DNA of 64,000 nt from an uncultured Prevotellaceae bacterium. Its GTDB lineage: Bacteria > Bacteroidota > Bacteroidia > Bacteroidales > Muribaculaceae. Below are positions 1 through 64,000 of the stretch, one piece after another. The stretch covers positions 1-64,000 of the forward strand of contig CAMVAP010000003.1 in assembly GCA_947165485.1 (NCBI GenBank). Reading direction: 5' to 3'. A program made the translations under genes and the position numbers. The notes under the pieces were generated by a model. The model had not been told where the DNA came from. It was given only the letters and a program-made list of their open reading frames with translations, and made no database searches. Positions within the stretch are counted from its first letter, which is position 1. Every line of letters starts with the position of its first letter.

Positions 1-63
1 ACAACTAACAACTAACAACTAACAACTAACAACTAACAACTAACAACTAACAACTAACAACTC
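1..63. repeat. Heptamer tandem repeat array
   Basis: About eight copies of the 7-bp unit AACTAAC run from the window edge to just past the 3' end of the minus-strand DUF486 gene. The same unit recurs at about 18.85, 46.0 and 49.9 kb, always between genes. The array may begin outside the window. No coding function is visible. Confidence 0.9.
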
Positions 64-65
64 CA

Positions 66-449
66 TCACCACTTGTGGAATACAAAGAATACCGCCATGA
101 TCAGGCAGATAAACGCTGCCAGGTGGTTCCAGCGCAAGGACTCCCCGTTGAAGCACACGGTGACAAACACGGTGAATACCGTCAATGATACCACTTCCTG
201 AATTACCTTGAGTTGCATGATATTGAACGGCCCTCCGTTACCGTCAAAGCCAATGCGGTTGGCTGGTACCTGGCACGAATATTCGGGCAACGCTAGTAAC
301 CACGAGAGCAAGATGATGAGATACAATGGCGTGTCGCTAGTGAAGATCTTGAGTTGTTGCAACTTCAGGTGGCCATACCATGCGATGGTCATAAAGATAT
401 TGGACACAATGAGCAACCCGATGGTGTAGAATTGTTGCAGGTGATGCAT
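66..449 (-). CDS. DMT-superfamily small membrane protein (DUF486-like)
   Basis: A 127-residue protein with four predicted membrane helices (about residues 8-26, 40-55, 80-100, 107-124). The sequence matches my memory of the DUF486 family: a helix containing SNIFMTIAWYGHLK, then the loop EYSCQVPANRIG, then FNIMQLKVIQEV. DUF486 proteins look like half-length drug/metabolite transporters and have no settled substrate. The length is normal for the family. The gene sits alone, separated from ridA by a strong hairpin, and its 3' end abuts a heptamer repeat array. Which compound it moves, if any, cannot be read from the sequence. Confidence 0.85.
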   Translation of the reverse strand: MHHLQQFYTIGLLIVSNIFMTIAWYGHLKLQQLKIFTSDTPLYLIILLSWLLALPEYSCQVPANRIGFDGNGGPFNIMQLKVIQEVVSLTVFTVFVTVCFNGESLRWNHLAAFICLIMAVFFVFHKW

Positions 450-473
450 GAGTGATTTTTAGATAGGGTAAAA

Positions 474-537
474 CAAGTGGCTGTGTCATAATGGGCCGAT
501 TTTTAAGCTGCCAACGAAATTATGACACAGCCACTTG
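474..537 (-). terminator. Long hairpin terminator after ridA
   Basis: A perfect 19-bp inverted repeat (474-492 with 519-537; the arms contain GTGGCTGTGTCATAAT) surrounds a 26-base loop. It lies 42 bases beyond the ridA stop on the minus strand, where a terminator is expected. There is no strong T run, so transcript-end stabilisation is also possible. Confidence 0.65.
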
Positions 538-578
538 ATGGATATTGTTTCTCGTAGTGTTGTAATAGGGGATGATGA

Positions 579-956
579 TTATTGAGCCTCGGCAATCATT
601 TCAATCTCAACGAGGGCTCCCTTGGGCAGGTCGCGCACTGCAAAGGCGCTGCGTGCAGGGAACGGCTGGGTGAAGAACTCGGCATACACTTCGTTCATGG
701 GACCAAAGCTGGCAATGTCGCTCAGTAGTACAGTGGTCTTCACCACGTCCTTCAGGTCCAGACCCTCGCTCTGGAGGATGGCGCGGGCGTTAAGCAGGCT
801 CTGGCGGGTTTGCTCCTTGATACCTCCCTCGGGAAATGCGCCAGTCTCGGGGTTGATGGGCAGCTGACCCGACAAGAAAACGATATTACCGGTACGGATG
901 GCTTGACTGTAGGGACCAATGGCAGCGGGTGCCTTATCAGTGTTTAATGCTTTCAT
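579..956 (-). CDS. ridA: RidA family enamine/imine deaminase
   Basis: A 125-residue protein of the RidA/YjgF/UK114 family, cytosolic homotrimers that hydrolyse reactive 2-aminoacrylate-type enamines and imines formed by PLP enzymes, protecting other PLP enzymes. Visible family features are the N-terminal APAAIGPYSQAI, the GNIVFLSGQLPINP stretch, the catalytic Arg in the FPARSAFAVRDLP segment and the C-terminal VEIEMIAEA. The length is full. It is monocistronic between a hairpin downstream and a TAnnTTTG promoter element upstream. Identification is firm; the exact physiological substrate is not visible. Confidence 0.95.
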   Translation of the reverse strand: MKALNTDKAPAAIGPYSQAIRTGNIVFLSGQLPINPETGAFPEGGIKEQTRQSLLNARAILQSEGLDLKDVVKTTVLLSDIASFGPMNEVYAEFFTQPFPARSAFAVRDLPKGALVEIEMIAEAQ

Positions 957-1004
957 TGATGTTTTAAGATAAATGAGTTAATAATGCTTGTTAATTAGGT
1001 GATG

Positions 1005-1012
1005 CAAAGGTA
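1005..1012 (-). promoter_or_regulatory. -7 element (TACCTTTG) for ridA
   Basis: CAAAGGTA on plus reads TACCTTTG on minus, the Bacteroidetes -7 consensus TAnnTTTG, about 50 bases before the ridA start. I see no exact TTTG -33 box at 19 bases, so this is a partial match. Confidence 0.5.
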
Positions 1013-1058
1013 GTGATTTTTCTTGGAACAGAGAAGAATCAAAAGATTCTTTCATCTG

Positions 1059-1180
1059 TCAGTTCTCAGTTTTCACCAGTCAGTTCTCAGTTTTCACCAG
1101 TCAGTTCTCAGAATGCGGATGCCCACTAACACCTAACACCTAACACCTAATACCTAATACCTAAAACCTAACACCTAAAA
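1059..1180. repeat. Composite intergenic repeat with GCGGATGCC core
   Basis: From left to right: a 21-bp unit (TCAGTTCTCAGTTTTCACCA plus G) in about two and a half copies, the core AATGCGGATGCC (core at 1115-1123), then a string of 7-8 bp units of the type ACCTAAC or ACCTAAA ending at the 3' end of the next minus-strand gene. Read on minus, that gene's TAG stop lies inside the repeat unit (GGTTTTAGGTG). It is one of eight core-bearing copies in the window. Confidence 0.85.
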
Positions 1181-2710
1181 CCTCCTCTTGAGCAGTACAT
1201 CGACGGGCGTGGGTACTTTAAAATGTGATGTGTCCAGCTTGCGGGCACTGTACAGGACGTAGTGGGGGAATGCGGGATCTCCCACACCGATGTCGGTAAA
1301 GTCATAGCGGTAAAATCCCTTTTTCTCAACCAGTTCCTTGCCCTCTTGATCGTCCGACATGATGTAAATGATGTCGCAACGGTCTTGAGTGATGGCATTG
1401 CGCTGGTCGGCTAGCATCTCTGGTGTGTGACCCACTTGCAGGCTCCAGTATTTGCAGGCCGGCAGCCCGCCGCTGGGCACGCCTTCGCCATGGTCGTGGC
1501 AAGAGTAATAGAGTGTGCGGGGCGACTGGTATTGACCCATGAGGTGAGCATAATAGTACCATGCTGTCTGCTCGGGTGACGAGCGGGTGAACAACGACGA
1601 CCGGTCGGTCATGGTAAACAGCATTGCCAGTGCGGTAACTGCCATTGCTGCAATGACAACACCATGGTGTAGCCACCACCCCAGCAATTGGGCAATCAAT
1701 CCGGCAAAAAGCACCGTGAACAATGACAAAACATTGAAATAGATGGCATCGGTGCCGTTAAGCAGGATGACCGTCGTGAACCACAACAATGCCACCAGGG
1801 CATAGGTGCGGCCTCTTGCTACCCGCAACAGATAGACGACCATGCCCGCTCCTGTGGCAACAAGGTAGATGAGCAGGCGTTTGCTCGTGAACAGTGACAG
1901 GATGCTGCCCGCTGTGATCGCTTGACCGTGCAGGTTGCCAAAGGTGCTGGCCGTGACGAGGAAATACTCGTTGATAAATGCGCTCAGGCATCCCTGGGCC
2001 GCTAACAGGATTATCATGGGCAACAGGGTGAGAACCGAGGTGAGGAAACACCAACCGATGGCCTTGATCATCGGATAGTTGCTGCGACGTGGAACCACGA
2101 GGCAGAAGTATGGAATAAAGACTGCCATCATGAGGGTGCAGCTGTACTTGATCAGCAAGGTGGCTGCCAGTGAAAATCCCAGCAGCATAGCCGATTGCCT
2201 AGCAAAGCGGGCTGTGGACTCATGATTGATGGTGTGGCGCAGGAAACGGTAGAACATGGGTAGCATGAAGGGGTAGCAATAATCCTCGGTGCGCACCTCG
2301 ATGTGGGTAAACGGGCACAGGAAGTAAAGTGAGCACAAGATGACGGCCACCAGTGCCAGTCGGGTATTGCGCGTGAACAGTAGCGCGCACTTGTAACACT
2401 GGTAGAAGATGATGGTGTACAGGATGCAGGAAATCCAGTAGCAACCCACATAGCTGCTTGGACTCAAGAGGTACCCCATGCCGTAGATGAGCCACAATAG
2501 CGGACCCTTGCTGTCGGCAAAGTCCACATACGGGGTCATGCCGTTCATCCATGCCTTGCCGCAGGTGTAGAACCAGATCACATCGTGGTGCTGCCACAGG
2601 TCATAGAGATAGGAGTCCCAGGATGTCAAGAGCAATGCGACTATTGCATAGATTCCCACTGCTATCAGGGCTGGCCAGTGGATGCTGCCGGTGTTACGTT
2701 GTGCTACCAT
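1175..2710 (-). CDS. Polytopic membrane protein, glycosyltransferase-39-like
   Basis: A 511-residue protein with about ten hydrophobic segments and a roughly 110-residue C-terminal soluble part. The first loop (about residues 30-70) carries DSYLYDLWQHHD and YVDFADSKGP, resembling the acidic first extracytoplasmic loop of GT39/ArnT-like enzymes, which use polyprenyl-linked sugars. In those enzymes this loop holds the catalytic acid residues. The acceptor is unknown, and an uncatalytic relative is possible. It stands alone, with no glycan genes beside it. The stop codon falls within an intergenic repeat unit, so the last residues RRF are followed directly by repeat DNA. Confidence 0.6.
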   Translation of the reverse strand: MVAQRNTGSIHWPALIAVGIYAIVALLLTSWDSYLYDLWQHHDVIWFYTCGKAWMNGMTPYVDFADSKGPLLWLIYGMGYLLSPSSYVGCYWISCILYTIIFYQCYKCALLFTRNTRLALVAVILCSLYFLCPFTHIEVRTEDYCYPFMLPMFYRFLRHTINHESTARFARQSAMLLGFSLAATLLIKYSCTLMMAVFIPYFCLVVPRRSNYPMIKAIGWCFLTSVLTLLPMIILLAAQGCLSAFINEYFLVTASTFGNLHGQAITAGSILSLFTSKRLLIYLVATGAGMVVYLLRVARGRTYALVALLWFTTVILLNGTDAIYFNVLSLFTVLFAGLIAQLLGWWLHHGVVIAAMAVTALAMLFTMTDRSSLFTRSSPEQTAWYYYAHLMGQYQSPRTLYYSCHDHGEGVPSGGLPACKYWSLQVGHTPEMLADQRNAITQDRCDIIYIMSDDQEGKELVEKKGFYRYDFTDIGVGDPAFPHYVLYSARKLDTSHFKVPTPVDVLLKRRF

Positions 2711-2835
2711 ATTCTAGAAACTTGAGGTGAAAGCCCGAGGCTGAATCGTCAATCAACAGATTTAGACCTGAATGACTTTAACCATTTACCATTAACTATG
2801 TAACAACTTGCAAAAACTTGAATTGATGAGAACAA

Positions 2836-2876
2836 GGAGACCCGCAAGCACTGGGCCTGCGAGTCCCCTGGATGTG
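2836..2876 (-). terminator. Imperfect hairpin after the C1 peptidase gene
   Basis: GGAGACCCGCA pairs, with a few mismatches, with TGCGAGTCCCC around an 11-base loop. On minus it follows the C1 peptidase stop by about 25 bases and is followed by TTGTTC. It is the only visible structure in the 190-base gap to the next gene. Confidence 0.45.
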
Positions 2877-2901
2877 ACGTGTTAAGGATTAACACTCATG
2901 A

Positions 2902-4107
2902 TCATTTCTTAATGCCCATCTTCTTGGCGATCTTGGCGGGGATGGCATCCTTGTGAACCAGGATGTTCATCGTCTTGGCACGGAAGAAGGCCTCACTGCA
3001 ATAGAAGTAGCCTTCATAGAGCTGGTTGGTGTCCCAGCTGTTCTGTACCTTGAAGTACTTGTTGCCTTCCTGGTCAACTGCCTTACCCATGATGACCATG
3101 CCGTGGTCGTCGGTGGTCTGCTTGTTGTCAAACATCTCCTGGCGCTCCTCCTGGGTCACCCACTGTTCCTTAACCGGACCCTTGATGTCCCACAACTCAG
3201 CCTCACGATCCCTGTCGCTGAGCTGTGCCCAGCGGGCCATGTCTGTGCCGGCAGCATCGGGAACATCCTTCTCAACGGGCAGGATGGCATAACCGTTGCG
3301 CCACTTGAAGCCCTTCTCGCTCACGTCAGCACCCCAAGCGATGCTGTAACCGTTGTCGATGGCATAGTTGGCAATCTCCATCAGCTCATCGATGGGTACG
3401 TTCTGATAGCTGGACCACAACCAGTTGTCGGCCACCTCAAGGATGAAGGGCTGATAGTAGGGGTGGTGGTTGAACGAGCAGATGGGCACATAATCGTCAA
3501 GGTTGATACCCAGGCTGGCAGCCCAAGTCTGAGGGGTGTAGGTCTTGCCCTCATAGACAAACTTCTCGGGCATCTTGCCCATGTAGCTGTCGAGGATAGC
3601 CTGCAAGCCTTCCTTCCACGCGGGGGTCAGCTTCTTGAGGCTGCGCTTGTTGATGGTGCCTACATAACCGCTCAATAATGCGGTCAGCTCACTGGTGTCA
3701 AACTTCTTGTCGCCATAGGTCATGCCGGTATATACCTCGTTGGGAACCATACCGTAGGTGCGCCATACGTAGGGTACATCTTCGGCAGCACCACCCTCGG
3801 CAAAGTTGATCTCGCCATCCATGCGGATGTACTTGATAGCCTTGTCATAGTAGCAGTGGTTGACAACAAAACCCTCGCTCAGGTGAACTTCCTTGCCGCT
3901 GAGGCGCAGAATCTCATTCTCAAAGAAGGAGTTGGTCGAGTAGCACCAGCATGTGCCTGATTTGTTCTGGTCCTTCACGGGAGTGTGCTTGATGACCTTG
4001 GTGTCGGTAAATTTAAAACCAGTGCTGTCAGGAATGACAACCTTGTCGTCGGCCATAACGTTGATGGCAACAGCCGAAGCGAGCAATAAGAATAAAAATT
4101 TCTTCAT
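2902..4107 (-). CDS. C1B family cysteine peptidase (bleomycin hydrolase/PepC-like), exported
   Basis: A 401-residue papain-fold aminopeptidase-like protein. A signal peptide (MKKFLFLLLASAVAINVMA) suggests export to the periplasm. The active-site set is visible: Gln47 in PVKDQ, nucleophile Cys53 in GTCW, His about 335 in DDHGM and Asn about 356 in QNSWD. The long insertion between Cys and His and the length of about 400 fit the C1B bleomycin hydrolase group rather than plain papain. Bacteroidales commonly carry such exported PepC-like proteins, presumably trimming peptides. It has its own promoter-like element upstream and is transcribed away from mutS2. Confidence 0.9.
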   Translation of the reverse strand: MKKFLFLLLASAVAINVMADDKVVIPDSTGFKFTDTKVIKHTPVKDQNKSGTCWCYSTNSFFENEILRLSGKEVHLSEGFVVNHCYYDKAIKYIRMDGEINFAEGGAAEDVPYVWRTYGMVPNEVYTGMTYGDKKFDTSELTALLSGYVGTINKRSLKKLTPAWKEGLQAILDSYMGKMPEKFVYEGKTYTPQTWAASLGINLDDYVPICSFNHHPYYQPFILEVADNWLWSSYQNVPIDELMEIANYAIDNGYSIAWGADVSEKGFKWRNGYAILPVEKDVPDAAGTDMARWAQLSDRDREAELWDIKGPVKEQWVTQEERQEMFDNKQTTDDHGMVIMGKAVDQEGNKYFKVQNSWDTNQLYEGYFYCSEAFFRAKTMNILVHKDAIPAKIAKKMGIKK

Positions 4108-4162
4108 AAAAATTGAGTTAGTTATTAAATGTATAGGTTAATTGTATCAATTTCAGATGATG

Positions 4163-4170
4163 CAAATTTA
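4163..4170 (-). promoter_or_regulatory. -7 element (TAAATTTG) for the C1 peptidase
   Basis: CAAATTTA on plus reads TAAATTTG on minus, matching TAnnTTTG, 56 bases before the peptidase start. The -33 region holds only TTGTG at roughly the right distance. Confidence 0.5.
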
Positions 4171-4212
4171 GGCATTATTTTTTAAAATGTCACAATTTGG
4201 GGAAATAAAATG

Positions 4213-4323
4213 TAAAAAGTGCTCCGTTTTGGGTCAATCACCCCTTAGCAGAGCACTGTTTTTTCAAGAATCAGATAAATAAGATTTGATTGATGATGAT
4301 AAATATGGGATAAAATCCCGATG
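4213..4323 (-). ncRNA. Candidate small RNA ending in a U-tract hairpin
   Basis: On minus, a promoter-like pair (TTTG at 4358-4361, TACCTTTG at 4330-4337, 20-base spacing) predicts a start near 4323. About 65 bases later the arms GAGCAC/GTGCTC (4218-4224 with 4251-4257) form a hairpin followed by TTTTTACATTTTA, a good intrinsic terminator. A small hairpin GGGATTTTATCCC lies near the 5' end. No ORF of note is inside. The alternative is an attenuated long leader of the C1 peptidase gene. The hairpin is also followed by T residues on plus. No family is recognised; this is inference from signals only. Confidence 0.4.
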
Positions 4324-4329
4324 ATTCTG

Positions 4330-4361
4330 CAAAGGTAATGTTTTGAAATCTAAATGCCAAA
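4330..4361 (-). promoter_or_regulatory. Bacteroidetes-type promoter of the candidate small RNA
   Basis: Minus strand: TTTG (plus CAAA, 4358-4361), 20-base spacer, TACCTTTG (plus CAAAGGTA, 4330-4337). No protein gene starts within 200 bases downstream, which is why the small-RNA interpretation is offered. Confidence 0.5.
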
Positions 4362-4484
4362 TTTTACAAGTAAAAATCTTTCATTTTTTTATTGAGCCTA
4401 TTTGAAAAGGCCACGCAGGCCATATTATTCGTGGGCCACTTTTTAAACTTGAATAGATTATTTCGGTGAATAAAGAAAAATGAC

Positions 4485-4492
4485 TAATTTTG
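4485..4492 (+). promoter_or_regulatory. -7 element (TAATTTTG) directly before mutS2
   Basis: TAATTTTG ends only four bases before the mutS2 ATG at 4497. In this promoter class transcription starts about five to seven bases after the TTTG, so the transcript would start at or beside the ATG. The -33 region has TTTC/TTCG instead of TTTG. Confidence 0.5.
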
Positions 4493-4496
4493 TGCG

Positions 4497-6953
4497 ATGA
4501 TTTATCCCTCTAACTTTGAGAGCAAGATCGGCTTTGATGCCGTGAGACGCGAGCTGGAACGCAACTGTGTGAGCGCATTGGGTGCTGCCAATGTGCCTCT
4601 CTTGCATTTCTCGACTCGTCGTGACGAGGTAATCCGCTGGCTGGAAGAGACTCACGAGTTCATGTCCATCGTCCAGACGGGCAAGGAATTTCCGCTTAGC
4701 TACTACTTTGATTTGCGTGTGGTGCTCAAGGAAGTGGCCACACCGGGCACATTCCTGTCTGCCGAGCGCCTGTTTGACTTGCAACGCCTGTTGACAACTG
4801 TGACACAGGTGGTACGTTTCTTTGCCGCCGATGGTGACGGAAATACTGCTTATCCCCGTTTGGGTGAATTGACAAGCGGCTTGCAGTCTTTCCCGGAGTT
4901 GAGCGCGGCTATCGGCCATATCCTTGACAAGGCTGGCAATATCAAGGACACTGCTTCGCCCCATCTGCAAGAGTTGCGCACGGCTATAGCTCGTGTGACC
5001 AGCAGCATCAATGGAACACTGCGCCGCATCATCGCCCAAGGCAAGCAAGACGGCATCCTCGACAACGATGTGCAACCGTCATTGCGTGACGGCAGGCTCG
5101 TGTTGCCTGTCAGCGCCATGAACAAGCGCAAGCTGCATGGTATCGTGCACGATGAGAGCGCAACGGGCAAGACCGTCTTTATCGAGCCCGATGCCATCGT
5201 CGAGGCCAATAACCGCATCCGTGAGACCGAGGCCGAGATTGCGCGCGAGATCATACGCATTCTCACCCAGGTCACCGACATGATTCGGCCACATCTTGAT
5301 GAGCTGGCTGGCGTGCTGCACACCTTGGGACAATTGGACTTCATTCGCGCCAAGGCTCTCTTTGCCCAAGATGTGGGCGCTCAGCTGTGCCATGTGGACC
5401 GCAAGCCTGTTGTGGAGTGGTACAGCGCCATCCATCCCGCCTTGATGCTGTCGTTGCGCAGCCAGGGCAAGGAAGTCGTGCCATTGAATATCACCTTGAA
5501 CAAGAAGGACCGCATTCTGGTCATCTCTGGACCTAATGCTGGAGGAAAATCGGTGTGCCTCAAGACTGTGGGCGTGGTGCAATACATGATGCAATGTGGT
5601 CTGTTGCCCACCCTGCGTGACAACTCACACATGGGACTTTTCCATGACATCTTTATCGACATCGGCGACCAGCAGAGCATCGAGAACGACTTGAGTACCT
5701 ATAGCAGCCACTTGCAGAACATGAAGATGTTCCTCTCCAGGGGTGGAAAGGAAACGCTCATCCTCATCGATGAGATGGGTAGCGGCACCGAGCCGCAGAT
5801 TGGTGGCGCAATAGCCCAATCCATTCTGGAACAGCTCAACGAGCACCAGGTCATGGGGGTGGTCACGACCCATTACCAGAACCTCAAGCATTTTGCCGAC
5901 GAGACCGATGGTGTCGTCAATGGAGCGATGCTCTATGACCGCCAGCGCATGCAACCGCTTTTCCAGCTATCGATGGGATATCCGGGCAGTTCCTTTGCCA
6001 TCGAGATTGCCCGCAAGACGGGGCTGCCACAGCAGGTCATTGACAAGGCCAGCGAAATTGTGGGCAGCGATTACATCAACATGGATAAGTACCTGCTCGA
6101 CATCGTGAGGGATCGACGTTACTGGGAAAACAAGCGACAGGACGTGCGAGCCAAGGAGAAACGCCTCGACCAGATGATTGCCGACTATGACGAGCGCTTG
6201 GATAATATCAGGGCCGAACATCGGCAGATTATCCATGAGGCGCGCAACGAGGCTCAGGAAATCCTGCGGGGAAGCAATGCCCAGATTGAGCGCACCATCA
6301 TGGAGATAAGGCAACAGCAGGCCGAGAAGGAACGCACCAAGGAGTTGCGCCGGCAACTTGACGAGTTCAAGCAGCGGCTCAATGCCGGGGAACCCGACGA
6401 ACCGTCACGCCTCAAGGAACTGGCACCCAAGGAACAGCCCCGCCGCAAGCACCCCAAGAAGGCCGCTCCCAAGCCTGTGGCCGATAAAAACCGACCCTTG
6501 CAGGCTGGCGACAATGTGGTGCTCAAGGGAACTTCCACCGTGGGTACACTCATCAGCATCGACGAGAAATACGCACTGGTGGCATTCGGTAACATCAAGA
6601 CGCGCATCGAGGCCGACAAGGTGGAACGCACCATGCGCAAGGAGAAGACGCCCAAGGCCGAGTCGCTCAGCCGCAGTACTACCGACGAGATACGCTCTCG
6701 ACAGCTGAACTTCAAGCCCGATATCGATGTGCGTGGTATGCGTGCCGACGAGGCCCTGCAAGCCATTACCTATTTCATCGACGATGCCATCCAGTTCAGC
6801 GCCCAGCGGGTGCGCATCCTGCATGGCACTGGCACTGGAGCCCTGAAGGTCGCCATCCGCGAGTACCTGCACACCGTCTCGGGCGTGAAATCCTATCGTG
6901 ACGAGCATGTGCAATTTGGTGGAGCGGGCATCACTGTAGTCGAGCTCGAATAG
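4497..6953 (+). CDS. mutS2: MutS2 family ATPase/endonuclease
   Basis: An 818-residue protein of full family length. MutS2 suppresses homologous recombination and in some bacteria acts on collided ribosomes. An N-terminal core/clamp region precedes the ABC ATPase: Walker A GPNAGGKS at about 344, Walker B LILIDEMGSGTEP, and the switch histidine in VVTTHYQNLKHF. A coiled-coil stretch rich in Glu, Arg and Gln (about 530-640) follows, then a KOW-like basic linker and a C-terminal Smr nuclease domain with DVRGMRADEAL (about 743) and LHGTGTGALK. The ATG start fits family N-termini, although a -7 box lies four bases upstream. A 16-bp repeat and a palindromic repeat unit follow the stop. Confidence 0.97.
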   Translation: MIYPSNFESKIGFDAVRRELERNCVSALGAANVPLLHFSTRRDEVIRWLEETHEFMSIVQTGKEFPLSYYFDLRVVLKEVATPGTFLSAERLFDLQRLLTTVTQVVRFFAADGDGNTAYPRLGELTSGLQSFPELSAAIGHILDKAGNIKDTASPHLQELRTAIARVTSSINGTLRRIIAQGKQDGILDNDVQPSLRDGRLVLPVSAMNKRKLHGIVHDESATGKTVFIEPDAIVEANNRIRETEAEIAREIIRILTQVTDMIRPHLDELAGVLHTLGQLDFIRAKALFAQDVGAQLCHVDRKPVVEWYSAIHPALMLSLRSQGKEVVPLNITLNKKDRILVISGPNAGGKSVCLKTVGVVQYMMQCGLLPTLRDNSHMGLFHDIFIDIGDQQSIENDLSTYSSHLQNMKMFLSRGGKETLILIDEMGSGTEPQIGGAIAQSILEQLNEHQVMGVVTTHYQNLKHFADETDGVVNGAMLYDRQRMQPLFQLSMGYPGSSFAIEIARKTGLPQQVIDKASEIVGSDYINMDKYLLDIVRDRRYWENKRQDVRAKEKRLDQMIADYDERLDNIRAEHRQIIHEARNEAQEILRGSNAQIERTIMEIRQQQAEKERTKELRRQLDEFKQRLNAGEPDEPSRLKELAPKEQPRRKHPKKAAPKPVADKNRPLQAGDNVVLKGTSTVGTLISIDEKYALVAFGNIKTRIEADKVERTMRKEKTPKAESLSRSTTDEIRSRQLNFKPDIDVRGMRADEALQAITYFIDDAIQFSAQRVRILHGTGTGALKVAIREYLHTVSGVKSYRDEHVQFGGAGITVVELE

Positions 6954-6962
6954 CGCCCTCAT

Positions 6963-7010
6963 AGTACAGGCGATGTGCAGTACAGGCGATGTGCAGTACA
7001 GGCCATAGCG
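6963..7010. repeat. 16-bp tandem repeat after mutS2
   Basis: AGTACAGGCGATGTGC occurs twice in tandem, followed by a diverged third copy (AGTACAGGCCATAGCGC). It lies just after the mutS2 stop. No function is apparent. Confidence 0.8.
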
Positions 7011-7033
7011 CCTCAAGTACAGTCAGTGTTAAT

Positions 7034-7058
7034 CCATGCCGTGGCTCCTGCCACGGCC
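7034..7058. repeat. Single copy of the palindromic repeat GCCGTGGC-n-GCCACGGC
   Basis: ATGCCGTGGCTCCTGCCACG, continuing GCCC, forms an 8-bp GC-rich stem. It is the same element that forms the arrays at 9.7 kb and 26.8 kb. It lies 3' of mutS2 and 25 bases before the M3 peptidase start, and could act as a transcription or mRNA-stability hairpin between the two genes. Confidence 0.8.
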
Positions 7059-7080
7059 CTCAATAAATCAAGTAATAAAA

Positions 7081-9123
7081 ATGATCGAGAATAATATATT
7101 TTTCAAGCCTTTCAAGACAGCAGGTGGCGCAATACCCTTTGACCGCATCACCACTGCCGACTATGAACCTGCCATCCGTCAGGGCATCAAGGAGCATGAT
7201 GCCGAGGTCAAGGCCATCGCTCAGAGCGATGCGACCCCCACATTTGACAACACCATCGTCGCACTTGACCGTGCCGGCTCCATGCTCAATCGTGTGCTGG
7301 GTGTGTTTTACCCCATGCTCTCGGCCAATGCCGATGATGCGCTGATGGACGTGAGCAACCGCATGGCGCCATTGTTGAGCGAACACTTCAACAGCATCAC
7401 CCTCAACCCGCAATTGTGGCAACGGGTGAAATATGTGCACGATCACTTTGACACGGCCCGTCATGACGTGGAGGATCAAATGCTGATGCGCGAGACCTAT
7501 GACGGATTTGTGCGCAGTGGTGCCAACCTGCAAGGTGACGACCGTGATCGTTACCGTCAACTGTCCAAGCGGCTGTCCGAGTTGACCTTAAAGTTTGACC
7601 AGAATGCCCTCAAGGAGACACCTCGTTACGAACTCTGGCTGACAGCCGATGACATCGCTGGTTTGCCCGAGAGCGCCCTTGATGCAGCCAAGCAGGCCGC
7701 TCGTGACAAGGGACGTGACGACGCGTGGCTGGTGACGCTGGATGCCCCCAGTTATATCCCCTTCATGAAATACAGCGACCGCCGTGACCTGCGGGAGAAG
7801 TTGTACAAGATGTATAACCACCAGTGCACCAGCGGGGAATATTGCAACCTCGACATCTTGCGTGACATCGCTAACACGCGTCTTGAAATCGCTCACCTGA
7901 TGGGTTGTGAGACCTATGCTGACTATAAATTGCAACACACGATGGCAGGAACGCCTGAACGCGTCTATCAGATGCTCAACGAGTTGCGCGATGCCTATCT
8001 GCCTGTTGAGCGCAGCGAGATGCAGCGCCTCACGGCATTTGCCAGTGAGCTGGAGGGCCACCCTGTCACCATCATGCCTTGGGATTACAGTTATTACAGT
8101 AACAAGGAAAAGGATTCGATGTTTGACATCAATGATGAGTTGCTGCGACCTTATTTCGAGTTGGGACAGGTGACCAAGGGGGTCTTTGGCTTTGCCAAGC
8201 GCATGTATGGCCTGCGCTTCATCCCCAACCATGACGCGCAGGTGTTCCATCCCGAGGTCGAGGTCTATGACGTGACCGACGATGACGGCAAGGCGGTGGG
8301 CATGCTCTACGTTGATTTCTTCCCGCGTGCCACCAAGCAGAGTGGGGCATGGATGACTAGCTTCCGTGAACAGTATATCGACAACGACGGCAATGACGTG
8401 CGACCCCTGGTGACGTTGACAATGAATTTCACCCGCCCCACCGACAGTAAGCCCTCCTTGCTCACCGTGCGCGAGGTTGAGACGTTCATGCATGAGTTTG
8501 GCCATGCGCTGCACCAATTGTTGAGCCGCTGTAAGTATCAGTCACTGTCCGGTACCAATGTTTATCGCGACTTTGTCGAGGTGCCTTCCCAGTTCAACGA
8601 GAATTATGTCTATGAGCGCGATTTCCTGGATAGTTTTGCGCGTCATTACCTCACGGGCGAACCTGTGCCTCAGGAACTGATCAATCGCCTGTTGGCGTCG
8701 TCGCAGTATGGCGCTGCCTATGCCTGTGTGCGACAGCTGGGATTTGGCTACATCGATATGGCATGGCATAGCATCAAGGAGTCTTTCCAGGGCGATGACT
8801 TCCTCTTTGAGCGTGACGCTGTCAAGGATGTGCAGGCATTTGAACCCGTCGAGGGATGCATCATGTCACCCCAGTTCACGCACATCTTCTCAGGTGGCTA
8901 TGCTGCCGGATATTACGGCTACAAGTGGGCCGAGATGATCGAGTGTGATGCCTTTGACCACTTCAAGCAGATGGGCATTTTCAACCCCGACACCGCCCGC
9001 TCGTGGCGCGATAATGTCCTCTCCCGTGGTGGTACCGAGGATCCAATGACGCTTTACAAGCGCTTCAGGGGGACAGAGCCTCACATCGATGCCATGATGC
9101 GTCGTGACGGCATCACCCAATAA
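7081..9123 (+). CDS. dcp: M3 family metallopeptidase (peptidyl-dipeptidase Dcp/oligopeptidase A-like)
   Basis: A 680-residue zinc peptidase of family M3. The motif HEFGHALHQ starts at about residue 471, and the third ligand Glu lies in the following FVEVPSQFNEN segment. M3 enzymes such as Dcp and OpdA cut short peptides in the cytosol or periplasm; no signal peptide is seen, so cytosolic action is likely. I place the start at 7081 (MIENNIFFKPF) because the longer frame from 7036 would translate a palindromic repeat copy. Family N-termini begin with a phrase such as NPF...PYGAPPFD, similar to FKTAGGAIPFD here. The gene is followed after 38 bases by a GNAT gene. Confidence 0.92.
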   Translation: MIENNIFFKPFKTAGGAIPFDRITTADYEPAIRQGIKEHDAEVKAIAQSDATPTFDNTIVALDRAGSMLNRVLGVFYPMLSANADDALMDVSNRMAPLLSEHFNSITLNPQLWQRVKYVHDHFDTARHDVEDQMLMRETYDGFVRSGANLQGDDRDRYRQLSKRLSELTLKFDQNALKETPRYELWLTADDIAGLPESALDAAKQAARDKGRDDAWLVTLDAPSYIPFMKYSDRRDLREKLYKMYNHQCTSGEYCNLDILRDIANTRLEIAHLMGCETYADYKLQHTMAGTPERVYQMLNELRDAYLPVERSEMQRLTAFASELEGHPVTIMPWDYSYYSNKEKDSMFDINDELLRPYFELGQVTKGVFGFAKRMYGLRFIPNHDAQVFHPEVEVYDVTDDDGKAVGMLYVDFFPRATKQSGAWMTSFREQYIDNDGNDVRPLVTLTMNFTRPTDSKPSLLTVREVETFMHEFGHALHQLLSRCKYQSLSGTNVYRDFVEVPSQFNENYVYERDFLDSFARHYLTGEPVPQELINRLLASSQYGAAYACVRQLGFGYIDMAWHSIKESFQGDDFLFERDAVKDVQAFEPVEGCIMSPQFTHIFSGGYAAGYYGYKWAEMIECDAFDHFKQMGIFNPDTARSWRDNVLSRGGTEDPMTLYKRFRGTEPHIDAMMRRDGITQ

Positions 9124-9161
9124 TACCTTACCAATCATATAACGACATCGATTATATAGTG

Positions 9162-9680
9162 ATGAATAGGACGATTAGAAAAGCCTTGTATGAAGATGTG
9201 CCCGTGATCATGAGGCTCATCGATGAGGCTCGTGGCATTATGCGCTCCTGCGGTAATGTCAACCAGTGGATTGACGGCTATCCCAGCCAGGAGACCATCG
9301 AGAATGACATCCGCAACGGTCACTGTTACCTGTGTGTGGAGCAGGGGAGTGGTGAGGTTATAGCTTCCTTTACTTTTATACCGGGGCCGGAACCCACCTA
9401 CAAGGAAATCTACCAGGGTGAGTGGCTCGATGATGAGCCTTACCATGTCGTGCACCGCCTGGCCAGTACGGCAACTAGCCATGGTGTGTTTAAAGATGTG
9501 ATGGATTACTGCAAGGAAGTGGCTGGCAACCTGCGCATCGACACCCACCGCGACAACGTCATCATGCGTCACGTCATCGAGCGCTACGGCTTTACCTACT
9601 GCGGCATCATCTACCTCCTCAACGGCGACGAGCGACTAGCTTACCAGCTAGAAAGGAAAACAACCACAACCATCCCATAA
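9162..9680 (+). CDS. GNAT family N-acetyltransferase
   Basis: A 172-residue GNAT-fold protein. The core runs from TIRKALYEDVPVIMRLIDEA through a beta-strand with VIASFTFIPGPEP, a helix preceded by HRLASTATSHGVFKD in the acetyl-CoA-binding position, to the C-terminal HVIERYGFTYCGIIYLLNGD. This layout matches the Bacteroidetes acetyltransferases often annotated simply as GNAT. The substrate is unknown. A GTG at 9159 could add one residue; ATG is preferred. It is convergent with the lipoprotein gene beyond the repeat array. Confidence 0.85.
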   Translation: MNRTIRKALYEDVPVIMRLIDEARGIMRSCGNVNQWIDGYPSQETIENDIRNGHCYLCVEQGSGEVIASFTFIPGPEPTYKEIYQGEWLDDEPYHVVHRLASTATSHGVFKDVMDYCKEVAGNLRIDTHRDNVIMRHVIERYGFTYCGIIYLLNGDERLAYQLERKTTTTIP

Positions 9681-9708
9681 CTCCAGTAAAGGGAGAATTA
9701 CCATCCAT

Positions 9709-10350
9709 CGTCAGGGTTGAACTATGCCGTGGCTCCCACCACGGCCCCCATTGTCGCGTCTCCGTTTAGCATCGCGTCAGGGTTGAACTATGCCGTGGCT
9801 CCCGCCACGGCCCCCGGCGTCGCGTCTCCGTTTAGTATCGCGTCAGGGTTAAACCATGCCGTGGCTCCCGCCACGGCCCCCGGCGTCATGTCTCCTGTTA
9901 GAGTCGCGTCAGTGTTGACCCATGCCGTGGCTCCCGCCACGGCCCCCATTGTCTCGTCTCCGTTTAGAGTCTCGTCAGGGTTAAACCATGCCGTGGCTCC
10001 CGCCACGGCCCCCATTGTCTCGTCTCCGTTTAGAGTCTCGTCAGGGTTGAACCATGCCGTAGCTCCCGCCACGGCCCCATTGTCGCATCTCCGTTTAGCA
10101 TCGCGTCAGTGTTGAACCATGCCGTGGCTCCCGCCACGGCCCCATTGTCGCATCTCCGGTTAGCATCGCGTCAGGGTTAAACCATGCCGTGGCTCCCGCC
10201 ACGGCCCCCAGTGTCGCATCTCCGTTTAGCGTCGCGTCAGGGTTGACCCATGCCGTGGCTCCCGCCACGGCCCCCGGTGTCGCGTCTCCGGTTAGAGTCG
10301 CGTCAGGGTTAAACCATGCCGTGGCTCCCGCCACGGCCCCCCATTGTCTC
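9709..10350. repeat. Array of ten 66-bp units, each with a GC-rich palindrome
   Basis: Ten head-to-tail units (starts 9709, 9775, 9841, 9907, 9973, 10039, 10104, 10169, 10235, 10301) of 66 bp, two of them 65 bp. Each contains GCCGTGGC-TCCC-GCCACGGC, which forms an 8-bp hairpin. The linkers (for example GTCGCGTCTCCGTTTAG, CGTCAGGGTT) vary more than the palindrome. The array fills the gap between the convergent GNAT and lipoprotein genes. Long frames read through it because 66 is a multiple of three, but the 65-bp units break them, so I do not call them genes. Confidence 0.95.
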
Positions 10351-10369
10351 TGCTCCGAGTATAAATCAA

Positions 10370-10400
10370 TCAAGGCTGGCTCCATGAGAACCAGCCTTGA
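10370..10400 (-). terminator. Hairpin terminator of the alanine-rich lipoprotein gene
   Basis: TCAAGGCTGG and CCAGCCTTGA form a perfect 10-bp stem around an 11-base loop, 33 bases after the lipoprotein stop on minus. The trailing sequence TTGATTTATAC is only moderately T-rich. Confidence 0.75.
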
Positions 10401-10432
10401 CAGTTTATAAGGGTTTAATCTTGTTTTCTAGA

Positions 10433-11023
10433 TTAATTCTTCTTCAGCTCGTCGGCAACCTTCTGGGCAGCCTCAGCGCCTTTCTCCTTGGCAGCGTCAA
10501 CAGCGTTGCTAGCGGCATTCTTAGCGGCATCGGCAGCAGCGTCAACGGTCTCACCAGCCTTAGCCTTGGCGTCATCAACAGCCTGACCGGCAGCATCGGT
10601 AGCAGCGTCAACAGCCTCACCTACCTTCTCGGCAGCCTGCTTTGCAACAAAGTCAGCAAAACCAGCCTTGAGCTCCTCGGGAACATCAATGTAGTTGGTC
10701 ATCTTATCGGCCAGGGTCGGGATCTTAGCCAGGATGGCATCCTTGTTGTTGTCCCAAACGGTCTTCAAGATGTTGATGATGTTGAAGTAGCCAGCCTGGT
10801 CGCCACCCTTGAGCAGCTCATCAGCCTTAGCCTTGATACCATCGAGCAAGCTAACAGCAGATGCCTCGTCAGCGCAGTTCAACAGGTCAGCGGCAACGCC
10901 GTCAACGGTGTACTCAGCTACGGGAGCCTCTTCTACTACCTCAGCCTCGGGCTTGGTCTCGGTCTTGCAACCTACAAATGCGATAGCAGCAACAGCTGCA
11001 AACATCAATAAAAACTTTTTCAT
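10433..11023 (-). CDS. Alanine-rich lipoprotein with LEA-like helical tail
   Basis: A 196-residue putative lipoprotein. MKKFLLMFAAVAAIAFVGC is a signal peptide with lipobox and Cys19, which would be acylated. Residues about 20-110 form a helical domain. The last 80 residues are Ala/Lys/Asp/Glu-rich with a repeated pattern of the type DAA-x-AV-DAAK, resembling late-embryogenesis-abundant or apolipoprotein amphipathic helices. I chose the ATG at 11023 because an upstream in-frame ATG at 11068 would bury the signal peptide behind 15 residues. A perfect TTTG-N19-TAnnTTTG promoter precedes it. The function is unknown; a periplasmic spacer or stress protectant is a guess. Confidence 0.8.
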   Translation of the reverse strand: MKKFLLMFAAVAAIAFVGCKTETKPEAEVVEEAPVAEYTVDGVAADLLNCADEASAVSLLDGIKAKADELLKGGDQAGYFNIINILKTVWDNNKDAILAKIPTLADKMTNYIDVPEELKAGFADFVAKQAAEKVGEAVDAATDAAGQAVDDAKAKAGETVDAAADAAKNAASNAVDAAKEKGAEAAQKVADELKKN

Positions 11024-11073
11024 AATAAAACAACTTTTAATTAATAAATTAATAATAAAACGATTCAACGCCG

Positions 11074-11104
11074 CAAATGTAACGGCTATTTTTGAATTAC
11101 CAAA
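11074..11104 (-). promoter_or_regulatory. Promoter of the alanine-rich lipoprotein
   Basis: Minus strand TTTG (plus CAAA, 11101-11104), exactly 19 bases, TACATTTG (plus CAAATGTA, 11074-11081): a full match to the Bacteroidetes consensus. The transcript would have a leader of about 45 bases. Confidence 0.8.
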
Positions 11105-11176
11105 CTTTTTTGCTCCTAATTTTCATTTTTTAATACTTTTATTGACCCAAATAACTGTTTTGCGGGCAAAAATCTT

Positions 11177-11184
11177 TAACTTTG
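11177..11184 (+). promoter_or_regulatory. -7 element (TAACTTTG) for the zinc peptidase/hisS region
   Basis: TAACTTTG matches TAnnTTTG and lies 145 bases before the zinc peptidase ATG. The nearest TTTG upstream (11159-11162) is too close, so the -33 box is uncertain. Apart from this and the divergent lipoprotein promoter I see nothing in the 305-base gap 11024-11328. Confidence 0.45.
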
Positions 11185-11328
11185 CAGTGCGAAATTTTGC
11201 CCTGCTCCAGCGAGTGCAATTTTCGTGCCAACTGTATTCTGTTTCTGCCTCACAGTCACTGGACTATTGTTACTGGCTGGCACTGGCAGGAAACAGGTTA
11301 TGAACAATTAATAATAATTGACTGCTTT

Positions 11329-12009
11329 ATGTTTATCTGGATTTTAATGGGAGGCATTTTCATCCTGAGCCTGGTGGTTCAGAACTCCCTTAAGTCAAAG
11401 TTTGCCAAGTACAGCAAAGTCCCTCTGGGCGTGCCCATGGCCGGACGTGATATTGCCAATGCCATGCTGCAACAGAATGGTTGCGGCGATGTGCAGGTGA
11501 CAAGTGTGAGTGGACAGTTGACCGACCACTTCAACCCTGCCAACAGGACGGTGAACCTGAGCGAGCCCGTCTATGGCACCAACAGCATCGCTGCCGCTGC
11601 CGTTGCCGCTCATGAGTGTGGCCATGCCGTGCAACACAAGGTGGGATACAGCATGTTGCAGTTGCGCACCCGGATGGTGCCCATCGTGTCCTTTGCCTCC
11701 AATACCATCCAGTGGCTCTTGCTCGCTGGTATTGTAGTGGCTCAGATCACACCCATCCCCCTGTATATCGCTATCGCGTTGTTTGCCAGCACGGTGTTGT
11801 TCAGCTTTGTGACACTCCCCGTCGAGGTGGATGCCAGCCGTCGCGCGATCAAGTGGCTTGAAGGCTCGGGCATCGTCACTGGTCAGCAATTGGAGTATGC
11901 CAAGGATGCCCTCCACGCTGCCGCTTATACCTATGTCGTAGCTGCCATCGGATCACTGGCTACATTATTATATTATATCGCAATGATCTTTGGCGGTAAT
12001 CGCCGATAA
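11329..12009 (+). CDS. YugP-like membrane zinc metallopeptidase
   Basis: A 226-residue protein of the neutral zinc metallopeptidase family known from Bacillus YugP (PF04298-like). It has an N-terminal membrane helix (IWILMGGIFILSLVV), then the conserved SGQLTDHFNPANRTVNLSEPVYG segment and the zinc site H95-E-C-G-H99, followed by two hydrophobic stretches (about 115-165) and a C-terminal hydrophobic segment. The family resembles M48-type membrane proteases; no substrate is established. The start at 11329 puts the membrane helix at the N-terminus; longer frames add an unlikely Cys-rich leader. It lies 41 bases before hisS and is probably cotranscribed. Confidence 0.88.
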   Translation: MFIWILMGGIFILSLVVQNSLKSKFAKYSKVPLGVPMAGRDIANAMLQQNGCGDVQVTSVSGQLTDHFNPANRTVNLSEPVYGTNSIAAAAVAAHECGHAVQHKVGYSMLQLRTRMVPIVSFASNTIQWLLLAGIVVAQITPIPLYIAIALFASTVLFSFVTLPVEVDASRRAIKWLEGSGIVTGQQLEYAKDALHAAAYTYVVAAIGSLATLLYYIAMIFGGNRR

Positions 12010-12050
12010 AACTTAACACATCATCACAACTTATTTTTTAAGGAAAAGAA

Positions 12051-13415
12051 ATGGCACAAAAACCGTCCATCCCCAAGGGGACGCGCGACTTCTCGCCCAT
12101 CGAGATGGCACGTCGCAACTATATTTTTAATACCATCAAGGACGTTTTTCTCTTGTATGGATTCCAGCAGATTGAAACTCCGGCCATCGAGAACCTGTCA
12201 ACGTTGATGGGCAAGTATGGCGAGGAGGGTGACAAACTGCTCTTCAAGATTCTTAACAGCGGTGACTATCTCAAGGATGCCCCCAGCGAACTGCTGGAGA
12301 CACGCGACTCGCTGCACTTGACCACCAAGATCAGCGAGAAGGGACTCCGTTATGACCTGACGGTACCCTTTGCACGATATGTGGTGCAGCACCGCAACGA
12401 CTTGCAGATGCCCTTCAAGCGCTACCAGGTGCAGCCCGTGTGGCGTGCCGACCGCCCACAGAAGGGGCGTTACCGTGAGTTCTACCAGTGTGACGCCGAC
12501 ATCGTGGGCAGTGACTCCCTGTTCAACGAGGTGGAGCTGGTGACCATGATTGATGAGGTGTTCAACCGTTTCAATATCAACGTCGCCATCAAGCTGAACA
12601 ATCGCAAGATACTCAGTGGCATTGCCGAGGTCATCGGCGCTGCCGACAAGATTGTGGATATCACTGTCGCCATCGACAAGATCGACAAGATCGGCATCGA
12701 CAATGTCAATGCCGAGTTGAGGGAAAAGGGATTGAGCGACGGGTCGATTGCCACCCTGCAACCCCTGTTGAACCTGGATGGCTCCAACGAGGAACGACTC
12801 GCTGCGCTCCAAGTGATGCTGGCCAGCAGCGAGGTGGGCATGAAGGGCATTGAGGAAATGCGCTATGTGCTTGACCATGTGGCTGCTTTGGGCACGCGTG
12901 CAAGGGTTGAACTCGACGTGTCGCTGGCCCGTGGTTTGAACTACTACACCGGGACCATTCTTGAGGTCAAGGCACTGGATGTCGCCATCGGCAGCATCAC
13001 GGGTGGTGGCCGCTACGACAACTTGACGGGTGTGTTTGGTATGCCTGGCCTGTCGGGTGTGGGCATCAGTTTTGGTGCCGACCGCATCTACGATGTATTG
13101 AATGCGCTCGACCTGTATCCTGCCGACACAATGGCTACGGCACAGGTGATGTTTGTTAACTTTGGCGAGCAGGAGGCTTCGGTATCGTTGCGCCACATCA
13201 TGTCGCTGCGCAAGGCTGGAATCAGTGCCGAACTCTACCCCGACATGGCCAAGATGAAGAAACAGATGAATTATGCCAACGACCGGCAGATCCCGTTTGT
13301 CGCTATCGTGGGTGCCGATGAGGTGCAGAACGGTACCATCGCTCTCAAGAACATGGGTACCGGTGAGCAGCACACCTTGACGGTTGAGCAGGTCGTTGAA
13401 ATGTTAAAGAAGTGA
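12051..13415 (+). CDS. hisS: Histidyl-tRNA synthetase
   Basis: A 454-residue class II aminoacyl-tRNA synthetase charging tRNA-His. It shows the N-terminal PKGTRDFSP, motif 2 with [20 protein letters not shown] and the following [11 protein letters not shown], the histidine-A stretch [24 protein letters not shown], and motif 3 [15 protein letters not shown]-terminal anticodon-binding domain (about 365-454) ends in VVEMLKK. Full length. A Crp/Fnr gene starts 19 bases downstream. Confidence 0.98.
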
Positions 13416-13434
13416 ATCCAGCAGTGTCGAGGCA

Positions 13435-14112
13435 ATGAACAGCATGTACCAACAGTTGATGCAATTGCCGCTCTTCCAGGGAGTGAGTTCAGACAAAATC
13501 ACCGCCCTGGTCGAGAAATTGCCATTCCATTTCCTGAAATTCCGTAGCGGTGAGCAAATCTTTGCCGCCGGAGACCTCTGCACTCACATCAAGTTTATCG
13601 TGTCGGGGCAAGTCGAAACGGAGCAGGCATTTTCCCACTTGCGTATCACCTTTAACCAGACACTCTCCACGCCCCATGTCCTGGCTGCCGAATATCTGTT
13701 TGGCAAGGAAACGTCCTATCCCTTCACCGCTACTGCCTGTGGCGCATGTGGCATCTTGCAGTTGCGCAAGAGTGACTATATCAAGATGGTAAACAGCGAC
13801 AAGGTGTTCTTGTTCAACATCCTTAATTATCTGTCATCGGGTAGTCAGCGGGGCGTTGCCTCACTCTTGTCAACCGACGATGGATCTGTGACCGAGAGGC
13901 TTGCCATGGTGGTGGATGCACTGGCAATCCCTGGTGCGACCCGTGTCCTCCTCCGTTATAAGCAGAAGGATTTATGCGCACTGCTGGGCACACAACGCAC
14001 GACATTGATGGCTGCGCTCGATAAACTTGCCGACATGGACATCATTGATTATGATACCAATGAGTTGAGAATCAATGACGTGCGTCGGTTGATCGACTTG
14101 ATTAATTACTGA
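13435..14112 (+). CDS. Crp/Fnr family transcriptional regulator
   Basis: A 225-residue regulator. An N-terminal cyclic-nucleotide-binding-like jelly roll (about 10-125; FRSGEQIFAAGDLCTHIKFI, ending in ADYLF-type strands) is joined by a long helix to a winged-helix domain (about 150-220) with the recognition region LLGTQRTTLMAALDKLADMD. No Fnr-type N-terminal cysteine cluster is present, and the cAMP-binding phosphate cassette is not recognisable, so the effector is unknown. It follows hisS closely and precedes the TSCPD gene by 14 bases, suggesting one transcript. Confidence 0.85.
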   Translation: MNSMYQQLMQLPLFQGVSSDKITALVEKLPFHFLKFRSGEQIFAAGDLCTHIKFIVSGQVETEQAFSHLRITFNQTLSTPHVLAAEYLFGKETSYPFTATACGACGILQLRKSDYIKMVNSDKVFLFNILNYLSSGSQRGVASLLSTDDGSVTERLAMVVDALAIPGATRVLLRYKQKDLCALLGTQRTTLMAALDKLADMDIIDYDTNELRINDVRRLIDLINY

Positions 14113-14126
14113 TTAAAATTGAGAAA

Positions 14127-14399
14127 ATGAAATATACCTATTATACTCAGGGCACTTGCTCGTCCCAAATCGATATGGAACTTGACGAGCAGGGCACTAT
14201 CCAGGATGTTCAATTCTATGGCGGATGTCATGGTAACCTGCAAGGAATATCGACCCTCGTGCGGGGGATGAAGGCTGCCGAGGCCATCGCTAAGTTGCAG
14301 GGCATTCGTTGTGGATACAAGAACACGTCGTGCCCCGACCAGTTGGCGACAGCACTGCAACAGGCGATGGACACGATGAATCAGTCATCCAATAACTAA
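14127..14399 (+). CDS. TSCPD domain protein
   Basis: A 90-residue protein that is nearly all one TSCPD domain: QGTCSSQIDMELDEQG, FYGGCHGNLQGISTLVRGM, then GIRCGYKNTSCPDQLATALQ. The domain occurs at the C-terminus of B12-dependent ribonucleotide reductases and as stand-alone proteins (TIGR03905-like), with conserved cysteines likely binding metal or acting in thiol exchange. The stand-alone form has no assigned role. The length is typical. Confidence 0.88.
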   Translation: MKYTYYTQGTCSSQIDMELDEQGTIQDVQFYGGCHGNLQGISTLVRGMKAAEAIAKLQGIRCGYKNTSCPDQLATALQQAMDTMNQSSNN

Positions 14400-14440
14400 A
14401 ATTACAATAACAAAACGCTTTTTTTAAAAAACAACAAATC

Positions 14441-14839
14441 ATGAAGAAGATTTTATGGATTGCAGCAGCTGTGGTTGCTTTGTCATTGACCAGTTGCCAG
14501 AACGATTATAAGCAGCAGGGCGAGGAATGGGCCCAGCGGCTTGATGAACTGTGCCAGAAACAGGATGCCGATGCCGTGCTGGCACTCGATGACAGCATCC
14601 GTTCCCTGGAAGCCAAGATTGTGGCAGCTGGTGACACTGCCGGTGTGGCCGACTTCCGCAAGGCTTTGAAGGATGCTCGCCAGCGCAATGCGGCTTACAT
14701 CTCGACCCTGAAGCTGGAGCGTGGCATGGTCAAGGACTCGGTCGTCAATGAAGTGATCTCCGACGCACTTGCTGGTGATGTTGATATCAATGCTGTGACA
14801 TCATCGGTTGATGCCGCACTCCAGAAAGAGAAAAAGTGA
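14441..14839 (+). CDS. Small helical lipoprotein, function unknown
   Basis: A 132-residue putative lipoprotein: signal peptide and lipobox MKKILWIAAAVVALSLTSC with Cys19. The mature part is charged and almost wholly helical (QQGEEWAQRLDELCQKQDAD, with the C-terminus VDAALQKEKK). I do not recognise a family. It is followed immediately by a second lipoprotein gene and is preceded by a TSCPD gene, so it probably belongs to the same transcript. Confidence 0.75.
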   Translation: MKKILWIAAAVVALSLTSCQNDYKQQGEEWAQRLDELCQKQDADAVLALDDSIRSLEAKIVAAGDTAGVADFRKALKDARQRNAAYISTLKLERGMVKDSVVNEVISDALAGDVDINAVTSSVDAALQKEKK

Positions 14840-14840
14840 A

Positions 14841-15812
14841 ATGAACAGGCGGCTGTCGGCTCGTGTCAAGAGACCTGGTAGATGCCACAGGGCAACGGTG
14901 GGCGCATGGTGCCTGTTGTTGATGTCCTGTGGCACGGGTATTGAGGTGACCGAGCATGTGACCAACAAGGATGTGCGCCGCGCCATCGAGCAAGTGGACA
15001 GCCACCAGACAATCATCACGCTTGAGGCTTATCAAGATTCTCTTCCTGCATGGGAAATAGGTAAGCGCTTTTGGGTAACTGATAACCAGGTGACTCAATT
15101 GTTGGCTCACCAGGAGGGTTATGACAAGGACACGTTGAACCTGGCGGGACACGTGGTGAACTATGTCGGACACCACACGGGAGGTCTGTACAATGATGAC
15201 AACCGTTATATCTTCATCGATTTCCATGACAGCCTCAACAATCTCACCTATTCCTGCCGTGCAGGACGTGCTGCCGATGCTTTCCGACGTGGGTTCTCGA
15301 TCCCGATGCTCATCGACCTGGATATGGTAGAGCACTATGCTCGTCAAGTGGTCGGTAAGGAATATTACATCAGGACTGGCATCTGGTATGAGCGGAAAAC
15401 CGAAAAGATGATCGATGGCCGCCATTTCATCAAGGTGCACATCGACAGCGTCTTGCCTGGCAATGCGGTGCTGCCCATGAGGGTGCTTTTCACTACTGCC
15501 GATTCTCATGAACAGGCTATGGTGTGGATGAGTGACCAGACTTCTACAATGCAGGGGCGCAGCTTTGATGCGATGTTTGTCTCTAGCGACCCCCATTTGG
15601 CCTATCCCGCCATTACCGATGTCAACTGGGAGCGGATCACTCGATCACAGGTTGTCGAGGGCATGACCAAGGAGGAGTGCCGCTTGGCTCTAGGGACTCC
15701 CAAGCGCATCAATGAGGTCCCCGACCAGGCGGGTATGCGTGAATATTGGTATTATGATGGCGGCTCCTATCTGTTTTTTGTCGATGGATTGCTGCGACAA
15801 TTCAGGAAATGA
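14841..15812 (+). CDS. Lipoprotein with BamE/SmpA-like C-terminal motif
   Basis: A 323-residue protein. An Arg-rich N-terminus leads into AWCLLLMSC, a lipobox with Cys30. The middle (40-260) has no recognised domain. The last 60 residues read EGMTKEECRLALGTPKRINE and end YWYYDGGSYLFFVDGLLRQF, the pattern of BamE/SmpA folds (a turn MTKEEVxxxLGxP followed by strands), here with unknown partners. The start at 14841, just after the preceding stop, leaves the signal peptide at the N-terminus; a frame from 14808 would add 11 residues and overlap. It overlaps the next gene by ATGA, indicating translational coupling. Confidence 0.7.
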   Translation: MNRRLSARVKRPGRCHRATVGAWCLLLMSCGTGIEVTEHVTNKDVRRAIEQVDSHQTIITLEAYQDSLPAWEIGKRFWVTDNQVTQLLAHQEGYDKDTLNLAGHVVNYVGHHTGGLYNDDNRYIFIDFHDSLNNLTYSCRAGRAADAFRRGFSIPMLIDLDMVEHYARQVVGKEYYIRTGIWYERKTEKMIDGRHFIKVHIDSVLPGNAVLPMRVLFTTADSHEQAMVWMSDQTSTMQGRSFDAMFVSSDPHLAYPAITDVNWERITRSQVVEGMTKEECRLALGTPKRINEVPDQAGMREYWYYDGGSYLFFVDGLLRQFRK

Positions 15813-16585
15813 TGAAACTGACTACACTGGAAATAGAGTTTCTGGGGACCGGAACATCCACCGGGGTGCCCATGCTGCGATGCAAGTGCCCGGTGTGCCT
15901 GAGTGATGACCCGCGCGACCAGCGATTGCGCACGTCGGCGATTGTGCGTTATCAGGGTGCGAGGCTGCTCATCGACTGTGGACCCGATTTCCGCACCCAG
16001 ATGTTGCGTGCCAGCGATGACAACCTGGATGCCGTGCTGCTCACCCACATCCACTACGACCATGTAGCTGGACTGGATGACCTGCGCGCCTATTGCTTTG
16101 AGCGTCCGTTCCCGATCTACGCTCGTGCCGATGTCCTGGATGACCTGCACAAGCGCATTCCCTATTGTTTTGCCGACAATCCTTACCCGGGGGTGGCGCA
16201 GTTTGAAGAACACGTCATCGGCAACGAGCCGTTTCTGGTCGAGGGTGTGCGGGTAGAACCCATTCCCGTGATGCATTACAGATTGGCTATCTGTGGTTTC
16301 CGCATCGGGCCCCTGGCCTATATTACTGATGCCAAGACCATTGCCGATGATGTGATTGATCGACTCAAGGGTGTGCCGTTGCTGGTCATCAACTCCCTGC
16401 GCAGGGAGGGCGGCCATCTGTCGCACATGTGCCTTGACGAGACGCTTGCTGTGATAGAACGTATCAAGCCTGACCATGCTTATCTCATCCACATGAGCGA
16501 CCGCATGGGATTGCACGCCGATTCGCTTGGCTTTTTGCCACGCAACGTGGAATTGGCTCATGATGGATTGATTGTGAAAGTATAA
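15809..16585 (+). CDS. MBL-fold phosphodiesterase-like hydrolase (PhnP-like)
   Basis: A 258-residue metallo-beta-lactamase-fold enzyme. The N-terminal EFLGTGTSTGVPMLRCKCPV with its Cys pair is typical of the PhnP group (cyclic ribose-phosphate phosphodiesterase). The metal site is THIHYDHVAGLDD, with further ligands in PVMHYR, YITDAKT and the C-terminal HAYLIHMSD. PhnP cleaves 5-phosphoribosyl 1,2-cyclic phosphate, but no phosphonate genes are nearby, so the substrate is likely another cyclic nucleotide or sugar phosphate. The start overlaps the previous stop. Confidence 0.88.
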   Translation: MMKLTTLEIEFLGTGTSTGVPMLRCKCPVCLSDDPRDQRLRTSAIVRYQGARLLIDCGPDFRTQMLRASDDNLDAVLLTHIHYDHVAGLDDLRAYCFERPFPIYARADVLDDLHKRIPYCFADNPYPGVAQFEEHVIGNEPFLVEGVRVEPIPVMHYRLAICGFRIGPLAYITDAKTIADDVIDRLKGVPLLVINSLRREGGHLSHMCLDETLAVIERIKPDHAYLIHMSDRMGLHADSLGFLPRNVELAHDGLIVKV

Positions 16586-16592
16586 TGTGAAT

Positions 16593-17021
16593 ATGAGCGA
16601 GATCAAGATAACAGGAGTTAAGCCCGAGGAGAAATCCTTTGGCCTGCAATTCTTTGAAGGGCGCGTCCAAGCTGGATTTCCCAGCCCGGCCCAGGGGGAG
16701 TATGCCGACACGATCGACTTGAACCGTGCTCTCATCACAAATCCCGCTGCCACCTTCTGTGCCCGCGTGATTGGCAACTCGATGATTGATGCGGGTATCA
16801 ACGAGGGCGACCTGCTCATCATCGACCGCTCGTTAACGCCTCATCACGGCAGCATCGCTGTGTGCTTTATCGACGGCGATTTCACGGTCAAGCGCTTGAG
16901 TATGAGACCCGACGGAATCTTCCTTACTCCTGCCAATGCTGATTTTCCCGAAATCAAGGTCAGTGAGGACAATCACTTTGAGGTGTGGGGTGTGGTTTCG
17001 CACATCATCAAGCGGGTCTAA
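16593..17021 (+). CDS. umuD: UmuD-like S24 autoprotease
   Basis: A 142-residue protein colinear with UmuD, the SOS-induced subunit of DNA polymerase V. It has the self-cleavage site (QAG, Ala27-Gly28), the Ser63-Lys100 dyad (GNSMIDAG, FTVKRL; the 37-residue spacing equals E. coli Ser60-Lys97), and the IDLN and LLIIDRS stretches. No HTH domain is present, so it is not LexA. RecA-stimulated cleavage to UmuD' is expected. No umuC follows: the next gene is a sulfatase-fold protein. A GTG at 16587 is an alternative start. I see no obvious SOS box in the few bases upstream; it is probably cotranscribed with the MBL gene two to seven bases before. Confidence 0.93.
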   Translation: MSEIKITGVKPEEKSFGLQFFEGRVQAGFPSPAQGEYADTIDLNRALITNPAATFCARVIGNSMIDAGINEGDLLIIDRSLTPHHGSIAVCFIDGDFTVKRLSMRPDGIFLTPANADFPEIKVSEDNHFEVWGVVSHIIKRV

Positions 17022-17062
17022 ATGACCTGTTTGTTATTATAAGATTATCAGCTTTATAACAG

Positions 17063-18841
17063 GTGGAGAAGCCTCGTCAACATATCATCGGTCGTTACAG
17101 CACAACTTTTTTTGTGTCGTGTGTGGCTGTTGTTGCTTGGCAGTGTTTTATCGTTGCCCTCGACACGCAATTGGGTGGGGTGGGGCGATGGCTTCACGAG
17201 TGGCATGTGGTTGCCATCTCTATTGCCAATGCGTTGTTGCTGCTTTTCCCTTACTGGATATTGCCTCGCCGATGGCGATGGACTGTGTGGATTCCCTTGA
17301 CACTGCTCACCGTGTGGTGTGTGATGCAGATGTGTTATTGCCGTGCCTATGACGACTTGATGCCGTGGCGCAGCATGACGTTGACAAGCAACGTCAATTC
17401 CACACTCATGGCTAGCACCGTATCGCTGTTGCGATGGCAGGATCTGCTGGTTGTCGTGCCGTTCCTGTCGCTCATGGTGATAGCGGCCCTGGGCAAGCGT
17501 CGTGAGACAAGAGAGCCACGATACAAGCGATTGCTATTCACGTTGATAGCGATTCTGATAACGGGTGCTTGGGGCTATTCGTCGGGTAATGACGGCTTTA
17601 AAAACCGCTTTTTGCACAACTTCAGCAATAGGTCTTATTATGCCCGCAATGGTTTGCTGCCTTATCTAGCTTTTTCATTGCATCATGAGGTGTTTGCCTC
17701 CCACAAGGTCACCGATCAGGAGCGGGCGATGGTTGAGCGCTTTTTGGCCGATGATTGTCCTCATTACACCGATAGCAGTTATTGTCATACTCCAGGCCGC
17801 AATCTGGTACTCTTCATTGTGGAGTCATTGCACACCTGGCCCATCGGCATGGAGGTGGATGGACGGGAGGTGACCCCGGTGATGAATCGTCTGGTGGCGG
17901 GTGACAGAGTTATCTATGCCCCTCACGTCATGTTCCAGACCAGTCATGGCCATTCCAGCGATGCCCATTTCATTTACAATACCGGGTTGCTGCCCTTGCG
18001 CGATGGTGCGGTGGCTGTTAACTGGGGACACAACCCCTATCCGTCACTGGCCGAGGCGTTACATGGCTATGATTGCCGTGAAATCATCTGCACCCCTGGT
18101 GTGAACTGGAACCAGAACGTGACGGCCCGCACCTACGGATTTGACAGCCTTTACACCCGCGACCACCTGATGGCCGATGGTGCGTTTCAACGTCACAACG
18201 GTGTTGACGATGCGGCACTCACCGACTTTGCCGCCCGTTTGATACCGCAATTGAGGCAACCCTTCTTCTTGGAAATGGTGACGATGACGATGCACACGCC
18301 TTATCCGCCCGACAAGGTGCGACACTCCTGGATATTGGATAGCGACACCCTCAATGCCGAAGCCCGCGGCTACCTCAACTGTGTCAATTTGACCGATAGT
18401 TGCATCGGTGCCCTAATCGACAATGTTCATGCGATGGGGTTGGCCCGTAGCACGGTTTTTGCCATCGTCAGCGACCACACCCAGGTTTATTATAACCGCA
18501 TCATCGGGCGCCATGATAGCGTGGCTGAGCCGCGAGACTGGGGCATTCCAATGATTATATCGGGCGTGGATACAACCTTGCGATATGAACCCGTCATCGG
18601 CCAGGTGGATGTGTTCCCCACGTTGCTTGATGTCATGGGAGCCAATGATTACTACTGGAAAGGTCTGGGATACAGCATCCTGCGTTATCCCGTCATGGGA
18701 GCGATTTATCCACGCAACATGTCGGTGACGGGCGACAGCGCCTCGGTGCTCACGCCCCACATGCGGCAGGCATGGGACATCAGCCGCCTCATCATCTACG
18801 GTGGTGGCAAGGATGCGATAACCACATCAACCAAAAACTAA
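17063..18841 (+). CDS. LTA synthase/MdoB-like sulfatase-fold membrane protein
   Basis: A 592-residue protein with five hydrophobic N-terminal segments (up to about residue 175) and a large alkaline-phosphatase-like catalytic domain. Motifs are NLVLFIVESLHTWPIG (metal-binding Glu), TSHGHSSDAHF and IVSDHTQVYYN (metal-binding Asp-His). In LtaS the nucleophile is the Thr of GKTSDSE; here the aligned position is a Ser (about 298) in GHSSDAH. Such enzymes transfer phosphoglycerol or phosphoethanolamine to lipid or glycan at the outer face of the inner membrane. The start is GTG, since the next Met would remove membrane segments. Heptamer repeats follow the stop. Confidence 0.83.
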   Translation: MEKPRQHIIGRYSTTFFVSCVAVVAWQCFIVALDTQLGGVGRWLHEWHVVAISIANALLLLFPYWILPRRWRWTVWIPLTLLTVWCVMQMCYCRAYDDLMPWRSMTLTSNVNSTLMASTVSLLRWQDLLVVVPFLSLMVIAALGKRRETREPRYKRLLFTLIAILITGAWGYSSGNDGFKNRFLHNFSNRSYYARNGLLPYLAFSLHHEVFASHKVTDQERAMVERFLADDCPHYTDSSYCHTPGRNLVLFIVESLHTWPIGMEVDGREVTPVMNRLVAGDRVIYAPHVMFQTSHGHSSDAHFIYNTGLLPLRDGAVAVNWGHNPYPSLAEALHGYDCREIICTPGVNWNQNVTARTYGFDSLYTRDHLMADGAFQRHNGVDDAALTDFAARLIPQLRQPFFLEMVTMTMHTPYPPDKVRHSWILDSDTLNAEARGYLNCVNLTDSCIGALIDNVHAMGLARSTVFAIVSDHTQVYYNRIIGRHDSVAEPRDWGIPMIISGVDTTLRYEPVIGQVDVFPTLLDVMGANDYYWKGLGYSILRYPVMGAIYPRNMSVTGDSASVLTPHMRQAWDISRLIIYGGGKDAITTSTKN

Positions 18842-18886
18842 AAACTAACAACTAACAACTAACAACTAACAACTAACAACTAAAAC
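18838..18886. repeat. Heptamer tandem repeat array
   Basis: AACTAAC-type units (with AAACTAA variants at the left end) fill the whole gap between the sulfatase-fold gene stop and the hemerythrin gene start at 18893. Confidence 0.85.
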
Positions 18887-18892
18887 TACTAT

Positions 18893-19588
18893 ATGAAATC
18901 ACGACTATTTTCAAGTGAAGCCCGATTGAGCGACCTGATAACAGCCCATCCCAGCTTACTCACCCTGTTGACCAGGCTGGGCATACCATTGGGATTTGGT
19001 GACCGCTTGATAGCCGATGTGTGCCAGGAGAGTGGCGTTGACACGGCCTTCTTCCTGCTCATCTGCAATGTCTATACGTTCAACAACTATGTCCCCTCGA
19101 CGGTAACGATTCTCGGGACCGATATGTCTGGCCTGGTGCCTTATCTGGAGAAGTCCCACAAGTATTACGTGGATAAACGCTTGCCACACATCGAGCTACA
19201 CCTGGATGCTATTGCCCAGAAGTTGGATAACCGCATCGGAAAGGTGCTGACCAGCTTTTTCGGGATTTATAAGAAGGAGGTGGAAGCCCACTTCTTGCAC
19301 GAGGAGAAGGAGGTCTTTCCCCACATCGCTGGGCTCATGGCCGGGAAGCGGGATACAAGCTACATGATTGGAGAGTTTATTCACACCCACAGTGACATCG
19401 AGGGCAAACTGGACGACCTGTTGAACATCGTGTTCAAGTATCTGCCGCCCGAGGTCGATGATGATAATGTGCTTGACGTGGTCTATGACATTCTCATGCT
19501 GAGCGAGGACCTCAAGAAGCACACCTTTATTGAGGAGAAGATTATGGTTCCACTGGTGAAACACCTTGAAAACGCCATACTGAAATGA
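18893..19588 (+). CDS. Hemerythrin-domain protein
   Basis: A 231-residue protein. The N-terminal part (1-75; SDLITAHPSLLTLLTRLGIP, with GFGD and a helical segment) resembles the DUF1858/ScdA-N type domain. Residues 90-230 form a hemerythrin four-helix bundle with diiron ligands in HIELHL, HFLHEEKEVFPHI, HTHSD and HTFIEEKIM. Related RIC proteins repair nitrosated or oxidised Fe-S centres or sense oxygen/NO. Its stop overlaps the start of a LuxR-type regulator (ATGA), so the two are translationally coupled and likely form a sensor-regulator pair for redox or gaseous signals (inference). Confidence 0.87.
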   Translation: MKSRLFSSEARLSDLITAHPSLLTLLTRLGIPLGFGDRLIADVCQESGVDTAFFLLICNVYTFNNYVPSTVTILGTDMSGLVPYLEKSHKYYVDKRLPHIELHLDAIAQKLDNRIGKVLTSFFGIYKKEVEAHFLHEEKEVFPHIAGLMAGKRDTSYMIGEFIHTHSDIEGKLDDLLNIVFKYLPPEVDDDNVLDVVYDILMLSEDLKKHTFIEEKIMVPLVKHLENAILK

Positions 19589-20154
19589 AACAGCGATTGT
19601 TGATTGTGGAACCGTCGGAGGTGATTGTCGAGGGACTGAAGGCAATCCTTGAGGGGCAAGTGCGCTTTAAACTGCTTGAGCCTGAAATGAACGTCGATCG
19701 ACTCATGGAACGCATCGTGGCCACACACCCCGATATTGTGCTCATCAATCCCACGTTGGTCAATCAGGTCTCCAAGTTGCGTGACAATAATTCAATGGCT
19801 GTAGTGGCGTTAGTCTATCAGTATGTCGAGCGGGAGACTCTCAAGAACTATGATGCGGTGGTGGATGTCCGCGACAGCCGTCCGGTCATCATCGATACAT
19901 TGTCTCAGGCTTCTCCTGGTGAGTCTCAGATGTTGAGCAGTAACTATGAACTCACCAAGCGTGAAACCGCCGTTCTGGTTCAATTGGCTCAGGGCAAGAC
20001 CAACAAGGAAATCGCCGATGCCCTCAGTGTCAGTGTCCACACGGTCATTTCACACCGCAAGAACATCACCCACAAGACGGGCATCAAGAGCGTGGCGGGC
20101 CTCACGGTCTATGCTATGCTCAACAACCTCATTGACGAGAGCTCCCTGTTATAA
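19585..20154 (+). CDS. LuxR-family response-regulator-like transcription factor
   Basis: A 189-residue protein. Residues 1-110 follow a receiver fold (MKQRLLIVEPSEVIVEGLKA), but the phosphorylation-site strand reads HPDIVLINPTLVN: the usual Asp is Asn and the acidic pair at the start is reduced, so phosphorylation is doubtful. Residues 125-189 are a GerE/LuxR HTH (ELTKRETAVLVQLAQGKTNK with the recognition helix at SVHTVISHRKNI). It is coupled to the hemerythrin gene, and I infer control by that partner rather than by a histidine kinase. Confidence 0.88.
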   Translation: MKQRLLIVEPSEVIVEGLKAILEGQVRFKLLEPEMNVDRLMERIVATHPDIVLINPTLVNQVSKLRDNNSMAVVALVYQYVERETLKNYDAVVDVRDSRPVIIDTLSQASPGESQMLSSNYELTKRETAVLVQLAQGKTNKEIADALSVSVHTVISHRKNITHKTGIKSVAGLTVYAMLNNLIDESSLL

Positions 20155-20211
20155 ATCAGTGAGCGAGTGATACACTTGCGTAGCATAAATTATAAAAAAC
20201 ACCCACTCGAT

Positions 20212-20242
20212 TTTGTATTGCCCTCAATTTGCAGTACTTTTG
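20212..20242 (+). promoter_or_regulatory. Promoter of mlaE
   Basis: TTTG (20212-20215), exactly 19 bases, TACTTTTG (20235-20242). The predicted start is near 20248, leaving a 24-base leader before the mlaE ATG. Confidence 0.8.
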
Positions 20243-20271
20243 CAGGTTGAAACAAAAAAATAAGTGACGAT

Positions 20272-21018
20272 ATGTTGTTGATAAAAATGCTCGATAAGTT
20301 TGGAGAGTACTGCATGTTCATGTGGCGCGTCATCGCTATACCCGACAAGTGTAAAGTGTTCTTCAAGCGTTATCTCAACGAGATTTATAAACTTGGTATC
20401 GATTCCATACCATTGATTATCATCGTGTCGCTGTTCATCGGCTCACTGTGTACCATATTGATTAAACTCAACATCTCCAATCCCCTGCTGCCGCGTTACA
20501 CGGTGGGATTGACTACTCGAGAGATTATCCTGCTGGAATTTTCCTCCACCATCCTGTGCCTGATCCTGTCAGGAAAAATCGGTTCCAATATCGCGAGCGA
20601 GATCGGTACCATGAGGGCCACCGAGCAGATCGATGCGCTCGACATCATGGGCATCAACAGTGCCAACTTCCTGGCTGCGCCCAAGATTCTGGCGCTGATC
20701 ACAATCCTTCCTTTCCTTGTGGTGATCTGTATGGCTACCAGCTTGTTTGGCGGATGGCTCATCTGTATCGTCACGGGAATAGTGGAACCTGATACCTTCT
20801 TGTTCGGTATTCAGTCATTGTTCATCGAGTGGTACGTTTGGTTTGCGTTGATCAAGTCTCTGTTTTTTGCCTTCATCATGTCCACCATCGCTTGCTATTA
20901 CGGCTATACGGTACAGGGTGGCTCGGTTGAGGTGGGACAGGCCAGTACCGACACTGTGGTGATGAGCAACATCATGATTCTCGTCGCCGATGTCATATTA
21001 ACCTTGTTGTTATTGTAA
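20272..21018 (+). CDS. mlaE: MlaE-type lipid-transport ABC permease
   Basis: A 248-residue permease of the MlaE/TrbE family with five to six membrane helices (about 50-72, 88-105, 145-180, 195-220, 228-247). The family signature is visible: EFSSTILCLILSGKIGSNIA, then EIGTMRATEQIDALDIMGIN, then FLAAPKILALI. The Mla system moves phospholipids between inner and outer membranes to keep outer-membrane asymmetry. It is followed by the matching ATPase. No MCE-domain (MlaD) gene is in the neighbourhood, though one must exist elsewhere if the system is complete. Confidence 0.93.
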   Translation: MLLIKMLDKFGEYCMFMWRVIAIPDKCKVFFKRYLNEIYKLGIDSIPLIIIVSLFIGSLCTILIKLNISNPLLPRYTVGLTTREIILLEFSSTILCLILSGKIGSNIASEIGTMRATEQIDALDIMGINSANFLAAPKILALITILPFLVVICMATSLFGGWLICIVTGIVEPDTFLFGIQSLFIEWYVWFALIKSLFFAFIMSTIACYYGYTVQGGSVEVGQASTDTVVMSNIMILVADVILTLLLL

Positions 21019-21029
21019 AGTTAGGATGC

Positions 21030-21060
21030 AAACCAACAACTGAAAACTGACAACTGAAAA
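21030..21060. repeat. Short ACAACTGAAA-type tandem repeat before mlaF
   Basis: ACAACTGAAAACTGACAACT and continuing GAAAA, units of 7-8 bp, occupy the 42-base gap between mlaE and mlaF directly up to the mlaF ATG. Confidence 0.65.
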
Positions 21061-21864
21061 ATGATCGAAGTTAAACATATTTCCAAGTCGTTCAAGGAAG
21101 ATAGCGGAGTGCGTCAGGTCCTGTTTGATGTGAGTTGCAAGCTGTATGATGGCAAGACCAACCTCATTATCGGTCAGTCGGGTTCGGGTAAGACGGTGCT
21201 GATCAAGAACATCGTTGGCCTGTTTAACCCCGATGAGGGCGAAATTCTCTATGACGGACGAGACATCACACGCATGGACCGCAAGCAACGCAAGGAACTG
21301 CGCAAGGAAATCGGTATGCTCTTCCAGGGCTCGGCTCTGTTCGACAGCGAGACGGTAATGGGCAATGTCATGTTCCCGCTGGTGATGTTTGGCAAGATGT
21401 CTGCCGGCGAGATAAGGGACCGTGCCCAGTTCTGCATCGACCGTGTGAACCTCACGGGCAGCGAGAACAAGTATCCCAGCGAGTTGTCAGGCGGTATGCA
21501 AAAACGTTGCGCCATCGCGCGTGCCATCGCGCTGAACCCCAAGTACCTCTTCTGTGACGAGCCCAACTCGGGTCTGGACCCCAAGACGTCGATTGTCATC
21601 GACGAGCTCTTGAGCGACATCACCCATGAGTTTGGCATCACGACCATCATCAACACCCACGACATGAACTCGGTGATGGGCATCGGCGAGAACATCGTCT
21701 TCATCAACAAGGGACACGTGGGCTGGATAGGCAACAAGGAGGAGATTTATAGCGTGGATAATGATGACCTGAACAATTTTGTCTATGCCACCGACCTGTT
21801 CCGTGACGTGCGCAAGTACCGCCGCGAACACGGCTATACGCCCACTACAAGAAAAAAGGAATAA
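21061..21864 (+). CDS. mlaF: MlaF-type ABC transporter ATPase
   Basis: A 267-residue ATPase: Walker A GQSGSGKT (38-45), Q-loop LFQGSALFDSETV, signature LSGGMQKR, Walker B YLFCDEPNSGLDP and H-loop TTIINTHDM. The SGGMQKR signature and the GLDP sequence are typical of MlaF/Ttg2A. It energises lipid movement by MlaE. The C-terminal extension (RKYRREHGYTPTTRKKE) is basic. Confidence 0.94.
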   Translation: MIEVKHISKSFKEDSGVRQVLFDVSCKLYDGKTNLIIGQSGSGKTVLIKNIVGLFNPDEGEILYDGRDITRMDRKQRKELRKEIGMLFQGSALFDSETVMGNVMFPLVMFGKMSAGEIRDRAQFCIDRVNLTGSENKYPSELSGGMQKRCAIARAIALNPKYLFCDEPNSGLDPKTSIVIDELLSDITHEFGITTIINTHDMNSVMGIGENIVFINKGHVGWIGNKEEIYSVDNDDLNNFVYATDLFRDVRKYRREHGYTPTTRKKE

Positions 21865-21865
21865 C

Positions 21866-21921
21866 ATCCGTTCCATCCGTCATATCCGTTCCATCCGTTA
21901 AATCCGTTCCATCCGTTAAAA
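21866..21921. repeat. ATCCGTTCC tandem repeats before the HD gene
   Basis: Six ATCCGT-bearing units (CATCCGTTCCATCCGT followed by CATATCCGTTCCATCCGT and so on) fill the gap between mlaF and the HD-domain gene up to the ATG. This is a different repeat unit from the AACTAAC arrays. Confidence 0.8.
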
Positions 21922-22554
21922 ATGAAAACCAGCGATAAGAATTGTAAAGAAGAAATCCTCGAGTTACTGCGCTCCACAGGGCGTGAGGGCATCGAGGATG
22001 TGATTGGTGATCTGGAAGCGTGGGGCTTCTTCACGGCACCGGCTTCGGCAGGACATCATCTCAACACCGAGGGCGGCTTGGCACTGCATTCGCTCAATAC
22101 CTGCAAGGCGGCGCTTGCCGTGTGGGAATCCATGAAAACCCTGGAACCCAGCTTGGAGCACGAGGTGAAGCGCGACAGCATCATCCTGGCCAGCCTGTTG
22201 CACGACGTGTGCAAGTGTGACATCTACAAGCGCACGGTCAAGAAACGCAAGAACGCGCTGGGTATCTGGGAAGATGCCGAGGGCTACAAGATCACCTACA
22301 AGAATTTCCCGATGGGCCACGGCGAGAAGTCGCTCACGCTGCTGCTGTGCAGCGGCCTGCCCCTCAATGACGACGAGATGCTGGCCATACGCTGGCACAT
22401 GGGCGCCTGGGGTGTGAACCAGAACAGTTATGAGGACGTGCGCAGCTATGACGCGGCACGCAAACTCTATCCCCTGGTGACCATCATCCAGACTGCCGAC
22501 GGCCTGGCCGCCAGCATCATGGAACGCACCGGCGAGGAAATCGACGAGCTATGA
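21922..22554 (+). CDS. HD-domain phosphohydrolase-like protein
   Basis: A 210-residue protein with an HD-type metal site: His in LALHSLNTC, the HD pair in ASLLHDVCKCD (about 94-95), His in MGHGEKS and Asp in IIQTADGLAASI. The family hydrolyses phosphate esters of nucleotides or RNA; this subgroup is common and unassigned in Bacteroidales. The stop overlaps the ATG of a glutamine amidotransferase gene, suggesting that the two are coupled. Confidence 0.8.
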   Translation: MKTSDKNCKEEILELLRSTGREGIEDVIGDLEAWGFFTAPASAGHHLNTEGGLALHSLNTCKAALAVWESMKTLEPSLEHEVKRDSIILASLLHDVCKCDIYKRTVKKRKNALGIWEDAEGYKITYKNFPMGHGEKSLTLLLCSGLPLNDDEMLAIRWHMGAWGVNQNSYEDVRSYDAARKLYPLVTIIQTADGLAASIMERTGEEIDEL

Positions 22555-23270
22555 CACCTCGCTGCATCAACATTCTGCTGTGTGACACCTTCCCTGGACG
22601 GTTGCCCGATTTTATCCCCAACTACGAGTCGCTGTTCATGGACCTGTTTGCTTCGATAGGTGTCGAGGCATCTTATAAGATCTACCAGACGTGGCAGGGA
22701 GAGTTGCCGGCCACAATCAATACTGACGAGATCTACCTGGTGCCTGGCAGCCTGGATTCGGCCTACGATGACAAGCCGTGGATCCTGTCGCTGGTGCAAT
22801 GGATTCGGCAGGCCTACAGCGGTGGTGCCAGACTGATGGGCGTGTGCTTTGGCCATCAGGTGATTGCGCGTGCGCTGGACGGCGAAGTCAAGAAGTATGA
22901 TGGCGGCTTCGGTGCTGGCATCCGTGCATCGAGTGTGGTCGATGAGAAGATGAAAAACTATTTCCCCGAGGGCCAGATGCGCTTGCTCTACAGTCACCAT
23001 GACCAGGTGACGGCCTTGCCGCCCCAAGCCGTGCTGTGCGCCACCAGCGACTTCTGCCGCAACGAGTCCTACAGGATAGGTAATCAAGTGGTTACCTTCC
23101 AGGGCCATCCCGAGTTCACGGTAGCCTACAGCCGCCATCTGCTCACCAACTGCAGTGATGACATCGACCAGACCGTCAGGCTCAAGGCATTGCGCAGCCT
23201 CGACGAGATGACGCCCATGGGGCAGTCGGTGGCACGTTATGCCCTCGACCTGCTGAATGAATGTCGATAA
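22551..23270 (+). CDS. Class I glutamine amidotransferase-like protein
   Basis: A 239-residue stand-alone GATase1 domain: oxyanion strand, nucleophile Cys99 in MGVCFGHQVIA, and His at about 186 in FQGHPEF followed by a Glu further on. It is closest in layout to the GMP-synthase-like stand-alone GATases sometimes annotated as gamma-glutamyl hydrolases of conjugates. No synthetase partner gene is next to it. A structured region follows the stop. Confidence 0.83.
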   Translation: MTPRCINILLCDTFPGRLPDFIPNYESLFMDLFASIGVEASYKIYQTWQGELPATINTDEIYLVPGSLDSAYDDKPWILSLVQWIRQAYSGGARLMGVCFGHQVIARALDGEVKKYDGGFGAGIRASSVVDEKMKNYFPEGQMRLLYSHHDQVTALPPQAVLCATSDFCRNESYRIGNQVVTFQGHPEFTVAYSRHLLTNCSDDIDQTVRLKALRSLDEMTPMGQSVARYALDLLNECR

Positions 23271-23307
23271 TCTTTGAGAATGATAAAGCAGTTGGCGCAT
23301 CATTGGT

Positions 23308-23382
23308 TTTAATGCTAATTTCACTATTGAAATATTGAATAATTTTCGTGAAATTCGCTTCATTAGCGAGATTCGCATTAAA
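23308..23382 (+). other. Nested inverted repeats downstream of the GATase gene
   Basis: TTTAATGC (from 23308) pairs with GCATTAAA (to 23382). Inside it AATTTCAC (23317-23324) pairs with GTGAAATT (23348-23355), and CGCT/AGCG makes a third stem. GC near the first stem can also pair with the second, so two folds compete. It may be a terminator or a structured RNA in the 231-base gap before queF. No known riboswitch pattern (including preQ1) is recognised. Confidence 0.35.
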
Positions 23383-23466
23383 GAAATCTGACAGGGTCAA
23401 CTGCTATATCGTTTCAATTGCATGTGTAAATCAAGGAACAGAAATCTATCTCTAAAAACTTTTTTG

Positions 23467-23474
23467 TACCTTTG
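23467..23474 (+). promoter_or_regulatory. -7 element (TACCTTTG) for queF-queC
   Basis: TACCTTTG, a full TAnnTTTG match, lies 28 bases before the queF ATG. No TTTG box at 19 bases is seen upstream. Confidence 0.55.
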
Positions 23475-23501
23475 CAGTCCGAAAATAAATACAATAGCAA
23501 T

Positions 23502-23972
23502 ATGTCAAGAAACGATAAAGAACTGGAGGGCGTGACGCTGCTGGGCAACCAGGGCACGACCTATGAGTTTGACTACCGTCCCGATGTGCTCGAGACCTTC
23601 GAGAACAAGCACCCCGAGAACGACTATGTGGTGACGCTCGATTGCCCCGAGTTCACCTCGTTGTGCCCCAAGACGGGCCAACCCGACTTCGGTCGCATCA
23701 TCATCAATTACATCCCGCGCGTGCGCATGGTCGAGAGCAAGTCATTGAAGCTGTACCTGTTCAGCTTCCGCAACCACGGCGACTTCCACGAGGATTGCGT
23801 CAACATCATCATGAAGGACCTGGTCAAGTTGATGGATCCCAAGTACCTGGAGGTCATCGGCCTGTTCAACCCGCGTGGCGGCATCAGCATCAAGCCGTTT
23901 GCCAACTATGGCGACAGCGAGCACCAGGACATGGTGCGCCAGCGCCTCATCAGCAACTTCCATAACGATTGA
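23502..23972 (+). CDS. queF: NADPH-dependent 7-cyano-7-deazaguanine reductase (QueF)
   Basis: A 156-residue short-form QueF, which reduces preQ0 to preQ1 in queosine synthesis. It shows Cys55 (forms the thioimide) in [14 protein letters not shown] with Asp62, the family's [20 protein letters not shown] motif for NADPH binding, and the C-terminal [13 protein letters not shown] use ATG 23502; a TTG at 23472 would start at the promoter element. queC follows after four bases. Confidence 0.96.
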
Positions 23973-23976
23973 TCAC

Positions 23977-24630
23977 ATGAAGGACGCAGTTATTATCACA
24001 TCGGGCGGCATGGACTCGACAACGATGCTCTATGAGTACAAGGACGAGATCGCACTGGCCATCACCTTTGACTACGGCAGCACCCAGAACGGCCGTGAGC
24101 GCCGCTGTGCCGTCATGCACTGCCAGCGACTGGGCATCAAGCACCTGATCATCCCCCTGGACTTCATGCACAAGTACTTCAAGAGCGCCCTGCTCGAGAG
24201 CGCCGACGCCATCCCCGACGGCAACTACAACGATGAGAACATGAAGGCGACGGTGGTCCCCTTCCGCAACGGCATCATGCTGGCCATCGCCTGTGGCATT
24301 GCCGAGAGTAACGGCCTCAAGCGCGTCATGATTGCCAATCACGCCGGCGACCACTCGATTTACCCCGACTGCCGCTCGCCCTTTATCGAGGCCATGAGCA
24401 CGGCCATGATGACGGGTACCTATGAGGGCATCAAGGTCTATGCCCCCTATACCGACCTGAGCAAGGCCGACATTGCCCGCCACGGTGCGGCTCTGGGCTT
24501 GGACTACAGCGAGACCTACTCGTGCTACAAGGGTGGCGAGAAGCACTGCGGCACCTGCGGCACCTGCACCGAGCGCCGCCAGGCCCTGCGTGAAGCCGGC
24601 ATCGACGACCCAACCGAGTACCTCTTTTAG
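23977..24630 (+). CDS. queC: 7-cyano-7-deazaguanine synthase (QueC)
   Basis: A 217-residue PP-loop ATPase converting 7-carboxy-7-deazaguanine plus ammonia to preQ0. P-loop SGGMDST spans 9-15, the GDHSIYPDCR segment is conserved, and the zinc site is made by the Cys of YSCYKGGEKHCGTCGTC. The upstream frame overlaps queF and is ignored. The stop is followed by short GTTAACA/GTTGACA-type repeats. Confidence 0.97.
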   Translation: MKDAVIITSGGMDSTTMLYEYKDEIALAITFDYGSTQNGRERRCAVMHCQRLGIKHLIIPLDFMHKYFKSALLESADAIPDGNYNDENMKATVVPFRNGIMLAIACGIAESNGLKRVMIANHAGDHSIYPDCRSPFIEAMSTAMMTGTYEGIKVYAPYTDLSKADIARHGAALGLDYSETYSCYKGGEKHCGTCGTCTERRQALREAGIDDPTEYLF

Positions 24631-24633
24631 TTA

Positions 24634-24733
24634 ACAGTTGACAGTTAACAGTTGACAGTTACAACTCACTGTTCACTATTCACTATTCACTATTCACTGT
24701 TAACTTTTCCTTGTTAACTTTTCACTGTTAACT
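24634..24733. repeat. AGTTGAC/ATTCACT-type short tandem repeats
   Basis: Runs of AGTTAACAGTTGAC, then ACTGTTCACTATTC, then GTTAACTTTTC occupy the gap between queC and the fabD promoter. They are 7-bp units related in style to the other intergenic arrays. Confidence 0.75.
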
Positions 24734-24743
24734 CAAAAAGTGT

Positions 24744-24751
24744 TACCTTTG
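24744..24751 (+). promoter_or_regulatory. -7 element (TACCTTTG) for fabD
   Basis: TACCTTTG lies 55 bases before the fabD ATG. The -33 position falls in the repeat (TTCA), so only the -7 box matches. Confidence 0.55.
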
Positions 24752-24806
24752 CAGCCGCATTAAAGAAAAAATTCCATAATTAATAATAAAAAGAAGTTTC
24801 TAAGAA

Positions 24807-25685
24807 ATGAAAGCATTCGTATTCCCTGGTCAGGGAGCACAGTTTGTCGGAATGGGCAAGGACCTGTATGACAATAACGCTCAGGCCAAAGAATTGTTTG
24901 AAAAAGCCAATGAAGTGCTCGGTTTCCGCATCACCGACCTCATGTTTAATGGCACTGAGGATGACCTGAAGCAGACCAAGGTCACCCAGCCCGCCGTATT
25001 CCTTCACTCGGTAATCCTCGCGCTCACCATGGGCGACGAGTTCAAGCCCGACATGGTTGCCGGTCACTCGCTGGGCGAGTTCTCGGCACTGGTAGCTGCC
25101 GGAGCACTGCCCTTTGAACAGGGCTTGAAGCTGGTCGAGGCACGTGCCCTGGCTATGCAGAAGGCTTGTGAGGCCGCTCCCTCGACGATGGCTGCCATCA
25201 TCGGCTTGCCCGACGAGAAGGTAGAGGAGATCTGCGCCACCATCGACGGTGTGTGCGTTCCCGCCAACTATAATTGCCCCGGTCAGGTGGTCATCTCGGG
25301 TGAGATTGCCGCTATCGAGGTTGCATGTGAGAAATTCAAGGAGGCTGGTGCACGCCGCGCGTTGCCCCTCAAGGTGGGTGGTGCTTTCCACTCGCCCCTG
25401 ATGGAGCCCGCCCGTGCCGAGCTGGCCGAGGCCATCGAGGCTGCCGACTTCTCGGCTCCCCGTTGCCCCATCTACCAGGACGTGGACGCTAAGCCCCACA
25501 CCGATCCTGCCGAGATCAAGGCCAACCTGCTCCAGCAGTTGACCGCTCCCGTGCGTTGGAGCCACATCGTTGCCAATATGGTTGCCGATGGCATGACCGA
25601 GGCCGAAGAACTTGGCCCGGGCAAGGTCCTCCAGGGACTCATCGGCAAGACCAGCCGCGACGTCACCTTGAGTGGACGTCAGTAA
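24807..25685 (+). CDS. fabD: Malonyl-CoA:ACP transacylase (FabD)
   Basis: A 292-residue FabD, loading malonyl groups on acyl carrier protein for fatty-acid synthesis. It has FPGQGAQFVGMGKDLY at the N-terminus, active-site Ser88 in VAGHSLGEFSAL, Arg in VEARALAMQKA, and catalytic His195 in GGAFHSPLMEPA. Full length. It stands alone between the two halves of the queosine locus, behind its own promoter and before a strong bidirectional terminator. Confidence 0.97.
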   Translation: MKAFVFPGQGAQFVGMGKDLYDNNAQAKELFEKANEVLGFRITDLMFNGTEDDLKQTKVTQPAVFLHSVILALTMGDEFKPDMVAGHSLGEFSALVAAGALPFEQGLKLVEARALAMQKACEAAPSTMAAIIGLPDEKVEEICATIDGVCVPANYNCPGQVVISGEIAAIEVACEKFKEAGARRALPLKVGGAFHSPLMEPARAELAEAIEAADFSAPRCPIYQDVDAKPHTDPAEIKANLLQQLTAPVRWSHIVANMVADGMTEAEELGPGKVLQGLIGKTSRDVTLSGRQ

Positions 25686-25703
25686 TATCGCTTCATAGAT
25701 AAT

Positions 25704-25747
25704 CACAACGAGCGGGACCTGATGAGAACCGGGTCCCGCTCGTTGTG
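25704..25747. terminator. Strong bidirectional terminator between fabD and queE
   Basis: A perfect 16-bp stem (CACAACGAGCGGGACC with its complement) with a 12-base loop lies between the convergent fabD and queE genes, and can serve both strands. There is no long T run. Confidence 0.8.
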
Positions 25748-25765
25748 TCATGGTGTGAAGTCTGT

Positions 25766-26356
25766 TCAGTTGATGCCCAGGATGCGGTGGGTCTGTAGTG
25801 ATAATCGCCAGGTGGGGTTGTCAAGGACTGCTTGAACCGTGGACTGCATGTTGCGACGGCACTGCTCCACATCATCCACCCAGCAGGGCTGCAAGTAGCG
25901 GTGGGTGGCCGTGATGTTGTTGTATTGAGCTAAGTCTTGGCCCAGGTAAACCACCTTCAACTCATCACACGTGGTGACTGCCAGGGGCACGTCACCGCTG
26001 TTGCCAATGCCGGTCTTGGGCGATAACGTCACCCAGTCGATGCCGTGGGGCAGGGGATGGGTGCCATTGGTCTCGATGGCAATGCGTTTGCCCGTCATCT
26101 GCTTGAGACAGGTCACAAAGTCATCGTCAATCCATAACGACGGCTCGCCGCCCGTGAGCACAATGAGGGGAGCCTTGGGGTACTGCATCACCTGTTCAAC
26201 AATCTCGGGCAACGACATCATGGTGCCCGCCTCGTGACGTGTGTCACAGAAGGCGCAATGCAGATTGCACCCGCTCAGCCTAATGAAAACGCTGGCGGTT
26301 CCCGTGTGATAGCCCTCTCCCTGTAGCGAGTGGAAAATCTCGTTAACCTTCCACAT
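25766..26356 (-). CDS. queE: 7-carboxy-7-deazaguanine synthase (QueE)
   Basis: A 196-residue radical-SAM enzyme that contracts carboxy-tetrahydropterin to 7-carboxy-7-deazaguanine. It has the [4Fe-4S] ligands Cys30, Cys34 and Cys37 in CNLHCAFC, the substrate-binding FHSLQGEGYHTG at the N-terminus, and LTGGEPSL. I take the start at 26356 (MWKVNEIF), which overlaps the queD 3' end by 14 bases; the longer frame would lie inside queD. Expected to be cotranscribed with queD. Confidence 0.96.
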   Translation of the reverse strand: MWKVNEIFHSLQGEGYHTGTASVFIRLSGCNLHCAFCDTRHEAGTMMSLPEIVEQVMQYPKAPLIVLTGGEPSLWIDDDFVTCLKQMTGKRIAIETNGTHPLPHGIDWVTLSPKTGIGNSGDVPLAVTTCDELKVVYLGQDLAQYNNITATHRYLQPCWVDDVEQCRRNMQSTVQAVLDNPTWRLSLQTHRILGIN

Positions 26357-26696
26357 CGTTATCCTCATCCTTGACGTAGATGGCCAAGTTGTTGGCACTC
26401 TCACGCACGTCGGCACGATAGCAGTTGGGCACCGTCTCTACAATCCAGTGGGCGATGTTTTCGGCTGTGGGATTGAAGTCAAGCACCTCATTGAGGTAGC
26501 GGTGGTCGAGTTTGCCATGCACTATCTCCTTGATGATGGTAAAATCGGTCACCATGCCATTGTCGTCCAGCTCCTTAGCCTTGCAATAAACATTCACGAT
26601 CCAGTTGTGGCCATGCAGGTTCTCGCACTTGCTGTTATGATCCAGGTACAGCATGTGGGCCGATGAGATTTCCAGCGTCTTTTGTACGTAATACAT
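26343..26696 (-). CDS. queD: 6-carboxy-5,6,7,8-tetrahydropterin synthase (QueD)
   Basis: A 117-residue QueD/PTPS-fold enzyme making carboxytetrahydropterin from dihydroneopterin triphosphate. Zinc ligands are the His of ISSAHML and the two His of LHGHNW. The catalytic Cys sits in KCENLHGH, and the C-terminal Glu lies in VRESANN. The start is at 26696 (MYYVQKTLEI); an upstream in-frame extension is only the translated 15-bp repeat (ILLDI repeated) and is rejected. Confidence 0.95.
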   Translation of the reverse strand: MYYVQKTLEISSAHMLYLDHNSKCENLHGHNWIVNVYCKAKELDDNGMVTDFTIIKEIVHGKLDHRYLNEVLDFNPTAENIAHWIVETVPNCYRADVRESANNLAIYVKDEDNDVEG

Positions 26697-26700
26697 AATT

Positions 26701-26783
26701 ATTATATCAAGTAAAATTATATCAAGTAAAATTATATCAAGTAAAATTATATCAAGTAAAATTAAATCAAGTAAAATTATATC
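26701..26783. repeat. 15-bp tandem repeat upstream of queD
   Basis: ATTATATCAAGTAAA repeats five and a half times, one unit with a single change, ending four bases before the queD start. It is AT-rich and sits where the queD promoter or leader should be. Its 15-bp period keeps the reading frame open by accident. Confidence 0.95.
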
Positions 26784-26788
26784 CGTTC

Positions 26789-27135
26789 CCTCAGTGTTCC
26801 CCATGCCGTGGCTCCAGCCACGGCCCGTTTAGGCATTACCCTCAGTGTCCCCCATGCCGTGTCAGGAGCCACGGCCCGTTTCGGCATTCCCTCAGCGTCC
26901 CCCCATGCCGTGGCTCCAGCCACGGCCCGATTCGGCGTTGCCCTCAGTGTCCCCCATGCCGTGTCAGGAGCCACGGCCCGTTTAGGCGTTTCCCTCAGTG
27001 TCCCCCATGCCGTGGCTCCAGCCACGGCCCGTTTAGGCATTGCCCTCAGTGTTCCCCATGCCGTGGCTCCAGCCACGGCCCGATTCGGCATTGCCCTCAG
27101 TGTCACTCCATGCCGTGGCTCCAGCCACGGCCCCG
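26789..27135. repeat. Array of seven 51-bp palindromic units
   Basis: Seven units of about 51 bp (CCTCAGTGTCCCCCATGCCG and onward), each with GCCGTGGCT-CC-AGCCACGGC, a 9-bp stem. The second and fourth units carry GTGTCAGGAGCCAC instead, as if the hairpin loop side had been flipped. The palindrome matches the array at 9.7 kb but the linkers do not. It lies directly after the stop of the WG-repeat-like gene on minus. Confidence 0.93.
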
Positions 27136-27140
27136 TGTGG

Positions 27141-28658
27141 TCACCGCTTGTTCTTGCGCTGCGGCACCGACTCGTTAAAGTGCATATAATAGTAGGCATT
27201 GAGCACGCCCTTATCATAGCCCATAGTCACAGCCGTCAAGTAATCGCTGCAGAAGATGCCATCCCTCGCAAGCACAAAGCCCTTGGTGCCCAAGCGACTT
27301 TCCACCTTGTTGACGATAGCGGGTTCAGTATTGGCCGGACAATGGTTCACATTCAGTGTCATGATCACGCACTTCACACGGGCATCGTAGTTGAATTCCG
27401 CGTTGGTGCTGTCGGCGTTGGCCGTAGCCACCTCACGGTCAAACACATATTGAATCAAGTAGGGACCTTGTGGCATGATGAGCGTGTTGCTGCCGGCATA
27501 CTGGTTGGCATTGGTGCTCACGATGCTGTTCATGTCCATCAACGTCGTGTTGGCATTGGCCCCGCAGCATGAGGTCTCGTCAAACATCATCATCAGTGAT
27601 GCCGCAGCCAGGTCGGTGTCGATAAAGCCGCGTGTGGCATAGGGGTTGTCCTCGCTCACGTGGGCATTATTGAACTTGACATTGCCAACGGGTTTTCCCG
27701 TGCGGTCGATGATATGATAAGTCTCACCGTCAACGGCAATCAACCGCTCGCCGTTAATGTCGATCAGGTTGTCATGCTTGATGGGGATAAGCACTTGATT
27801 GTTCTTGTCCACCATACCGGTCTTGCCGTCCTTGATGACAATGTAATCGCCCGATGGGGTGCGCGAGAAGTCGGCATAGCCGCCCTTTTCCACCAGGGAC
27901 TTGTCATTGGCCGGGTTGGCAACCTCCTTGCCTTCCTCGTTGAGGCATACCAGCGAGTCGCCCTTCAACACCGGCAACACACCGTTGATGTAATAGGGTT
28001 GAATGGGCTGGTACATATCGCTGCTGGCCGTGAATTTCACGTTACCCTTCTTGTCGATGACGGTAAATGTGACAATGCTGTCGTTCTGCTGGTTCTCACC
28101 GATCACCAGTGCATAATCGTTATAGAGGAACAGGTTGGCGTTACTATAGTTGGCTGGCACGATCGTGTCGCCGCTCGTGTTGATGTAGCCCCATGAACCG
28201 TTGTCGTTCTGGAAAGCGGCCATGCCACGTGAGAACATCGAGCACTGTGACACCTCCTTGGGCAATTGCTTGATAATCTCGCCCTTGCTGTTGATGACAC
28301 ACAACGGACCGCCTATCTTGCTGGCAACGGTCACGCCATCATCGCTGAACGCCGTCACGCTGCCATAGTGGCCAGCCACGGGTTGTGATGCGTTGTTCAC
28401 GTCATAGATGTCGTAGCTGCCCTCGCTGTTTCTCACGTAGAACATTCCTGCCACAACAGGCGAGGGGGCGTTGTCAAACGCATCCTTCACAATCACTTCT
28501 CCCGAATTAACGTCGAGGATGCTCCACTTCTCAGAGCCCACAAGTTGCACGGGCAAGTACTGGGTCTTGTACTGGTAGGTTGACTCATTGCCTCCACAAG
28601 CCGTCAGTATCACAGCCACAATAGTGGCCAACATTATTCTATTAAAAAGTTTCATCAT
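27141..28658 (-). CDS. WG-repeat-like lipoprotein
   Basis: A 505-residue putative lipoprotein (MMKLFNRIMLATIVAVILTAC, Cys21). Residues 40-330 show repeating strands with the pattern GSWGYINTSGDTIVPANYSN and KTGMVDKNNQVLIPIKHDN, the WG (KWG) beta-propeller-like repeats, several of them degenerate. The last 140 residues have no recognised family. It is probably a surface or periplasmic protein. The promoter matches the consensus exactly, and the gene is divergent from the polysaccharide cluster. The 3' end abuts the 51-bp array. Confidence 0.75.
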   Translation of the reverse strand: MMKLFNRIMLATIVAVILTACGGNESTYQYKTQYLPVQLVGSEKWSILDVNSGEVIVKDAFDNAPSPVVAGMFYVRNSEGSYDIYDVNNASQPVAGHYGSVTAFSDDGVTVASKIGGPLCVINSKGEIIKQLPKEVSQCSMFSRGMAAFQNDNGSWGYINTSGDTIVPANYSNANLFLYNDYALVIGENQQNDSIVTFTVIDKKGNVKFTASSDMYQPIQPYYINGVLPVLKGDSLVCLNEEGKEVANPANDKSLVEKGGYADFSRTPSGDYIVIKDGKTGMVDKNNQVLIPIKHDNLIDINGERLIAVDGETYHIIDRTGKPVGNVKFNNAHVSEDNPYATRGFIDTDLAAASLMMMFDETSCCGANANTTLMDMNSIVSTNANQYAGSNTLIMPQGPYLIQYVFDREVATANADSTNAEFNYDARVKCVIMTLNVNHCPANTEPAIVNKVESRLGTKGFVLARDGIFCSDYLTAVTMGYDKGVLNAYYYMHFNESVPQRKNKR

Positions 28659-28684
28659 TTATCGTTTTCTAGATATTGTAGCGG

Positions 28685-28715
28685 CAAAGGTAGTACAAGT
28701 CGAGCGGAGAACAAA
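28685..28715 (-). promoter_or_regulatory. Promoter of the WG-repeat-like lipoprotein
   Basis: Minus strand TTTG (plus CAAA, 28712-28715), 19 bases, TACCTTTG (plus CAAAGGTA, 28685-28692). Confidence 0.8.
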
Positions 28716-28789
28716 AAGAATTTATTCTTTTTTTATCCCGAGACGCAGTCATGAAATCAATGAGCATGGACAAAAAATCGGTCAAAACC

Positions 28790-28820
28790 TTTGTCGTATC
28801 ATCGATTGTCATTAATTTTG
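28790..28820 (+). promoter_or_regulatory. Promoter of the polysaccharide cluster
   Basis: TTTG (28790-28793), 19 bases, TAATTTTG (28813-28820), about 28 bases before the flippase ATG. It is the only clear promoter for the four-gene cluster. Confidence 0.8.
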
Positions 28821-28848
28821 CACCATTACACTGTCTTGTTCTATCGGA

Positions 28849-30519
28849 ATGCAGGCAGAATCTCAATACATGACCAACGACCCTAAAGATATATCAAACG
28901 AGAACAATTCCTCAGGCAATGTTGCCACCGGGGACCAATTGTCGCAGCCTGTCCAACAACACGATGATGGCGCAGCCCATCCGATGCCGGGCCGTGAATC
29001 CAGTAACAAACTCATTGCCAAGAACACGCTGCTGCTTTACCTGCGCATGATTGTGGTGATGCTGGTGACCCTCTACACCAGCCGCCTGGTGCTGGCGACG
29101 CTCGGTGAGGAAGATTACGGCATCTATCAGGTCGTGGGTGGACTGGTGGGCATGTTTACCATCTTGTCGGGCTCCCTTTCGGTTTCCACCAGCCGTTTCT
29201 TGACCTTCGCCCTGGGAAAAGGGGATTTTGCCGAACTCAAGAAGACCTTTGCCACCGTACGGGCCATCCACATCATCATGGCGGTGTCGATGTTTGTGAT
29301 TTGCGAGTTGCTGGCCGTCTGGTTCCTCAAGACCAAACTGACTATCCCGCCTGACAGATTGTATGCTGCCAAGTGTGCGCTGCATTGCTCGATCGCGTCG
29401 TTCTCGATAGCACTGCTCAATGTCCCATACGGTGCCTCGGTCATCTCCCACGAGAAGATGTCAACCTTTGCCTACATGAGCATTCTGGAGGTGGTAGTCA
29501 AGCTGCTGATCGTGTATCTGCTCCTGATTGCACCCATCGATCGATTGATTTTCTATGCCATCTTGGGGCTGTGTGCCAGCATCTTGTACCAAGCCATCTA
29601 CATGGTGTACTGCCTGGTGAAGTTTCCCGAGTGCAAGGCCAAGCCGGCGCTCGATCGCTCGATTGTCAAGAGTATATCGTCCTTCATCGGATGGACCTTC
29701 TGGGGGAATGCCGCCGTGGTGGTCAAGGACCAGGGTGTGGTGATGCTGTTGAATATCTTCTTCGGCCCTGTGGTGAATGCGGCCCAGGGTGTGGGTATGC
29801 AGGTGAGCGGCGTGGTGACTCGTTTCATCGGTGGTTTCATGACGGCCACTCAACCCCAGATCACCAAGTCCTATGCATCGGGAGACATCAGCCGCCTCAA
29901 TGATCTGCTCATCAAGAGCACCAAGTTCTCGTTCTTCCTGATGGTGGTGTTGATATTCCCCCTCATCAACAACACGCGGGTACTGCTCGACGTGTGGCTG
30001 GTGGAGGTGCCCGACCATGCCGTGAACTTTGCCAACATCATCTTGATATACACTTTCATCGATTGCTTCACAACACCGGTTTACACCGCGGTCATGGCAA
30101 CCAGCAAAATCAGAATCTACGAGATTGGGCTCACCATCCTGTATTTTGCCAACATCCTGTGTGCCTATATCGCCTTAAAACTGGGCATGGTTCCCGAGGT
30201 GGTCTTTGTGCTGGCGATCATTTTCAAGTTGTTTGTGCTCTTGCTGTTGATTCAGCAGTGCTGCAAGCTGTTCAAGTTTGACCTGGGCTCTTACATCAAG
30301 TTATACTTGGTGATGGTCTTGCCGATTGTTGCTTATGGCGCAGCGATTTCACTGGCTTACCAGTTGCTGATCGGTAACGATTCTTTCTTGAAGCTGATCC
30401 TGTTCACGGTGGCTTTTGAAATGTTGATGCTGCCGTTCATCTGGTGGTACGGTTTCAGCGTTGGCGAGCGGGCCTTTGTCTTAAATTTCATTAAGGGTAA
30501 ACTGAATTTATCTAGATAA
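28849..30519 (+). CDS. Oligosaccharide flippase family protein (Wzx-like)
   Basis: A 556-residue MOP-superfamily protein with about 14 membrane helices after a 55-residue hydrophilic N-terminus. The first helices carry LLLYLRMIVVMLVTLYTSRL and the typical VLATLGEEDYGIYQVVGG, found in Wzx-type lipid-linked sugar flippases of Bacteroidetes. It probably turns undecaprenyl-linked glycan units across the inner membrane. The next gene starts two bases later. The translation start could also be the Met at 28870. Confidence 0.88.
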   Translation: MQAESQYMTNDPKDISNENNSSGNVATGDQLSQPVQQHDDGAAHPMPGRESSNKLIAKNTLLLYLRMIVVMLVTLYTSRLVLATLGEEDYGIYQVVGGLVGMFTILSGSLSVSTSRFLTFALGKGDFAELKKTFATVRAIHIIMAVSMFVICELLAVWFLKTKLTIPPDRLYAAKCALHCSIASFSIALLNVPYGASVISHEKMSTFAYMSILEVVVKLLIVYLLLIAPIDRLIFYAILGLCASILYQAIYMVYCLVKFPECKAKPALDRSIVKSISSFIGWTFWGNAAVVVKDQGVVMLLNIFFGPVVNAAQGVGMQVSGVVTRFIGGFMTATQPQITKSYASGDISRLNDLLIKSTKFSFFLMVVLIFPLINNTRVLLDVWLVEVPDHAVNFANIILIYTFIDCFTTPVYTAVMATSKIRIYEIGLTILYFANILCAYIALKLGMVPEVVFVLAIIFKLFVLLLLIQQCCKLFKFDLGSYIKLYLVMVLPIVAYGAAISLAYQLLIGNDSFLKLILFTVAFEMLMLPFIWWYGFSVGERAFVLNFIKGKLNLSR

Positions 30520-30521
30520 TA

Positions 30522-31712
30522 ATGATACGAGTTTCTAATCTGAGAAAAGAGCACCTGCCCGATTCAGGGGAATGTCGCATCGCTTGTGACATCGAGAGCC
30601 CCTACTCACAGTCCAGACTGTTGTGGTTCTCGGTGCCTGAGCAATATGGCGACTGGCTCACCGATGATGTCTATGATGCCTTCATGGTGGCCATGCTGTT
30701 CCCCGCGATGTTCCACAACGATAGTGTGACCATCGATGGGTGTGTATCGGAACATCTATATGACCGGATCACCAATTATATACAGAAGTGTGAGATCGCT
30801 CATCATGATTATCTGCACGAGGTAGATGTGACGGTGAAGGGCTTCTCGGTCACCCAGAAAAAGCAGCATCTGGTGGGCTGTGGATTCACAGCGGGAATCG
30901 ACGCCTTCTCAACGGTCTATGACAGGTTCGTCTTGGAGAAGAAGGAAAGCCACAAGATCTCAGCCCTTTTCTTCTTTAACGTGGGAACTCATGGTGGCGG
31001 AACCGAGAAAGCGAGAAGAAAATTCCACACCAGATATGACTACCTGAAGCCTCTCACCCAGGAATTGGGGCTCCCGTTTGTGCCCATGGATTCCAATCTG
31101 TTTGATTTCTACCGATTTGAGTGGGAGTTTGATGCTGGCATCTTCTGCCGCAATACAGCCATTCTGGTCTTCCAGAAAGTCTTGTCACGGTATTACATCG
31201 CCTATGATTACTCCTACTGGGAAATCACCCACATGACCGAGACCGATTATGGTGCGGTGACCGATATATGCAACGACCAGATTTTTGGAACAGAGTCCCT
31301 TGAACTGGTTGTCGATGGTGCGCAATACAGGAGGAGTGAAAAGATCGAGAGATTACTCGATTTTCCTCCCTTCTACAAGTATCTTAATGTGTGTGTGAGC
31401 GCGAGACCCACTCCCGATAATTGCTCTGTCTGCCACAAGTGCCTGCGCACCGAGCTGGCATTGGATATCTTGAATCGATTGGACGATTTCAGGGATGTGT
31501 TTGATATCGAGAAGTTCAAGTCCAAGCGCTTCAAGTACAAGTGCCAGACGGTTGTCAGCCGCAAGACCGACATCTATTCCAATGATAATTGCGCGCTGGC
31601 ACAGAGGATGGGCTACCCGATGCCGCCTTACATCATCGCGTGGTTATATTGCTCTCCACGGTTGATGAGGTCATGGGGCAGGAGATTATTGGACCGTTTC
31701 TCCAAATCCTAG
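30522..31712 (+). CDS. PP-loop-superfamily-like protein in polysaccharide cluster
   Basis: A 396-residue protein I cannot name. Around residue 121 it has CGFTAGIDAFSTVYDRF, in the position and shape of the SGGxDS PP-loop of N-type ATP pyrophosphatases but degenerate (T-A-G-I-D-A). Near residue 301 it has CSVCHKCLRTELAL, resembling the QueC C-terminal zinc cluster and its following helix. A fold related to QueC/ExsB or the WbpG/PseA amidotransferases of LPS loci is my inference. It may amidate or activate a sugar acid, or be inactive. It is tightly packed behind the flippase gene. Confidence 0.55.
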   Translation: MIRVSNLRKEHLPDSGECRIACDIESPYSQSRLLWFSVPEQYGDWLTDDVYDAFMVAMLFPAMFHNDSVTIDGCVSEHLYDRITNYIQKCEIAHHDYLHEVDVTVKGFSVTQKKQHLVGCGFTAGIDAFSTVYDRFVLEKKESHKISALFFFNVGTHGGGTEKARRKFHTRYDYLKPLTQELGLPFVPMDSNLFDFYRFEWEFDAGIFCRNTAILVFQKVLSRYYIAYDYSYWEITHMTETDYGAVTDICNDQIFGTESLELVVDGAQYRRSEKIERLLDFPPFYKYLNVCVSARPTPDNCSVCHKCLRTELALDILNRLDDFRDVFDIEKFKSKRFKYKCQTVVSRKTDIYSNDNCALAQRMGYPMPPYIIAWLYCSPRLMRSWGRRLLDRFSKS

Positions 31713-31776
31713 TGTTTTTATGGGTAGTTGGCATTGAGATTGATGACCAGGTGTAGAAAATAAGATTTGTTTGATT

Positions 31777-32619
31777 ATGGGCTTTTTTTATAAAATCTTT
31801 GAGAAATTTGTCAAGTCACGTGAGGCGGTTTATTATTCCAAGATGAATAAGAAGAGCGCCGTCATCATCAATGATGTGGATTTTGGACACATCCTTGAGG
31901 GCAAGCACGCCATCGTGACTGGTGGCAACAGCGGCATCGGCCAGGCCATTGCGCGCAAGATGATAGAGTGTGGTGCCATGGTGACAATTATCGGGCGCAA
32001 CCCCGAGAAGACCCAGGCTGTCGCCCGTGAGATGAATTGCCAGTACCTGCTTCTGGATCTGACCGATACCAGCGAGATGATCAGAATCGTATCGGAATAC
32101 ATTGAGGATAAGAAAATAGACATCCTTGTCAATAGCGCTGGTATTCTCGACAACGAGAAGTGGCTGGAAAAGACACCCGATCATTTTGACAAAGTCATCA
32201 ACACCAATCTCAAAGCGGCCTACTTCATGTCACAAACCCTGGCTAAACACATGCTGCGACATCACATTCAGGGGCATATACTGAATGTGAGCTCGTCATC
32301 GTCGATGAGACCCTCCTGGGGACCTTATCAGTTATCCAAGAGGGCATTGAATGGCATGACACTGGGTTTTGCCCAGAGGCTGGCCCCCCACGGGATTACG
32401 GTCAATGCGTTGGCACCCGGGGTGACAATGACACCCATGGCTTCAAGTTTTATCGAGGATACCGATAACCTGGCTTATTACAACCCCTTGCGCAGGGCCG
32501 AGACGCCCGAGGAAATCGCCAATCTGGCAGTGTTTATGGTAAGCAACCTGGGCACGAGCATCGTGGGAGATACCGTGATGATGACCGGTGGATCGGGAAT
32601 CTTGAGTGATGAGTATTGA
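31777..32619 (+). CDS. SDR family oxidoreductase
   Basis: A 280-residue short-chain dehydrogenase: Rossmann motif VTGGNSGIGQAIA (about 46-58), NSAGIL, catalytic Ser in LNVSSSSSM, and Tyr-x-x-x-Lys in YQLSKRALNG, with the classical C-terminal substrate loop. It has a 45-residue N-terminal extension before the fold. Its position suggests reduction of a sugar or acyl intermediate in glycan synthesis. The ATG at 31777 is preferred over a TTG six bases upstream. Confidence 0.88.
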   Translation: MGFFYKIFEKFVKSREAVYYSKMNKKSAVIINDVDFGHILEGKHAIVTGGNSGIGQAIARKMIECGAMVTIIGRNPEKTQAVAREMNCQYLLLDLTDTSEMIRIVSEYIEDKKIDILVNSAGILDNEKWLEKTPDHFDKVINTNLKAAYFMSQTLAKHMLRHHIQGHILNVSSSSSMRPSWGPYQLSKRALNGMTLGFAQRLAPHGITVNALAPGVTMTPMASSFIEDTDNLAYYNPLRRAETPEEIANLAVFMVSNLGTSIVGDTVMMTGGSGILSDEY

Positions 32620-32666
32620 CCCTTCTCAATGCTGATGTAATACAGGTTATAGTTGATGATAGTTGA

Positions 32667-33695
32667 ATGATGAAATCTAAACAGAGGCAATCGGGCATGG
32701 AGCTGCTGCGCATCATCGCCATGGCGCTGGTGGTGGTGTGCCACACCAATTATTGGGCAGTGGGCGAACCGACGTTGGCGATGTGCCTTCAGGAGCCGGT
32801 CAAGTCTTTCGCCCAGTATTTATCGGTATCATTTGCCATCGTGTGCGTCAACTGTTTTGTTTTCATCTCAGGCTGGTTTTCCATCAAGTTGACACGGCGC
32901 GGTTTAGCCAATCTGGTGTTTCAGTTGCTCTTTTACAGTACACTGGTGTACTGCGCATTTGTGGCAACGGGGCTGATCCGATTCGGCTTCATGGACTTCT
33001 TGCGACATGCCGATTTCATTTCCAACTTCTGGTTTATTCGTGCCTATATCCCGTTATTCCTGTTGTCCCCGATCCTCAATGTGTTCATTGAACGGGCTGG
33101 CAAGACGACGGCAAGGACGACATTGCTGGCCTATGCCTTCATGGACATTGTCATGGGGTGGGGCATCGACCTGTTACACGTCAACGGTGGGTATTGCCTG
33201 TTCCACCTGGGCTTTATTTATCTGCTGGCCCGTTATATCAGGGTTTATGGCGGGCGATGGTTCAGCTGGGACAAGCGGCGTGACCTGTCGGTATATGTGT
33301 TGATCAGTTTAGGTACCGCGGTGCTGGTTTTTCTCATGTCAAGGCTCTCGCCTGCGGTGTGGCATCATTGCGGCAAGATGTTCCTGTATAACTCGCCGCT
33401 GGTCATCGCCGCAACGGTCTATCTGTCATTGTTTTTTGCCAAGCTGGATTTCAAGTCACGGGCAGTCAACATGGTGGGGGCGTCGAGTTTTGCGGTTTTC
33501 TTGATTCACGGGGACCCGCTGATTGCTGAGCCCTATCTGAAACCCTACTGCGCCCAGCTGTTCTTCAGCAGCAATATCTGGATGTTCACTATTGTCATTG
33601 CTCTGCTGATCATCGGCTTGTTTGTCATCGCTTTTCTGGTGGATCAGGTCAGGCAATGGCTGTGGAGGATGATTCAACGGGTAGCCTTTGATTGA
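32667..33695 (+). CDS. Membrane acyltransferase (OafA/acyltransferase-3-like)
   Basis: A 342-residue protein with about ten membrane helices. The first helix begins SGMELLRIIAMALVVVCHTN; the conserved ELLRIIAM...H pattern with a His in VCHTNYW marks the acyltransferase-3 family, which O-acetylates surface sugars. Further, FWFIRAYIPLFLLSPILN is typical of this group in Bacteroidales. It is the last gene of the cluster, followed by a reversed copy of the core-bearing repeat. Confidence 0.88.
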   Translation: MMKSKQRQSGMELLRIIAMALVVVCHTNYWAVGEPTLAMCLQEPVKSFAQYLSVSFAIVCVNCFVFISGWFSIKLTRRGLANLVFQLLFYSTLVYCAFVATGLIRFGFMDFLRHADFISNFWFIRAYIPLFLLSPILNVFIERAGKTTARTTLLAYAFMDIVMGWGIDLLHVNGGYCLFHLGFIYLLARYIRVYGGRWFSWDKRRDLSVYVLISLGTAVLVFLMSRLSPAVWHHCGKMFLYNSPLVIAATVYLSLFFAKLDFKSRAVNMVGASSFAVFLIHGDPLIAEPYLKPYCAQLFFSSNIWMFTIVIALLIIGLFVIAFLVDQVRQWLWRMIQRVAFD

Positions 33696-33713
33696 TACTC
33701 TTATTTCATTTTT

Positions 33714-33779
33714 TCATTTTCAATTATCAGTTATCAGTTGTCAGCGGCATCCGCATTCTGACAGCCGAAAACTGAAATA
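33714..33779. repeat. Core-bearing intergenic repeat, reversed copy
   Basis: ATTATCAGTTATCAGTTGTC units, then GCGGCATCCGCATTC, which is the reverse complement of the GAATGCGGATGCC core (core at 33746-33754), then CTGACAGCCGAAAACTGAAA. It is the only copy in this orientation in the window. Confidence 0.75.
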
Positions 33780-33820
33780 TTGTGGCAGAGTGGGGTGACA
33801 AATTGTCGTATTTTTGCCGT

Positions 33821-33836
33821 TGGCACACTCGTTGCA
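33821..33836 (+). promoter_or_regulatory. Sigma-54-like promoter (TGGCAC-N5-TTGCA) upstream of groES
   Basis: TGGCAC at 33821-33826 and TTGCA at 33832-33836, spaced exactly as in the -24/-12 consensus. The predicted start is near 33847, giving a leader of about 43 bases. A TATTTTTG -7-like box at 33809-33816 lacks a -33 partner and is an alternative. No CIRCE element is seen. Confidence 0.55.
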
Positions 33837-33889
33837 AGCTACCAGGTCGTGAAATTAACTTAAAATAACTAATAAATCAATCAGTAATC

Positions 33890-34162
33890 ATGACTATTAA
33901 ACCATTAAACGATCGAGTTCTCATCGAACCGGCTAAGGCTGAAGAAATTGTGGGCGGTATCATTATCCCCGACAGTGCTAAGGAAAAACCCCTCAAGGGC
34001 AAAGTGCGTGCCGCAGGTAATGGCACCAAGGACGAGGAAATGATTGTAAAGCCTGGTGACACTGTGCTCTATGGCAAGTATGCAGGCAACGAAATCGAAA
34101 TCGACGGCGAGAAACTCTTGATGATGCGTCAAAACGACATCCTGGCCATCGTCGAAGAATGA
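33890..34162 (+). CDS. groES: Co-chaperonin GroES
   Basis: A 90-residue GroES: N-terminal [12 protein letters not shown], mobile loop [16 protein letters not shown], and [20 protein letters not shown] before the end ILAIVEE. It forms the lid of the GroEL chamber. It is 61 bases upstream of groEL in the usual order. Confidence 0.98.
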
Positions 34163-34205
34163 TTTTTTCTCTATAACATAACTACAACATACTACCGACT
34201 AATAA

Positions 34206-35864
<1,659 letters not shown>

Positions 35865-35916
35865 TTCTTCCACCAGTCATCTGAGCTCTAGATTTTTTCA
35901 TAATTCTATAGTTTTT

Positions 35917-35950
35917 CCCCTGTTGGCTTCCATGCCAGCAGGGGATTTTT
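35917..35950 (+). terminator. Intrinsic terminator of groESL
   Basis: CCCCTGTTGGC and GCCAGCAGGGG form a stem with one internal mismatch around a six-base loop, followed by ATTTTTG. With the next promoter it accounts for the 329-base gap 35865-36193; nothing else is seen there. Confidence 0.85.
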
Positions 35951-36083
35951 GTCACTGACCGTGAGCCACAGCTACACACCTCTTTATCGGGTGAGCGTGG
36001 GGCCTTTTAGGCTGACGGTTGGGTGATGAGTTGCCAAATCGATTGTAAATGTTACAGTTTGGTGAAAATCAATGTTAAATCTC

Positions 36084-36114
36084 CTTGTCATTTCATAAAA
36101 AATCACTATATTTG
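36084..36114 (+). promoter_or_regulatory. Promoter of the LytTR-FHA-kinase operon
   Basis: CTTG (36084-36087), 19 bases, TATATTTG (36107-36114). The predicted start is near 36120. It could drive the genes from 36194 onward; a second -7 box occurs before 37368. Confidence 0.7.
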
Positions 36115-36193
36115 CACGTGTAATAAATATCCCATGCGATTCATCTTTACCTTGTTGAATCGCAATATCTTGTATATCAATAACTTGACAAGA

Positions 36194-36559
36194 ATGGAAC
36201 AACAACGTTTAATCTTCAATTCCCGGGACGAGATGTTGCGCATTGATGTGCCCCGTATCGTCTATTTTGAGGCTGATGGTAATTACACCTACATTGTGAA
36301 TTGTAACAAACTCAAGAGCGCGGTGTGTATGAACCTTGGGCAGATGGAGGATGTGCTGGCCCAGCGGTTGAAAGAGAAAAAGAACCTGTTTGCACGCATT
36401 GGCAAGAAGTACATCGTGAATCTTGATTATGTGTACAAGATCAATCCACTCAAGAAGCAGCTGGTCCTGACCGATTTTAACAGTTTCTCTTATCAACTTG
36501 AAGTTTCCAAGGATGCTTTGAAGAACCTCAAGGACATGATGGTTCAAATCAAGATTTAA
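36194..36559 (+). CDS. LytTR-domain DNA-binding protein
   Basis: A 121-residue protein made almost wholly of a LytTR domain: VPRIVYFEADGNYTYIVN, LGQMEDVLAQRL, FARIGKKYIVNLDYVYKI, and the last strand SYQLEVSKDALKNLKDMM. LytTR domains bind DNA with beta-strands; this one lacks a receiver domain, so its input is unknown. In-frame Met codons at 36134 and 36023 would add a non-conserved leader; 36134 remains possible because the promoter predicts a start near 36120. It lies seven bases before the first FHA gene, implying that it regulates or belongs to this operon. Confidence 0.85.
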   Translation: MEQQRLIFNSRDEMLRIDVPRIVYFEADGNYTYIVNCNKLKSAVCMNLGQMEDVLAQRLKEKKNLFARIGKKYIVNLDYVYKINPLKKQLVLTDFNSFSYQLEVSKDALKNLKDMMVQIKI

Positions 36560-36566
36560 TGGCCTT

Positions 36567-37247
36567 ATGGAACTGATTATCGGAAGAGATGGTGCCACCG
36601 CTAAACTCAAGGTGGTGAATGATACGCAAGTTACCCTCTATGGTGAGGCCGCCAGCGTGCCTGGAGACGTCAGCCGCCAGCATTGCCAGCTCACGGCTAT
36701 CGATGACAGCACCTTTGTCATCAAGAACATCAAGTCGGCCAACGTCACATGGGTGAACGGCATCGAAATCCAGAGTAAACGCATCACCAAGGATGACAAA
36801 GTGCAGCTGGGCAAGAGCCGTTATGACCTGCCGCTGGAGCAGATCCTGGAGCAGATGAAACCCAATATTGTGGATATCGAGGGACTGAGGCCTGTGTGGG
36901 AAGAGTATAACAAAAGCATGATCGCTATCAGGAAACGCCAGCAGACCAACAGCCTCTTGGCCAGGATTCCTATCTTTCTCACCATGCTGGGAGGCTTGCT
37001 CATCGCATTGAGCGAATCCATCAGGCCCTATTCAATCACCTTTACCGTGATCGCCTTGCTCATCATGGCTTATGGTTTCTACCGTCAAGCCACCGAGCGT
37101 TCCATCGACAAGCAAGAGAAGTTGAAAAAAGAATTCCAGCGGGACTATGTCTGCCCCAAGTGTGGACGCTTCATGGGCTTTGTCGATTTTGACCTCTTGC
37201 GTCAAAATTCTAACTGTCCTGGCTGTAAAGCGAGGTTTAAAAAATAA
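36567..37247 (+). CDS. FHA-domain membrane protein with C-terminal zinc ribbon
   Basis: A 226-residue protein. Residues 1-95 form an FHA domain that binds phosphothreonine peptides: LIIGRDGA, the SRQHCQL motif (Ser/His ligands) and WVNGIEI (Asn). Two membrane helices follow (about 131-150, 157-174), then a basic segment and a zinc ribbon with CPKC (about 195) and CPGC (about 220). Both termini should face the cytoplasm. It is a likely reader of the kinase encoded downstream in the same operon. Confidence 0.87.
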   Translation: MELIIGRDGATAKLKVVNDTQVTLYGEAASVPGDVSRQHCQLTAIDDSTFVIKNIKSANVTWVNGIEIQSKRITKDDKVQLGKSRYDLPLEQILEQMKPNIVDIEGLRPVWEEYNKSMIAIRKRQQTNSLLARIPIFLTMLGGLLIALSESIRPYSITFTVIALLIMAYGFYRQATERSIDKQEKLKKEFQRDYVCPKCGRFMGFVDFDLLRQNSNCPGCKARFKK

Positions 37248-37317
37248 TTTCATACATTAATCCCACCGTTTTGTCCAGTATGGTTCAAAATGTTTGGAAA
37301 TGATGTTGAGGATATGA

Positions 37318-37325
37318 TAATTTTG
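37318..37325 (+). promoter_or_regulatory. -7 element (TAATTTTG) inside the signalling operon
   Basis: TAATTTTG with a TTTG at 37293-37296 (21-base spacing, two more than usual), 43 bases before the acidic membrane protein gene. It may be an internal promoter allowing the acidic protein and downstream genes to be made separately. Confidence 0.5.
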
Positions 37326-37367
37326 CAGTGTAAAAATAAATATCAACTGCATTAAAAATTTAAGATT

Positions 37368-38693
37368 ATGATTACCGAAGAAACAATTTACGGAGGCAAC
37401 ATCTTGAGTGAGGATGCCAATAATGAGAGCGAGAACAAGAAAGCGATCGCCAAGGCTTGGAAACCGATTACCATCGGTGGCTCGGCTGGTATCATGTTGG
37501 GAACTGGAGCCATCTTGATGTCCAGCACCCAAGAAACGTTTGACAGCGACGATACGCCCATCGAGGAGCCCCGCGTCGAGGGCGAGACCCAGATGGCCGC
37601 ACCCCAAGAAACCGTGACCGAGGAACCCGTGACCACCCCGATGGAGCAACTGCCCGTTGCAACCGTCGATGACAACCTGCCCTTTGGCGACGCGTTTGCA
37701 TCGGCTCGCGAGCAGGTAGGCCCTGGGGGTGTGTTCAACTGGCGCAGCGTCATCTTTAGCACCTACACCTCCGACGAGTGGAATGCCATGACCGAGGAGG
37801 AACACCAGCACTTTGCACAGCTGGTTAAGCCCGAGGTGGACGCGGCCCATGTCAACGATGCCGACGTTTACCAGTCCATCGCGATGGCTGTTGTCGAGGA
37901 TGCCCACACCGACTACATTCCCGTCGAGGACCTTCCTATCGAGGATGCAATCGACGACCTTGACTTGGCGCAGGCTGTGGTTGAGGACAACGATGTTGAG
38001 GAAGTCGATCTCTCGCAGGTCGTTGTTGACGATGCCGATATGGCTCAGGCTACCATCGATGAGGACGCTATGGAGAAAATCCACGAGGACATGGCTGCGG
38101 TAACCGAGCCCAGTGCGCTTGGACAGCAGCCTGATGTGGAGATCTCGGCCCAGGATGTAGTAGGCGAATTTGACATGGCGATGGCCGATGTGGCAGCCGA
38201 TGATGTGTCGATTGTCGAGGAGTCCGACACCAATCCCATCGAGGATATTGCCATGATTGATGACAATGTGGCCGACGATGAGTTTGCCCTCTCCGATATG
38301 TTTGATCTGAAACCCGAGCAGGACCTTGCTATGGCAACCCCTGCTACCAAGGCTTCTCAGGGTGGCACCCCCTTTGAGAACTTCTTGTCCGATAGCACCG
38401 TGCGCATTGTGGGCTATGGTGAGTTTGACGGACACCAGGTGAGGGGACTTGACCTCGATGGTGACGACAGGGCCGATATCGCCGTGATCGACGTGGATGA
38501 CTCGGGTGACCTGTCAAGCGCCGACATGGTTGTTGAGCAGGGCAATGGAAACCAGTTCACCTATGGCGAACTTCAGGACTTTGCCATGAATCAGGAACAT
38601 GGTGATGCCGATGACCACAATATGCATACCCCCAATCCCAACATCGCCGAGGACATGCCCGACTACATGGACGACGCTATGGCTCAACTTTAA
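37368..38693 (+). CDS. Acidic single-span membrane protein with EF-hand-like loops
   Basis: A 441-residue protein of unknown family. A 32-residue N-terminus is followed by a weakly hydrophobic glycine-rich segment (33-52, PITIGGSAGIMLGTGAILM), then about 390 very acidic residues with repeated VVEDxD, VEDLPIED and DDADMAQ patterns. Near the end are two calcium-loop-like stretches, DLDGDDRADI (about 363) and DVDDSGDLSSAD (about 376), reminiscent of dockerin/EF-hand loops. Abundant Thr/Ser near acidic residues could be kinase targets bound by the FHA proteins. It is probably a calcium-binding scaffold; this is inference. Confidence 0.6.
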   Translation: MITEETIYGGNILSEDANNESENKKAIAKAWKPITIGGSAGIMLGTGAILMSSTQETFDSDDTPIEEPRVEGETQMAAPQETVTEEPVTTPMEQLPVATVDDNLPFGDAFASAREQVGPGGVFNWRSVIFSTYTSDEWNAMTEEEHQHFAQLVKPEVDAAHVNDADVYQSIAMAVVEDAHTDYIPVEDLPIEDAIDDLDLAQAVVEDNDVEEVDLSQVVVDDADMAQATIDEDAMEKIHEDMAAVTEPSALGQQPDVEISAQDVVGEFDMAMADVAADDVSIVEESDTNPIEDIAMIDDNVADDEFALSDMFDLKPEQDLAMATPATKASQGGTPFENFLSDSTVRIVGYGEFDGHQVRGLDLDGDDRADIAVIDVDDSGDLSSADMVVEQGNGNQFTYGELQDFAMNQEHGDADDHNMHTPNPNIAEDMPDYMDDAMAQL

Positions 38694-38722
38694 AGATAAA
38701 ACCTCACCAATATCACCCGACA

Positions 38723-39532
38723 ATGAAACGCATCATTATCCTTTCACTCATGACACTGATGATGGCCATCGTGCCACAGTGGATTCAGGCCCGCAACTAC
38801 GCCTTGTGTGTGGGCCTTGACGCTTATCCGGCCAAGGTGGGCCGTTACCGCGTCAAACCCTTGCGCGTGAGCGGCAATGATGCCAGGGTGATGAAGAAAA
38901 TGTTTGCTGCCAACGGGTTCAGCACTTCTCTGTTGACCGACAGCGCTGCCACCTGCGAGGCCGTGTTGAGGGCCATGAAGTACCGATTCTGTACCGCTCG
39001 GGAGGATGATGTCGTCATCTTCTACTTCAGTGGACATGGGACCGAGGAGGGGCTCTTGTGCTACGACAACGTGCTCAGCACCGCATCCATCGTTGAGGAA
39101 TTCAAGCGATGCAAGGCCAGGACCAAGATGCTCATTGCCGACGCCTGCTACTCTGGCAGGATGCGCAACGACACGGTGTGGCAGAACACGTTTTCCAAGA
39201 AGGAAGACGTGATCTTGTTCCTCTCATCGCGCACCAGCGAGGTGTCACTTGAGACGATGTACAGCAACAGCCTGTTCACGATGTACCTGGAACGTGGGTT
39301 GCGTGGCGGCGCCGATGTGAACAAGGATAAGAGAATCACGGCCCGAGAGTTGTATGACTTTGTCCACGAGTCGGTCACCGATGATCATTTTGTCAATGGA
39401 TCGCAGCACCCTGTCATGTGGGGTGGATTTGATGGTAACAGCACCATTGTGAATTGGGAAAGGAAAGCAAAAAAGAACAAGAATAAGGATAAGAAACAAA
39501 ACATTATAGACGATGACACCTCAAACGATTAA
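38723..39532 (+). CDS. Secreted caspase-like (C14) peptidase
   Basis: A 269-residue protein with a signal peptide (MKRIIILSLMTLMMAIVPQWIQA). The caspase/metacaspase p20-like core follows: ALCVGLDAYP, the catalytic His105 in FYFSGHGTEEG and catalytic Cys142 in LIADACYSGRM. After it comes an EF-hand-like loop DVNKDKRITARELYDFV and a Lys-rich C-terminus (KAKKNKNKDKKQN). Bacterial C14 proteins act in stress or defence proteolysis, but export and the pairing with kinase genes are unusual for defence. The stop lies 20 bases inside the next FHA gene. Confidence 0.88.
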   Translation: MKRIIILSLMTLMMAIVPQWIQARNYALCVGLDAYPAKVGRYRVKPLRVSGNDARVMKKMFAANGFSTSLLTDSAATCEAVLRAMKYRFCTAREDDVVIFYFSGHGTEEGLLCYDNVLSTASIVEEFKRCKARTKMLIADACYSGRMRNDTVWQNTFSKKEDVILFLSSRTSEVSLETMYSNSLFTMYLERGLRGGADVNKDKRITARELYDFVHESVTDDHFVNGSQHPVMWGGFDGNSTIVNWERKAKKNKNKDKKQNIIDDDTSND

Positions 39533-40043
39533 TATCAAGTGCCCTGGCTGCAATGTGGTCTTGAAGGTGACCAATTCCAAGAATGAGCCCGTCAAGCGGT
39601 TTGCCTGCCCCAAGTGTGGCAAGGCCATCTTGGTGCCGTTCTACAAGCTACAGCCCGAGGACGGTGAGACCCAGATGGACGGCAAGGGTGAAGCCCAGTC
39701 CACACAGTTGGCTACCTCCGAGATGCAGCAGTCTTGTGTGCTCCACTGCGAGGGTAAAGAGTATGAACTGCCCATCGGCAGTTACAGCGTGGGACGCAAG
39801 GCTGTCACCTCGACTGCCGACATTCAAATCGATACCGACGACCTGTACATGAGCCGCGAGCACGCCATGATGAACGTCAGACGCTTGCCCGACGGGGGAA
39901 TCAAGGTGGACATCTGTAATCTCAAGAACAAGAACACGACTCAAGTGAATGATTATTTACTGGAGCCTGGGGATGCCATCGTGATGCACGATGGTGATAC
40001 CATCAAGATGGGGAACACCCTGTTGACTATTCACATCAAATAA
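39513..40043 (+). CDS. FHA-domain protein with N-terminal zinc ribbon
   Basis: A 176-residue cytosolic protein. Residues 3-35 form a zinc ribbon (CPGC and CPKC), similar to those in kinase-associated GYF/zf-ribbon proteins. Residues about 75-176 form an FHA domain with SVGRKAV, MSREHAMM (SxxH) and the Asn-rich NKNTTQVND stretch. The gene overlaps the caspase gene by 20 bases and lies 12 bases before the PP2C gene. Confidence 0.87.
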   Translation: MTPQTINIKCPGCNVVLKVTNSKNEPVKRFACPKCGKAILVPFYKLQPEDGETQMDGKGEAQSTQLATSEMQQSCVLHCEGKEYELPIGSYSVGRKAVTSTADIQIDTDDLYMSREHAMMNVRRLPDGGIKVDICNLKNKNTTQVNDYLLEPGDAIVMHDGDTIKMGNTLLTIHIK

Positions 40044-40055
40044 CGACTCGGGCTC

Positions 40056-41297
40056 ATGAAAATAAAGATTTTTCCGCCCCTAGCGATTCTGGAACAAGGC
40101 AATCGCGATAACCAGGAAGATTTCATCTATCCTCTCAATGGCCGTGCGACCAGTGGCGATCACCTGTTTATCGTGTGCGACGGCATGGGGGGACATGAGC
40201 ATGGCGAGGTGGCCAGCCAGACCTTTACCATGGCCCTGGCCGAGTACTTCGACAAGCACGCGTCGGGCGACGAGATTCTTCCCGACAAGGTCCTTACCGA
40301 TGCCATTGCCTATGCCTATCGCAAACTGGATAACATGGACAACGGGAACTTCAAGAAGATGGGCACCACGCTCACCTTGCTCTATTTCCACCGGGGTGGT
40401 GTGACGGCTGCACACATCGGTGACAGCCGCATCTATCACTTGAGGCCCGGCAAGAGGTTGCTCTACGTCAGTCGTGACCACTCCTTGGTGTTCGACCTGT
40501 ACCAGAGCGGTGAGATCTCCTATGGTGAGATGAAGACCTCCTTGCAGAAAAATGTTATCACCCGTGCCGTTCAGCCTGGTGAAGAAAACCGTGTCAAGCC
40601 CGATATCATCCACATCACGGATGTCAAGCCCGACGATTACTTCTACATGTGTAGCGATGGCATGCTCGAGAATATGGATAACGATGATGTGTTCAGGTTG
40701 TTCTCGACCAGGGACAGTGACAGCGCCAAGCGTGATAGAATCATCGAGGCAACGAGGGGTAACCAGGATAACCACAGTGCTTATATCATCCATGTTCAAG
40801 ATGTGGTGACCGAACCCATTGATGGCCGCAAGACTGTGAATGAGGAGACGACAGCACGCTGCAATGCATTGAACATGAAGCCTGTCGAGAAAGAGGCGGT
40901 CATCCAGAAGATTGAACCAGTGGATGATGACGCGACAATTCTCTCGTCATCATCGTCGGCCACAAGACGCAAGAGCGGTGGCAAGAAAAAAACATTGAGC
41001 TGGCTGTGGTGGGCAATGCTGATTGCTGCCATTGTGGCAGTTGCAGCGTGGCTCTCATTATATGCATTCACGGGTAATAGGGGCCATGATGATGCCCAGC
41101 AGTCGGTCGAGGTGACTGGCGTACAGGAGGTTAGACCCATCAAGCCGATTCCGCATCACACCCAGCGGCAGGTATCTGCTACCCGCAAGCGTCACAGCCA
41201 GGCAACGCACGATGCCGGCGCTTCTCAACAAGAGGCTTCAAGTGTAGCCACCTCTCCCCAAGAACCAATCACTGACAACAGTGGCAATGAGGATTAG
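40056..41297 (+). CDS. PP2C-family Ser/Thr phosphatase with membrane anchor
   Basis: A 413-residue protein. The phosphatase domain (1-250) has NQEDFIYP, FIVCDGMGGHEHGEVAS, AAHIGDSRIYHL, VSRDHSLV, SDGMLENM and the last aspartate in RGNQDNHSAYII, all metal-binding PPM motifs. A single hydrophobic helix (about 313-337) then leads to a short Gln/Ser/Thr-rich tail outside the membrane. It would dephosphorylate targets of the adjacent kinase, as in PrkC/PrpC or PknB/PstP pairs. Confidence 0.94.
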   Translation: MKIKIFPPLAILEQGNRDNQEDFIYPLNGRATSGDHLFIVCDGMGGHEHGEVASQTFTMALAEYFDKHASGDEILPDKVLTDAIAYAYRKLDNMDNGNFKKMGTTLTLLYFHRGGVTAAHIGDSRIYHLRPGKRLLYVSRDHSLVFDLYQSGEISYGEMKTSLQKNVITRAVQPGEENRVKPDIIHITDVKPDDYFYMCSDGMLENMDNDDVFRLFSTRDSDSAKRDRIIEATRGNQDNHSAYIIHVQDVVTEPIDGRKTVNEETTARCNALNMKPVEKEAVIQKIEPVDDDATILSSSSSATRRKSGGKKKTLSWLWWAMLIAAIVAVAAWLSLYAFTGNRGHDDAQQSVEVTGVQEVRPIKPIPHHTQRQVSATRKRHSQATHDAGASQQEASSVATSPQEPITDNSGNED

Positions 41298-41329
41298 TAA
41301 AGAAAACATGATCACCAGGATATAGAGTT

Positions 41330-42844
41330 ATGTCTAAACAAGATAATATCAACTTGGAATCGATGCTCAGAGTGGGCACCGTGTTGCATGGCACCTATCG
41401 CATCGATGGATACCTGTCCAGTGGTGGATTTGGTAATACCTATGTGGCCACTCACATCAATTTCAATGAGAAATATGCCATCAAGGAGTTTTTCATGAAG
41501 GGGGTGAACGAGCGCGATGGCAACAATACCGCTGTGAGCGTGAGCAACAACGAGAAGGTGACTGAGTTTACCGAGCAGCTCGAGAAGTTCAAGAAGGAAG
41601 CTCGTCGATTGCGCAAACTCAATAACCCGCACATCGTCAGGGTTTATGACCTCTTTGAAGAAAACGGTACGGCCTACTATGTGATGGACTTTATCAACGG
41701 TGAGAACCTGAAGGAAAAGCTCAAACGCTTGGGACAGCCCATCAACGAGAGCGAGTCAACCGAGATACTCATCCAAGTGCTCGATGCGCTACAGGAGGTG
41801 CACTCTCAAGGCATCTGGCACCTGGACTTGAAGCCTGCCAATGTGATGCTCGACGACAAGGGTACCGTCAAGGTGATTGACTTTGGTGCCAGCAAGCAGT
41901 TCAACAGCAAGACGGGTGGCGCCTTGTCAACTTCATCGGTGACTTACACCAACGGCTATGCCCCCATCGAACAGATGGAAAAAAGCTATGAGAAGTTAGG
42001 CCCATGGACCGATTTCTACGCCCTGGGTGCTACCATCTATAACATATTGTCCAATGAGCGCCCGCCCATGCCCAGCGACATCAACGATGACCACACCCCC
42101 AACAAGCGCCTTTCCCTGCCGTTGCCCGACAGCGTGAGTGACAAGATGCGTGACCTGATCTTGTGGATGATGAAAACCAATCGCAAGGAGCGTCCCGCCA
42201 CTGTCCAGGATATCGCCGATTACATGAAGGCCGGCGCCATGGGGTCCTATGGTGATGCCGAGTCAACGATTCTTGAGACTCGCGCCATCCCCAAGGATCA
42301 GTCGGCTGAAGATGTGGTACAGGTTGATAGCTACGACAATGACGATTCCACCCAGAATACCCAGAAGACCAAGAAGGCCATCTTCATCGCCGCCTGTGCG
42401 GGTCTCTTGCTGGCTGTCGGGGGCTTCTTCCTGTTTAATGGCGGCGGCAATGAACACAAGCAGGAGGCAGGCCAGGAGACGATTGCTGTCGATACTGTCA
42501 AGACGGTCACCCAGCAGATGATGACCATCACCTTGGGAGAATGTAAATACACGGGTTCGGTCAACGAGGCAGGTGTCCCCGATGGCAAGGGCTACGCCGT
42601 GTTTGCCAACGGTGACAGCGTTAATGGCTCGTTTGTTAAGGGCGATGTCGAGGGTGACAATATCACCTATTACTTCAAGGAAAATGGTGACACTTACCTG
42701 GGCTCGTTCAAGAAAAACCACTTCACCACTGGACGACTCACCCAGAAGGACGGCACCTACTTTGAAGGCTCCTTTGACAACGATTACTTGCCGGCCAAGG
42801 GTAAATGGTACAGCAAGGACGGCAAACCGATTCAGGTCAATTAA
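41330..42844 (+). CDS. Transmembrane Ser/Thr protein kinase with MORN repeats
   Basis: A 504-residue Hanks-type kinase. It has the glycine loop SSGGFGNTY, Lys52 in YAIKEFF, the catalytic loop HLDLKPAN (Asp166; the Arg of HRD is Leu, a non-RD kinase) and DFGASK (Asp184). A membrane helix spans about 349-370. The C-terminal extracytoplasmic part (about 390-504) has MORN-like repeats, for example YTGSVNEAG, NGDTYLGSF and DGTYFEGSF. PASTA domains, usual in PknB, are absent, so the sensor is different. It pairs with the PP2C gene. Confidence 0.93.
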   Translation: MSKQDNINLESMLRVGTVLHGTYRIDGYLSSGGFGNTYVATHINFNEKYAIKEFFMKGVNERDGNNTAVSVSNNEKVTEFTEQLEKFKKEARRLRKLNNPHIVRVYDLFEENGTAYYVMDFINGENLKEKLKRLGQPINESESTEILIQVLDALQEVHSQGIWHLDLKPANVMLDDKGTVKVIDFGASKQFNSKTGGALSTSSVTYTNGYAPIEQMEKSYEKLGPWTDFYALGATIYNILSNERPPMPSDINDDHTPNKRLSLPLPDSVSDKMRDLILWMMKTNRKERPATVQDIADYMKAGAMGSYGDAESTILETRAIPKDQSAEDVVQVDSYDNDDSTQNTQKTKKAIFIAACAGLLLAVGGFFLFNGGGNEHKQEAGQETIAVDTVKTVTQQMMTITLGECKYTGSVNEAGVPDGKGYAVFANGDSVNGSFVKGDVEGDNITYYFKENGDTYLGSFKKNHFTTGRLTQKDGTYFEGSFDNDYLPAKGKWYSKDGKPIQVN

Positions 42845-42868
42845 GATGATTAATATTGAATGTGCGAT

Positions 42869-44314
42869 ATGAAACAGTTCTACGCCATATTATTAACGAT
42901 ACTTCTCTTGCTCATGTTGCCGGCATTTCATGCCACAGGGCAAATCCAGCGAGGTGATAGGGTGGTCAAGCCTCCCAGAACCGAGACACCCAAGCCTCAG
43001 AATCCTCCCAAAAAGCCCAAGACCCCTAAGCGTAAGAACCGTGGGCGCGCCCAGTTTGGCACCCAAGGGCACAAGGCTCGCACGGTGATCCCCAGTGGCA
43101 ATGACGGTTATCGCAAGCATCGTCAAGAAGAGGAAGACGAGGACCGGAGCTACGATGTGACCTTCAAGTGTAACATCGACAATGCTACGCTTTACATCGA
43201 TGACTATGAGGAGGAAGATGGACCCAACTGCACGGTCGCTTTCAAGCCGGGTGATTTTAAGATTTCGGTCGAGGCCGATGGCTATGAGCGCTGTGACACG
43301 ATCATCGATGTGGATCGCGATGGCATAGTATTTGACATTGTCTTGAAAGAGAAAGACCGCCCCATGCCTTTGCTCATCGATGACCTGGACGATGATCGTC
43401 ATCTGGTTTCACAATCCGGCAAGAGGAAATCTAAGGCGCAAACCGAGACGCCTCCCGCACCGCAGCCTGAACAAGAGTCTGTGGCCGTTGTGGCCGCTCA
43501 ACCCAGTGTGCAGGAAGTGGTGCAGGAAGTTGTGCCCCCCACGACCGAGGTGGCAACTGCCATGCCCGAGCCGTCGGGCGAGGATAACCAGAATGCTGAC
43601 CACAAGTCATTCCTGGTCAAGGGCGTGACCTTCACCATGGTGCGCGTCGAGGGCGGAACCTACACCCGCTTCAAGATCCCCGAGAATGTGGCACAGTATG
43701 TTGATGGTGATGTCTATTCTGGTGTGCCCCATGCCCACAAGGTGACGCTGTCCGATTATTATATCGGCATGTATGAGGTGACCAACGAGCTGTGGTCGGT
43801 TGTTATGGATGATGCTGTACCCGAGTTTGGTGCACAATATCCATATGATAACGCCAATTGGAATCAATGTCAGGAGTTCATTGCACGCTTGAACGAGATA
43901 ACGGGCATGAAGTTCCGCTTGCCCACCGATGCCGAGTGGGAATTTGCGGCTCGTGGCGGTGTCAAGTCCCAGGGTTATATCTTCTCGGGCAGCAATGACA
44001 TCAATCAAGTGGGCTGGTATAGCAACAACAGCAACATCGAGTATCATAACGTGGGTACACTGGCTCCCAACGAGTTGGGTATCTATGACATGACGGGTGG
44101 CGTACCCGAGTGGGTCGAGGACTGGTTCTGGTACTGGCCTGGTGCCAACGAGTCTAATCCCCCGCTGGTCAATCCCGTTGGTGAGAAGTACAAGGATCGT
44201 CGTGTCTATCGTGGTGGTGGCTACGGCAACGAGGCCAGTGACTGCTGCGTGTTCCGCTACTTCAACGACAGTCCCGATTCAGGGCGTGGAATGGGCCTCC
44301 GCCTCGCCTTGTAG
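42869..44314 (+). CDS. Exported PEGA plus formylglycine-enzyme-like (SUMF1) protein
   Basis: A 481-residue protein. A signal peptide (MKQFYAILLTILLLLMLPAF) and a basic Pro/Lys-rich segment (about 30-85) are followed by a PEGA-like beta-sandwich (about 94-165; TLYIDDYEEED and FKISVEADGYERCD) and, after a linker, an FGE-sulfatase/SUMF1 fold (about 247-481): VTLSDYYIGMYEVTNELW, RLPTDAEWEFAARGG, VYRGGGYGNE. True FGE enzymes oxidise a Cys to formylglycine; catalytic Cys pairs are not evident here, so a binding or structural role is likelier, as in kinase-linked SUMF proteins (GldK/SprF-type). ATG 42869 is preferred over 42860. Confidence 0.85.
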   Translation: MKQFYAILLTILLLLMLPAFHATGQIQRGDRVVKPPRTETPKPQNPPKKPKTPKRKNRGRAQFGTQGHKARTVIPSGNDGYRKHRQEEEDEDRSYDVTFKCNIDNATLYIDDYEEEDGPNCTVAFKPGDFKISVEADGYERCDTIIDVDRDGIVFDIVLKEKDRPMPLLIDDLDDDRHLVSQSGKRKSKAQTETPPAPQPEQESVAVVAAQPSVQEVVQEVVPPTTEVATAMPEPSGEDNQNADHKSFLVKGVTFTMVRVEGGTYTRFKIPENVAQYVDGDVYSGVPHAHKVTLSDYYIGMYEVTNELWSVVMDDAVPEFGAQYPYDNANWNQCQEFIARLNEITGMKFRLPTDAEWEFAARGGVKSQGYIFSGSNDINQVGWYSNNSNIEYHNVGTLAPNELGIYDMTGGVPEWVEDWFWYWPGANESNPPLVNPVGEKYKDRRVYRGGGYGNEASDCCVFRYFNDSPDSGRGMGLRLAL

Positions 44315-44362
44315 ATGGAGTGTGATAATTCTAACCAGCATGGGTGTCCGTGCTGCGCACCA

Positions 44363-44406
44363 AATTAAACAAAATCATTATAAAAAATGATTTTGTTTAA
44401 TTTTTT
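44363..44406 (+). terminator. Strong intrinsic terminator of the signalling operon
   Basis: A perfect 17-bp AT-rich stem (AATTAAACAAAATCATT with its complement) around a six-base loop, followed by TTTT. It lies 49 bases after the SUMF1-like gene and ends the plus-strand operon. Confidence 0.88.
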
Positions 44407-44507
44407 ATACAGATTTTCGCTTGATTTTTTCGGTCCTTAGGCCGATTAAAAGATGAGGCGTTGAGTTTTGCAACAGCCTGACCCCCACACCTTTTATAGG
44501 GTGAGGC

Positions 44508-45962
44508 CTATACCCTCATCTTCTTGATTTTCCATCCGATGGCGGCGATAAGCATCGTCATCAACGGACTGATGTAATTAAAGAAACAATAGGGCAGGTA
44601 GGTGAGTGTGGGCACTCCCAGCACGGTCGCCTGGGTCATGCCGCAAGTGTTCCAGGGAACCAGAACCGACGTTACCGTTGCGCAGTCTTCACAGGTGCGG
44701 CTCAGCAACCGGGGTTCATATCCCTCCTTGTGGTACACATTGCGGAACATATCGGCGGTCAGCACGATGCTGATAAATTGGTCTCCAGTGGTCAGGTTGA
44801 GGAAAATTCCCGTGCCCACGGTCGAGGATACGAGGCTGAAACGCGTGCGCACCCAGTTAATGATCACCCTGGTGATGCTCTCTATCATGCCACTGGCCAC
44901 CATCGCCGCACCATAGCACATGGCACAGATAATCAGCCAGATGGTGTTCAACATCCCGGCCATACCCCCAGTCGATACCAGGTCATTCAGGGCTTCAAAG
45001 CCTGTTTGGACCGACGTCGAGCCATAGTAAGTAATGGCAAGCCCCTTGGCCAGCGCCCCCGCGGTGGACAACGTCGTGTCGCCCGCTATCTGGGTGAGGA
45101 TGTGGGGTTGCAGAATCAGGGCGGTGATGCCTGCCATGATCGACGAGGCAAACAACACAATCAGTGACGGAACTTTCTTGGCGATGAGCACTCCCGTGAT
45201 GATGGGCACTAGCAGCGTCCATGCCGAGATATGGAATGTCGAGGCAAGTCCTGATGTGTATTGATCTACATGCAACGAGCCGCCACCAGCGTTTCCCAGA
45301 CCGGCACACAGGAAAATCACCAGCGTGATGAGCATCGATGGGGTAGTGGTGATGACCATATAACGGATGTGTTCAAAGATATCCACTCCCACCGACGACG
45401 ATGCCAGAATAGTCGTGTCGCTCAATGGCGACATCTTGTCACCAAAGTAGGCCCCCGATATGATGGCTCCTGCAGTCCATGCCTCGCTCACGCCCAGCGC
45501 ATGTCCAATGCCCAACAGCGCCACGCCTATCGTGGCGATGGTTGTCCACGAGCTGCCCGAGAGCAGGGACACCAGGGCGCAAATCACGCAGGCACTCACC
45601 AGGAAAAATCGTGGCGACAGGATCTGTACCCCATAGTAGATGAGTGTGGGCACCACACCGCTGATCATCCATGACCCCGAGAGCATACCCACGGTCAACA
45701 GGATCAGCAGCGTGACCGAGATGTTGCCGATGGTCTTGCACATCTGCTGTTCAAAAACCTGCCACTTGACGTGATAAAACGTCATCGAGATGGTCACACA
45801 CACTGCCAGTCCCAGCAGTAGCGCAATCTGGCTGCCGCCACTCAACGCATCGCTGCCAAACAGCGTGATGATCACCATCAACAGGCCAATCAACACCACC
45901 ACAGGTATTGCGGCGACAAGCGGGTGCGGTATTTTATGCTCATTCATATTGTCAGTTTTCAT
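44508..45962 (-). CDS. nhaC: Na+/H+ antiporter NhaC family
   Basis: A 484-residue NhaC-type antiporter with about 11-12 membrane helices. It has SGSWMISGVVPTLIYYGVQI, the conserved SSWTTIATIGVALLGIG, and SGAYFGDKMSPLSDTTILAS, which carries the NhaC family signature. It exchanges external protons for cytosolic sodium. It is monocistronic, on the opposite strand to both neighbours. A second Met 15 bases inside (45947) could be the true start. Confidence 0.93.
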   Translation of the reverse strand: MKTDNMNEHKIPHPLVAAIPVVVLIGLLMVIITLFGSDALSGGSQIALLLGLAVCVTISMTFYHVKWQVFEQQMCKTIGNISVTLLILLTVGMLSGSWMISGVVPTLIYYGVQILSPRFFLVSACVICALVSLLSGSSWTTIATIGVALLGIGHALGVSEAWTAGAIISGAYFGDKMSPLSDTTILASSSVGVDIFEHIRYMVITTTPSMLITLVIFLCAGLGNAGGGSLHVDQYTSGLASTFHISAWTLLVPIITGVLIAKKVPSLIVLFASSIMAGITALILQPHILTQIAGDTTLSTAGALAKGLAITYYGSTSVQTGFEALNDLVSTGGMAGMLNTIWLIICAMCYGAAMVASGMIESITRVIINWVRTRFSLVSSTVGTGIFLNLTTGDQFISIVLTADMFRNVYHKEGYEPRLLSRTCEDCATVTSVLVPWNTCGMTQATVLGVPTLTYLPYCFFNYISPLMTMLIAAIGWKIKKMRV

Positions 45963-46091
45963 TTCTCAGTCATCAGTTCCCAGTTCTCATTTCTCAACCG
46001 TCAGTTCCCAGTTGTAAGAATGCGGATGCACCTAACAACTAACAACTAACAACTAACAACTAACAACTAAGAACTAACAACTAACAACTAA
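45957..46091. repeat. Core-bearing intergenic repeat array
   Basis: TCAGTTTTCATTTCTCAGTC-like 7-bp units, then the core GAATGCGGATGC (core at 46022-46030), then about ten AACTAAC heptamers. It lies upstream of nhaC on minus and of the secreted protein gene on plus. Confidence 0.85.
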
Positions 46092-46162
46092 AATTTCATT
46101 TCGCAAACTTAGTCAAAAACTGCTAGATAATAAATAGATAATAAAGAAAATTTGTTTTTTAT

Positions 46163-46193
46163 TTTGAAAAAACTAAAAACTTCCTTAATTTTG
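46163..46193 (+). promoter_or_regulatory. Promoter of the secreted T9SS-like protein
   Basis: TTTG (46163-46166), exactly 19 bases, TAATTTTG (46186-46193), followed by a leader of about 60 bases. A perfect consensus match. Confidence 0.85.
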
Positions 46194-46259
46194 CATCCAC
46201 ATAACCAATCTTTTGGCTATATGCAAATAGTATTCATTAACCATTAAAAATTTATTGAA

Positions 46260-47120
46260 ATGAAGAAATTCTACATGATTCTCGCAGCTGTCGCTGCAAT
46301 GACCTTGAGTGCTCAGGCCGCTCAGGAAGTGAAAACCGGTTCAATCCAGGTGGGTAACTTTGAGAACCCGACCGAGATTTACAACGCATCCTTCTTTGGC
46401 GTTGCTCCCACCAATTTCTATCTGGCTCACACGGGCTCACAGATGATCTTTACTGCCAATGAACTGGAGGAGATGCAGGGTCGCTATGAGGTGAAGATCA
46501 ACAAGTTGTCGTTTAAGTTCCGCAACGACGACTCCTTTGACGAGATTACTCGCAATGTCGTGGTTTACATGCAAGCTATTGACGAGAGTGAGTTTGCCAT
46601 CGTTGAGGGCGTTAAGCAGTTCTTTAACTTTGAAAACGAGGTAGCACAGGCCAATCTTGTCTATGACATGGTAAATCTCTATGGCGAGGACGTGGTGATG
46701 CCCTTTGAGTTGAAAGAGCCTTTTGAATTGCCTGCTGGCAAGAACCTGCTGGTTACCATCGTGTTTGATGCCGAGGATGACGACAACTGCACCTATGGCA
46801 CCGATGCCGCTCCCTTCTATACCTCTGGCATCCGTCACCAGGCCATGACCTATACCGACAACTACAACAGCTTTATCGAGTATGCTCAGGGTGAGGACTT
46901 CCCCGATGCAACCGCTATGCTGGGTTGTGGTACCGATGTGGATCTGCCCGTCACCTTGATTGACTACACCTACAAGACCAAGAAGACTGCCGTCGAGGAG
47001 ATTCAGGCTGCTCAGGCTCAGGACAATGTATATTACAACCTCATGGGCCAGAAGTTCAGCGCCGACAACCTGCCCGCTGGCATCTATATCCACAATGGTG
47101 AAAAGGTGCTGGTGAAGTAA
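46260..47120 (+). CDS. Secreted beta-rich protein with T9SS-like C-terminal tail
   Basis: A 286-residue protein with signal peptide MKKFYMILAAVAAMTLSAQA. The middle part resembles the beta-sandwich fragments often found in Bacteroidales surface proteins. The C-terminus (YYNLMGQKFSADNLPAGIYI, then HNGEKVLVK) matches the short T9SS type A sorting-like domain common in Prevotella and Muribaculaceae proteins (pattern VYNLxGQ...GIYIxNGKK). It is thus probably exported across both membranes. The ligand is unknown. Confidence 0.75.
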   Translation: MKKFYMILAAVAAMTLSAQAAQEVKTGSIQVGNFENPTEIYNASFFGVAPTNFYLAHTGSQMIFTANELEEMQGRYEVKINKLSFKFRNDDSFDEITRNVVVYMQAIDESEFAIVEGVKQFFNFENEVAQANLVYDMVNLYGEDVVMPFELKEPFELPAGKNLLVTIVFDAEDDDNCTYGTDAAPFYTSGIRHQAMTYTDNYNSFIEYAQGEDFPDATAMLGCGTDVDLPVTLIDYTYKTKKTAVEEIQAAQAQDNVYYNLMGQKFSADNLPAGIYIHNGEKVLVK

Positions 47121-47146
47121 CCACCGCATTGAACTCATGAAAGAAG

Positions 47147-47217
47147 ACAATAAGTGCAATAAATACAATACAACTGATTAACAATCAATGAATTGTATTT
47201 GTTGTACTTATTGTTTT
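47147..47217 (+). terminator. Terminator after the secreted protein gene
   Basis: ACAATAAGTGCAATAAATAC pairs, with G-T pairs and one or two mismatches, with GTATTTGTTGTACTTATTGT, closing a long AT-rich hairpin followed by TTTT. Confidence 0.7.
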
Positions 47218-47277
47218 CAGTTTTTAAGAAAATGCTGATTTCCCCGTTCACAAGTGCAACTATAAACCAGAAACTAG

Positions 47278-47392
47278 TTAGGTTTTAGGCTTTAGGTTTT
47301 AGGCTTTAGGCGGATGCCAACTAGGGACTAGCAACTAGGGACTAGAAACTAAAAACTAAAAACTAAAAACCAAAACCGCCAACTGAAAAATA
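47278..47392. repeat. Core-bearing intergenic repeat array
   Basis: TTTTAGGCTTTAGG units, core GCGGATGCC (47310-47318), then ACTAGGG and ACTAAAA units, up to four bases before the M1 aminopeptidase ATG. Left and right arms are roughly reverse complements of each other. Confidence 0.85.
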
Positions 47393-47395
47393 CAG

Positions 47396-49864
47396 ATGAC
47401 CAACCTTCCTCTTGCTAAATTTTCTTTTTTATTATTCTTACTCGTGTCGCCGTTTCTCTATTTGCCCGTTGGTGCTGTCACTATCGAGGACGGTGTGTCT
47501 TTGCAATTGGCCCGGTATCGTGCCGACAACATCCGTGACGTCAGCTATCAGCTCTCGTTTTCGGTGCCCGATGACATGAGCCAGCCGGTGACTTTCTTTG
47601 AGACCCTGCGTTTCAACTGGCTGGGGAACGAAGATTTGCAAATCGATTTTCAGGGCGATGCCAGCCAGCTCGATGCCGTTATCATGGTCAACGGCAAGGC
47701 GGTGGATGCCGACCTGCGCCATGAGCACATTATTATCCCCAAGCGTTTCCTGCACGTGGGCGAGAACAAGATCTTGATGGGTGGCGAGAGTGGTGATAAG
47801 GCCCTTAACCGTCACGAGGACTACCTCTACACCCTGTTTGTCCCCGACCATGCCCGCAGCGTGTTCCCCTGTTTTGACCAGCCCGACTTGAAGGCTTGTT
47901 TCAATGTCGAGCTTGACCTGCCCGATGGATGGGTGAGCTTGAGCAATGAGACGAGCCATCCCATTCCTACCTATCTGTTCTCCTTCACGGCGGGCAAGTT
48001 CCAGGTGCAGCCTGCTTATCGTGACGGGCGGGAACTCGTTGCCCTCTATCGTGAGACCGACCCCGATAAGGTGGCTCAACTGCCCACTGTGTTTGACCAA
48101 GTGGCGCTGTCGTTGCAATGGATGGAGCGATACACGGGCTTGGATTATCCATTTGAGAAATACGGCTTTGTCATCCTGCCCGGCTATCAGTTTGGCGGCA
48201 TGGAGCATCCCGGTTGCATCCAGTTTACCGACCACGAGATATTCCTGGGGCCTCATGCCTCGATCGACGAGCAGATGACCCGCCTCAACCTGATCGCTCA
48301 TGAGACGGCACACATGTGGTTTGGCGACTTGGTCACCATGCGGTGGTTTGACGACGTGTGGACCAAGGAGGTGTTTGCCAATTTCATGGCCGATAAGATC
48401 TCGCGGGAGCAGTTCCCCACCATCAACCATGACCTGGCCTTCATCAAGACGCATTACCCCCTGGCGATGAATACCGACCGCTCGCTGGGCAGTCACCCCA
48501 TTCAGCAACCGCTGGACAACCTTAATCAGGCTGGTTTGCTCTATGGCAACATCATCTACCACAAGGCTCCCATCATGATGCGCAAACTGGAGCAGGAGAA
48601 GGGGGCCGAGGCCCTGCGCATGGGACTGCGCAGTTACCTCAGGCGCTATGCATGGGGCAATGCCACCTGGGATGACTTGATGGCCGAACTGGACAAGTTT
48701 GAGCCGCAACACAGCGCGCGCTCGTTTAGCGACGTGTGGGTCAAGCAGCGTGGACTGCCTGTTATCTCCTGCGCTGCCAGTGATGAAGGGAGCCTTGAAG
48801 TCATCCAGCAGGATCCGCTGGGACGCGGCCTCGTGTGGAAGCAACAAGTGGCCCTGGGCGCTGCCAAGCCTTCACAGGGCATGGAGAGTGTCCAGCACGT
48901 CTCGATGGACCGTAGCCGTGTCATGGCCTATGTGCCCGACGGCCTTGTTCCCGTCTTGAATTGCGATGGTGAGGGGTATGGCCGCTTTGCTATGGATGGC
49001 CAGGCTCTTGAATTGCTGGAGCGTGCGTGGCAGACCCTGGATGATGACATCTACCGCCAGGCCGCCGTGCTAAACCTCTATGAGAACTACCACCTGGGTA
49101 ATATCGATGCCTCCTCCCTATTAAACACGCTGATGGAATTTCTCTCCCACGAGACCAACGAGCAGATCGCATCCATCCTGTGCACGCAGCTTTCTACCCT
49201 GTGCACCCGCACCCATGACGCGGGCCGTCCCCAAGTGGAGCAGCGGTTGCTCGACATGGCCATGACCCACGACGTCCAGCTGGTGCGCCAGTCCCTGTTG
49301 CGGCAGTTGTCACTGATGGCTGTTTCGCCCGATGTTGTGGCACGGCTATATGACATCTGGAGCGGGCGCACTTCTCCACTGCTCAGTGGCCGTGACTATA
49401 CCCGCATGGCCTATCACCTGGCCATCATGAATCCCGACCGCTGGCAGCAGATCCTGGCGACCCAGCGCAGCCGTCTCGTGAGCGAGGACGAACAGCGGGA
49501 ATTTGATTTCGTTTCCCGCGCCTGCAATCCCGATGAGGAGGTGCAGCAGCAGTTGTTTGACGACTTGCTCAAGGCCGAGAACCGCCGCGTCGAGCCATGG
49601 GCACGCACGATGATGGCCTTGCTCAATGACCCCACGCGGGAGCCTTACAGCAACCGTTACCTGCAACCCGCCCTCGATGCCCTGGAGCAGGTGCAGCGCA
49701 CCGGCGACATCTTCTTCCCGGGGTACTGGCTGTCGAGCTTGTTGAGTGGCCACCGCAGCCCCGAGGCTCGCCACATCGTTCAGTCATGGCTGGATGCCCA
49801 CCCGTCATTAAAGCCCGCCCTGAAAAACAAGGTGCTGGAAAATGCCTATTGGCTCTTTTTCTAG
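47396..49864 (+). CDS. M1 family aminopeptidase
   Basis: An 822-residue zinc aminopeptidase with an N-terminal signal peptide (FSFLLFLLVSPFLYLPVGA). The catalytic domain has GGMEHPG (about 268, exopeptidase motif), H302-E-T-A-H306 and the distal Glu in WTKEVFANFMADK, plus a catalytic Tyr in the SYL segment further on. The C-terminal third is a helical ERAP1-like domain. It removes N-terminal residues from peptides in the periplasm, like the C1B peptidase at 3-4 kb. The start is immediately behind a repeat array. Confidence 0.93.
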   Translation: MTNLPLAKFSFLLFLLVSPFLYLPVGAVTIEDGVSLQLARYRADNIRDVSYQLSFSVPDDMSQPVTFFETLRFNWLGNEDLQIDFQGDASQLDAVIMVNGKAVDADLRHEHIIIPKRFLHVGENKILMGGESGDKALNRHEDYLYTLFVPDHARSVFPCFDQPDLKACFNVELDLPDGWVSLSNETSHPIPTYLFSFTAGKFQVQPAYRDGRELVALYRETDPDKVAQLPTVFDQVALSLQWMERYTGLDYPFEKYGFVILPGYQFGGMEHPGCIQFTDHEIFLGPHASIDEQMTRLNLIAHETAHMWFGDLVTMRWFDDVWTKEVFANFMADKISREQFPTINHDLAFIKTHYPLAMNTDRSLGSHPIQQPLDNLNQAGLLYGNIIYHKAPIMMRKLEQEKGAEALRMGLRSYLRRYAWGNATWDDLMAELDKFEPQHSARSFSDVWVKQRGLPVISCAASDEGSLEVIQQDPLGRGLVWKQQVALGAAKPSQGMESVQHVSMDRSRVMAYVPDGLVPVLNCDGEGYGRFAMDGQALELLERAWQTLDDDIYRQAAVLNLYENYHLGNIDASSLLNTLMEFLSHETNEQIASILCTQLSTLCTRTHDAGRPQVEQRLLDMAMTHDVQLVRQSLLRQLSLMAVSPDVVARLYDIWSGRTSPLLSGRDYTRMAYHLAIMNPDRWQQILATQRSRLVSEDEQREFDFVSRACNPDEEVQQQLFDDLLKAENRRVEPWARTMMALLNDPTREPYSNRYLQPALDALEQVQRTGDIFFPGYWLSSLLSGHRSPEARHIVQSWLDAHPSLKPALKNKVLENAYWLFF

Positions 49865-49891
49865 CCGATATGTTCTACGTTTTAGACGCTT

Positions 49892-49944
49892 GCGGATGCC
49901 AACTAACAACTAACAACTAACAACTACCAACTAAAACCCAACAA
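49892..49944. repeat. Core-bearing heptamer repeat
   Basis: Core GCGGATGCC (49892-49900) followed by about five AACTAAC-type units (the last ones diverged). It lies after the M1 aminopeptidase stop, before the promoter of the giant gene cluster. Confidence 0.8.
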
Positions 49945-49992
49945 CCGAAAACAATAGTCGTGTTATTATTGTAAATAATAATGCGACATTTT

Positions 49993-50024
49993 TTTGCTAT
50001 TAATAATAGTAATGCTTATATTTG
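49993..50024 (+). promoter_or_regulatory. Promoter of the giant three-gene cluster
   Basis: TTTG (49993-49996), 20 bases, TATATTTG (50017-50024). The predicted start near 50030 leaves a leader of about 200 bases containing an A/T-rich inverted stretch and a core-bearing repeat (core 50177-50185, then AACTAGAAACTG) just before the first ATG. Nothing else is seen in the 364-base gap. Confidence 0.75.
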
Positions 50025-50176
50025 TGGCGTAAAAACCCGATAAACAATAAAATTTTCAGTTTCCGGTTTGTTTTTTTTACAAAATGCAAATTTCATGATG
50101 ATAGCGTTAATCAGCGGAATCAGTGTTTTTTTAAAAAAACTGGTATTTCAACTGAAAAATCATGCTGTAGGCATTT

Positions 50177-50199
50177 GCGGATGCCAACTAGAAACTGAA
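50177..50199. repeat. Short core-bearing repeat in the leader of the giant gene
   Basis: GCGGATGCC (50177-50185) and one AACTAGAAACTG unit, the shortest copy of this repeat family in the window, within the predicted mRNA leader. Confidence 0.7.
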
Positions 50200-50228
50200 A
50201 ATTTCAAACCTATCTTAAAACCCAAAAA

Positions 50229-53200
50229 ATGATGATGTCCGAGAACAATACCACCATATTGTCCAAGGTGGGACTCTTGCTGGAAAAGACCCGTGAGGCG
50301 TTGATTGCCGACCTGAGGCAGGAATTTATTGGAATAAGAAGTGCCGCTCTCGCCTTTGAGAAAGAGAAAACGGTCGATAACTTCGTTCCTGTCATCGATG
50401 CCGTCTTTGCACGGGTGGGCTACGACATCAGCCACTATCAAGAGCTGGATGAGGTGCGCCATGTGGTGGAAAAGCTGCTCGGCGTGACCGACAAGATTGC
50501 CGGTGTGGTCAAGTCGGGAAGCACGATGGCCGACGATGGAGAAATCTCGATCGATGAGGTGGCACGCCTGGGCGAGGACCTGCTGCCACTCATTCGAGAG
50601 GTTGTCGAGCTGGTGAAACTCGTCAGTGACGTCGAGTGGCAGGCTGTCGCTGTCGACCTGCAACAGTCCTCCCACGACATCGTCCAGAGCATCAGGGACG
50701 AGATGTTCACCCGGGAGTTTGCCCGCAAGGTGCTGGACCACGTCCTCATGACGCTGCTCAAGAACGCCCGCGTCGTGTTCAAGGACGAGATAGAGTTTGC
50801 CCGTCTCACCATCGAGAGTGGCGTTCAGCAATTTGTTGACAATGCCCGCGATCTGGCCCACGTCCTTGAGGAAAATGTCCTCGATGTGGTCGATGCCCGT
50901 CTTGACCTGATACAGGACACGATGAGGGAGACCCTGGCCGATGCCGCCGACCTTTACAAGAGGCTAGGTGAGCAGATGGAGGCTCAGGCGAGAAATGATC
51001 TACAGACGCTTGCCAGGGAATATAACGCTACCTATGTCAAGATTGCCAACGGATTGAGTATCACCTATAGTATTCTCGATTTTCTGGGTATCGTCGAGTC
51101 CAAGAGAATCACCTTGCAGTTGCCTGATGGATTGAAGGAGGCCGTGGGCAAGGTGCAGGGCGCGGTCGATGACGTGGCAGGCAAGATTGGCGCAGCCGTG
51201 GATACGGCATCGCCACTGGTGGCCCAGGCCACTTCTTCGATCGTCGGCACACTGGACGAGGCCATGATGACTACCCGCCATGTCACTGGCATGGGTGTGG
51301 CCGCTGCGGGAACCATCGGCCTGCAGCTGGCGATGGTGGATGACTTCATGATGGACGCGGCGACCGATGTCGCTTCGGGCCTTGCCACAATCGAGGCCGC
51401 TGTGGCGGGATCCATCAAGGAGGCGGCCAACTTCAAGAACAATGCCAACCAGGTCGCCGAACGGTTTAGCAAGGAGGTCAATAAAATCAAGCAATGGCGT
51501 TACCCCGTCACGATAACTGTCGTCAGTTGGGAGAAAATTGAGGACCTTTTCACCCGACCCGTCCAGCACTTCCAGGCTTTGTATCCCATCGATAGCATAG
51601 CCGATGTCGAGAGCCTCATGACACGCATCATGGGCATCCTCCACAACATCAACCCCAACATTCCCGACTTCTCCTCGCTCAAGAAAATGCTGGAGGACCT
51701 CTTGCGTAAGCTGCAACAGCATATTCTCAAGAAGGTGGCCGAGTTGAAGGACATGATGCTGGATGCCGCTGGCGAGGTCAAGAAGAAAATACAGCAGGCC
51801 ATCAACGACCTGTGGAACTGGTTCCAGCCCGTAGTCACCACCATCCGCAACGTGATCACCATGCTCAAGGAACTGGCCACGGCGCTCAAGGGCGAGATGA
51901 AGGAAGTCCTTGAGCAGGTCAAGGAGGGAACAAGGCTCATCGCCCAGGACCTGCAAGCAGAATTTGATGCCATCAAGGACCAGCTCCAGCGGGTGGAAGA
52001 GGCCGTCGAGGATTCCCTGCAAGACGCCAGCGACGTGGTTCGGCAGGAGGTGAACGGCATCGTCGAGCAGGCCAGGGAGAACATCAACAACATCTCCCGC
52101 AAGGCACAGGCATTCAAGGATGATATTGAGCAGCAGGTGAGCCTTGCGACCAGTGAAGCCCAGGATGCCGTCAGTGGCATGGCCCATGACGTGCAGGACA
52201 CCGCGGGACAATATGTCAACGAGGCCCGTGCCCTGTGGGACGAGTTGAAACAGGATATGCCACGGATGCCTAAGCTCAACCTCCCGCGGGTGGTCAAGAC
52301 CGCTATTGCCCAGCCCATGGCCGAGTGTGTGAACAAGACCCTCAAGGAGGTGGCCGACCTAGACTTGAGCAGCGTCATCAACTTTGGCCAGGAGCGTGAC
52401 GAGCTGGTGGCATGTGTGGCGGCCTTGAAATCCGATTATGCACGCATCCGTGCCGCGAGGGTCAATACCGTCTCGCTGGGGCTGAGCGAGAAGGATTTCA
52501 CTGCCATTTGCGACATGGATTTCATCACCAGCTGGAAGGCCGCCTTGCAGCTGCCCGACATTTCCCGCATGGTACAGCAGGTGGTCGTGCCTGATCTGCA
52601 GGCCTGGGCATGGGGCTTGGTGAGCAGCGTGCAGACGCTTGTCAGCCCCACCGTGTGGAAAAACAGGCTCGACGCGGTGGTCACCCAGTTGCAGGCCGAG
52701 TTCCAGAACGACCTGAGCAACATCACGGGTCTCATTTCCAGGGAGGGAGCCATGCGACTGGTGAGCGACGCGTCGTCGGTAAGGGACCAGTTGGCGGTGA
52801 ACCTGAATATCACCGACTACATCACCATCATCGAGACTGCCGTGGACGATGTGGTGCTGCCCGACCCCGAGTATTACTACACCAGCTTCAAGCAGTGTGT
52901 GATGGGAATCATCACACGGCTCACGGCCTGCATCCTGCAAGAAGTGCAGCGCATGAGGACTGCCGTCATGGGGGCGGTGGGTGAGCTGAAAAAAATACCC
53001 GACACGATCAGGACCCATGTTGAGAACCTGGTGGGCAAACTTGCCGCTGCCGAGCAGAAACTGGCCGCCGATCTGGCAGCTAAGCGCGATGAAGCCACCG
53101 ACGAGGCGCTGCAACTGGTGAGCGACATCAAGGCGACCGCTGTGGCGATCCTGCACGTGGCCCAGAAGATTCCTGCCACGATCGATGACCTGGTGGACCT

Positions 53201-56200
53201 GCTGCAGAACAGGGCCGTGGCCGCGGTCGCAGCGCTCAAGACGGGCGCCCGCGAGGCCCTTGAGAAAATAGCCGGCAACTTCCTCGACTGCCTGGAGGAC
53301 CTGGCCAGCGAGCTGTGGCGCAGGTTGAAGAATGAGTACATCACCCCCTTGCTGCGGGCCATCAAGGGCAGGGTCGTTTTCTTTATCAAGCATGTGATCA
53401 AGAGGAAATTGCACGACCTCATCGACTCGATCACCGATCTGAGGCACGAGGCCCAGAGCGCCATCCAGTCCCTGCTCGACAACAACGCTTTCTTCAAGCG
53501 CCTGCACGAGGCGCAGGTGGAGCTGGCCCGCCAGGTCAATGAGGCGCTTGCCGCAGCCGCCAGCACCCATCACCTGATCAAGCAGGCGTTGCCCGAGGGC
53601 CGCTTGACCCGCCTGAACCAGCTGCCAGCTCTCATCCAGGCCATCCAGGACGATGAGAAACTGGTCGAGACCATCTTCAAGAGGGCCACACTCAATATCC
53701 AGACCGAAATCGGCGCCCCCGACATCATCGTGCCGTATTATTACATCACGTGGGTACAGAATGTACTGGGGACGACCGTCAACTATGTGCAGAGCGACAT
53801 GGGGCTCAAGGATATCCTCCTGCTCGTCCAGGCGCTCTACAGGGGCATACCCGCTGAGGTGAAGCAACATGTGGCCGAAGTCCTGCCCTCGTTGCCCTCG
53901 TTGCCCAGCAATGTCTTTACCGACCTGCTCGATGATGTCACTTGCAGCTACGACCTGGACAACATGATGTGCAACGTCACGCTGCTTGACCTCAAGCCCA
54001 GCGAGGATCAAGGGAAAGGGGAAACCCTGGATTGGGACGCGTCCCTCAAGTTGCAGCTCTTTGTCATGGCGGGTCTTTACAGCAAGGACGGCTTTGTCGA
54101 GAAGAAAGACGACAAGGCCGGGGATGACGAGGCGTCCTCCAGGGACAAATCTCCCTCTGGCGGCGACGGTGACAATGACAAGGCGGTAGATCCCATGGCG
54201 GACGCTGTGCCGGCCATCTTCTTCACCCTGTTGTTGCAGGGCAAGGTGATTCTCACCTTCCACATCGGTGATAACCATCACTTGACCCTCCATGCCGACG
54301 GGCAGATCGGTGTCGAGAAACTGTCCCAGGAGACACGGGACCTCAGTGTGGGATTCTGCGTGTCCAAGAAGGACTCCGAGAAGGGCATCACCAGCCGCTT
54401 CCACGCCTTTGGCTCCACCAGGAGCCTGGGTGGCTTGCTCTACGGGGAATTTAGCCGCAATCATGGCTCCGGGTCACTGGTCATGATCGAGTCCCAATAT
54501 CTGGATGTGAAAATGGGTAATTACCCGATAGGTGCCTATGTGCTTTACAACCACAACTATCCCAAGTTCCAGTTTGACGACAAGGAGGGCGGTGGCACCG
54601 ACGTTGCCGCATTCCTTGGCGCCGAGGTGGGCACGCCTGTCGAGGGGTTCACCGCTGGCGTGATGCTTGCCGTCAAGGATTTTGAACTGTTGCTCAAGCT
54701 GCGCAACAATGACTTCTTCTCAACCTTGTTGAAGGATGATGTTTCGGCCAAGTTTGACTTGCCTGTGGCATGGGACTACCGCAAGGGTTTCCACATCGAT
54801 GGCGGCTACGCTTTCCACATCGATATCGATTGTGACAACATGCGGCTGGGCCCCGTGAAGTTCAGCAACCTGGGTGTTGACCTGGGCTGTGTCAAGGGGA
54901 ACCCCGGCGCGTTGCAGATCCAGGCAGCGCCATCGTTCTCGGTGGAGCTGGGCGACAGTGTGGTCATGACCATCGAGAACCTGGGGGTGGGCTTGACGTT
55001 CAATATGGCCCGCAAGGGTCCCGACGGGAGTTATGGCCTGGGCGACCTGGATCTGGACTTCAATTTCAAGTTCCCCGAGGGCATCGGCATCGCCATCGAT
55101 TGCCCGGTGGTCAAGGGTGCCGCCCTCATCGGGTATGATGATGTCAAGAAAGAGCTCTTTGGCGCCATGGAACTCAATGTGCTGGAGAAGTTTGGCGTCT
55201 CGGCCCTGCTCATGATGACCCTGGGCGGCCATTTCTCGATGGTGGCCATGCTATCGACCCGCTTCAACCCTGGCATCCCGCTCGGCCTGGGCTTCTCGCT
55301 GACCGCCGTGGGAGGTATGCTGGGACTGAACAGGATGCTGGACTATGACGCCATCCGCGAGTCGGTGCACAGCGGCACGCTGGAGAGCGTGTTCTTTGTC
55401 GAGGATGTGATGAACCACATCGACGACATGCGCAAGGCCGCCGACAAGATATTTCCTGCCCGGCGCGACCAGTTCTTTGTGGGGCTGCTGGGGCAGATCA
55501 GCTATGAGCCCGTGGTGAGGTGCAGCTTCGGCCTCATGTTCCAGGTGCCTGACCCCGCCTCGATCATCATTGTGGGCGCGGTGGCCGTGGGCATCCAGGG
55601 CACCGATGTCATCAGCATCCACGTGGCCTTCTCGGGCGAGATAGACTTCAAGAGGGGCTTGCAGTTCGACGCGTCGCTCTACGACTCCCAGATCGTGGGC
55701 CTGCGGCTGGAGGGCGACATGGCATTCCGTCTCTTGTGGGGCGGGCCGTCCAGGGGCTTCCTGATGTCGGTGGGCGGTTTCCACCCGGCTTACAGGCCCG
55801 AGGCCGCCATGCACGTCTCCGACCTGCGGCGATTGTCGATGAAGCTCGACTACAGCGTCTTGAAGGTGGGCATGGAAACCTACCTGGCGATCACGTCCAA
55901 CACGTTCCAGATCGGTGCCCATCTAGACATCAAGGTGGGGTGGGACCAGTTCGGAATCACGGGCTATGCGGGCTTTGACGCGCTTTTCCAGTTCGACCCC
56001 TTCATGTTCATGTTTGACATCGAGGCGGGCATGGCGGTGATGATAGGCAAGGCGCGCATCCTGTCGGTGGACCTGGCTTTGTCGCTTTCGGGCCCACGTC
56101 CCTGGCACGCCCGGGGCAGCGCGTCTTTCACTTTCTCGTTCCTGCCGGTAGATGTCTCATTCGACGTGAGCTGGGGTGACAAGAAGGAAGCATTGCCCAG

Positions 56201-56879
56201 CAAGCAGATCCAGGTGCTCAAGCTGCTGGAGGAGCAGATCCAGGATCACAACAACTGGGTCGTTGATGGGAACAGCCGTAACGATCGGGATGTCATGCTG
56301 ATGGATAATGACCAGCAAGGGACCAGCGATGAGAGCAAGCAGAAACCGCTTGTCCTGTCGCCCAATGGTGAACTCTCATTCAGCCAGAGTGCCGTGCCCA
56401 TGGAATTGGACATGCAGCTGTGCAACAATGCTGTCCCCACCGACTACTCCGAGGTCGTCCTTGATCAGGTGGAGATGAACAACAAGCCTTATCAGATTAT
56501 CAATATGTCGGAAAATCATGATGAGCGTGACGATGCCGCAAAGTTGCGGAACGCCATCGGCCAGACCATCGATGCCGACTTTGCTCCCGCTCTGTATCTC
56601 ATGATGGACAATGACGAGAAACTCAAGTCACCGTCCTATGTCAAGTACCCTTGCGGTTTTGCCATGTGCAATAGCAGCGAGCGAACTATGGGCCATGCGA
56701 CGGAATGTGACCTGGGAGCCTATGAGTGTTTTGTTCGCAATGGCAATACCAGCCAGCGGGCTTCTACCGATGTGATGCCTACTTCTTCTACCGGCAAACG
56801 TGTCGCTTACCAGAAGAATGACAAGGAGGCGATTGAGCGTTATGTGACTATTCTGGATGCTTTAGGTGTTAGGTTTTAG
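50229..56879 (+). CDS. Giant protein: helical N-terminal half and DUF6603-like beta-rich half
   Basis: A 2216-residue protein, no signal peptide. Residues 1 to about 1280 are long amphipathic helices (patterns such as QQVVVPDLQAWAW and VSDIKATAVAILHVAQKI), apolipoprotein-like and likely to form coiled coils or to contact membranes. A Lys/Asp/Ser-rich linker (about 1290-1320) leads to a beta-rich region (1320-2000). Within it GGMLGLNRMLDYDAIRESV (about 1695), ASLYDSQIVGLRLEGDMAFR, LAITSNTFQIGAHLDIKVGW, FDALFQFDPFMFMFDI and LSLSGPRPWHARGSA match my recollection of DUF6603 proteins of actinobacteria. The tail (2000-2216) is polar. The last codons (ALGVRF) and the TAG stop lie in repeat DNA. The function is unknown. 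Confidence 0.85.
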   Translation: MMMSENNTTILSKVGLLLEKTREALIADLRQEFIGIRSAALAFEKEKTVDNFVPVIDAVFARVGYDISHYQELDEVRHVVEKLLGVTDKIAGVVKSGSTMADDGEISIDEVARLGEDLLPLIREVVELVKLVSDVEWQAVAVDLQQSSHDIVQSIRDEMFTREFARKVLDHVLMTLLKNARVVFKDEIEFARLTIESGVQQFVDNARDLAHVLEENVLDVVDARLDLIQDTMRETLADAADLYKRLGEQMEAQARNDLQTLAREYNATYVKIANGLSITYSILDFLGIVESKRITLQLPDGLKEAVGKVQGAVDDVAGKIGAAVDTASPLVAQATSSIVGTLDEAMMTTRHVTGMGVAAAGTIGLQLAMVDDFMMDAATDVASGLATIEAAVAGSIKEAANFKNNANQVAERFSKEVNKIKQWRYPVTITVVSWEKIEDLFTRPVQHFQALYPIDSIADVESLMTRIMGILHNINPNIPDFSSLKKMLEDLLRKLQQHILKKVAELKDMMLDAAGEVKKKIQQAINDLWNWFQPVVTTIRNVITMLKELATALKGEMKEVLEQVKEGTRLIAQDLQAEFDAIKDQLQRVEEAVEDSLQDASDVVRQEVNGIVEQARENINNISRKAQAFKDDIEQQVSLATSEAQDAVSGMAHDVQDTAGQYVNEARALWDELKQDMPRMPKLNLPRVVKTAIAQPMAECVNKTLKEVADLDLSSVINFGQERDELVACVAALKSDYARIRAARVNTVSLGLSEKDFTAICDMDFITSWKAALQLPDISRMVQQVVVPDLQAWAWGLVSSVQTLVSPTVWKNRLDAVVTQLQAEFQNDLSNITGLISREGAMRLVSDASSVRDQLAVNLNITDYITIIETAVDDVVLPDPEYYYTSFKQCVMGIITRLTACILQEVQRMRTAVMGAVGELKKIPDTIRTHVENLVGKLAAAEQKLAADLAAKRDEATDEALQLVSDIKATAVAILHVAQKIPATIDDLVDLLQNRAVAAVAALKTGAREALEKIAGNFLDCLEDLASELWRRLKNEYITPLLRAIKGRVVFFIKHVIKRKLHDLIDSITDLRHEAQSAIQSLLDNNAFFKRLHEAQVELARQVNEALAAAASTHHLIKQALPEGRLTRLNQLPALIQAIQDDEKLVETIFKRATLNIQTEIGAPDIIVPYYYITWVQNVLGTTVNYVQSDMGLKDILLLVQALYRGIPAEVKQHVAEVLPSLPSLPSNVFTDLLDDVTCSYDLDNMMCNVTLLDLKPSEDQGKGETLDWDASLKLQLFVMAGLYSKDGFVEKKDDKAGDDEASSRDKSPSGGDGDNDKAVDPMADAVPAIFFTLLLQGKVILTFHIGDNHHLTLHADGQIGVEKLSQETRDLSVGFCVSKKDSEKGITSRFHAFGSTRSLGGLLYGEFSRNHGSGSLVMIESQYLDVKMGNYPIGAYVLYNHNYPKFQFDDKEGGGTDVAAFLGAEVGTPVEGFTAGVMLAVKDFELLLKLRNNDFFSTLLKDDVSAKFDLPVAWDYRKGFHIDGGYAFHIDIDCDNMRLGPVKFSNLGVDLGCVKGNPGALQIQAAPSFSVELGDSVVMTIENLGVGLTFNMARKGPDGSYGLGDLDLDFNFKFPEGIGIAIDCPVVKGAALIGYDDVKKELFGAMELNVLEKFGVSALLMMTLGGHFSMVAMLSTRFNPGIPLGLGFSLTAVGGMLGLNRMLDYDAIRESVHSGTLESVFFVEDVMNHIDDMRKAADKIFPARRDQFFVGLLGQISYEPVVRCSFGLMFQVPDPASIIIVGAVAVGIQGTDVISIHVAFSGEIDFKRGLQFDASLYDSQIVGLRLEGDMAFRLLWGGPSRGFLMSVGGFHPAYRPEAAMHVSDLRRLSMKLDYSVLKVGMETYLAITSNTFQIGAHLDIKVGWDQFGITGYAGFDALFQFDPFMFMFDIEAGMAVMIGKARILSVDLALSLSGPRPWHARGSASFTFSFLPVDVSFDVSWGDKKEALPSKQIQVLKLLEEQIQDHNNWVVDGNSRNDRDVMLMDNDQQGTSDESKQKPLVLSPNGELSFSQSAVPMELDMQLCNNAVPTDYSEVVLDQVEMNNKPYQIINMSENHDERDDAAKLRNAIGQTIDADFAPALYLMMDNDEKLKSPSYVKYPCGFAMCNSSERTMGHATECDLGAYECFVRNGNTSQRASTDVMPTSSTGKRVAYQKNDKEAIERYVTILDALGVRF

Positions 56880-56956
56880 GTGTTAGGCTTTAGGTGTTTG
56901 CGGATGCCAACTAGAAACTAGGGACTAGAAACTAGAAACTAAAAAACTAGAAACTG
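56862..56956. repeat. Core-bearing repeat overlapping the 3' end of the giant gene
   Basis: TTTAGGTGTTAGG units begin inside the coding sequence of the giant gene and supply its TAG stop (56877-56879); then core GCGGATGCC (56900-56908) and AACTAGAAACTAGGG units run to the next ATG region. Confidence 0.85.
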
Positions 56957-56958
56957 AA

Positions 56959-59900
56959 ATGGGTAATAAAGTATATATATTGAATTATCTGCGCAAGGGT
57001 CTCATTAACAATGTGACCAGTGAAGACGCTGTAAGCCCTGGAACTTCACGGGCGCACATCGACATGAACCTTAAATTTCAGGTCAAGGATGCGGGCACGG
57101 GTAGAACCCACGACCTGGTTTTGCCCGGACAGCGGATTGAGCTGCTTGGCCCTGCCGATGTCAAGGGCGTGAACTCCCGAGCCATCTGCCGGGTTTCACC
57201 CGCCCAGTCGGGCGACGTGCGTCTCAATGCCAGTTACCGCCCCTATATGGAATTCTATGAAGAAGACCTGCCCTGGCGGTACACGCCCTTCGCACCAGGC
57301 AGTAGCAGTTTCCTGCCCTGGATGAGGCTGGTTGCCGTCAAGGTGGATGAGTGTGTGATTTCGTTCAAGGGCGGAGTGAAGATAGCTCGCATCAACCTCA
57401 CCCAGGAGAGAATAAATGAGGTGTTCTGTGCAACCGATCAGCACGCCAGGAGCGCTCATGTACAGATCGATGTCGATGACAACTTCAACGGCAATCTGGA
57501 CGAGGAGACCGTCAATCAGTTGCTTGACGAGAATCCCGATTGCGGCATCTCGCGCGTGCTGTGCATGAGCAAGCTGGAACCGGCAACGCAATATATCCTG
57601 TTGCTCATCCCCACCTATGAGCAAGGACGGCTATCGGCGCTGGGCATGAGCCTGGATGGGGTGAACATGGATGCCCTGGTGGCTCCACAGCCTGGCATAG
57701 ATCTGGAATTACCCATCTACTACAAGTGGAAATGCATGACCGCAACCCACGACGGCACGTTCAAGGTTCTGGCTGACAAGCTGAATTTCACACCAGCCGA
57801 GGATTACAAGAAAATGGAGGCCAACTTGACAGTGGATATCAGCCACAGCGGGCTCAAGACCGTGAGCTTTGACCAGGAGAAGAAGATTGATGTCCCTGCT
57901 GCCCTGGTGATGAATGACAATCCCTATAGCCATATCGACGACGAGGGGCAGAACTACCGCAACGAGTTGTTGAAGCACCTCTCGCTAAGCCCCGTGCTCG
58001 ACGAGAATGAACTGGAGGACGTGAACCAGGAGCAGGACCCCTGGGTGGTGCCCCCAGTGTATGGCGCTCGGCACCTCATGACCACGCGGACCGACCTTGA
58101 AAAAGGCCGCGATGCTACACTGGTGGGCGAGGTGAACCTCAAGCTCCACAACCGCATCGTCGCTGGCATGGGTGGAACAGTGGTCATGGACAATCAAGAG
58201 GAATTTGTGAACCGGGCGTGGAAAAAGGTCGAGGTAGTGAATGCCCTCAACCAGTTGCTGCGTGAGTATTACCAGATGAATCAGGTCAACAATCGTGCCA
58301 TGGGGATGAATGCCCGCTCGTCAATCAACAAGGCGGTGCTCAACAAGCAGAACGAGGGACTGATCAGCGACGCGGCACTGCGCATGCTCCAGACTTCGGG
58401 CATTTATTACAATAATGTGGCCCCCGACACCCTGCTCGAACAGTATAACGGAATGAAGGAAAAGGACAGCGGCGAGGTCTATGCGGGAATATCGAAGGAT
58501 TATTTGGCTCGGCTCTATGACCCCGACATGTGGAAGGGGGTCATCGATGCTGACAACAAGCATGACTACCTCTCGGGATTGTTCATCAACGATCAGGCAT
58601 GGGGCGAGGACGGTATGGCCGATGTCGATTTCCTGCGGGGCTTGTTCCGCACCGCGATGGTTGATGGCAAGGCCCGTCTCCTGCCGCGAGACGGTGCGGA
58701 GGAGAAGCTGGAAGCGACCCCACGGTCGCTGATGATGAGCGAGGACTGGGAAAACATCCGCGCTATCCTGAGTGACGATTCTAACGAGCTGGACATGACC
58801 AGAGCTTACAACGCCCTCAAGGGACTGGCCGACCGCTACGAGACCTTCAACGAGATGCGCATCACGGGCTTCACGGCCATCGGGACCAACAAGAATCATG
58901 CGACCCAGGCACAGATGCGCCCTTATCCCATCCACGTCAACAACCCCTACGGCCACACCTGCATCGTCCCCGACAGCTGCTTCTCGGGGCTCGTGGTGGG
59001 CGGCGTGAAGGTGGGCCTGCGCCCGCTGGCGGTCGAGTATTTGGCCCGGGAGAGCGACAAGTCGCCATCCTACTTCTTTATTGTCCCCAAGTCTTGCCTC
59101 GACACGTTGTCACCGGCTTATTACCTGCGCATAGACGAGGTGCTGTGTCCCGTGGAGTGCAACGGCGGCAAGTACTCGCTGGGTGATGACAAGAACTCCT
59201 ATGCCGCGATTGTGCTTCAAGCCTGTGCACCCCAGCATTCCACCATCTACAAGCAGCTGGCGGCCAACCTGGAATGGATGAAGGACCGCAACTTGTACTT
59301 GACACTTGAGAACCCCAAGAAGGGTAAAAAATATGAGCTCAAGGAAACCGAGCCCCACTTCCAGCGCAAGATTTATAATGATAATTGCCAGACGTCGATC
59401 AAGGATACCCGTGAGTTCAAGTACAAGTGGCTCAAGTGGAGCCACGGTGGCATATCAGATCAGTTTTTCTTCTACCAGTGCGATGCCAAGGGTAAATGCG
59501 TGCAGTGGGATCTCGATATCACTATCTACCGCAAGGTGCTCAATGAAGTGCTGGATAACTTGCGGGCGCTGGAATCATTGATGCTGCAACCCACCGATGT
59601 CAACATCTCGTTGTATGAGAATGATCCGCGATGTGTCATCATTTCACCCCAAGTGCTGTTCAAGGCCCTGCAAGAGCAACTGGAAAAGGACCAGGACATG
59701 AGCTTTGCCGACAACAAGGAACTGACGCAGATCCATGAAGAGGTGAAAAAACAGAACGCCATCATCCAGAGCGAGCTCAATATCAAGCCGCAGCCAGCGC
59801 CGGCTCCGTCGACCCAGGCCGCTGTGATCGATGTCGTGGATCCCGGTCAGCTGGCCAGGGACAGAATCAAGGAACTGGCCGAACGGTATGGCGTCACCGA

Positions 59901-60597
59901 GTACAACCAGCTGGAGGACAGGCTTCATGACAAGTATCCGGTCATGATTCACCCCGACTACCTGGATCCCACTTATTTCTACCTGCGGGAGTTGTCGATC
60001 GACTATGTGCTTCCCGCATCAGGCAACCTGGCCCGGAACTCGATCTCCTGCTTCTACAGCAATCAGGCCTTTGAGGAAGCGTTCCTGCTGGGCATGAACA
60101 CCGAGATGGGCCGCGAACTCATGTGGCGGGAATATCCCACCGACCAGCGCGGCTCCTACTTCCGCAAGTTCTGGGACCAGGCGGAGTTGCCCGGCAAGGA
60201 GGAGTTGAAGACCCGCTACTACGACATCGAGGATATCGACAAGTGGAAGGGCAGGCTCGGGCAGAATCACAAGGCCGGCAAGGGCACGATGCTGGTGTTG
60301 GCCATCAAGGGTGAACTCATGCAGACCTTCCCCGATACCGACATCTTCTTGCAGAGGCTGGGCGCACCGGGCAAAAAAGGTACTGGCGAACAGATCATCA
60401 AGAAGGACATGGCCTCATGGCTCACGCCCGACACCTACCTCGTGGGGTTCAACGGCATCAAAAAGGAGGACCTCAAGAACTACATGCTGATTTTCCAGCA
60501 GAAACCGCTATCCCTGCAATTCTCGGAGCAAGCCGAGGGGCTGAACAACCCATGGGGTATTGTCAATCCGCAGTGTTACATCATGCGGGCGGTGTGA
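56959..60597 (+). CDS. Giant uncharacterised protein, second gene of DUF6603-like cluster
   Basis: A 1212-residue soluble protein with no recognised catalytic motif. Three stretches resemble, in my memory, conserved sites of large actinobacterial and myxobacterial hypothetical proteins beside DUF6603 genes: QYILLLIPTYEQGRLSALG (about 211), LELPIYYKWKCMTATHDGTF (about 249) and DPWVVPPVYGARH (about 360). Residues 120-200 contain DVDDNFNGNLDEETVNQLL, an EF-hand-like loop. A helical segment with a Pro-rich linker (PQPAPAPSTQAAVIDVV, about 945) separates the last 250 residues. It may be a structural part of a large assembly; this is inference. Confidence 0.75.
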   Translation: MGNKVYILNYLRKGLINNVTSEDAVSPGTSRAHIDMNLKFQVKDAGTGRTHDLVLPGQRIELLGPADVKGVNSRAICRVSPAQSGDVRLNASYRPYMEFYEEDLPWRYTPFAPGSSSFLPWMRLVAVKVDECVISFKGGVKIARINLTQERINEVFCATDQHARSAHVQIDVDDNFNGNLDEETVNQLLDENPDCGISRVLCMSKLEPATQYILLLIPTYEQGRLSALGMSLDGVNMDALVAPQPGIDLELPIYYKWKCMTATHDGTFKVLADKLNFTPAEDYKKMEANLTVDISHSGLKTVSFDQEKKIDVPAALVMNDNPYSHIDDEGQNYRNELLKHLSLSPVLDENELEDVNQEQDPWVVPPVYGARHLMTTRTDLEKGRDATLVGEVNLKLHNRIVAGMGGTVVMDNQEEFVNRAWKKVEVVNALNQLLREYYQMNQVNNRAMGMNARSSINKAVLNKQNEGLISDAALRMLQTSGIYYNNVAPDTLLEQYNGMKEKDSGEVYAGISKDYLARLYDPDMWKGVIDADNKHDYLSGLFINDQAWGEDGMADVDFLRGLFRTAMVDGKARLLPRDGAEEKLEATPRSLMMSEDWENIRAILSDDSNELDMTRAYNALKGLADRYETFNEMRITGFTAIGTNKNHATQAQMRPYPIHVNNPYGHTCIVPDSCFSGLVVGGVKVGLRPLAVEYLARESDKSPSYFFIVPKSCLDTLSPAYYLRIDEVLCPVECNGGKYSLGDDKNSYAAIVLQACAPQHSTIYKQLAANLEWMKDRNLYLTLENPKKGKKYELKETEPHFQRKIYNDNCQTSIKDTREFKYKWLKWSHGGISDQFFFYQCDAKGKCVQWDLDITIYRKVLNEVLDNLRALESLMLQPTDVNISLYENDPRCVIISPQVLFKALQEQLEKDQDMSFADNKELTQIHEEVKKQNAIIQSELNIKPQPAPAPSTQAAVIDVVDPGQLARDRIKELAERYGVTEYNQLEDRLHDKYPVMIHPDYLDPTYFYLRELSIDYVLPASGNLARNSISCFYSNQAFEEAFLLGMNTEMGRELMWREYPTDQRGSYFRKFWDQAELPGKEELKTRYYDIEDIDKWKGRLGQNHKAGKGTMLVLAIKGELMQTFPDTDIFLQRLGAPGKKGTGEQIIKKDMASWLTPDTYLVGFNGIKKEDLKNYMLIFQQKPLSLQFSEQAEGLNNPWGIVNPQCYIMRAV

Positions 60598-60771
60598 TTA
60601 GGCTTTAGGTGTTAGGCTTTAGGCATTAGGTGTTAGGCTTTAGGTGTTAGGTGTTAGGCTTTAGGTGTTTGCGGATGCCAACTAGAAACTAGAAACTAGA
60701 AACTAGAAACTAGAAACTAGGGACTAGAAACTAGAAACTAGGGACTAGAAACTAGAAACTAAAAACAGAAA
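60597..60771. repeat. Long core-bearing repeat between the second and third giant genes
   Basis: TTAGGCTTTAGGTG-type units start at the stop codon of the second giant gene; core GCGGATGCC (60671-60679), then ten or more AAACTAG/GGACTAG heptamers to within four bases of the third gene's ATG. Confidence 0.9.
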
Positions 60772-60774
60772 CTT

Positions 60775-63700
60775 ATGAAGAAATATCAAGATATATTACG
60801 GGATCAGACCAGTAGAAACTTTGCCGCCAAGGGGGTCAACACCTCGATGCTGATGTTGCCCCTGCGGCTGGAAACCAAGATCATGACCAGGGAAGTGGAC
60901 GTGACCGATGAACCTGAGCGGGCATTGGAGGCGTTCAAGCTGTTGCACAACCTGCTCCAGCACTACTACCAGCTGGTGAGCATGGGCGGTAGCAAGTCCA
61001 GGAATGAAGAGGCCACGAGAAACTTGAAACTTGAGATCGGGGATGTCATTGCGGCCTTTGAAAAACTGGACCTGCTCTATGCCGAGGACAAGTCTTACCT
61101 CAAGGATCTCGCCCAGGGCATTTATCACACGCTCCACTGTGTGGAATTGCAGGACGCCTTTGGGCCCCTGCTGTGGGCGCTGGACGACATCACCCGCTTG
61201 ACGACGCGGTGTGACAAGGCGGCAACGACGTTCCTGCGCCAGCTGGAGCGCATCACCCGTATGCTGGAAAACACGGCCAGGCGACCGCTCTTCAGCGGCC
61301 ATCGACGTGAGGGAAACCCCGAGAAATATTCCCAAACGGCCCGCTTCAAGTTGGCCGACAAGCGGTATCAGGAAATCAACAGTTGGTTTGAAGTCGTGCG
61401 CAATAAGCGCAAAATTGTTGAACTGGCCAGCGCCATACAGCCTGGCATGATGACCAAGAGCCAATATGCCAAATATACCCGGCTCACCGCTCGCATCGTG
61501 GCCGTCCTGGATGATCCGCATGTCAAGGATTATACCGTGTTGACAAGGGCCTATCCGCTGGAGTTTTCCCGAACGGCTGACGGCCATCCCGTTGATAAGA
61601 AACAGAGCGATGATAGCGATGATTCAACAAGCAGGAGATTCAAGCAGTGGAGTCGTCAACATCTGGTGGACACGGCTCGCAGGCTGCACGGCAACCTGAG
61701 GTCGTTTATCGACCAGGATATGGCAAACCTCGGCAACACGCTGGCTGCCAAGGTGGTGCCGCATGGTCCCCAGGGCAAGAGAATGACCCCGCAGCGCTAC
61801 ACCCTGCTCGTCTCCAAGCTGATGAATGCCCAATTGTTGCTCATCCAGGCCCGCATCGCCCGTCATCCCGCCCAGCACCGCAAGGCCGTCAAGGGCGCCT
61901 ACCGGTGCCTCTCACGCTTGGAAGAGATCTCGCGGGCCACCTATTTCACCCATGAGGAGCAACGGGAGTTTGTCCGCCAGTTGGTCGCCTGCGTGAGCAA
62001 GATGAAATACAACCGTCGCCCCGAGCTCGTCATCCAGGGGTGTGCGCCCATCGGTGAGTGCCTGGTCACGAGCGAGGGCGGCATCAAGAAGACCAAGTCC
62101 TGCAAGTGCTTGTGCCTGAGGATTTACCCCGATGTGGTGGCCCTGTTGCAGACAGCGCGGCAGATCAGCCGCCAGGAGTACCTGGCCGGCAAGGACTTCT
62201 GGCTCAAGTACATCTACAACGGGGACGAGGGGTATCGCCACTCGCTATGGCTTGCCATGTGCGACATCTATCCGCCCTACCGTGCGGCCCTGATCCTCAA
62301 GCGCACCTACCCCGCGGCCCACTACAAGACGATGTGCCGCAAGGCCCGGGAATTCCGTGACAACAGGCTCCCGATCGAGGATTTCATCCGGGAAATCGAC
62401 GACAACTTTGTCAATTCCTTCCCGACGACCTATGTCGATAACGGCGAGCAGCTGTTCTCGGTTCCTGTCACCAATCTGCTGCCCGACCGATTTGTGGTGC
62501 ACGCCGCCGTCAAGACGCGGGTCAAGGCCAGCCGCACGATCGTCCAGTATGGCCATCGCCTGCCACGGCAGTTGCAGGTGGGTATTGACCTCAACCACCT
62601 CGATAGCGCAACCCGGGAGAAACATGCCACACCGGGCAAGAACCAGCTCTACCTCAATGGCGGGGTGAGCTGGATGACCGACTATGACGAGGCCGAGCGC
62701 CTGGGCATGGCCATCACCGTGCCCCTCGATGCCATGAAGACGGGCTTGAAACAGAGCGTGCGCAAGTTTGAGTTCAATGAGATTTTTGTCTATGGCATTA
62801 ACGAGGCTGGCGCCAGCGAGTGCGACAAGATGATCGAGGAGCTGTTGACGGCTCACCTGTATAGCGGCAAGGCGATGGACATCATCCCGTTTGACGCCGC
62901 ATCCAACATCATCACGGACGAGGACGCCAAGTGGGCCTTTGACAGCTCTGAAAGCAAGCAGCGTGAACGATTCAAGCATCAGGCACACAACTGTGTCAAC
63001 CCCCACAAGCCCGAGAAAGGCAATGACCTCGACATCCTGGACCGCCTCCTGGGACTCAAGGAGAGCGTCCTGGGCAACCTCGATGACCCCAGCGCTCCAG
63101 CCGCTGCCGAGGTCGAGCTGCAACGCCGTGTCAACCGGTTGATGATCGAGTACATGACCGACCCCGCCCTGGGACCCCTGGTCAACCCATTGCTCACGGC
63201 GATCAAGGGCAGCCCGTTGCTCTATGACTACCTGTGCAACGACGTGCTGCCGCGCGGGCCGTTCCCCATGCTGCGCATCGGCGACCAGCCCTATGGCATC
63301 CTGCCGGCATGTGACTTGAGGAACCTGGCGGTGAAGTCGAGCAACCCGCTGGCTATCGTCAAGAAAATCCTCCTGGTGCTCACGACCCACTGGAACAGCA
63401 TCCTGGAGCAGAACATCGTCACCTGCTATGGCAAGGACTCGCAGGGCGGTGGCGCGACGGTCACGACCCAGGACTACCTGCACATCCTTGGCAATACACC
63501 GCGCAGCACCTCGTTCTACAAGCGCAAGATGGTCAAGGGCGGCGTGATCGACGCTGAGTACTGGAGAGGGGAATTGTATCAGAACCAAATCGAGGAGCTC
63601 ACCCAGATGGCCAGCAACCTGGGCATCATCGCCGCTGGCGACAAGGAGAAAATCAAGAGCATCATCCCCGACTATGACTACGTGCCCGTCAAGGTGCCCA

Positions 63701-64000
63701 ACGAGGAAACCCAGCAGGACGATGCCTGCCTGGCGGTGCACGACGCACTCGACCTTGACAATATCGTCGGCTATATCACGGCAAGCATCAGGAAGAGCAA
63801 TGAGGCCAGCACGGGACTCAAGTTGAGCGAGTCACCCGAACTCATCAGGAGCCACGTCATCGAGTTCTTTGACATTTTCAACTATCGGCTGGACGCATGG
63901 CTGATGGGTATCGTGGCCGGCAAGCTGCGCATGAGGATGGAAAGGGGCACACACCGCCTGGCGCTGGGCTGCTTTGGATGGCTGTTCAACCTCAGGGAGG
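60775..64000 (+). CDS. Giant uncharacterised protein, third gene of DUF6603-like cluster (partial)
   Basis: An open frame of 1075 codons that runs past the window end, from ATG 60775 (MKKYQDILRDQTSRNF). The N-terminus has TSMLMLPLRLETKIM, like the LLPVRLETRF opening of large actinobacterial proteins as I recall them. Residues about 60-400 are helical and basic. Near 832 is FPMLRIGDQPYGILPACDL and near 1038 RLDAWLMGIVAGKLRM, continuing to GCFGWLFNLRE at the edge; these resemble the RIGxQPYGVLP and RLDAWxTxxAxRRL motifs of the same group. No signal peptide or enzyme motif is seen. The true length is unknown. Confidence 0.78.
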   Translation, partial: MKKYQDILRDQTSRNFAAKGVNTSMLMLPLRLETKIMTREVDVTDEPERALEAFKLLHNLLQHYYQLVSMGGSKSRNEEATRNLKLEIGDVIAAFEKLDLLYAEDKSYLKDLAQGIYHTLHCVELQDAFGPLLWALDDITRLTTRCDKAATTFLRQLERITRMLENTARRPLFSGHRREGNPEKYSQTARFKLADKRYQEINSWFEVVRNKRKIVELASAIQPGMMTKSQYAKYTRLTARIVAVLDDPHVKDYTVLTRAYPLEFSRTADGHPVDKKQSDDSDDSTSRRFKQWSRQHLVDTARRLHGNLRSFIDQDMANLGNTLAAKVVPHGPQGKRMTPQRYTLLVSKLMNAQLLLIQARIARHPAQHRKAVKGAYRCLSRLEEISRATYFTHEEQREFVRQLVACVSKMKYNRRPELVIQGCAPIGECLVTSEGGIKKTKSCKCLCLRIYPDVVALLQTARQISRQEYLAGKDFWLKYIYNGDEGYRHSLWLAMCDIYPPYRAALILKRTYPAAHYKTMCRKAREFRDNRLPIEDFIREIDDNFVNSFPTTYVDNGEQLFSVPVTNLLPDRFVVHAAVKTRVKASRTIVQYGHRLPRQLQVGIDLNHLDSATREKHATPGKNQLYLNGGVSWMTDYDEAERLGMAITVPLDAMKTGLKQSVRKFEFNEIFVYGINEAGASECDKMIEELLTAHLYSGKAMDIIPFDAASNIITDEDAKWAFDSSESKQRERFKHQAHNCVNPHKPEKGNDLDILDRLLGLKESVLGNLDDPSAPAAAEVELQRRVNRLMIEYMTDPALGPLVNPLLTAIKGSPLLYDYLCNDVLPRGPFPMLRIGDQPYGILPACDLRNLAVKSSNPLAIVKKILLVLTTHWNSILEQNIVTCYGKDSQGGGATVTTQDYLHILGNTPRSTSFYKRKMVKGGVIDAEYWRGELYQNQIEELTQMASNLGIIAAGDKEKIKSIIPDYDYVPVKVPNEETQQDDACLAVHDALDLDNIVGYITASIRKSNEASTGLKLSESPELIRSHVIEFFDIFNYRLDAWLMGIVAGKLRMRMERGTHRLALGCFGWLFNLRE

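Follow-up and report, generated by a model that had tools for sequence, protein, structure and literature searches.

DUF6603 (PF20248) is listed in Pfam as a family of unknown function. Among the closest described systems, Tc (ABC) toxin complexes are very large leaderless carriers with an exchangeable enzymatic payload, and extracellular contractile injection systems are leaderless, patchily distributed across bacteria and archaea, and loaded with exchangeable cargo. A third point of comparison is provided by the EAD-coupled conflict systems (VMAP, iSTAND and GAP1), in which exchangeable effectors including trypsin-like peptidases are joined by a small domain, the EAD, to a fixed core; a component of that core bears the EAD as well, and the cores depend on NTP (PMC7159879).

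Here we present a cluster of four giant genes, A to D, of which the first three lie at the end of a 64,000-base stretch of DNA (hereafter the window, bases 1-64000 of its contig). The evidence suggests that A-D, together with a swappable enzyme, represent a widespread, undescribed machine that carries or controls the enzyme at a membrane; no open-licence PMC article on this system was found, and a subscription paper or preprint could hold one.

Organization of the gene cluster

The original prediction, made from the window, had proposed a system of three consecutive uninterrupted frames linked to DUF6603. The three genes are real, comprising 2216, 1212 and at least 1075 amino acids on one strand with gaps of 79 (A-B) and 177 (B-C) bases, but the system so drawn was incomplete, as the enzyme slot described below was missed, and gene D likewise because it lies outside the visible stretch. 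The features of the region are as follows.

49957-49987, plus strand: terminator-like hairpin, 14-pair stem with a T run, a consensus match only
49993-50024, plus strand: Bacteroidetes-type promoter pattern (TTTG / TAnnTTTG), a consensus match in front of A
50229-56879, plus strand: gene A, 2216 aa; residues 925-2179 give the main match to the A family profile
50229-52988, plus strand: amphipathic-helical extension of A, approximately residues 1-920, found in Bacteroidales relatives
54840-56441, plus strand: DUF6603 (PF20248), A residues 1538-2071, an amphipathic beta-meander in the model
56959-60597, plus strand: gene B, 1212 aa, unnamed family
60775-64000 in the window, plus strand: gene C, first 1075 of 1815 aa
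66283-68205 of the contig, outside the window and after gene C: gene D, 640 aa

Extension of the sequence past position 64000 completed gene C, which has 1815 aa and stops at contig position 66222, and also brought gene D into view. Window and contig extension together therefore hold four adjacent relatives of A, B, C and D on the same strand and in the same order, spanning approximately 18 kb and encoding 5883 residues, which at one copy each would amount to about 0.65 MDa. As had been noted, the A-B and B-C gaps are filled by short repeats; TTTGCGGATGCCAACT (at most two mismatches) has five copies in the window, all within 47307-60683, compared with 0.03 expected. Scanning for TTTG-N18-22-TAnnTTTG, the Bacteroidetes-type promoter consensus, returned nine matches in the window against 0.53 expected, and none between genes A, B and C. 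The single leading promoter originally proposed is upheld by this pattern. A sigma-70-type scan of 49700-64000 gave a less distinct picture, with 11 sites where 7.1 were expected; one of them precedes A and another overlaps the first bases of B. The terminator-like hairpin separates the upstream M1 aminopeptidase gene from the promoter pattern, and terminator-like matches in the region number nine against a shuffle mean of 11.2, that is, not above expectation.

Distribution and co-occurrence of the core genes

A single-pattern survey of 84,980 species genomes yielded 382 stretches with a confirmed relative of C, indicating that the system is common. From 98 loci collected, 81 possess all four genes, arranged as A-B-C-D on one strand in all but one of them (80/81); median gaps in these complete loci are -4, 9 and 2 bases, overlaps that may be overstated because starts were assigned mechanically. 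Carriers extend across many bacterial phyla and the haloarchaea, with A present in Streptomyces, Amycolatopsis, Paenibacillus and haloarchaea, and some copies are plasmid-borne. Culturable carriers include Chitinophaga and Nannocystis exedens. Pairwise distances of the four proteins correlate at r 0.90-0.96 across 72 loci with kinship left in, a parallel divergence that also follows from shared inheritance.

The original prediction of an assembly conserved across phyla holds at the level of genes, from which a physical assembly may be surmised, and the neighbours it named were correct: relatives of B, C and D adjoin DUF6603 genes in many groups, actinobacteria and myxobacteria among them. Co-occurrence of the homologues was likewise confirmed, as eight of 395 genomes drawn from the phylum (own genome included) bear D and all eight carry DUF6603 on the same contig. 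DUF6603 was also detected in 50/50 genomes picked from 80 C-bearing loci, most of which were already known to hold A. Conversely, half of the 16 Bacteroidota genomes scoring over the DUF6603 cut-off gave no D match, and at nine loci around DUF6603 genes of this D-less kind, C and D are absent and B is distant (seven loci) or undetected (two). The partners of a DUF6603-linked system do co-occur, but DUF6603 alone is insufficient to define it.

Predicted features of the core proteins

As predicted, the first protein carries DUF6603, with a score of 309 bits against a Pfam gathering cut-off of 27 (E 7e-92). A moderately confident model (pLDDT 68.7, pTM 0.52) portrays A as a long amphipathic beta-meander, the two faces of the predicted sheet scoring +2.08 and -0.71 over 30 strands, with none of 1000 shuffles as high. 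The helical N-terminal half noted in the original prediction is shared among Bacteroidales, being found in Hoylesella, a Bacteroides-labelled MAG and Ca. Egerieousia, but does not extend to the other long A proteins compared, those of Mongoliibacter and Arthrospiribacter. All PADLOC matches of A (ZorA at 2e-7 and weaker, LmuB, LeoB) fall on these helices, as coiled coils give. The window's copy is a Bacteroidales form of the system, with a 920-residue helical extension on A and an empty enzyme slot.

Searches of Pfam, NCBIfam, PADLOC and PHROGs returned no match for B, C or D; nor did profiles of A-D identify a convincing solved-structure relative in the PDB. Pfam detected no NTPase in the window's A or in 14 C, 13 B and 16 D proteins. 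Of 84 B proteins, 39 contain a strong hydrophobic segment (23 of them contain two), whereas the other 45, including the window's B, lack it. The lack of signal peptides noted originally was supported by a hydropathy rule applied to protein starts, which caught three of four own-genome control proteins taken to be exported and found signal-peptide-like starts in none of 344 core proteins (A, 0/83) and none of 43 slot proteins. A wider test flagged 4/344 core proteins, two of them among the 83 A proteins, and 0/43 slot proteins, and none of those flagged is signal-like.

An exchangeable enzyme slot upstream of gene A

New in the present study is an exchangeable enzyme slot before A. Sequence before A could be read at 71 loci, and at 62 of them a gene on the same strand lies no more than 250 bases before A; in 40 cases this gene encodes an exchangeable leaderless enzyme: trypsin-like (17), subtilase (8), M64 (8), PhoD (3), phospholipase D (PLD; 3) or beta-lactamase-like (1). 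Proteases fill 33 of the 62 slots. The remaining genes belong to two unnamed families (12) or are unclassified (10), and some of these 22 are probably spurious ORFs. On the D tree (50 labelled rows), the slot has switched class at least 24 times, and at locus L040, where A has been relocated behind D, an M64 gene still adjoins A. No upstream gene was counted at nine of the 71 loci, one of which, L019, has two adaptor-bearing frames. The catalytic motifs are mostly intact, with GDSG in 17/17 and the trypsin His in 16/17 trypsin-like enzymes; Ser, His and Asp in 8/8, 7/8 and 5/8 subtilases; HExxH in 6/8 M64 proteins; HxKxxxxD in 3/3 PLDs; and the PhoD motif in 2/3, several of the misses being ORFs truncated where the locus stops. 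Within one slot class, a few enzymes contain PF25819 and PF25608 (NAL1-like trypsin-family) domains.

Trypsin-like and subtilase slot enzymes have in common a C-terminal adaptor of approximately 120 residues, with pairwise E down to 4e-17. Profile searches recovered it in 17/17 trypsin-like enzymes and 4/8 subtilases; given that nine and three of these matches, respectively, built the profile, independent support comprises eight trypsin-like enzymes and one subtilase. The profile matched no other slot class, nor A, B, C or D among the collected ORFs.

Directly upstream of A the window holds no leaderless enzyme, a feature that is common rather than universal among carriers, and the gene in that position is the M1 aminopeptidase, which has a signal-like start. 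No relative of it was found in the stretches read of four genomes (G024, G089, G150 and G151), and searching the window, its contig extension and what was read of G024 and G089 gave no adaptor match. As both the window and the congeners read have an empty slot, a slot enzyme is not obligatory.

Proposed mechanism and alternative explanations

Computation yields an operon, parallel divergence of its products, an enzyme slot, an adaptor, a predicted sheet and a B segment. Our first choice, put forward tentatively and at somewhat less than an even chance, is a leaderless, membrane-active A-D complex that carries or activates an exchangeable enzyme at a bilayer; more doubtful, though possible, is the specific form of a non-phage, membrane-inserting, adaptor-loaded enzyme-delivery machine of bacteria and archaea built on an amphipathic sheet and a membrane hairpin. 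In such a scheme, A, B, C and D would form the constant core of a single leaderless multi-protein complex. The exchangeable enzyme, supplied in most other carriers by the gene immediately preceding A, would dock on this core, the two serine-protease classes probably via their C-terminal adaptor. DUF6603 would fold into a large antiparallel sheet, hydrophobic on one face, to which B, in about half of the family, would add a hydrophobic segment, often a hairpin, and together these may hold or insert the enzyme at the lipid bilayer as AB-type toxin carriers do. In the window's copy, the long helical extension of A may dock or replace the enzyme. Physical assembly, membrane insertion and delivery are what we infer from these features. 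Several observations weigh against a carrier: many of the slot-enzyme families are usually exported via signal peptides, but the rules used detected no signal peptide in the slot enzymes; the A model is of moderate quality; the adaptor is limited to two enzyme classes; 45/84 B proteins lack the strong hydrophobic segment; and 22/62 slot genes are unnamed or unclassified.

The main rival of the carrier, which we consider less likely, is an intracellular conflict system, whose cytoplasmic core, anchored by B to the inner membrane in many species, would sense infection or damage and unleash the docked enzyme inside its own cell. Its adaptor-plus-effector logic resembles that of EAD systems (PMC7159879), except that the adaptor, unlike the EAD, is not repeated on a core component. 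All parts are leaderless by the rules used, 39/84 B proteins have the hydrophobic segment, and both plasmid carriage and a patchy presence (DUF6603 in 3/150 relatives, D in 8/395 genomes, own included) are consistent with such a role. The one slot subtilase scanned matched PADLOC 'subtilase' (2e-26) and IetS (9e-10), and the one slot PLD scanned matched DrmC of DISARM (PADLOC 2e-5; NCBIfam 1e-8, under its cut-off). However, A-D have no PADLOC match except on the helices of A, Pfam detected no NTPase among the A-D proteins scanned, and M64 and PhoD are, to our knowledge, not usual as defence effectors.

Three further explanations centre on A. We regard as improbable a lipid-handling assembly in which DUF6603 would form a lipid-binding hydrophobic groove or belt, comparable to that of bridge-like lipid-transfer proteins or apolipoprotein B, and the upstream enzymes would be accessory. 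The strands of the model do alternate strongly, and ApoB100 is among the best Foldseek matches of A (E 3e-4), but TM-scores reach at most 0.16 on query length; the apolipoprotein-like helices of the window's A match Pfam apolipoprotein A1/A4/E (PF01442) at 45 bits, under the cut-off of 90, and in a lineage-specific part of the protein. PLD and PhoD do occur as slot enzymes, yet lipid transfer leaves unexplained why proteases dominate the slot (33/62). The helical extension also yields PHROGs tape-measure matches (A residues 106-753, E down to 1e-14), which could point to a phage-tail-derived particle with this half of A as its tape measure. We consider this very improbable, as the matches are confined to an extension missing from most other carriers, the window genome's B, C and D have no PHROG match, a pattern scan of IMG/VR viral contigs gave 40 pattern matches and no confirmed C relative, and comparing the D model with known structures gave no viral match at E up to 0.001. 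Least probable of all is an ordinary outer-membrane beta-barrel, in which A would be a porin or usher assisted by helper proteins. Porins, ushers, LptD and TonB-dependent receptors make up most of the nearest structures listed for A, but rmsd values of 10-13.5 angstrom for the PDB matches point to a common strand order rather than a common barrel; furthermore, the 83 A proteins have no signal peptide by the rules used, and Streptomyces, Amycolatopsis, Paenibacillus and haloarchaea are carriers without the usual outer membrane.

Comparison with known systems

Although the system is common, B, C and D belong to families without a name, and A is defined by a domain of unknown function. Toxin carriers and immune complexes share this layout of a fixed core plus a swappable enzyme, and if either reading is true, the cluster would reveal a large unrecognised class of machine, ranging from Nitrosomonas and Streptomyces to the haloarchaea, for which the adaptor and the exchangeable enzyme offer direct handles for tests.

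Gene A clearly belongs to PF20248 (309 bits against 27), to which the present study adds the partner families B, C and D and the enzyme slot. Slot members with the domains of NAL1-like trypsin-family proteases (PF25819, PF25608) terminate in the adaptor, which unrelated subtilases carry as well. Large leaderless proteins and an exchangeable enzyme are reminiscent of Tc (ABC) toxins, a likeness of logic only, as the payload here is a separate upstream gene and profiles of A-D have no convincing solved-structure match. Extracellular contractile injection systems likewise combine leaderless components, patchy distribution, exchangeable cargo and occurrence in bacteria and archaea, but tail proteins are absent from A-D, whose PHROGs matches are restricted to the helices of A. 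As in EAD-coupled systems, interchangeable effectors would be placed on a fixed core through a small common domain; here, in contrast, the adaptor is not on A-D, Pfam detected no NTPase in the A-D proteins scanned, and the fixed core consists of four giant proteins, three of them unnamed.

Organization of the gene cluster in the source genome

The three giant frames of the original prediction were reproduced exactly in their coordinates and gaps on contig C3 (97,862 bases, of which the window forms the first 64,000, in a genome of 3.03 Mb). Extension of the contig past the window end, as had been suggested, gave a third gene totalling 1815 aa and, 60 bases later, a fourth of 640 aa. The cluster therefore consists of four genes, referred to here as A (2216 aa), B (1212 aa), C (1815 aa) and D (640 aa), followed by ~2 kb lacking a long same-strand frame and then by genes of other kinds. 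As for the promoter, a Bacteroidetes-type pattern precedes A and none occurs between the genes; a sigma-70-type scan, which gave 11 sites over this region where chance would give 7.1, also marks the start of B. An intergenic repeat was also identified:

Window 47307-60683, + strand: five copies (at most two mismatches) of TTTGCGGATGCCAACT, adjoining tandem runs of the ACTAGAAACT type

The DUF6603 domain (PF20248) anticipated in A was recovered by HMM search. Its three partner proteins in this genome had no family match in Pfam, NCBIfam, PADLOC or PHROGs, and family profiles compared with PDB sequences returned nothing convincing. Among relatives scanned, three of 16 D proteins contain lamin-tail domains, and one C protein out of 14 has a decapeptide-repeat region. 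One of the 16 D proteins, by alignment that of the same-genus genome G024, carries an L7/L12 C-terminal domain (E 3e-36); this D (L017:7038-9479) also has an insert, containing a repeated stretch, that is missing from D of the window's genome. C and D share one frame in Sphaerisporangium (L086) and Streptomyces canus (L096), supporting a predicted physical link between them, and on a Rhizobium plasmid (L009) B and C are each divided into two consecutive frames, likely marking domain borders.

Conservation and distribution of the four genes

Co-occurrence across phyla, also predicted, was borne out: all four genes were found together in 81 of 98 collected loci, from many phyla and haloarchaea, where the 98 include mutual duplicates and several of the 17 incomplete loci are short contigs or split stretches. 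The order A-B-C-D on a single strand was retained in 80 of the 81, the exception (L040) being B-C-D-M64 peptidase-A. Median gaps in the ordered loci are -4, 9 and 2 bases, and at the successive junctions the neighbouring genes overlap or are no more than 20 bases apart in 66, 53 and 65 of 80, although mechanical assignment of gene starts may overstate overlaps. Furthermore, pairwise distances of the four proteins correlate at r 0.90-0.96 (72 loci), a correlation to which shared ancestry contributes. That A-D constitute one conserved system is close to certain. In the loci listed below, which come from Bacteroidota, Acidobacteriota, Fibrobacterota and Actinomycetota, D is directly followed by mutually related genes resembling tRNA 2-selenouridine synthase (rhodanese plus P-loop look-alikes).

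Loci with a selenouridine synthase-like gene beside D
Same strand: L030, L031, L032, L036, L066, L091
Opposite strand: L052, L065, L070, L076

The system is patchily distributed, with DUF6603 in three of 150 relatives; same-genus genomes with the domain are G024 and G089. Of 395 genomes of the phylum, the source genome included, 16 had DUF6603 above its cut-off and eight had D. In every D-bearing genome the two lie on one contig; the remaining eight DUF6603 genomes gave no D match. Nine loci (L163-L171) from eight Bacteroidota genomes represent a second DUF6603 operon type without C or D, comprising a distant B in seven and no detected B in two; several add a protein of ~1000-1340 aa beginning roughly 'LLVPxxxxAL'. 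At least two DUF6603 matches were found in eight of 50 carriers searched (G156, G158, G163, G173, G186, G189, G190 and G195).

A profile of the C core confirmed 382 relatives among the collected genomes, 80 of them being retained for analysis, and none in viral contigs. The 40 kb human faecal scaffold L007 (MT835531.1, 'Bacteriophage sp.'; unannotated and unverified), which carries B-C-D, is thus probably mislabelled bacterial DNA. A tblastn search with D hit plasmids (14 records) of Streptomyces, Nocardia, Rhizobium, Paraburkholderia, Gemmatirosa and four haloarchaea; on a Streptomyces anthocyanicus plasmid (L008) D is present but A-C are not, and IS5-family transposase genes lie upstream of it. 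The D tree, with 14 phylum labels and 16 unlabelled rows, requires at least 26 phylum changes, a count inflated by paralogues and mis-binned contigs, against a mean of 35.9 for shuffled labels; phyla are therefore both clustered and mixed. Horizontal transfer of the system is likely.

An exchangeable enzyme upstream of a fixed core

Our main finding is a fixed core accompanied by a changing enzyme. Sequence before A was readable in 71 loci, and in 62 of these it contains a gene on the strand of A that terminates no more than 250 bases away from A.

Classes of the gene upstream of A (62 loci), assigned by comparison with representatives
Trypsin-like: 17
Subtilase: 8
M64 peptidase: 8
PhoD phosphatase: 3
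Phospholipase D: 3
Beta-lactamase-like: 1
One unnamed family: 10
Another unnamed family: 2
Unclassified: 10

Pfam supports the class names, with few trypsin-like members reaching NAL1/trypsin models and the others placed by similarity to these. Catalytic motifs are mostly intact, and mapping eight classes onto 50 labelled rows of the D tree requires at least 24 changes. We consider it quite probable that this upstream position is a functional slot. Nine of the 71 loci lack a counted slot gene, including L019, where ORF rules missed two frames bearing the adaptor domain described below. Among loci read with longer flanks, L026, L027 and L098 have their next upstream gene on the opposite strand, and in L052 and L065 (an acyltransferase at 206 bases) and L050 (an L-PSP protein at 33 bases) that gene looks unrelated.

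Despite different catalytic domains, trypsin-like and subtilase slot proteins possess a common C-terminal domain (the adaptor); in one example, 101 aligned residues are 36.6 percent identical (E 4e-17). An adaptor profile built from 12 copies identified all 17 trypsin-like and four of eight subtilase proteins (8 and 1, respectively, outside the training set), and none of the core proteins A-D in the collected ORFs. Tandem adaptor-bearing slot genes occur in L019, L022 and L100/L128, and a stand-alone adaptor frame lies beside a trypsin-like gene at L035:396-779.

The adaptor was not detected in the window, in the continuation of its contig or in those stretches of G024 and G089 that were read; this lineage may therefore work without a slot enzyme, draw on one encoded elsewhere in the genome, or use the helices of its A protein instead. 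In its A protein, the main match of the A family profile starts at residue 925, after three weak matches (best domain E 6e-8), and residues ~1-920 form a helical extension that also occurs in Hoylesella, Ca. Egerieousia and a MAG labelled Bacteroides; in Mongoliibacter and Arthrospiribacter, whose A proteins are long as well, it was not found.

Cellular location and possible function

A hydropathy rule that caught three of four own-genome control proteins taken as exported identified no leader among 344 core and 43 slot proteins; allowing a later start flagged four and zero, respectively, none signal-like, both tests being rules of thumb rather than a trained predictor. A very hydrophobic stretch is present in 39 of 84 B proteins, nearly always at positions 540-680, and 23 of the 39 have two such segments, which we read as a putative membrane hairpin; B of the window has no such stretch.

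Our best reading, offered tentatively, is that A-D would act as a membrane-active carrier or activator of the exchangeable enzyme. An intracellular conflict system, which we consider somewhat unlikely, accords with the absence of leaders and with the B segment just as well as delivery to other cells does. Lipid handling ranks third, as a weaker and improbable reading. No description of the system was found in the open-licence PMC literature searched. The nearest known logic is that of conflict systems coupled through effector-associated domains (PMC7159879), from which the A-D system differs in its core and in its use of the adaptor.
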